Shown piece after piece: positions 1 through 22,191 of a stretch of DNA of 22,191 nt. Both the position numbers and the translations under genes were made by a program. The notes below the pieces were generated by a model. That model did no database searches. It had not been told where the DNA came from and saw nothing but the letters and a program-made list of their open reading frames with translations. Numbering within the stretch: position 1 is the stretch's first letter; every line of letters starts with the position of its first letter. Source of the DNA: a virus; the IMG/VR virus record IMGVR_UViG_3300042562_001547, positions 1-22,191 of that record, one strand, 5' to 3'.

Positions 1-1
1 A

Positions 2-283
2 AAAAACACTACTCCAATTTACGTAAAAGGTTCGGATATTGAACTTTCGGAAATTTATACACGTATAATTTTTACCTGCGATCTGGATGGATCACTAACG
101 ATTACGTATAAGACGTATTTAAATTATGCGGCTTATCTACAAGGAAAAGAAATCGCAACGGATCTTGTAAATATTATTTACAACTTCGTTATATTGGAGA
201 CCGAGACACAATCTCTCGATACTGCTTTGCTTTATATGCAGTCAATTTTCGTCGATAAAGGATATAACGCAGTATTAGTGTAA
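2..283 (+). CDS. 3' end of a phage gene of unknown function (5' end outside window)
   Basis: A reading frame is open from the left edge to TAA at 281-283 and encodes about 93 residues, ending in the residues GYNAVLV. The start codon lies outside the window. The visible part is rich in Thr, Tyr, Ile and Asp with alternating hydrophobic residues, so it looks like a mixed alpha/beta or beta-rich fold. I see no membrane segment and no catalytic motif. It lies just upstream of a holin-like gene and a terminator, at the end of what looks like the late operon, so a tail or other virion role is likely by position only. I do not recognise the family. Confidence 0.6.
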   Translation, partial: KNTTPIYVKGSDIELSEIYTRIIFTCDLDGSLTITYKTYLNYAAYLQGKEIATDLVNIIYNFVILETETQSLDTALLYMQSIFVDKGYNAVLV

Positions 284-331
284 TAATCCAGAGTTTTAAT
301 ATTTGTATTATTAACAAAAAAAATTTAAAAA

Positions 332-625
332 ATGAGGCTTTTATTTTTGCAGGATCAAATCGTCGAGAAAGCGATGTCGTTATCAGATTTTGGAGTATTG
401 GGTATTTTCGCTATTTTAATGATCGGCGTTATTGTTTTTCTCGGAAAGCATTTTATCGGACTTACAAAAAGAAACGAGGATAGGATAAAGGAGCTCGAAA
501 CTGCTCTTAATAATTATCTGGCTGAGGATCGAAAGGCTATTCTGGAGACTCTCTCCGATTGTAAAAATGCGCTACAGAACAGTAATAAACTGACTGAAAA
601 AGTTATCGCAATGCTTGAAAAGTAA
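332..625 (+). CDS. Small single-pass membrane protein with coiled-coil tail (holin or spanin candidate)
   Basis: This 97-residue protein has one strong hydrophobic segment at about residues 20-38 (GVLGIFAILMIGVIVFLG), a short basic stretch (KHFIGLTKR), and then a charged, helical, heptad-like region to the end (residues 47-97). This one-pass plus coiled-coil layout is common among small phage lysis-associated membrane proteins and putative holins, but it is not diagnostic. The gene follows a late gene and precedes another small gene and a terminator, a usual place for lysis genes at the end of a late operon. No Shine-Dalgarno is visible; the ATG follows an A-rich leader. The cell-wall enzymes of this phage lie elsewhere in the window (3106, 5399 and 9235), so this gene is not beside an endolysin. 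Function is inferred from topology and position. Confidence 0.6.
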   Translation: MRLLFLQDQIVEKAMSLSDFGVLGIFAILMIGVIVFLGKHFIGLTKRNEDRIKELETALNNYLAEDRKAILETLSDCKNALQNSNKLTEKVIAMLEK

Positions 626-650
626 TTTTTAACGTAAATTATATCAAATT

Positions 651-986
651 ATGTCAGCTCTTAAAACGTGTGTAGTAATCTCTGCGGAATTGATCTCGGA
701 AATCGGGAAAGTTCTGGAGGATAAAAAAGTAAATTTTTCAGAAGTTATCGGACTCGCTCCTCAACTGATCAAAATTCCGAAATTCGTTGCTAATATTCAG
801 CCAGCTCTGGCAGAGTTAAAAGCAGGAGTATCGCCGATTGTCCTGCAGGAGATAAATACGGCAGTCGCTCAGAGATTGGATCTCAAGAATGATAAAGCGG
901 AGCAGGTCGTCGAGCTTTGTATAAACTGGATTGTATTAACGAGCAGTACTGCATTCGAGATTATTAAATCGCTTAAATCGAAATAA
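651..986 (+). CDS. Unknown small helical phage protein
   Basis: This 111-residue protein is predicted to be mostly helical. Its centre carries repeated Leu, Ile, Pro and Lys patterns (residues 30-60), and a hydrophobic C-terminal helix at about residues 87-105 (VVELCINWIVLTSSTAFEII) could be amphipathic or membrane-associated. I see no catalytic motif. It lies 25 bases after the holin-like gene and about 25 bases before a strong rho-independent terminator, so it is the last gene of its transcription unit. Its position suggests a late function such as lysis or a minor virion component. I do not recognise the family. Confidence 0.6.
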   Translation: MSALKTCVVISAELISEIGKVLEDKKVNFSEVIGLAPQLIKIPKFVANIQPALAELKAGVSPIVLQEINTAVAQRLDLKNDKAEQVVELCINWIVLTSSTAFEIIKSLKSK

Positions 987-1011
987 TTTTTATGTGTTTC
1001 AATTTGGGTAA

Positions 1012-1045
1012 AAGTCCAGCGGAGCGATCTGCTGGATTTTTTTTT
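1012..1045 (+). terminator. Rho-independent terminator ending the left-hand (late) operon
   Basis: The stem TCCAGC (1015-1020) pairs with GCTGGA (1031-1036), with weaker pairs extending it by two, around a 10-base loop. It is followed by nine T residues (1037-1045). It lies 25 bases after the stop codon at 986 and before the early promoter at 1074. Confidence 0.85.
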
Positions 1046-1073
1046 GCTTATTTTTAAAATAAATCTCAAAAAT

Positions 1074-1105
1074 GTTTTTTTGTATCAATTATTGCTATAA
1101 TTTTG
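1074..1105 (+). promoter_or_regulatory. Early promoter, copy 1 (repeated at 6928)
   Basis: The -7 element TAATTTTG (1098-1105) matches the Bacteroidota consensus TAnnTTTG. No perfect TTTG sits at the usual -33 position, but the T-rich tract GTTTTTTTG (1074-1082) covers it. A 66-base block here (1074-1139) aligns without gaps to 6928-6993 with 10 mismatches by eye. A core of 28 bases, 1089-1116, is identical and spans the -7 box and the likely start site. An imperfect dyad TAATT...AATTA (1098-1116) overlaps the -7 box and could be an operator. The promoter drives the early gene block that begins at 1153. Confidence 0.75.
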
Positions 1106-1132
1106 TGTAACAATTAACCGAAAGGAATTCAA

Positions 1133-1142
1133 TAACCACTAA
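1133..1142 (+). promoter_or_regulatory. Leader motif TAACCACTAA before the gene at 1153
   Basis: This is the one imperfect copy of the TAACCACAAA leader motif, ending 10 bases before the ATG. It lies inside the block shared with the promoter region at 6928. Confidence 0.5.
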
Positions 1143-1152
1143 ATTTTAAATT

Positions 1153-1344
1153 ATGAAAAATTACAAGTTAACCGAAGAGACTTTTATAAAATTAACATCT
1201 TATGCAAATTTACTTCGCAATCATTATGCGCAGGAGATGAAAAAAGAAATTAGCAAAGAGGTATACGATTACTATCAAAAAGAGATCGACGAGATCAATA
1301 GTAATTTTGATGAGATCAATCTCCAGCACAAAACAAGATTTTAG
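1153..1344 (+). CDS. Small charged early protein, unknown
   Basis: This 63-residue protein is rich in Lys, Glu, Asn and Tyr and is probably one or two long helices (residues 5-58). It has no signal peptide and no recognisable motif. It is the first gene after the early promoter at 1074-1105 and has a TAAC-type leader motif 10 bases before its ATG. A stable hairpin follows at 1357-1379. First genes of phage early operons are often host-takeover or regulatory proteins, but nothing in this sequence points to a specific role. Confidence 0.6.
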   Translation: MKNYKLTEETFIKLTSYANLLRNHYAQEMKKEISKEVYDYYQKEIDEINSNFDEINLQHKTRF

Positions 1345-1356
1345 AATAGTATCAAA

Positions 1357-1379
1357 GCAGGAGAGAGATCCTCTCCTGC
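1357..1379 (+). terminator. Intergenic hairpin, weak terminator or transcript stabiliser
   Basis: GCAGGAGAG (1357-1365) pairs perfectly with CTCTCCTGC (1371-1379) around the 5-base loop AGATC. No T-tract follows (AATTTATAACC), so it probably does not stop transcription efficiently. It may protect the upstream mRNA 3' end or insulate the next gene's leader. The leader motif TAACCACAAA starts 7 bases after the stem. Confidence 0.6.
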
Positions 1380-1385
1380 AATTTA

Positions 1386-1395
1386 TAACCACAAA
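1386..1395 (+). promoter_or_regulatory. Leader motif TAACCACAAA before the gene at 1407
   Basis: A perfect copy, ending 11 bases before the ATG at 1407. It directly follows the hairpin at 1357-1379. Confidence 0.6.
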
Positions 1396-1406
1396 TTTTA
1401 ATCATT

Positions 1407-1772
1407 ATGAACGCATTAATTCAAAAGCAGTACGCACAAGTAAAAAAGCTCGTAAAACGAATTGAACTTGAAAGAAAATATTATATTTCTCTAAATGCTG
1501 AGACCGAACACAAAAATTCATCTCTGCTCGATCGAGTTAAATTGATGGATCTGTTCGCATTATTGACTGGCAACGCTGATCTCGCAGGATCTGCTATTAT
1601 CGGAAGTCATAATGTTTATGAAAAGATAGAGCAGATATTCGAAGAGTACGAAAAATCGCTTTTAGAGGCAGATCTGATCGAATTCGGAGATACTCTGACA
1701 GATGAGCAAAAGCTCCATTATTATAATCAACAGCAGCAGCTGCAGGAGGCTTATTATCGAAATGAATTTTAA
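1407..1772 (+). CDS. Unknown early protein, helical
   Basis: This 121-residue acidic protein is predicted to be almost entirely helical. It has a basic N-terminal helix (residues 1-25), a hydrophobic middle (about residues 50-70, including LMDLFALLTGNADLAGSAII) and a Gln-rich acidic C-terminal helix (residues 95-121). No enzymatic motif is visible. It sits between two hairpins (1357-1379 and 1784-1813), directly upstream of the ERF recombinase gene, and is preceded by the TAACCACAAA leader motif. A role linked to the neighbouring recombination genes is possible from position only. Confidence 0.6.
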   Translation: MNALIQKQYAQVKKLVKRIELERKYYISLNAETEHKNSSLLDRVKLMDLFALLTGNADLAGSAIIGSHNVYEKIEQIFEEYEKSLLEADLIEFGDTLTDEQKLHYYNQQQQLQEAYYRNEF

Positions 1773-1783
1773 TTTATAACTAT

Positions 1784-1813
1784 GGAGCTGTATATCCTGC
1801 AGCTCCTTTTTTT
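1784..1813 (+). terminator. Rho-independent terminator-like hairpin before the ERF gene
   Basis: GGAGCTG (1784-1790) pairs with CAGCTCC (1800-1806) around a 9-base loop, followed by seven T residues (1807-1813). The leader motif of the next gene begins at the end of the T-run. Because no promoter is obvious before 1835, this may be an attenuator with read-through. Confidence 0.75.
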
Positions 1814-1822
1814 AACCACAAA
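1813..1822 (+). promoter_or_regulatory. Leader motif TAACCACAAA before the ERF gene
   Basis: A perfect copy, overlapping the last T of the terminator T-run and ending 12 bases before the ATG at 1835. Confidence 0.6.
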
Positions 1823-1834
1823 ACTCGAATTATT

Positions 1835-2413
1835 ATGAATTATCGTCAAAGTGACAATCTCGACCAGATCGTAGCAGCTCTCGCAGCTTTTAATTTAGAA
1901 TTTCACGCCATCGGATTAAAAAAAGACCGACAAAACGATCACTTAAAAAATAAGTACGTAACGCTCGACAATATCCTTAATACCTGCAGACCGCTGCTCT
2001 CCGCCAATGGACTTGTACTTGTTCAAGCGTTAGCTGGCGATTACTTAGTTACAAATTTATATCACGTCTCTGGGCAGTTTATTACCTCAGATATGCCATT
2101 CTCTCCGATGTCTGGGAATCGAGGAACGAACAGCCTGCAGGAACTCGGAGGAGGCATCACGTATGCACGTAGATACGCTATCTCTGCTCTGCTCGGACTC
2201 TCAGTCGATGCCGATACAGATGGAGCTGGATCTGCTATAAAAAAAGAAGAGCTACAGCCTAAAAAATCAAAAACTGCAGTAAATACAGAGGATGCGCTGC
2301 AGCTGCTCGTCAGCTGGCTTATTAAAAATCCGAATAGACTGGCAGATATTGACAATTTTTACGAGCTTACTGCTGAACAGATGCAATTTATCAAAGATAA
2401 CGTTAATGTATAA
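1835..2413 (+). CDS. erf: ERF-family single-strand DNA annealing protein (recombinase)
   Basis: This 192-residue protein fits the ERF superfamily of phage single-strand annealing proteins, which pair complementary strands during phage recombination and genome circularisation. Family features visible are an N-terminal helical region (residues 1-35), a KYVTLDNIL segment (about 46-54), a LLSANGLVLVQ strand region, and the family-typical Gly-rich stretch GGGITYARRYAISALLGLSV (about 105-124) followed by DADTDG. The C-terminal 60 residues are a charged linker and a small helical domain, as is usual. A YqaJ exonuclease (8520) and an SSB (14411) in the same window complete a Red-like exonuclease, annealase and SSB set, although the three genes are not adjacent. 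The TAACCACAAA leader motif supports the start at 1835. Length is normal for short ERF proteins. Confidence 0.9.
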   Translation: MNYRQSDNLDQIVAALAAFNLEFHAIGLKKDRQNDHLKNKYVTLDNILNTCRPLLSANGLVLVQALAGDYLVTNLYHVSGQFITSDMPFSPMSGNRGTNSLQELGGGITYARRYAISALLGLSVDADTDGAGSAIKKEELQPKKSKTAVNTEDALQLLVSWLIKNPNRLADIDNFYELTAEQMQFIKDNVNV

Positions 2414-2415
2414 AA

Positions 2416-2847
2416 ATGAAGCATATAAAAATTAAAATGACTGAAAGCGCGAGGGAGGCAATAAACGATATTTTTTATATCCTCCCTGCAAAACATCGAG
2501 GAACGAGTATTAATTTGTTTATGACAGATCTGGTCGATACCAGAGTATCCTCCATCGCAAGTAAGTTTTCGGAAAGTACTGGAAAAAGAGGAGCGCCAAA
2601 ACGCAGCAAATCAAAAGTCGTTGAGGCTATTCTGGACGCTTTCGCAGTATCGCATAAAGCAGGAAAGTTCGGAAGTAAGGATCTCGGGAAAGTTTACGAG
2701 ATCTCGAAATTAATATGTAATGAACTGCAGGATAAAAGTATCAATATCGGATTTACAAAATCAGTTTTTTGCTCTGGACTCCTACAGTATTTATGCAAAA
2801 CTCAAAAAATGAGCGACAAATTATTTATAAACTTGTATAAAGACTAA
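2416..2847 (+). CDS. Unknown basic early protein, possible DNA-binding
   Basis: This 143-residue, Lys- and Ser-rich protein starts 3 bases after the ERF stop codon, so it is almost certainly co-translated with it. The sequence has a basic linker (residues 55-67, GKRGAPKRSKSKV) between two helical parts. The C-terminal half (about residues 84-135) has alternating helices that could form a winged-helix-like domain, but there is no clear match to a known family. Tight coupling to ERF suggests a partner in recombination or DNA metabolism. The assignment is positional. Confidence 0.6.
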   Translation: MKHIKIKMTESAREAINDIFYILPAKHRGTSINLFMTDLVDTRVSSIASKFSESTGKRGAPKRSKSKVVEAILDAFAVSHKAGKFGSKDLGKVYEISKLICNELQDKSINIGFTKSVFCSGLLQYLCKTQKMSDKLFINLYKD

Positions 2848-2851
2848 CAAT

Positions 2852-3109
2852 ATGATAGACAACAATCTCAGATATATAATATTTTTAATCGATAGCAAAA
2901 TGAAAGAACACGATGGTAAGATTTTCGCATCATATCAAGAAGCGAAGGAATTTGCTTCAGATATTATAGCCGATAAATTTGCAGACAAAGCAGTTATAGG
3001 AACTTTCTGTCTTGAGAATGTCAAAGAGATATTTATATCGCAAATCGAAACCATTGGATTTAATGGAGATAAAAAGAATGTTAACCAATTAAACTTATTT
3101 AGCCAATGA
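2852..3109 (+). CDS. Unknown small acidic protein
   Basis: This 85-residue protein starts 4 bases after the previous stop codon and overlaps the next gene by 4 bases (ATGA at 3106-3109), so it is part of a tight operon running from ERF to the glucosaminidase. It has an N-terminal hydrophobic strand or helix (NLRYIIFLIDSKM), a central helix and a polar C-terminus ending in NQLNLFSQ. The tail QLNLF loosely resembles beta-clamp binding peptides (consensus QLxLF), which would suit a DNA replication or repair partner. That resemblance is suggestive only. Confidence 0.55.
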   Translation: MIDNNLRYIIFLIDSKMKEHDGKIFASYQEAKEFASDIIADKFADKAVIGTFCLENVKEIFISQIETIGFNGDKKNVNQLNLFSQ

Positions 3110-3726
3110 AACACAAAATTAATATAACAAATGCTTTGCTGATTTTTGTAGGTATCTTTTTATTCCTGCAGTCGGGCCGATGGCTTTTTGAAAAGCAAGA
3201 GTATAAAACGCCGATCTTAACGACTCAATCAGAGCTGGTATCTGTACAGCCTAAACAGATGTCGTTCGTGCCGCAAATGGGCAAAAAAACGACGAATGCG
3301 GAGCAGTATATCAAAAGATTCAAATCGGTAGCAATGCAAGAGATGGAAAGATACGGAATACCTGCCAGTATCACGCTGGCGCAGGGAATTCTGGAGTCGA
3401 GATCTGGCAATAGCGAGCTATCTCGCAGATACAATAATCATTTCGGAATAAAATGCAGATCTGGATCTCAAAAATGCGTTAACTATGCAGACGACAAGCC
3501 GACCGACCAGTTCAGAGTATTTAAATCTGCGTGGTATAGCTACAGAGAGCATTCGATCCTCCTTTCCTCCTCATCCAGATACGCCTCGTTATTTAAGATA
3601 AAAAAGACTGACTATAAACGCTGGGCGATAGGACTGCAGAAAGGAGGATACGCAACATCGAAAAAATACGCCAGCTCTTTGATCAAAATTATTGAGAGAT
3701 ATAATCTGCAAAGATTTGATAAATAG
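3106..3726 (+). CDS. Membrane-anchored endo-beta-N-acetylglucosaminidase (GH73-like peptidoglycan hydrolase)
   Basis: This 206-residue protein has an N-terminal signal-anchor helix (residues 8-26) followed by a linker and a glucosaminidase domain of the FlgJ / Mannosyl-glycoprotein glucosaminidase type (about residues 65-202). The domain shows the family hallmarks: PASITLAQGILESRSG with the likely catalytic Glu97, then NNHFGIKC, VFKSAWYSYREHS, RWAIGLQKGGYATSKKYA and a C-terminal helix. It would cleave the glycan strands of peptidoglycan. The anchor suggests the enzyme is exported and acts from the membrane. Its place inside the early recombination and replication block, rather than beside the holin-like gene, is odd for a classic endolysin. 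A second, divergent member of the family lies at 5399. A promoter overlaps its 3' end (3715-3745). Confidence 0.88.
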   Translation: MKHKINITNALLIFVGIFLFLQSGRWLFEKQEYKTPILTTQSELVSVQPKQMSFVPQMGKKTTNAEQYIKRFKSVAMQEMERYGIPASITLAQGILESRSGNSELSRRYNNHFGIKCRSGSQKCVNYADDKPTDQFRVFKSAWYSYREHSILLSSSSRYASLFKIKKTDYKRWAIGLQKGGYATSKKYASSLIKIIERYNLQRFDK

Positions 3727-3745
3727 AAAAAATAAACTACTTTTG
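3715..3745 (+). promoter_or_regulatory. Bacteroidota-type promoter for the structured RNA and initiator gene
   Basis: TTTG (3715-3718), 19 bases, then TACTTTTG (3738-3745) fit the -33/-7 consensus TTTG-N19-TAnnTTTG exactly. Transcription would start near 3752, at the 5' foot of the first RNA hairpin. The -33 box lies inside the last codons of the glucosaminidase gene. Confidence 0.8.
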
Positions 3746-3751
3746 TATCGT

Positions 3752-3860
3752 TCTTTTTATCCCAGAGTCGTGGCTGAGATAAAAAGGATATTTTAAAACA
3801 CTTGCAACAAAACCGCATCTTTTTGGAGTTCACGACCTCTGAATAGAATGCGGTTTTTTA
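3752..3860 (+). ncRNA. Structured RNA with two kissing hairpins and a terminal terminator stem, upstream of the initiator gene
   Basis: Hairpin 1: CTTTTTATC (3753-3761) pairs with GATAAAAAG (3778-3786); an inner CAG/CTG (3763-3765 with 3774-3776) closes the 8-base loop AGTCGTGG (3766-3773). Hairpin 2: AAAACCGCAT (3809-3818) pairs with ATGCGGTTTT (3848-3857); an inner stem 3822-3828 with 3837-3843 closes the 8-base loop TTCACGAC (3829-3836). GTCGTG in loop 1 and CACGAC in loop 2 are perfectly complementary, which predicts a 6-bp kissing interaction. The outer stem of hairpin 2 ends in TTTTTT (3854-3859), so it also looks like an intrinsic terminator. A consensus promoter lies just upstream and the initiator ATG (3866) just downstream. 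It may be a free small RNA, a replication-control attenuator, or both. I cannot assign it to a known RNA family. Confidence 0.75.
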
Positions 3861-3865
3861 ATTAT

Positions 3866-4612
3866 ATGAAACCGATTAAAATGTTAACCAGCAGCAAATT
3901 TTTTGCCATCAATAAACTGATATTAAAAGAGTTCGGACTCGAGGCTGCAGTTCTCTTATCTGAGCTGGCGATGCTGCAGGAAAATTTCGATAATTACTTT
4001 TATAGAACGCAGGAGTCTCTGCAGGAGGAGACATCTCTCTCGCCGAAAGTACAGAAAAAAGCCGTCGATATCCTTAAAAGCAAAGGTATTTTATTAACAA
4101 AAAAATTTGGGATGCCTGCAAAACTGCATTATAAAATCGATGCCGAGATCCTCTCTCAGTATATACCTACGGACGAAACAAGTATAGCCGAAAAGGATAT
4201 ACAAGCAGCTCCAAAAATGCTAAACAAGAATAGCCGAAACGGAGATTCGTTAATAAAGAATATAAATAATAAAGAATTTATAAAAGATATTATATATAAA
4301 TATAATATTAGTATTTTAATGGAGCAAAAAGTCGAAACATATCTCCAATATCGAAAAGATATCAAAAAGCCTTTTAGATCAGAAAAAACAATCGAGACAA
4401 AAATAAAAGATTTATCGATTCAAGTTCAAAAATATGGAGAGCTGGCAGTAATAGAGAGTATTGATACAGCAATCGCAAACGGATGGATGGGAACGTTTAT
4501 CGACAAAAAATATTTAACCACAAATAAAAATTCTAATTATGAGCAATCTGGAAGTAAAAAACAGCAAGAAATTATCGGTTTTATCGCAAAAGTTACCGAC
4601 TTTGAACTATAG
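3866..4612 (+). CDS. Phage replication initiator (winged helix plus DnaD-like C-terminal domain)
   Basis: From the ATG at 3866 this is a 248-residue protein. An in-frame ATG at 3848 exists but lies inside the RNA terminator stem, so 3866 is preferred. Residues about 12-90 form a winged-helix-like domain (AINKLILKEFGLEAAVLLSE, then FYRTQESLQEETSLSPKVQ and a KSKGILLTKK wing). Residues about 100-145 are a polar linker. Residues about 150-213 resemble the C-terminal helical domain of DnaD-like and phage replisome-organiser proteins (VETYLQYRKDIKKPFRSE followed by ESIDTAIANGWMGTF). It would bind the origin and recruit the replicative helicase. The DNA that encodes the linker holds repeats and an AT-rich tract (4180-4320), an arrangement like the lambda O gene with its internal origin. 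The next gene overlaps it by 74 bases and may be its helicase-loader partner. Confidence 0.75.
   Translation: MKPIKMLTSSKFFAINKLILKEFGLEAAVLLSELAMLQENFDNYFYRTQESLQEETSLSPKVQKKAVDILKSKGILLTKKFGMPAKLHYKIDAEILSQYIPTDETSIAEKDIQAAPKMLNKNSRNGDSLIKNINNKEFIKDIIYKYNISILMEQKVETYLQYRKDIKKPFRSEKTIETKIKDLSIQVQKYGELAVIESIDTAIANGWMGTFIDKKYLTTNKNSNYEQSGSKKQQEIIGFIAKVTDFEL
4180..4320 (+). other. Origin-like cluster inside the initiator gene: repeats plus AT-rich tract
   Basis: Two related repeat units lie at 4180-4202 (AAGTATAGCCGAAAAGG...) and 4211-4242 (CCAAAAATGCTAAAC, 5 bases, TAGCCGAAACGG). They are followed by about 70 bases of almost pure A/T (4250-4320). The second unit aligns over 32 bases without gaps to 14168-14199 with 6 mismatches by eye, and the first unit matches 14160-14182 at 17 of 23 positions. 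Iterons followed by an AT-rich unwinding tract inside the initiator gene are typical of lambda-type phage origins. The function is inferred from this arrangement. Confidence 0.65.
4515..4524 (+). promoter_or_regulatory. Leader motif TAACCACAAA before the gene at 4539
   Basis: A perfect copy located inside the 3' end of the initiator coding sequence, ending 14 bases before the ATG at 4539. It supports that start despite the 74-base gene overlap. Confidence 0.6.
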
Positions 4613-5402
4613 CCAGCTCGGAGTAAAATATGAGAAAGCAAAAGTAGTAATCGAAGGATATTTATCTCCAATTCGTGATATTCCGAAAGAGCAGATTCCG
4701 AAAGCAGTAGGAGGTATTATATCAATATGCGCCACAATGTACTGCGGTATGCAATCAGAGCGAATGCTGGCTGAAACAATACAAGAGTCGGTTCGCTTTG
4801 TTTATAAAAATTACCCTCAGCTGGGCGTAAATGAAATTCGGGAGGCATTCTCTCTCGCAGCTGCAAACGTGTTTTCTGGTGTAAATATGACGGCTTTTTT
4901 CGGTACATTTACTATCTCGATGCTGGGAGATATTTTAACGGCTTATTCTGATTATCGAAATCCAATAATATCAAAAGCCTATGACCAGATAATTAAACTG
5001 GAGCAGGAAACAAAACAAGAGACAGAGAGAGGAGAGAAAAACGCACTCGCTTTGAATAAGATCCAGCAGGACATCGAGAGAGCAATTATCGCAGTACAAT
5101 CTGGAGAGGCGGATCTCTGGGAGAGCTGGCACGACGTTCCAGTCCATTACGCTGAGATAGCAGTACGTGAGCAATGGATCGAAGTATCGCCAGAGTTTAA
5201 AAAATCAATCTGGGAAGAGTCCAAAAAGTTAGCGCTCAGAGAGCTCGGAGAGATGGCTGCGGACCTATCGAACTTCTCGCAGGCAAAGCAAGCAAAAATA
5301 AAGCTAACGGACGCAATCGAAAAAAAGACTGTACCAGATGCGGCGCTCAGAATTTATTCGAAGCTCTTAATTTTTAAATACGTAAAAATGCACGAAGTAT
5401 GA
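4539..5402 (+). CDS. Replication accessory protein, possible helicase loader
   Basis: This 287-residue protein is mostly helical. It overlaps the initiator gene by 74 bases and ends in a 4-base ATGA overlap with the next gene. Residues 30-75 hold a conserved-looking helical segment with two Cys (ISICATMYCGM). Residues about 85-135 include FFGTFTISMLGDILTAYSDYR, a pattern I associate with proteins encoded next to replication initiators in Bacteroidota phages and plasmids. Residues 145-190 are a charged coiled-coil-like stretch. No Walker A motif is present, so it is not a DnaC-type AAA+ loader. A lambda P-like loader or other replisome adaptor fits the position directly after the initiator. 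The role is inferred from context. Confidence 0.6.
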   Translation: MSNLEVKNSKKLSVLSQKLPTLNYSQLGVKYEKAKVVIEGYLSPIRDIPKEQIPKAVGGIISICATMYCGMQSERMLAETIQESVRFVYKNYPQLGVNEIREAFSLAAANVFSGVNMTAFFGTFTISMLGDILTAYSDYRNPIISKAYDQIIKLEQETKQETERGEKNALALNKIQQDIERAIIAVQSGEADLWESWHDVPVHYAEIAVREQWIEVSPEFKKSIWEESKKLALRELGEMAADLSNFSQAKQAKIKLTDAIEKKTVPDAALRIYSKLLIFKYVKMHEV

Positions 5403-5848
5403 ACTGGATAATATTATGCATTTGGGCGTTTACTGCAGATCCAGATCGATCTCAAAAGGATTACATCCGCAGCAATCTGCTTGCGGCTAAAATAGGGCAA
5501 TTATTTTTCGGAATTCCTCCATCTATACAGTTCGCTCAAGCAATAACAGAGAGCGGAGGAGGGAGGAGCTATATATCTCGACATTCGAATAATCATTTCG
5601 GTATTAAGTATTATCCTGCAGAATTCGCAGGCCATCATTTTACTGATAGAGCAGGAGTCCGATGGAGATCGTATCCAAATATATTTATTGGATATCTGGA
5701 TCACGCTCTTTTTATCTGGCTGCATTACCGCAGTTTATGCTTTAAAGACTATCGGCAATTCGCAGGAGCAGGAGGATACGGAGCAGTAGGATACTGGCAA
5801 AATATAGTGCGATTTGCGCAATCAAAAAAATTATATCGATATGACTAA
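5399..5848 (+). CDS. Short secreted glucosaminidase-like protein (second GH73-type enzyme)
   Basis: This 149-residue protein has a short hydrophobic N-terminus (MNWIILCIWAFTADP) that may act as a signal peptide, then a compact glucosaminidase-like domain. PPSIQFAQAITESGGGRSYI carries the likely catalytic Glu51, NNHFGIKYYP follows, and a DHALFIWLHYR segment and a GAGGYGAVGYWQNIV segment match the family layout. It is shorter than the enzyme at 3106 and divergent from it, so the two are not a recent duplication. It sits in a tightly overlapping run of genes: 4 bases shared with the gene before and 8 with the gene after. It may cut peptidoglycan during entry or lysis. Why it sits among replication genes is unclear. 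Confidence 0.78.
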   Translation: MNWIILCIWAFTADPDRSQKDYIRSNLLAAKIGQLFFGIPPSIQFAQAITESGGGRSYISRHSNNHFGIKYYPAEFAGHHFTDRAGVRWRSYPNIFIGYLDHALFIWLHYRSLCFKDYRQFAGAGGYGAVGYWQNIVRFAQSKKLYRYD

Positions 5849-6332
5849 TTACTCCAAATTTTTTAAGGATGGCAAAGAGACAGAAGTCGCATTCGCTGCA
5901 GCATTATCTCATCATTCTGGGATATCGTTGGATCGTTTTACTTTTGCATCAAGAGAGGAGGACATCTGCGAACATTGGGATCTATCGTATCTCGGTATTA
6001 AAATTGATGTAAAAGGACAAAGAAAACTTTATCGGGCAGATCCAGCTCCAAATCCCGAATTACATTGGATCGAGCTGCGGAATGTTAACGGAGATACTGG
6101 ATCTCTTTACGGATCTGCAGATTTATTCGCTTTCGAGCTGGATCTCTCGTATCTTTGCATCCAGAGACAGATCCTCCAAAAGTTTATCGAACATAAATGC
6201 AGGGATAAAAAGCAGATGCAAAATAGAGATCCGTACACGATCTATCGGAGAGATGGGAGAAAAGACATATTAACGCTGGCGAGATCTCTGGATCTGGCGC
6301 AGATCTCTGATTTTATAGTAAAAAAAATATGA
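5841..6332 (+). CDS. PD-(D/E)XK-type nuclease
   Basis: The best start is ATG 5841, which overlaps the previous stop codon by 8 bases. An in-frame ATG at 5814 would overlap the previous gene by 35 bases and is less likely. From 5841 the protein has 163 residues. It shows an N-terminal helix with Glu (about residues 11-21, GKETEVAFAAA), HWD with Asp47, then a hydrophobic strand and the D-V-K triplet (Asp56, Lys58 in KIDVKGQ), and HWIELRNVNG followed by GSLYGSADLFAFEL. This is the order expected of the PD-(D/E)XK endonuclease fold. It is followed by a RuvC-like resolvase that overlaps it by 4 bases, so both probably process branched DNA in phage replication or recombination. Exact substrate is unknown. 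Confidence 0.72.
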   Translation: MTNYSKFFKDGKETEVAFAAALSHHSGISLDRFTFASREEDICEHWDLSYLGIKIDVKGQRKLYRADPAPNPELHWIELRNVNGDTGSLYGSADLFAFELDLSYLCIQRQILQKFIEHKCRDKKQMQNRDPYTIYRRDGRKDILTLARSLDLAQISDFIVKKI

Positions 6333-6901
6333 GACAATATATCGGAGTCGATCCTGCATATAGAAAAAACGGTTTTTATATATGCGTTATAGTTAAGGAG
6401 GCAGTAACATTCGTAAAAATAATCAACTTTATTGATTACGTAAAATTTATCGACTCAGTCTCTGACTCGGGCATCGAGGCAGTAATAGCCATCGAGAACA
6501 GCAACGAGACAAATCATACGTTTATAGCTCAAAGCATAAGGAAACCAGAAGCAAGAGAAAAGATCTCCAGAGATGTCGGTAAAAATCAAGCAATCTCGCA
6601 GATGGCGGTCGATTACGCTTTGTACAAGTTAAAAAATAACGTTTACTCTCTCTCTCCTGCAGAGAAAGGCGTAAAGCTGTCAAATGCCTATATCGAGGCA
6701 ATGTTTAAGCAGTACAGCCAGACAGTTACTAACTACAAAGGTAAAGAGGGAGAGCAGGACAAACGAGATGCGTATAAACTTGCTATGCAGGCAAAAAACC
6801 GAGCTATATCCAGCAGTACGACAGTATTATCTGCAGGTATAACTCCAGAGCAGTATCGAGAGCTGATAAATAGCAGAAGCATTAAAAGCAAAAAAAAATA
6901 G
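6329..6901 (+). CDS. RuvC-like (RNase H fold) Holliday junction resolvase
   Basis: This 190-residue protein begins with the strand YIGVDPAYRKNGF carrying Asp8. It has AVIAIENSN with Glu56 on a second strand and GEQDKRDAYKLAM with Asp144 and Asp147 near the end. The spacing and the D...E...DxxD layout match the acidic metal-binding residues of RuvC-type resolvases. It would cut four-way junctions so that concatemeric phage DNA can be packaged. The C-terminus is a basic Ser/Arg/Lys tail (residues 181-190). The gene overlaps the preceding nuclease gene by 4 bases (ATGA), so the two are translated together. A fresh promoter follows at 6928, so this is probably the last gene of its transcription unit. 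Confidence 0.8.
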   Translation: MRQYIGVDPAYRKNGFYICVIVKEAVTFVKIINFIDYVKFIDSVSDSGIEAVIAIENSNETNHTFIAQSIRKPEAREKISRDVGKNQAISQMAVDYALYKLKNNVYSLSPAEKGVKLSNAYIEAMFKQYSQTVTNYKGKEGEQDKRDAYKLAMQAKNRAISSSTTVLSAGITPEQYRELINSRSIKSKKK

Positions 6902-6927
6902 GAAAACACGAAAATAATTCGTTAAAA

Positions 6928-6959
6928 GTTTTTTATATTGATTTATTGCTATAATTTTG
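6928..6959 (+). promoter_or_regulatory. Early promoter, copy 2 (repeat of 1074)
   Basis: TAATTTTG (6952-6959) with an upstream GTTTTTT tract at 6928 has the same spacing as the copy at 1074. The 66-base block 6928-6993 runs from this tract through the leader motif. It drives the 7009-9137 group of genes. The stretch 6902-7008 holds no gene. Confidence 0.75.
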
Positions 6960-6986
6960 TGTAACAATTATCCGAAAGCATATCAA

Positions 6987-6996
6987 TAACCACAAA
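6987..6996 (+). promoter_or_regulatory. Leader motif TAACCACAAA before the gene at 7009
   Basis: A perfect copy, ending 12 bases before the ATG, and part of the block shared with the promoter region at 1074. Confidence 0.6.
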
Positions 6997-7008
6997 AAAA
7001 GCAATACT

Positions 7009-7359
7009 ATGACAACCGCACAAATTAAAGAAATGATGTATTTCGTCGCATTGGCTGAAAAAGAAGAGAGAGCAAAAAAAGAGCAAAAGCAAGCAGCAGA
7101 AAAGCAGATCAGAGATCAAAAAATAATGAATGCGCAAACATTCAAAATTTGTTTAACCTATTCAGCAGCTCATCCAGTTTATGGAAAAATAAGAGAGACA
7201 AAATACCAGTTTTTTTATATTGAGGGAGTCAAAAATGCAAAAATGATATATAACGAATATGTATCCTCTGGCAGATCTATGAACATTGAAAAAGTAAGGA
7301 TGTATATCGTTGAGGCTAATGGAGATCTGGACAAAGTATGCGGAACGCATTTTGCTTAA
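7009..7359 (+). CDS. Unknown early protein with N-terminal coiled coil
   Basis: This 116-residue protein has a highly charged N-terminal helix (residues 1-40, rich in Lys, Glu, Gln and Ala) that is probably a coiled coil. A more globular alpha/beta part follows (residues 44-116), including KYQFFYIEGVKNAKMIYNEY and VRMYIVEANGDLDKVCG. It is the first gene after the second early promoter. I recognise no family. It is followed 34 bases later by the RadC gene with its own leader motif. Confidence 0.6.
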   Translation: MTTAQIKEMMYFVALAEKEERAKKEQKQAAEKQIRDQKIMNAQTFKICLTYSAAHPVYGKIRETKYQFFYIEGVKNAKMIYNEYVSSGRSMNIEKVRMYIVEANGDLDKVCGTHFA

Positions 7360-7369
7360 AAATATCAAA

Positions 7370-7379
7370 TAACCACAAA
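7370..7379 (+). promoter_or_regulatory. Leader motif TAACCACAAA before the RadC gene
   Basis: A perfect copy, ending 14 bases before the ATG at 7394. Confidence 0.6.
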
Positions 7380-7393
7380 AAACCATTATCATT

Positions 7394-7930
7394 ATGAACA
7401 TCGAAATTTTAATTGGCAAAGTAGCAGCAAAAAAAATCGCTACATCTGGGATAAATCTCCTGCAGGCATCTGAGCAAGAGATACAGTACATCGCAGGCAA
7501 ATCTGCAGCTAATAAAATAACTGCAGCGAAATCTCTCCTGCAGGCAGAAAAAAACTCTGATAAAATTACATCGAGTTTTGCGGCTTATCAGATCCTTAAA
7601 GATATGTATTTGCTGGATCACGAGCAGTTCGTTGTATTAGCTCTGAACAGAGCGAACAAAGTTATAGATAGAATAATGATTTCGGCAGGAGGAACGTCAG
7701 CGACTGTCGTTGATATGAAAATCCTTTTTAAGAGATTACTGATCGCTGGCGCATCTTCTTTTATTGCTGCACACAATCACCCGAGCGGCAATCTGCAGCC
7801 ATCAGAGGCAGATATCGACCTCACTAAAAAAATCGTTGAAGCTGGAAAGATCCTCGAGTTAAGAATGCTCGACCATATTATTATCGCAGGTAGCGGATAC
7901 TATAGCTTTGCAGATAGCGGATATATTTAA
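7394..7930 (+). CDS. radC: RadC-family JAB/JAMM domain protein
   Basis: This 178-residue protein has a short N-terminal part (residues 1-55) with repeated small helices (GKVAAKKIATSGINLL and AGKSAANKITAAKSLL) that may act like helix-hairpin-helix elements. The RadC JAB domain occupies about residues 60-178. The metal-binding motif is intact: His127-x-His129-PSG with Ser137 and Asp140 (AHNHPSGNLQPSEAD), and the usual DHIIIAGSGYYSFADSG end is present. RadC proteins are common on phages and mobile elements and are linked to DNA repair or anti-defence, but their biochemical role is not settled. The two alike N-terminal segments suggest a small internal duplication. A terminator follows at 7940. 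Confidence 0.9.
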   Translation: MNIEILIGKVAAKKIATSGINLLQASEQEIQYIAGKSAANKITAAKSLLQAEKNSDKITSSFAAYQILKDMYLLDHEQFVVLALNRANKVIDRIMISAGGTSATVVDMKILFKRLLIAGASSFIAAHNHPSGNLQPSEADIDLTKKIVEAGKILELRMLDHIIIAGSGYYSFADSGYI

Positions 7931-7939
7931 CCAATCATC

Positions 7940-7980
7940 GCAGGAGGGAGGATCTCTCTCCTGCTTATTTTAAATTTTTT
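7940..7980 (+). terminator. Terminator hairpin after RadC
   Basis: GCAGGAGGGA (7940-7949) pairs with TCTCTCCTGC (7955-7964; nine Watson-Crick pairs and one G-U) around the 5-base loop GGATC. It is followed by an A/T-rich tail ending in TTTTTT (7975-7980). The T-tract is offset, so termination may be partial. Confidence 0.65.
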
Positions 7981-8001
7981 CACATTTAAATTATAAAAAA
8001 A

Positions 8002-8295
8002 ATGAATACTAACGGCTTTAAATTAATTTGCGATGTATATATCAACGCAGTTAAAAATGACCATATAAGCTCGGATACTGCCGATGTTATGTTTAACATA
8101 GCTAACGCAGAGGAAAAAAGTCAAACGAATAATACCTTTGAACAAATCGGAAAATTCCTTGTAAATTATTCAGAGATACTCGAGGCAAAGTTCGAAAAAG
8201 ATTATAATTACGGAACTGCCTCAATGATCCCGAGCGTACCGAAATTTATCTGGTCGGAGTTTATGAAGTATAACAGAGATGAGTCAAACGATTAA
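8002..8295 (+). CDS. Unknown small acidic protein
   Basis: This 97-residue acidic protein is predicted to be mostly helical, with short aromatic clusters near the end (KFIWSEFMKYNRDESND). It lies after the RadC terminator with a purely A/T leader, and its 3' end overlaps the next gene by 17 bases. I see no motif that points to function. Confidence 0.55.
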   Translation: MNTNGFKLICDVYINAVKNDHISSDTADVMFNIANAEEKSQTNNTFEQIGKFLVNYSEILEAKFEKDYNYGTASMIPSVPKFIWSEFMKYNRDESND

Positions 8296-8515
8296 GATCT
8301 ATCTTGAGCGATATACAAATCATCGATATCTTATCTCAGCAGAGCAGGAGTCCGATGGATGGATCAGAGCGACAGTAATGACAATCAAAGGAGCAGAGGC
8401 GATCGTATTTTTTCGCATCTCTCCTGCAGACAAAAAAACAAAAATAGAATACGGAATATCGCAAAACGGATCTATTATTATTTGCAGTACAAAATTATTT
8501 AACCACAAATTTTAA
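8279..8515 (+). CDS. Unknown small protein, beta-rich
   Basis: This 78-residue protein is predicted to have several beta strands (IKIYLERYTNHRYLISA, WIRATVMTIKGAEAIVFFRI, TKIEYGISQNGSIIICS). It begins inside the end of the previous gene, so it may be translated by coupling. Its last codons contain the leader motif of the next gene. I do not recognise the family. Confidence 0.5.
   Translation: MSQTIKIYLERYTNHRYLISAEQESDGWIRATVMTIKGAEAIVFFRISPADKKTKIEYGISQNGSIIICSTKLFNHKF
8500..8509 (+). promoter_or_regulatory. Leader motif TAACCACAAA before the YqaJ exonuclease gene
   Basis: A perfect copy inside the 3' end of the gene at 8279, ending 10 bases before the ATG at 8520. Here the motif also encodes the last residues of a protein. 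Confidence 0.6.
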
Positions 8516-8519
8516 CATT

Positions 8520-9137
8520 ATGACTGAATTAAAAAAAGGCTATATTACGCCATCCAGCTTTTCGAAAATTATGGCAGTACGAGGTCTCGGCAAGGTAGCG
8601 CAGGATTATGCAGACGAGATCGTTTTGGATCTGTTAGGCGTACAAAGATTGTCTTTTACTGCTCCAGCTACGAACTGGGGAATAGAAAAAGAGCAGGAGG
8701 CGATCGACCGATACTCTCTCCTAACTTTACAGACAGTACAAAAAGTAGAGGGAGCGATTTATCATCCAGAGATCGATTTCGTCAAAGGTACGCCAGATGG
8801 CTTAATTTTGGAATTAAACGGAATGATCGAGGTAAAATGTCCGTATAATCCGATCAATCATTTATCAAATATTCGAAACTGTCAGCCCGAGATCTGGGAG
8901 ATGCCGAAAGGATCTTATCTCGAAGATTACTGGCATCAAGTGCAGGGATATCTCTGGATAACGGAACGAGATTGGTGCGACTTTATCTCCTACGACCCGA
9001 GATTTGCTCCAGACGAGCAGATCGTAATTCAGAGAGTATATCCTAACAAAAAAGATATTGATGCGCTGAGAGAGCGAACAGCCGAGTTCTGGACTATAGT
9101 TTTGGATCGCATTCCATCAAAATATAAAACTGTTTAA
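8520..9137 (+). CDS. YqaJ-type viral exonuclease (lambda exonuclease fold)
   Basis: This 205-residue protein carries the YqaJ / lambda-exonuclease catalytic core. Residues 10-20 (TPSSFSKIMAV) match the family's N-terminal helix; Glu57 and Glu60 lie in NWGIEKEQEA; VKGTPDGLI holds Asp93; and GMIEVKCPYN holds Glu104 and Lys106, the PD-(D/E)XK signature. A conserved YWHQVQGYLWIT segment follows. It would degrade one strand of double-stranded ends to give the substrate for the ERF annealing protein at 1835. The two genes lie about 6 kb apart, each under a copy of the same early promoter, which would allow co-expression. A terminator ends the unit at 9147. Confidence 0.92.
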   Translation: MTELKKGYITPSSFSKIMAVRGLGKVAQDYADEIVLDLLGVQRLSFTAPATNWGIEKEQEAIDRYSLLTLQTVQKVEGAIYHPEIDFVKGTPDGLILELNGMIEVKCPYNPINHLSNIRNCQPEIWEMPKGSYLEDYWHQVQGYLWITERDWCDFISYDPRFAPDEQIVIQRVYPNKKDIDALRERTAEFWTIVLDRIPSKYKTV

Positions 9138-9146
9138 TTAAAATGT

Positions 9147-9178
9147 AAAAGCCTCCCAGATATGAGAGGCTTTTTTTT
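9147..9178 (+). terminator. Rho-independent terminator after the exonuclease gene
   Basis: AAAAGCCTC (9147-9155) pairs with GAGGCTTTT (9166-9174) around a 10-base loop. The 3' arm runs into eight T residues (9171-9178). It closes the second early operon. Confidence 0.88.
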
Positions 9179-9207
9179 ATTTATATGAAATAACAAAAAT
9201 AAAACGT

Positions 9208-9215
9208 TATATTTG
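9208..9215 (+). promoter_or_regulatory. Possible promoter (-7 box TATATTTG) for the amidase operon
   Basis: TATATTTG fits the -7 consensus TAnnTTTG and lies 19 bases before the ATG at 9235. It comes after a strong terminator, so a new promoter is expected here. No TTTG is present at the -33 position, so it may be weak or need an activator. Confidence 0.5.
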
Positions 9216-9234
9216 TATTATAAAACGTAGAAAA

Positions 9235-9888
9235 ATGAGCAAAAAAATATTATACATCGATGCAGGTCACGGAGGAGTCGACTCTGCAGGAAATTACACT
9301 ACTCCTTCGACAAAGGGTAAATTTTTCGATCATAAGGATAAAGGATCATTCCATAAAGGAGGAATTTTTTACGAAGGAGTTTTTAACAGATCTCTCGCTA
9401 AAATTTTTATTGAAATGGCTACGCAGCTCGGATTCCATTGCGTTCCAGTCTATGATCCTATCGCAGATACGTCTCTCGGCAACAGAGTAGAGGCTGCGAA
9501 CAAATATTTTGAGGAGATTGCTGGAAAGACTGGTACGTATTTGTCGTTTCATTCGAATGCGTTTAAGAGCGTTAATCGTGGTTTTAATGTATTTTATCAT
9601 CCGTTTAGTGAGAGAGGCAAAAGAATAGCGAGCCAGATTGTTAATCCGATACAAAAATTGTTTGTCGATAACGGATCAGTCAGTCCTCAGCCGCTCCGTG
9701 AGGGATGGATGGACTCAGCAAAAACTCAGATTTATTACGTTCTGGAGGCTACGAAGATGCCATCTATATTATTCGAGTTCGGTTTTTTTGACCAGATCGA
9801 TGATGCGAAAATGCTTTTTTCTGACGATTTCCAATGTGATCTCGCTCTCAGAGTTTTAAAAGCTTTGGAGGCTGCAGATCTTTGGTAA
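9235..9888 (+). CDS. N-acetylmuramoyl-L-alanine amidase (Amidase_3 fold)
   Basis: This 217-residue protein is a zinc amidase that cuts the bond between MurNAc and the stem peptide of peptidoglycan. The zinc ligands and catalytic Glu are visible: His12 in YIDAGHGG, Glu47 in FYEGVFNRSLA, His106 in LSFHSNAF, and Glu181 in SILFEFGFFD. The domain fills the whole protein; there is no signal peptide or separate wall-binding domain. It is the most endolysin-like enzyme in the window. It follows a terminator and a probable promoter, and opens the block that leads through the ParB-like gene into the packaging genes. It may therefore be expressed with the late genes. Confidence 0.92.
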   Translation: MSKKILYIDAGHGGVDSAGNYTTPSTKGKFFDHKDKGSFHKGGIFYEGVFNRSLAKIFIEMATQLGFHCVPVYDPIADTSLGNRVEAANKYFEEIAGKTGTYLSFHSNAFKSVNRGFNVFYHPFSERGKRIASQIVNPIQKLFVDNGSVSPQPLREGWMDSAKTQIYYVLEATKMPSILFEFGFFDQIDDAKMLFSDDFQCDLALRVLKALEAADLW

Positions 9889-9925
9889 AGGCATTTTTCA
9901 AGGAGTAAACAAAAAAACACAAAAA

Positions 9926-10696
9926 ATGCGGATCGAAATTATTGAGAGTAAAAATATAGATGTAACGCTGATCGTTCCAAACGATGGACAGATCTCTGGC
10001 GTACCAAAAAATCCGAGATACATAAAAGACGAAAGGTATCGAAAGTTAAAAAAATCTATAAAAGATAATCCCGAAATGCTGGGAGCGAGAGAGCTGCTCG
10101 TTTTCCCTCTGGGAGATGTTTTCGTTATCATTGGCGGCAATATGAGATACAGAGCTGCAGTCGATCTCGGATACAAAGAACTTCCTTGTAAGATCCTCCC
10201 TCCAGAGACATCTCCCGAGCAATTAAGAGCAATCACAATAAAAGATAACGTTCCATATGGCGATCACGACTGGGATCTATTAGCTAACGAATGGGATACA
10301 ATCGAACTCGAGTCGTGGGGATTGGAGATCCCAGATATTAAAGAGACTGAAAAACTAAGCGAATTAAGTTTTGAGGATATATATTATATGCCAGAAAATA
10401 TTCCATCATTAGAACTAATCGATTGCGTTGATCTGGATAAATTCAATCAAAAAATAAAAGTGATCGAGGAGTCGGATCTCCCTGCAGAACAAAAAGAGAT
10501 ATTAAAAATATTCACCTATCGATTTATAAAAATAGATTTTGAGAGTGTTGCAAATTATTATTTTTTCAATGCCTCAGAGCAGGAGAAAGCAATCATCGAG
10601 AGACTGAGACTCGTACTTTGCGACTCTGGTATCGATGGTTTTATCGAGGATGATCTTTTAAGAATTCATAAATTAATCGAAAACTGGAATGATTGA
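9926..10696 (+). CDS. ParB-like domain protein, coupled to a glycosyltransferase gene
   Basis: This 256-residue protein has an N-terminal ParB/Srx-like domain (about residues 5-135). PKNPRYIKDERYRKLKKSI corresponds to the first conserved box and FVIIGGNMRYRAAVDLGYKE to the GxxR box, followed by IKDNVPYGDHDWDLLANEWD. The C-terminal part (about residues 165-256) is a helical domain with LPAEQKEILKIFTYRF. I see no helix-turn-helix of the plasmid partition type. ParB-like proteins of this phage type are known to travel with DNA-modification and packaging genes. The gene overlaps the glycosyltransferase gene by 8 bases, so the two products probably act together. A role in plasmid-style partition is unlikely, because no ParA is seen. 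Confidence 0.8.
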   Translation: MRIEIIESKNIDVTLIVPNDGQISGVPKNPRYIKDERYRKLKKSIKDNPEMLGARELLVFPLGDVFVIIGGNMRYRAAVDLGYKELPCKILPPETSPEQLRAITIKDNVPYGDHDWDLLANEWDTIELESWGLEIPDIKETEKLSELSFEDIYYMPENIPSLELIDCVDLDKFNQKIKVIEESDLPAEQKEILKIFTYRFIKIDFESVANYYFFNASEQEKAIIERLRLVLCDSGIDGFIEDDLLRIHKLIENWND

Positions 10697-11606
10697 TATT
10701 TTTATCCCGAGTTATCATAGAGCTGACAATCTTAAAACAGTTAATTACTTTTTAAAAATCGGCTGGACTCCAGAAAATATACACGTTTTTATCGATGACG
10801 ATACTGACGATATTGACGAGTATATGACAGTAGCAAAGCAGAAAAATATTAACCTGCACGTTTTTAATATGCAGGAGGCAAGAGAGCGATATAACTATAT
10901 ACACCGACCATCGAAATCCAGACGATCAGCAGGTCAAGCACGAAATATGTTTTACGATAAGGCTGCAGAGCTGGATATCGAATTTTATATGGTGCAGGAC
11001 GATGATACAAGCGGCTACGAGATTAAGCATTTAGGAAAGTATAAAAGGATCGCAAATTTCGATGATGTATTTGCAGTATTCGAGGGAGTGCGAGATTTTA
11101 TGTACAAACGCAAAATCGGTATGTTTGGCATCTCTCAAACGGGAGACGTGATCGGAGGAACGAATAAAAAACTCCTACGAAATAAAGTAATGAATACTAC
11201 ATTCGTTTATACAAAATACATCTACAGAGGCGAGAGAGGAGTGCAGGATAATGATACAAGTCAGTTCGTCGGAATAATGAACGAGGGATTTTTTACTGGG
11301 AGTTTAGGCGATGGATTATTCCTAAAACAGACAACATCGGCAACGGCTAAAGGCGGATTAACTGATCTATATAACGAATGCAAATTATTGAATAAATCGC
11401 TCGTCTGTCCGATCCAATTTCCTGCGGCTATCTATGCAGAGAAGCAGAACAAGAACGGCGGCAGATTACACCATCATATTAAAAATAAATATCTGTATCC
11501 AAGACTTATTAAAACAAAAAATATCGATACTATATCGTGGGAGACTTATCCAGAGGATTATCCGTTTTCAAACGAGCCATTAAACAGAGTAAATAAAAAA
11601 CTATAA
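10689..11606 (+). CDS. GT-A-like glycosyltransferase, possibly TET/JBP-associated (TAGT) type
   Basis: This 305-residue protein starts with IDIFIPSYHRADNLKT, typical of a GT-A nucleotide-sugar binding strand and loop. FIDDDTDD follows, then a basic KSRRSAGQARNMFYDKA helix, and FYMVQDDDTSGYEI holds an acidic triad (residues 104-106) suited to metal and UDP-sugar binding. A later conserved-looking region includes GFFTGSLGDGLFLK and RLHHHIKNKYLYPR. The layout resembles the TET/JBP-associated glycosyltransferases proposed to add sugars to oxidised thymine or cytosine in phage DNA. No TET/JBP oxygenase is in the window, so the acceptor could be another base or a protein. The start overlaps the ParB-like gene by 8 bases. 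The family assignment is from memory and is moderate. Confidence 0.65.
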   Translation: MIDIFIPSYHRADNLKTVNYFLKIGWTPENIHVFIDDDTDDIDEYMTVAKQKNINLHVFNMQEARERYNYIHRPSKSRRSAGQARNMFYDKAAELDIEFYMVQDDDTSGYEIKHLGKYKRIANFDDVFAVFEGVRDFMYKRKIGMFGISQTGDVIGGTNKKLLRNKVMNTTFVYTKYIYRGERGVQDNDTSQFVGIMNEGFFTGSLGDGLFLKQTTSATAKGGLTDLYNECKLLNKSLVCPIQFPAAIYAEKQNKNGGRLHHHIKNKYLYPRLIKTKNIDTISWETYPEDYPFSNEPLNRVNKKL

Positions 11607-11608
11607 TA

Positions 11609-12094
11609 ATGCCTATACCTACGCCAGAAAAAAACGAGACTCCCGAAAAATATATGGATCGATGTATGAGCGATAAAATTATGCTCGAGGAGTATCCAGA
11701 TCCAAAACAGAGATACGGCATCTGCTCTATTACATACGATAAGAAAATACTGGAGGGAGATCCAAGAGCTGATACGTTTAACGATTACCCGATGGCAGCT
11801 ACAGAAAACGCAAAGAAAGCATTAAGCTACAGAGACAAGACTAACAATCCTCTCGGATGCGGTACCGCTGTAGGATGGGCGAGAGCGAATCAGCTGGCAA
11901 AAAGGGAATCAATATCTTTAGAGACAGTTAAAAGGATGGCGGCATTTATCAGACATCAGCAATATAAAAACGTTCCCTATGAGGATGGTTGCGGCGGCTT
12001 GATGTATGATGCGTGGGGAGGAGACGAGGGAATAAACTGGGCGATAAAAAAAATTGATTTGATACAAAAAACAGACATTAAACAGACCAAATAA
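11609..12094 (+). CDS. Conserved phage protein of unknown role beside the packaging genes
   Basis: This 161-residue protein has two parts. The N-terminus (residues 1-46) is a short helical motif with YMDRCMSDKIMLEEYPDPKQ, seen in many phage structural-region proteins. The rest (residues about 60-150) matches a conserved phage pattern: TENAKKALSYRDK, GWARANQLAKRESISLETVK, RMAAFIRHQQ and a Gly/Trp-rich MYDAWGGDEGINWAIKK. I have seen this module next to, or fused to, head-maturation and portal-region proteins, but its function is not known to me. It starts 3 bases after the glycosyltransferase gene and ends 2 bases before the probable small terminase gene, so it belongs to the packaging operon. 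Confidence 0.65.
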   Translation: MPIPTPEKNETPEKYMDRCMSDKIMLEEYPDPKQRYGICSITYDKKILEGDPRADTFNDYPMAATENAKKALSYRDKTNNPLGCGTAVGWARANQLAKRESISLETVKRMAAFIRHQQYKNVPYEDGCGGLMYDAWGGDEGINWAIKKIDLIQKTDIKQTK

Positions 12095-12095
12095 A

Positions 12096-12530
12096 ATGGG
12101 AAAGAATCCAATACCAAATGCAAAAGAATTTAAGAAAGGACAGAGCGGCAATCCTAACGGCCGACCTAAAAAAACAGTAAAAATAATCATCGACCAATTT
12201 AAAGAGAGCGGCATCGAGATACCATCTCAAAGCGAAATAAAAGAGTCTTATCTAATATTAGCATCTATGCAGGAGGAGGATCTTCGAAAACTAATAAGCG
12301 ATAAAACTGCTCCGATGCTTTTTAGGATCTGCGCTACGAATATACTCAGCAAAAAAGGATTCGATATCCTCGAAAAAATGCTGGACAGAGCAATCGGGAA
12401 AGCTACACAAAAAACAGAGTTAAGCGGAGAGGATGGATCTCCTATAAAAATACAGTACGACCTATCTAAACTCTCTCTCGATGAATTACGCCAGCTCAAA
12501 ACAATTACCAGTAAACTCGAAACAGATTAG
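12096..12530 (+). CDS. terS: Probable small terminase subunit (DUF5681-type N-terminus)
   Basis: This 144-residue protein opens with the basic motif FKKGQSGNPNGRPKK (residues 12-26), characteristic of DUF5681 proteins encoded directly before large terminase genes. A helical middle (residues 30-115) and an acidic end (DLSKLSLDELRQLKTITSKL) follow. It overlaps the large terminase gene by 50 bases. Small terminases recognise the packaging site and control the large subunit. The basic N-terminus suits DNA contact. The assignment rests on this motif and the position. Confidence 0.75.
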   Translation: MGKNPIPNAKEFKKGQSGNPNGRPKKTVKIIIDQFKESGIEIPSQSEIKESYLILASMQEEDLRKLISDKTAPMLFRICATNILSKKGFDILEKMLDRAIGKATQKTELSGEDGSPIKIQYDLSKLSLDELRQLKTITSKLETD

Positions 12531-13914
12531 CGCATACATAGCAAAATCCGATTTTCGAGAGTTCGTAGAATATACAAAACCAGATTACGATTTTAATTGG
12601 CATCACGAATTACTCATCCAGTACCTGCAAAAGTTCGCAGATGGAGAGATCAAAAAACTGCTCGTTTTTATGCCTCCTCAACACGGAAAGTCAGAGTTAA
12701 CATCGAGGCGATTGCCTGCGTTCCTGCTCGGCAAAAATCCTACATTAAAAATAATCGGCTGCAGCTATAGCTCTGGACTGGCTACGAGTTTTAATAGAGA
12801 CGTGCAGAGGATCATCGATAACGAACTTTATTTTGATATCTTTCCAGATACAACGCTAAACGAGAGTAATGTTCGTACTGTAGCAGCTGGAGGAGGATAT
12901 ATGCGAAACTCTGATATCTTCGAGATAGTAAAACATCGAGGATTTTATAAATCGGTCGGAGTCGGTGGATCTCTTACTGGTACACCTGCAGATATAGGAA
13001 TAATCGATGACCCTATTAAGGATGCGATGGAGGCAGAGTCCTCGACTTATCGGTCTCGTGTGTGGGATTGGTTTACGCAGGTTTTTATGACTCGACTCCA
13101 CAATGATAGCCAGATAATAATTACGCAGACGAGATGGAATCTGGACGACTTATCTGGTAGGATCTTGCGACTAATGAATAACGACGACAGCTGGACTATT
13201 TTGTCGCTGCCAGCTATAGCAGAGGGAGCAGTAAACGAGTACGATCCTCGAGAGATGGGCGAGCCGTTATGGGCAAAAAAGCATTCGTTAAAGCGATTGA
13301 ATGAGATTCGCAGCTCCAATCCGAGAGCATTTCACGCACTATACCAGCAAGATCCAAAACCTTTCGAGGGAGGACTTGTATACAGTAAATTTATAACGAT
13401 AACAAAAACGGAGTTCGATGAGATCAGAGGACTAAATGCGTACGGTCTCGACTTTGGTTATAATGAACCGACTGCGATTGTACATTGTAAGATCGATCTG
13501 GCAAATAAAAAGCTATATATTGATGAAGAGATTTATCGTACTGGATTGACATCTGGTCAGCTCCTGCAGGAATTAAAGGAGAGGAGAATTTCAAGAGGAT
13601 CTGTATTAATTGCGGACTCAGCTCGTCCAGAGATTATAGCAGATCTGCGGCATTCGTTTAATGTAAAACCAACGCCAAAAGGCTCGAACTCTGTTTACTA
13701 TGGAATATTAAAAGTAATGGAGTTCGATATATATATTGTAAATTCAGCAAAAAACGTTATCTTTGAAATCGGACAGTATCGATTTAAAGAGGATAAAGAT
13801 GGCAATCCGACGAACGAAGCTCTGGGAGTGAATGATCACGCAATGGATGCGATACGATATGCTGTTCGATATTTAGTAGAGTCAGGATCTGGAAACGTGT
13901 TAGCGTATGGATAG
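12481..13914 (+). CDS. terL: Large terminase subunit (ATPase plus nuclease)
   Basis: This 477-residue protein has both terminase domains. In the N-terminal packaging ATPase, Walker A is MPPQHGKSE (about residues 64-72) and Walker B is DIGIIDDP (171-178). In the C-terminal RNase H-like nuclease, the acidic residues are Asp324 in YGLDFGYNEPTAIVHC, Asp379 in LIADSARPE, and Asp452/Asp456 in VNDHAMDAIRYA. Length is normal for the family. The protein would translocate DNA into the prohead and cut concatemers. Its start lies in the last 50 bases of the small terminase gene, which implies translational coupling. The 3' end overlaps a small membrane-protein gene by 8 bases. No portal gene follows, unlike the common phage order. 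Confidence 0.95.
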   Translation: MNYASSKQLPVNSKQISAYIAKSDFREFVEYTKPDYDFNWHHELLIQYLQKFADGEIKKLLVFMPPQHGKSELTSRRLPAFLLGKNPTLKIIGCSYSSGLATSFNRDVQRIIDNELYFDIFPDTTLNESNVRTVAAGGGYMRNSDIFEIVKHRGFYKSVGVGGSLTGTPADIGIIDDPIKDAMEAESSTYRSRVWDWFTQVFMTRLHNDSQIIITQTRWNLDDLSGRILRLMNNDDSWTILSLPAIAEGAVNEYDPREMGEPLWAKKHSLKRLNEIRSSNPRAFHALYQQDPKPFEGGLVYSKFITITKTEFDEIRGLNAYGLDFGYNEPTAIVHCKIDLANKKLYIDEEIYRTGLTSGQLLQELKERRISRGSVLIADSARPEIIADLRHSFNVKPTPKGSNSVYYGILKVMEFDIYIVNSAKNVIFEIGQYRFKEDKDGNPTNEALGVNDHAMDAIRYAVRYLVESGSGNVLAYG

Positions 13915-14161
13915 GAAATATTTTATTTTATTTATTGCCTCCTTTATTATCGAGATTGCCAGTACTTTTTATATAGGAGCAGTATCTGCGAGAGATGTCT
14001 GGGCGATGATATTCTGGTCGTTTGTCAGTCCGTTTCTCGGATTGCCTTTTTTGGCCTATCAGATAGATGCGAAGAATAATCTGCAGAGGATTAAACTGGC
14101 ATTATGTTACGGACTCGGTTATGCAGGAGGAGCGGCATTCGTTATTCAATTTCTCTCGTAA
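13907..14161 (+). CDS. Small multi-pass membrane protein, unknown
   Basis: This 84-residue protein has three likely membrane helices (about residues 5-26, 31-51 and 62-82) with a short polar loop DAKNNLQR. It overlaps the terminase gene by 8 bases, and its stop codon is the first base of the repeat region that follows (14160 onwards). The topology is compatible with a holin, but it is not in the lysis position. Similar small proteins with a DVWAMIFWSFVSPFLGLP-like segment occur in other phages without known function. It could also block superinfection. Confidence 0.6.
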   Translation: MDRKYFILFIASFIIEIASTFYIGAVSARDVWAMIFWSFVSPFLGLPFLAYQIDAKNNLQRIKLALCYGLGYAGGAAFVIQFLS

Positions 14162-14410
14162 GTATATCCAAAAGTGCTAAACTTGTTTAGCCGAAATGGC
14201 GTAACTGCAGCGTGTTTTTTCTGATTATTGAATAGGCTAAAATGTAGTAACGATGCAGGATATAGTCGCAGGAGTTAGCAATAATCGCAGTTTAGCCGAA
14301 ATGGCGTAACAAGTATATCCAAAAGTGCTAAACAAATAAAGAAATAAATTATAAAGAATATATTTATTAATAAAGAATAGTAAAGACATTTTTTTTAAAA
14401 AATCTAATTT
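14160..14410 (+). repeat. Non-coding repeat region, origin-like or regulatory, beside ssb
   Basis: This gap of about 250 bases holds two 23-base A repeats (14160-14182 and 14311-14333, beginning AAGTATATCCAAAAGTGC) and two 21-base B repeats (14185-14205 and 14290-14310, beginning GTTTAGCCGAAATGGCG). They are arranged A-B ... B-A. A degenerate B copy lies at 14231-14251 (13 of 21 matches). GCTAAAC-TT-GTTTAGC (14176-14191) forms a perfect dyad at the A-B junction. A tract of about 75 bases of mostly A/T follows (14334-14410). The same elements occur inside the initiator gene (4180-4320). It may be a second origin, a packaging or partition site, or an operator for ssb. No gene is seen in it. Confidence 0.7.
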
Positions 14411-14776
14411 ATGAATAAAGTATTTTTATCTGGTCGGCTTGGCTCGGACTCCGACATCAAAGCAGGAAACGGATCATCGTCGTACACGTTGTTAAATATT
14501 GCTACGACATCTGGATACTACGATGCGAACAAAAAGTGGATCGAACAAACGCAATGGCATTATGTTATCGCTAACTGGTCGGTCGATGCAAAAAAAGGCG
14601 ATCTCGTGATGGTCGAGGGCGAGCTGGTTTATTATACTGCATCTGATGGCATCAAAAAATCTCAGGTACGAGCGAAGTACGTCAAGGCTTATAAAACTAT
14701 AGGAGGGCAGCAGAGAACGCAGGAGGCGGCAACATACGAAGCCGTAGACGTATCTGGAGATGATCTCCCGTTTTAA
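14411..14776 (+). CDS. ssb: Single-stranded DNA-binding protein (SSB)
   Basis: This 121-residue protein has the SSB OB-fold. MNKVFLSGRLGSDSDIK is the typical first strand, followed by TLLNIATTSGYYD, TQWHYVIANW, KKGDLVMVEGELVYY and SQVRAKYVKAYKTI. A short linker then ends in the acidic tip DDLPF, which binds partner enzymes in bacterial SSBs. It is slightly shorter than bacterial SSBs. The gene sits downstream of the terminase genes, directly after the repeat region at 14160-14410, and is far from the other replication genes. That position is unusual and may reflect replication control by the adjoining repeats. Confidence 0.93.
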   Translation: MNKVFLSGRLGSDSDIKAGNGSSSYTLLNIATTSGYYDANKKWIEQTQWHYVIANWSVDAKKGDLVMVEGELVYYTASDGIKKSQVRAKYVKAYKTIGGQQRTQEAATYEAVDVSGDDLPF

Positions 14777-14807
14777 TTATTTCAAAACAAAATTTTAAAT
14801 TAAAATT

Positions 14808-15161
14808 ATGACAGAGCAGGAAAAAGAAATCGGTGCGAAATGGCTTTCGATATTGAATGTTTACAGTTCGGATTTCGGCACAAAAGCATTATTTAATCAA
14901 ACGGCTGCGTATCTGAAAGCTAAACACAATGGCGGCAAAAAAGAATCGAAATTTCAACTTGGCACGAGAAATACGATCCTAACTGAAAAAGTCGAACCTA
15001 AGCCAAAACCGATATCGTTGCTGGAGGCTGCAAAGATTAGAGAGGCAGCAAAGCAAAAAGAGCAGTACGAGGAAGAGGATGTCGATGGGAATATTCTCGC
15101 AATGGATGAGACTGGTACGGATTACGAAAAAGAGTTTAAAAAATCAAAACCGAAAAAATAA
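14808..15161 (+). CDS. Unknown charged phage protein
   Basis: This 117-residue protein has a helical N-terminal part (residues 1-40) and a very charged, probably disordered Lys/Glu-rich remainder (residues 45-117), including EKVEPKPKPISLLEAAKIRE and a basic KKSKPKK end. Its stop codon overlaps the next start codon (TAATG at 15159-15163), so it is coupled to the tail chaperone gene. A structural or scaffolding role is possible, but I recognise no family. Confidence 0.55.
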   Translation: MTEQEKEIGAKWLSILNVYSSDFGTKALFNQTAAYLKAKHNGGKKESKFQLGTRNTILTEKVEPKPKPISLLEAAKIREAAKQKEQYEEEDVDGNILAMDETGTDYEKEFKKSKPKK

Positions 15162-15928
15162 TGTACAATTATTCGACAAGTACTGGCGAAAAATTTACCT
15201 TTCCAGAGGATCTCGATGATATCTCCCTGCAGAAGTATATCGATTATGTACAGCTGACAGAACCGACCAAACCGAAAGAGCTGGCAGAGATGGAAAGACT
15301 ATCGGAAGCGTTGAACGATACAGACAATGATACGCAGCTGGCAAAAGTACAAGAGGAGTTCGATCTGGCGACTGCAGCAATTACCGACAAAATAATGTAT
15401 AAAAAGATTTATCCTTTTTATGCGAGAGTCGTTGCGCATTTTTGTGATGGATTGACTGAGGAAGTTATCCTCGGAGGAAAACAGCAGGGCGATGGAATGA
15501 ATCTCGGAAACTTAACGTATCTGTATCATAAAATCGTTAAAATGCTAAACAATCCCGAAAATCCAGAATACTCTCCTGCGATTGTGGATGCCGATGGAGA
15601 GATCTGGTATCTCCCGAATCGATATATGGAAAAGGCAAAGCTAATCGAGTTCGCTGAGGCATCTCAGTTCGAGGAAAATTTACAGAGTCTTACTGCTGGA
15701 AATTGGCTCGCACTACCTAAAATTATGTGCGTATTAGTTAGGAAAAAGGGAGAGATCTATTCGGACAAATTATTAAAACGAGAAGAGATGTTTCTCGGAT
15801 GGAGTTTAAAAAAATGCCTGCAGGTCGCTTTTTTTTTGCTGAAACGAAGCGAAACATCTTTTATAAATTTAAAAGCCTATACAGCGGCAGCGGATTTGAC
15901 GAGATTAAAGCAGGAGTCGAGCAATTAA
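15161..15928 (+). CDS. Tail assembly chaperone, short form (G-like)
   Basis: This 255-residue acidic, mostly helical protein begins with the strand pair YNYSTSTGEKFTFPEDLDDIS. Its last 40 residues overlap a second open frame (to 16110) shifted by -1. Two slippery heptamers lie in the correct phase within the overlap: A AAA AAA at 15808-15814 and T TTT TTT at 15829-15835. This G / G-T arrangement is characteristic of tail assembly chaperones, which bind the tape measure protein before tail tube assembly. The sequence itself has no familiar motif, so the assignment rests on architecture and on the tail genes downstream. The tape measure gene begins 5.4 kb further on, farther than usual. Confidence 0.65.
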   Translation: MYNYSTSTGEKFTFPEDLDDISLQKYIDYVQLTEPTKPKELAEMERLSEALNDTDNDTQLAKVQEEFDLATAAITDKIMYKKIYPFYARVVAHFCDGLTEEVILGGKQQGDGMNLGNLTYLYHKIVKMLNNPENPEYSPAIVDADGEIWYLPNRYMEKAKLIEFAEASQFEENLQSLTAGNWLALPKIMCVLVRKKGEIYSDKLLKREEMFLGWSLKKCLQVAFFLLKRSETSFINLKAYTAAADLTRLKQESSN

Positions 15929-16110
15929 CATCGGCATTCGGTTGGTATCTTACGATTAAAACTATAGCAGAGAGCGGAATATTTAATCGACCAGATATGA
16001 CTCCTCTCCAATCCGCTGAGATGGCAGATCTATACGAGGCGTTTACTTATTTATCTGCTTGTAAAGCAGAAGCAGAGTATCAGAAGAGGCTGCAGAACGT
16101 TAAAAAATAA
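15799..16110 (+). CDS. T-like extension of the tail chaperone, made by -1 frameshift
   Basis: The frame is open from before 15799 to TAA at 16108-16110 and overlaps the end of the G-like gene. The ATG at 15799 has no leader of its own, so a free start is less likely than a ribosomal -1 shift at 15808-15814 or 15829-15835. Either site would give a fusion of 316 residues, with about 91-98 residues from this frame. The added part is helical (SAFGWYLTIKTIAESGIF, then MADLYEAFTYLSACKAEAEY) and resembles T segments of chaperones in Bacteroidota phages. The T domain normally contacts the tail tube protein. A stable hairpin follows at 16113. Confidence 0.7.
   Translation: MEFKKMPAGRFFFAETKRNIFYKFKSLYSGSGFDEIKAGVEQLTSAFGWYLTIKTIAESGIFNRPDMTPLQSAEMADLYEAFTYLSACKAEAEYQKRLQNVKK
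15808..15837 (+). other. Two tandem -1 frameshift slippery sites
   Basis: Read in the G-like frame, A AAA AAA (15808-15814, codons AAA AAA then TGC) and T TTT TTT (15829-15835, codons TTT TTT then TTG) both fit the X XXY YYZ rule. They are only 14 bases apart and lead into the same downstream frame. Confidence 0.7.
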
Positions 16111-16112
16111 AA

Positions 16113-16136
16113 AACCGAGCCAATTATGACTCGGTT
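16113..16136. terminator. Intergenic hairpin after the tail chaperone genes
   Basis: AACCGAG (16113-16119) pairs with CTCGGTT (16130-16136) around a 10-base loop. On the + strand no T-tract follows, so termination would be poor. On the - strand the stem is followed by a T-rich run, so it could stop antisense transcription. A leader motif begins 9 bases downstream. Confidence 0.5.
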
Positions 16137-16144
16137 CGGTAAAA

Positions 16145-16154
16145 TAACCACAAA
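16145..16154 (+). promoter_or_regulatory. Leader motif TAACCACAAA before the gene at 16172
   Basis: A perfect copy, the only one found in the structural gene region, ending 17 bases before the ATG. This is the longest spacing of the set. Confidence 0.5.
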
Positions 16155-16171
16155 TTACCCAGAAAAAAAAG

Positions 16172-16390
16172 ATGATAACAGTAAAGAGACTCAAATATAT
16201 AAACTATCGTTATAAAATGAGAATAAAAGCGACTATATTTTTCAGAATGATTACAATAATATTCGCTATCTTTGGCGTAATAGGTTATACTGTCGCTATA
16301 ATTGCAGGAACTGATCTCGTGAGAGCTATATCTGCGGTATTGTTATTTGTTACTGGCTACGTTGCTGGCTTAATTCATTCTAAATTATGA
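16172..16390 (+). CDS. Small two-pass membrane protein, unknown
   Basis: This 72-residue protein has a basic N-terminus (residues 1-20) and two likely membrane helices (about 25-46 and 52-69). An internal ATG at 16217 (residue 16, before RIKATIFF) is an alternative start. The leader motif at 16145 favours 16172. It overlaps the next gene by 4 bases (ATGA at 16387). The topology would suit a class II holin or a membrane accessory protein, but the location among tail genes is not typical for lysis. Function is unknown. Confidence 0.6.
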   Translation: MITVKRLKYINYRYKMRIKATIFFRMITIIFAIFGVIGYTVAIIAGTDLVRAISAVLLFVTGYVAGLIHSKL

Positions 16391-16956
16391 ACATAGTTAA
16401 TATTTTAAATCTCTTTAATCAGATTTGCGCAGGCATAAACGCAACAGTTCCGAATACGATAGGATTTTATCACTACGGCTGGTATTCAGATATAAATGCT
16501 AACGTGAGTAATAACTGGACTGGTAACAATAATCTCGGGAGATTATATCCTGCGGTTCAGTTACTGTATCCAACGGCAACAATAGAGGTAAAAGAGAAGA
16601 GCGTTAAAGGATCTATCGACTGCAGGATGATCGTCTCCGCTCCTCAGTACTATGAGAACGATGCCAGTTATAAGAATGAAAGTATTATCGAGACTCAGGC
16701 AAAGCTCGAGGCGCTGGCGGTAAATATCCTATCCGAGTATAATAGGATCGCTCGCACGATGCAAACGGGAGTCCAGAATCCGATTACGATTGATTATCTG
16801 TCCGATGCGCATAACGAAAATCTCGTACTGCTGGATCTAAAATTTCGAATCTGGTACGTTTGGGATTGTCCTACGATTACGGCAGATATTGCAGGACTAA
16901 CGCCTCCGTTCGATACTCTCCCTCCTATAAATACGGATCTCGAAAAACTTACTTAG
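16387..16956 (+). CDS. Putative tail-completion or tail-terminator protein
   Basis: This 189-residue protein has an N-terminal helix (MNIVNILNLFNQICAGI), an aromatic and Asn-rich stretch with YHYGWYSDINANVSNNW, strands around VQLLYPTATIEVKEKSVKGS and a C-terminal strand region LVLLDLKFRIWYVWDCP. The size and the helix-then-strands pattern resemble small neck and tail-terminator proteins of siphophages. Its place before a gp10-like gene supports this. It is followed by the 175-base gap with a promoter at 16969-17007. The family is not certain. Confidence 0.55.
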   Translation: MNIVNILNLFNQICAGINATVPNTIGFYHYGWYSDINANVSNNWTGNNNLGRLYPAVQLLYPTATIEVKEKSVKGSIDCRMIVSAPQYYENDASYKNESIIETQAKLEALAVNILSEYNRIARTMQTGVQNPITIDYLSDAHNENLVLLDLKFRIWYVWDCPTITADIAGLTPPFDTLPPINTDLEKLT

Positions 16957-16968
16957 TAATAGATTTTA

Positions 16969-17007
16969 TCTATAGACTTTGCGTAAACTATAGAAAATAT
17001 AATTTTG
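16969..17007 (+). promoter_or_regulatory. Promoter with embedded dyad, upstream of the tail-completion gene
   Basis: TTTG (16978-16981), 18 bases, then TAATTTTG (17000-17007) fit the Bacteroidota promoter consensus. A perfect 7-bp inverted repeat, TCTATAG (16969-16975) with CTATAGA (16988-16994), flanks the -33 box and enters the spacer, which is a likely operator position. It is the only promoter I see in the structural region. It implies separate control of the tail genes from 17132 on. Confidence 0.7.
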
Positions 17008-17131
17008 AAAATTAAAAAACGCATTTAAGCAAAGATCGGTCGATATAGTGGTAGATTGGATGAGAGAGAAAAATATCGATCAATATAAACGATCGGACAT
17101 TCTGTAACGTAGGTTTTATCTTGTATACTAA
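17008..17131 (+). promoter_or_regulatory. Structured 5' leader of the tail operon
   Basis: GGTCGATAT (17038-17046) pairs with ATATCGATC (17073-17081; one G-U pair) around a 26-base loop. A possible 15-codon ORF, MREKNIDQYKRSDIL, runs 17060-17107 and starts inside this loop. Whether the leader is translated or regulatory cannot be told from sequence alone. Nothing else is seen in this gap. Confidence 0.4.
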
Positions 17132-17677
17132 ATGAGCGCAGAGCAAAATATTTACGAAAATCTGGCGAATGACATCGGAGAGGTCGTATCTGCTGCAGTA
17201 AAGGAGGCGCTACGGCAGCAAGGTAGATCGCTAACTGGTCGGCTATTGAATAGCATAGATTACAACGTAAAGGCGACAATTAACTCGGCATTTATTGAGT
17301 TTACTCTCCTCGATTACGGTATGATTTTAAACTACGGAGTTCCGCCATCTCGGATTCCTTATTCAGAGGGATCGGGAGCAAAAGGATCAAAATATATCGA
17401 CGGACTGAAAGCGTATGCAAAATTAAGATTTCACGTTAACGATAAAACAGCTCTCTCGATAGCTTTTGCCATCGCTCGAAAGCATAAAAAATTCGGGATG
17501 CCTCTGGATCGAAAAACTGGATGGATAGAGAAAGGAATAAAAGAGTCGAACGACGAGGTCGTTGAATTGATAAACGATGCGCTCTCAAAACTTATACAAG
17601 TTATGTTCGTAGGCGCATTTGTAGAAGTAAAGAAAAAAGGATCTGATTCGTTAAAAATTAAATACGTTGATATATGA
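17132..17677 (+). CDS. HK97 gp10-like tail completion / neck protein
   Basis: This 181-residue protein has the features of HK97-gp10-like tail-completion proteins: an amphipathic N-terminal helix (NDIGEVVSAAVKEALRQQGR), a RLLNSIDYNV strand, and a FTLLDYGMILNYGVPPSRIPY segment. A helix with ALSIAFAIARKHKKFGMPLDRKTGWIEKG follows. Such proteins sit at the head-tail junction and complete the neck. It is the first gene behind the promoter at 16969-17007. It overlaps the next gene by 4 bases (ATGA at 17674). Length is a little above the usual range. Confidence 0.7.
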   Translation: MSAEQNIYENLANDIGEVVSAAVKEALRQQGRSLTGRLLNSIDYNVKATINSAFIEFTLLDYGMILNYGVPPSRIPYSEGSGAKGSKYIDGLKAYAKLRFHVNDKTALSIAFAIARKHKKFGMPLDRKTGWIEKGIKESNDEVVELINDALSKLIQVMFVGAFVEVKKKGSDSLKIKYVDI

Positions 17678-17988
17678 CATCTGCAGAAGCTACAGCGCTC
17701 GCTGCCTCCCTTAATGCCTCCCTCGTTACATCTGGAGCGAGCGGCATTGTAAAGTATTCCGTATTTGCTTACTGGGATATTAAATATAATAAATTGTATA
17801 ATGTTGTTTTATATCCGAAGTCCAGAGATGCAAAGTTCGAAACAGCAACGGCATCGGAAAAACTGGCATTCGCCCGAGTATCTTTAATCTCTCAGCTATC
17901 TGCTCCTGCTGCGTACACTACGTTCAATACAACGTTCGAGGCGAATGCTCTGCTGGATACAGAGCTGAATAATTATCTCAAGCCATAA
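17674..17988 (+). CDS. Unknown small tail-region protein
   Basis: This 104-residue protein is Ala-, Ser- and Thr-rich. It has a helical N-terminus (TSAEATALAASLNASLVTSG), a beta region IVKYSVFAYWDIKYNKLYNVV and a polar C-terminus. It is coupled to the gp10-like gene by a 4-base overlap and precedes the large tail protein at 18000. It may be a tail tube accessory or minor tail protein; I do not recognise a family. Confidence 0.5.
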   Translation: MTSAEATALAASLNASLVTSGASGIVKYSVFAYWDIKYNKLYNVVLYPKSRDAKFETATASEKLAFARVSLISQLSAPAAYTTFNTTFEANALLDTELNNYLKP

Positions 17989-17999
17989 AAACATAAAAT

Positions 18000-19241
18000 A
18001 TGCCGCTCGTTATAGCTCCATTATTTGCGTTAAATTCGCAATATCGCCCTAATAAATTTGTGGTATCTCTTACGAGTGCGAATCCTATAGTATTGGCTTA
18101 TGCGAGTATTATCGTTGATCTTAATGGAGTTACAAGCATATCAAAACAGCCGTTTTTTTCATTCGGTACGACTTATTATTTTGAGTTCGATGTCGCTAAG
18201 GTATTGCAGCAATCTTCGCAGCCAAAGAGTCAAAATAAGACGACAATTTTTCCAGATACTCTCGGAATTCCTTACAATGTTTTAAATACTGATATACATA
18301 CGACAGTAGCTTTGATTGTTACATACGCATATATTGATCCAGTTACTGGACTATTGACTCCAGAAGGTACTGTCGACGTTATACCAGATGGATATCCTGC
18401 GATTGCTGGTACGAGACAGACAAGAGACTGGCAAACAATGGGGATGGATTTCTATATCCAAACGTTCGGAGCTGGTACGCCTTTCCTTACGATTGCTCCG
18501 AATCCATATGAAATATGCAACGACGAAAATCATTATTTGACGTTTATTCCTGCAATCTGTAATGCGGTAAGAGTAACGACGAGAGATGATGCAGGAGTTA
18601 CGATCGATAGTGGAATGTTTACAATAATTCCAAATACTGACTACGTTCCAACAACAATCGGAGTCGGGATGCCAAATCTATTAACGCAAACGTATTTTAC
18701 TGGTGCGGTAGATATGACAGATCCGTTAATCGCATCCTATGAAGTACAAGTCGGACAAGCGTTTTTCTTTGGATCTTCGTGGTCGTTTTTCCCTTTTTCA
18801 GAGCTGCGTACTTTTAATGTTATAGATTGCTGCGGAGATAGGAGAGTTCGCCTCCATTGGATGAACCGACTCGGCGGCATCGATGCTTATACCTTTACGA
18901 GCAAAAAAACAGTATCAGAGAAATCAAAAAGCACGATCGGACAAAAGCCTCTATCGTTTGGTTATACTTATCCTCCAGCTACATCATACGACAGAGGACA
19001 GTACAAAATACAAACGGAAGCAATAAAGGAGTACGAGGTCGAAAGTACTTTTTATGATCTTGCCGCTGGTGTATGGATTGCGGAACTCCTTACGTCTCCC
19101 GAAGTTTATATGGAAACGAGCGACGGACTGATTGCTGTCGTTGTAGATGATAGCTCGATAAAATTAGAGGAGAGCGACGAGCTTTTATCTTTATCAGTTA
19201 AGTTCGTAGAATCTAATTATATAAGCGTACAATCGAATTAA
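18000..19241 (+). CDS. Large tail or baseplate-associated protein
   Basis: This 413-residue protein is rich in beta strands with many Thr, Tyr, Phe and Asp residues. The N-terminal half (1-270) looks like beta-sandwich domains. The C-terminal part (about 280-413) has DCCGDRRVRLHWMNRLGGIDAYTF, an AAGVWIAELLTSPEVYMET segment and LSVKFVESNYISVQSN. I associate this pattern with tail-tip or baseplate proteins of Bacteroidota phages. It lies just before another large tail protein and the tape measure. Exact position in the tail is unknown. There is no signal peptide. Confidence 0.6.
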   Translation: MPLVIAPLFALNSQYRPNKFVVSLTSANPIVLAYASIIVDLNGVTSISKQPFFSFGTTYYFEFDVAKVLQQSSQPKSQNKTTIFPDTLGIPYNVLNTDIHTTVALIVTYAYIDPVTGLLTPEGTVDVIPDGYPAIAGTRQTRDWQTMGMDFYIQTFGAGTPFLTIAPNPYEICNDENHYLTFIPAICNAVRVTTRDDAGVTIDSGMFTIIPNTDYVPTTIGVGMPNLLTQTYFTGAVDMTDPLIASYEVQVGQAFFFGSSWSFFPFSELRTFNVIDCCGDRRVRLHWMNRLGGIDAYTFTSKKTVSEKSKSTIGQKPLSFGYTYPPATSYDRGQYKIQTEAIKEYEVESTFYDLAAGVWIAELLTSPEVYMETSDGLIAVVVDDSSIKLEESDELLSLSVKFVESNYISVQSN

Positions 19242-19246
19242 ATAAA

Positions 19247-21364
19247 ATGTCAAGTATCAGAGTCATCATAGATAACAAAGTCGCTGATTTGCCGCAAAAC
19301 GGACTTAATTTGCCATTAACTTATTCGATTAAAAGCAGAGACGGACTCGCAGTTAATACTGGGAGTAGATCCGAGTACGCATTTGAGCTGCCAGCTACAA
19401 AGCAAAACGATGATATTTTTAATCGATTCTATGATGCAGGTACGTTATCCTATAATCAACAGATCTTTATCGATGCCAGTATTGAGGTCGATGGATTGCC
19501 TTTTTTTATTGGTAAATGCCAGCTCCAGTCGGTTACTTTAAGGCAGGATGCGTATCTCTGGACTGGAGAGAGCTACAAAGTAGCATTTTTCGGTACGAAT
19601 TCTGATTGGGTAATCAGTATCGGCGATCTAAGGATCTACGAACTACCTTTTACTAATCACATTTATAGTTATTTAGATAATATCGCAGCGTGGTCGTATG
19701 AGTATCCTGCAGTCGATTACAAATATTTGCCGTTAAAGATAAAGGATTATACTACTCTCGGGCAGCTCGATGCTCTGGAGGATTCGCATCCTGCTTTATT
19801 CGTTGCCGATATTCTTAATAAAACATTTAATTCGATAGGCTATACAATTGAGTCCGATTTTTTTGATACTGATTTTGGCAAAAGGCTAATCGTCCCGATT
19901 CCTATTTTGAGCAGATATCTCGCAGGGCAATATGGAGTCGATTATCTAAATGTTAACGCTCAGAGTCCAGTAATAACCATTGCAACGCCTTTTAGTTATT
20001 CGCCTTTTCAAATTGATACGCAGACGTCAGCTCCTTTAATTGGAGCAAATCCTTTTAATGTTGGTACGTATGTATATACTGTCCCACAAGACGGATTTTA
20101 TCTTTTAAAAATGACTGTTATTGTTACTAATACAATATTACCTTGCGGTTATTTAATGTTTTTTAGAAAAAATGGAATAGGCGCTACTTTTGGTATGCCT
20201 ATTTTTCAAGACGATATCTATTATTTTGAGGAAGTAGTACAAGCAAATACTGGAGATGTTATAGATGTACGAGCTGCTGATATTCTAATGGGAAACCAAA
20301 TGGACGTCGAGGTATTTATAGAAATTACTGGAGAGGCTGAGATTATCAACGGAATTACTCTTGACTTTGGATACATCATCGACCAGAGCTGGAAAGCTAT
20401 CGATTTTATAAAAGGTATAGCTCACGCATTTAATTTATGTTTTGATACGGACGAGGGAGGGAGGAAAGTATATATCGAGCCATCTGATAAATATGTTAAC
20501 GAGATCCGATTTCCGAACTCCAGATCTCTCGACGATGGATTTTATAATTCGAGTAAAGACTTAACTGGATATATCGATTTAATTAAGGGAGGCGAACTCG
20601 TATCAGATACAAAACAATTTAATTCGTATCGATTAAAGTGGAAAGACGACAACAACGATCCTACCGTTGAAGCTATTAACGAAAACCAGAGTCTTGGCAT
20701 TTTAGAATCGAGATACGTGTATCCTCTTAATAGATTTAAAAAAGGAGAAAGGATAATCGAAAATCCGTTTTTTGCTCCGACTTTAGTACTGGCAGATAAT
20801 GAGATCCGAGAGGCAACCAGTACAAAAACTCCGATGATACCTTTTATCTGGTCGGTAAATTATCTGGAGACAAGTACGAGCGTAGATCCTCCTACTCAAA
20901 TGCTGCCTCGATTATTGATATCTGAAAAATTCGCAGGCATAGAAAACGGTATAATTAACGTTAATGATGGAACTGGAGTTGGAGCGTATGCTGCTCCTCT
21001 TAATTATATGGTCGATTATAATGATACGGATGGGTATCAGATGTCGCTCTCGTTTTCAGATGAGACAGTAAACGGAAACATTATTGGCGGTCTTATGAAG
21101 AGATTTTATCTCTATGAACTTATGCGGCTGCAATCTGGGAAGTATCTCGAAATCTTTTTGCTCTGGGATATCTTAATGCTGCAAAATTTGTCGTTCAGAC
21201 AAAAAATAATACTCGGGAGCGATAGATATATACTCGAAGAAATAAATACGTTCAACGTGGCAAAAAAAGCAAGTACAAAGACGTATTTAAAGTACGATTT
21301 TATTGAGGTCGATGCAGAGGATAATATCGAAAACACTATTTTAATAGGCAAAGTTAATACATAA
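19247..21364 (+). CDS. Very large tail or baseplate protein
   Basis: At 705 residues this is the largest complete protein in the window. The N-terminus (SSIRVIIDNKVADLPQNGLN, then YSIKSRDGLAVNTGSRSEYAF) and the repeated beta-rich, aromatic sequence suggest a multi-domain tail protein of the baseplate or hub type. A central stretch (about 255-360) reads as a separate jelly-roll-like domain (ANPFNVGTYVYTVPQDGFYL...), possibly carbohydrate-binding. The C-terminal part ends in RYILEEINTFNVAKKAST and a short acidic strand region. It starts 5 bases after the previous stop codon, so the two large proteins are probably partners. The gene before the tape measure is an unusual place for a hub protein in siphophages. 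Confidence 0.6.
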   Translation: MSSIRVIIDNKVADLPQNGLNLPLTYSIKSRDGLAVNTGSRSEYAFELPATKQNDDIFNRFYDAGTLSYNQQIFIDASIEVDGLPFFIGKCQLQSVTLRQDAYLWTGESYKVAFFGTNSDWVISIGDLRIYELPFTNHIYSYLDNIAAWSYEYPAVDYKYLPLKIKDYTTLGQLDALEDSHPALFVADILNKTFNSIGYTIESDFFDTDFGKRLIVPIPILSRYLAGQYGVDYLNVNAQSPVITIATPFSYSPFQIDTQTSAPLIGANPFNVGTYVYTVPQDGFYLLKMTVIVTNTILPCGYLMFFRKNGIGATFGMPIFQDDIYYFEEVVQANTGDVIDVRAADILMGNQMDVEVFIEITGEAEIINGITLDFGYIIDQSWKAIDFIKGIAHAFNLCFDTDEGGRKVYIEPSDKYVNEIRFPNSRSLDDGFYNSSKDLTGYIDLIKGGELVSDTKQFNSYRLKWKDDNNDPTVEAINENQSLGILESRYVYPLNRFKKGERIIENPFFAPTLVLADNEIREATSTKTPMIPFIWSVNYLETSTSVDPPTQMLPRLLISEKFAGIENGIINVNDGTGVGAYAAPLNYMVDYNDTDGYQMSLSFSDETVNGNIIGGLMKRFYLYELMRLQSGKYLEIFLLWDILMLQNLSFRQKIILGSDRYILEEINTFNVAKKASTKTYLKYDFIEVDAEDNIENTILIGKVNT

Positions 21365-21368
21365 AATA

Positions 21369-22191
21369 ATGGCAAATACGGTCGTAGGTTTTACTATTCA
21401 GATTGATGGAGTAAACTCAATAAATGATCTGAACGATGCAATTAAGGAGACGAAAAACTCTATGAATGCTCTCGATATTACAACGGAAGCAGGAAAAAAA
21501 GAATTTAATGAACTTTCTAATAAATTAGGAGAGCTAACTGCGCAACAAAAAGCATTAAAAAAGGCGCAGGATGATACAAATAAATCCTTTTTGCCCGAGA
21601 AATCGGTCGGAGCGTACGATGCTTTATCTGCACAGCTCAATAAATTGCGTAAAGAGTTTAAAAACGCTGCTCTGGATGGATCAAAAACAACAGATGAACT
21701 CGACAAAATGCAAAAGGAGATCCAGCAGCTGGATAAAACTCTAAAAAATGTCGATGGGCAGGTCGGGCAATTTCAGAGATCAGTCGGAGATTATCCTCGA
21801 ACATTTCAAAGAGTTACGAGGTCTTTATATCAAGCGATCCCTGGTTTTGAGGCATTTAGCAGTCAATTAAGGACAAGCGAGGGAGGAATTACCACGTTTG
21901 GAAAGGCCTTAATCGGTGGCTTTTTAGCTTTTCAAGCAGCTAATTTAATCGGTAACGCCATCGGCAAATTAGACGAATTTAATAAGAAAATAGAGGAGAC
22001 TCGAAATATAGTAATGCAAACGAGCGGAGCCTATGGAAAGAATCTCGACGAGTTAACTGCATCGACTGCAGCTCTCGCCCAGACGTTCGATACAGACGCA
22101 AAAACAATAACGGAAGCGGCTAAGGCAATAAGTAAAGAGTTCGGAATCGGATTTGAGGAAGCGCTCGGAAAAGTAGAGGGGGCGCTCGTCG
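21369..22191 (+). CDS. Tape measure protein, N-terminal part (runs past the window)
   Basis: The frame is open from ATG 21369 to the window edge, giving 274 residues plus a partial codon. The N-terminus has GVNSINDLNDAIKETKNSMN and a long coiled coil (about residues 20-150, with many Leu, Lys and Gln). A GDYPRTFQRVTRSLYQAIPG segment follows, then a hydrophobic GKALIGGFLAFQAANLIGNA stretch (about 178-197), then LDEFNKKIEETRN and ASTAALAQTFDTDAKTITEAAKAISKEFG. Early coiled coil, hydrophobic segments and repeated helical units are typical of tape measure proteins, which set tail length and help DNA enter the host. The gene's end and full length are not visible. Confidence 0.85.
   Translation, partial: MANTVVGFTIQIDGVNSINDLNDAIKETKNSMNALDITTEAGKKEFNELSNKLGELTAQQKALKKAQDDTNKSFLPEKSVGAYDALSAQLNKLRKEFKNAALDGSKTTDELDKMQKEIQQLDKTLKNVDGQVGQFQRSVGDYPRTFQRVTRSLYQAIPGFEAFSSQLRTSEGGITTFGKALIGGFLAFQAANLIGNAIGKLDEFNKKIEETRNIVMQTSGAYGKNLDELTASTAALAQTFDTDAKTITEAAKAISKEFGIGFEEALGKVEGALV

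Follow-up and report, generated by a model that had tools for sequence, protein, structure and literature searches.

The two 8-nt hairpin loops that lie just upstream of a phage replication initiator gene are predicted to form a 7-bp loop-loop (kissing) helix, a pairing supported by comparison of 38 related viral sequences in which it is preserved pair by pair. The loop match is kept while its letters change in about 40 related, uncultured phages, and we therefore regard the element as a real, unnamed RNA family; it is a new one, supported by covariation and absent from Rfam 15. The analyzed DNA, hereafter the window, comprises the 22,191 bases of an IMG/VR virus record. Our preferred reading, to which we assign a probability of roughly 60%, is that the element constitutes a structured, terminator-containing 5' leader of the initiator gene, together with the short RNA that termination there produces. 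The RNA probably controls the timing or the amount of phage DNA copying.

The kissing hairpins and their covariation

The features of the locus are collected in Table 1. The MFE fold placed both hairpins and both loops where a preliminary description of the window, made from its letters, had placed them, except that hairpin 1 proved slightly longer. The RNA segment folds with z = −4.1 relative to dinucleotide shuffles, 1 of 200 shuffles being as good. Covariation was found at 11 of 11 hairpin 1 pairs in the family alignment, and the hairpin 2 stems covary too. All members possess a GC-rich hairpin 2 stem and a T-run, which lies within the alignment or immediately beyond it; this supports the terminator that had been proposed from the window. 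The usual loop layout in both hairpins is one unpaired 5' base plus a 7-nt block.

Table 1. Coordinates of the RNA, its promoter, and the neighboring genes in the window
Feature	Position	Strand	Basis or remark
Glucosaminidase (endolysin-like) ORF	3106-3726		Upstream neighbor of the RNA
Bacteroidota-type promoter, TTTG (3715-3718)-N19-TACTTTTG −7 box (3738-3745)	3715-3745	+	Sequence; box recurs in the family
Whole RNA, ~110 nt	3750-3859	+	Hairpin 1 through T-run, both included; fold and covariance-model match (3750-3858)
Hairpin 1	3750-3789	+	15 bp with one 1x1 mismatch; MFE fold and family covariation
Loop of hairpin 1, AGTCGTGG, 8 nt	3766-3773	+	MFE fold
Kissing block 1, GTCGTGG	3767-3773	+	Fold and family loop covariation
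Linker, unpaired	3790-3808	+	Model alignment
Hairpin 2, intrinsic terminator stem	3809-3857	+	Fold, covarying family stems, conserved T-run
Loop of hairpin 2, TTCACGAC, 8 nt	3829-3836	+	MFE fold
Kissing block 2, TCACGAC	3830-3836	+	Fold and family loop covariation
Terminator T-run	3854-3859	+	Sequence
Replication initiator (O-like) gene	3866-4612	+	PHROG 'replication initiation O-like', E 1e-16

Our covariance models (R1 from 10 sequences, R2 from 21, and R3 from 38) were built from secondary structure only, with the loop-loop pairing omitted. R1 recovered a group of sequences outside its training set at E values down to 1e-8, R2 added 18 matches, all in the expected strand, and the loop match is kept also in sequences outside the first training set. 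The resulting alignment, A8, comprises 38 matches (34 distinct) from related viral contigs, and at least seven complementary loop bases are present in every one of the 38. All 236 cells of the A8 kissing helix are standard pairs, and 48 of these are double-change cells; between 22 and 60% of cells were paired in slid controls. The covariation score of the kissing helix is 0.596, versus 0.03 to 0.14 in the slid controls. The kissing cells of the 21-sequence alignment are likewise all paired (133/133). Parsimony on a scaffold tree built without the loops counts ~32 pair-state changes (34 with one gapped member) and no mismatch. A8 contains fifteen different heptamer pairs and L158 supplies a sixteenth; the majority conform to GTNGNNN. 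The co-varying changes that we sought in both loops are thus present, on both sides at five of the seven kissing positions, and none of the 38 homologues breaks the loop match without compensation.

Two claims of the preliminary description need amendment. The complementarity that it saw between the loops stands, but its length of 6 bp does not, as the window has seven pairs when a terminal G.U is counted. Its judgment that the match is unlikely to be chance holds by way of the homologues, not from the window alone: a model-free scan (two hairpins, 7-nt complementary loops, and a T-run) found only this site in the window, yet ~4.6 chance matches are expected per 368 kb of one strand, so the window by itself is only mildly unusual and not decisive.

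The relatives were reached via the terminase and via the RuvC-like gene downstream (A6), and contigs found by either route have a comparable two-hairpin RNA in the corresponding location. The close relative L002, whose initiator is 84% identical, keeps both loops, and its sole loop difference converts the window's G.U to A.U. An exact loop pattern search of viral contigs returned 24 loci, the sole relative among them being L026, the same contig as L002. L095 and L158 contain more diverged copies, whose loops are complementary as judged from the printed match or the sequence. Two tandem kissing RNAs with different loop pairs are found in L003 (214-327 and 604-720), the first preceding a 65-aa ORF and the second preceding the initiator.

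Some relatives with a conserved resolvase-like gene, mostly fragments, gave no RNA match, and neither did the cultured phages 1/32, TCUEAP2, FpV9, vB_BfraS_NCTC, and AS73P1. A survey of 395 Bacteroidota genomes, with nine candidates scored in each, yielded two weak matches, neither with a second loop to kiss, and a DNA search of plasmids with the window RNA gave no match. The preliminary description could match the RNA to no named family, a claim upheld by Rfam 15 covariance searches with the window and 10 relatives, which returned no family at the gathering threshold; the best E value of a further Rfam comparison was 0.12, far below threshold. Literature searches, mainly of freely readable papers, found no described phage RNA of this kind.

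Initiator genes, promoter, and phages

The PHROG match supports the earlier proposal that the RNA stands in front of a replication initiator gene. The ATG of this gene lies six bases past the T-run (an alternative ATG in the ORF list, at 3848, is inside the terminator stem), and a start codon follows the RNA by ~3 to 25 nt in nearly all members. This recurrent position directly before initiator genes favors the reading of the RNA as a leader. A small ORF stands between the RNA and the initiator in L062, L065, L109, L099, L105, and L111 and behind the first copy in L003. Inspection by eye also revealed an HNH-like ORF between the two in L104 (3939-5443) and an intervening 95-aa ORF resembling the initiator N terminus in L097 (3439-4979). 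The initiators themselves are mosaics, in which HTH_36, O-like, or other N termini are combined with Phg_2220_C or other C termini, and the RNA precedes initiators of at least two C-terminal types. The RNA has thus been retained as the domains were exchanged. The genes upstream of the RNA run in the same direction, and initiator transcripts may also originate further upstream.

Several further observations concern this region. A second glucosaminidase-type lysin gene (5399-5848) and the upstream ORF listed in Table 1 bracket the initiator region. Within the initiator gene, at 4176-4246 of the window, two 25-nt iteron-like repeats, 88% identical and 46 nt apart, suggest a lambda-O-like origin inside the gene. 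We considered and rejected the RNA itself as the replication origin, given that there is no GC-skew turn nearby and that the iteron-like repeats sit in the initiator gene.

The promoter of the preliminary description was right in both spelling and position, and its box recurs upstream of the relatives. Of 32 distinct members, 21 have an exact TAnnTTTG in the 40 nt that precede the RNA, where chance would give 1.5; most of these boxes lie 9 to 12 nt ahead of the start of the RNA model. Flavobacterial −7 boxes occupy positions −12 to −5 (F. psychrophilum promoter maps, PMC9723704; PMC6847099); transcription is therefore predicted to start at ~3750, the first base of hairpin 1. On the reverse strand TAnnTTTG occurs in only 8 of 38 members and is not conserved, and an antisense RNA was rejected as a candidate. 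In L004 (918-968) and L079 (2925-2970), a conserved, hairpin-capable element, GGGTGCTC..ACTTAATTCGACTCGAA, lies directly upstream of the kissing RNA and occupies the place of the promoter box of other family members. Elsewhere in the window, a ~60-nt promoter-plus-leader, TTGCTATAATTTTGTGTAACAATTANCCGAAAG..TCAATAACCAC, occurs twice (1085-1150 and 6938-7008), its copies preceding different ORFs (1153 and 7009); a scan of ten relatives did not recover it.

The best matches of the terminase include Flavobacterium phage 1/32 and Elizabethkingia and Bacteroides phages. Together with the promoter type, these relatives point to Bacteroidota as the hosts that the phages probably infect. In L017/L018 the terminase match falls into two parts (residues 1-70 and 66-477) separated by ~1 kb, resembling a gene split by an insertion. 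The Phage_integrase and Resolvase families (integrase and serine recombinase) gave no match in 13 contigs, several of which are ~35 to 39 kb and which are possibly fragments, and searches of genome collections turned up no close prophage, one of them having been run without a positive control. A virulent lifestyle is probable, which makes a lysogenic immunity of the P4/P1 kind unlikely.

Proposed action and competing explanations

As a leader, the RNA would limit how much initiator is expressed, and its kissing loops would shape termination. Most transcripts from the promoter would end at the terminator, giving a stable ~110-nt RNA whose two ends lie in stems, and the initiator would be made only from read-through; we propose that the terminator thereby sets the initiator level. 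The kiss would form once loop 2 has emerged from the polymerase, at a point when the 3' arm of the terminator is still to be transcribed. When this arm was withheld in prefix folding, the best nested consensus pairing was the loop 1-loop 2 helix, a result that favors a co-transcriptional kiss shaping termination. A conserved pairing that competes with hairpin 2, as an antiterminator would, was absent from the prefix consensus folds, which argues that the element is not a classical two-state attenuator. The least certain steps are the timing and effect of the kiss, which could either speed or delay termination and would keep the product compact, and an action on other transcripts: with the two halves of the pair present on every molecule, RNAs released at the terminator could bind other nascent leaders, passing on gene dosage.

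The loops, as far as their sequences indicate, could act in cis, in trans, or both. The linker measures 19 to 28 nt in 37 of 38 members and 15 nt in the other, which has a shorter hairpin 1 (lengths from the model alignment), and its sequence is poorly conserved between groups. We estimate that a stacked helix of ~40 bp (hairpin 1, the 7-bp kiss, and hairpin 2) would extend ~110 Å and that an extended strand of 23 nt would reach ~130 Å, which fits a kiss within one molecule. The conserved linker length thus favors pairing within one molecule. The covarying loop pairs of GOLLD and ROOL proved to be intermolecular, a precedent from which it follows that covariation by itself cannot separate cis from trans (PMC12286853).

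These considerations bear directly on a rival reading that we hold as tentative and rather unlikely, in which one sense transcript with both kissing halves recognizes itself. Terminated copies would report genome number by kissing nascent leaders, loop 1 of either molecule pairing with loop 2 of the other, shutting down initiator synthesis as phage DNA rises, and the loop sequence would set interference in the manner of plasmid incompatibility. The ~16 loop pairs on one scaffold, many of them mutually incompatible at 7 bp, and the two copies with different loops in L003 speak for such recognition, as does the scarcity of G.U in the kiss, which occurs in 1 of 236 cells (the window itself) versus many in the stems. 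The first L003 copy and L062 also differ at 3 of 7 loop pairs versus 1 of 27 stem pairs (P = 0.02, uncorrected), but this is the exception among 11 contrasts, and the other 10 gave no higher rate of change for loops than for stems. Diversifying selection is thus not supported, and we rejected a faster evolution of loops than of stems as a sign of trans specificity. The narrow range of linker lengths suits pairing within one molecule, and a role in lysogenic immunity is unlikely in phages for which we found neither an integrase, in 13 contigs, nor a prophage.

We consider it improbable that the element is a stand-alone structural or regulatory small RNA whose target is a protein or a distant site and whose adjacency to the initiator is a mere address. 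A promoter box and a terminator of its own, both ends locked in stems, and retention through the domain swaps of the initiator would all agree with such a role, but the linker sequence is unconserved between groups, and the recurrent placement before initiators would go unexplained. Outside the RNA, the phage contigs contain 9 and 10 occurrences of the loop heptamers, versus 13.5 and 7.0 expected, and a second phage target for the loops was rejected on account of this lack of over-representation. A ring builder akin to the phi29 packaging RNA, multimerizing through its two complementary loops, would account for a complementarity that is kept in relatives; it is nevertheless highly improbable, since the RNA goes with the initiator and lies 8.6 kb away from the terminase, the phage has a typical large terminase, and the linker has a length that fits an intramolecular kiss. 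Chance, meaning an ordinary terminator beside an unrelated hairpin, could draw on the mild rarity of the motif in a single window, but it is refuted by the covariation across the family, and we give it a negligible probability.

Returning to the leader that we favor, the family sits at the replication switch of a phage group that is represented by no cultured phage tested. Control of initiator expression by RNA is a plasmid theme, which tailed phages would here employ, one strand carrying both kissing partners. The ~16 natural loop pairs provide a handle on a possible tuning of intrinsic terminators by loop-loop pairing, and they are a possible set of natural orthogonal parts. Should self-recognition be true, the loop sequence would split co-infecting phages into RNA incompatibility groups.

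Comparison with known systems

The phi29 prohead RNA and GOLLD/ROOL are, like this family, phage or phage-associated RNAs with kissing loops, but they differ from it in size, architecture, and genomic place; instead of the three-way junction by packaging genes of the phi29-type RNA, we find two hairpins before an initiator. The phage P4 CI RNA and the P1 c4 RNA are small RNAs encoded in the leaders of operons for replication or an antirepressor, and they are complementary to other parts of those leaders. The RNA described here is also small, leader-encoded, and complementary to parts of the leader, but its complementarity resides in two hairpin loops, one of them in an intrinsic terminator, it has no Rfam c4 match, and no lysogeny genes were found in its phages. 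The lambda oop RNA is a short, terminated RNA beside the O gene, transcribed opposite to O and antisense to cII; the family shares with it a short, terminated phage RNA beside a replication gene, here as a sense leader.

Loop-loop pairing tied to replication control is common to our RNA and to ColE1 RNAI/RNAII, R1 CopA/CopT, and the Inc RNA of the I-complex plasmids. The plasmid systems pair a sense RNA with an antisense RNA of the same DNA, whereas the phage RNA pairs a sense loop with a sense loop and is found in phages without a detected integrase. Loop helices of the ColE1 type are 7 bp long. In IncK, incompatibility is set by loop bases (PMC10724649). The closest working analogues are the plasmid initiator leaders under kissing RNAs, above all pT181. 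The repC transcription attenuator of this Staphylococcus plasmid employs a separate antisense RNA and antiterminator pairing, and its initiator-gene leader with an intrinsic terminator and its recognition by a loop-loop kiss are shared with the phage RNA (PMC4878617). The phage family differs in having neither a shared antisense promoter box (8 of 38) nor a conserved antiterminator pairing, and in carrying both complementary loops on one strand.
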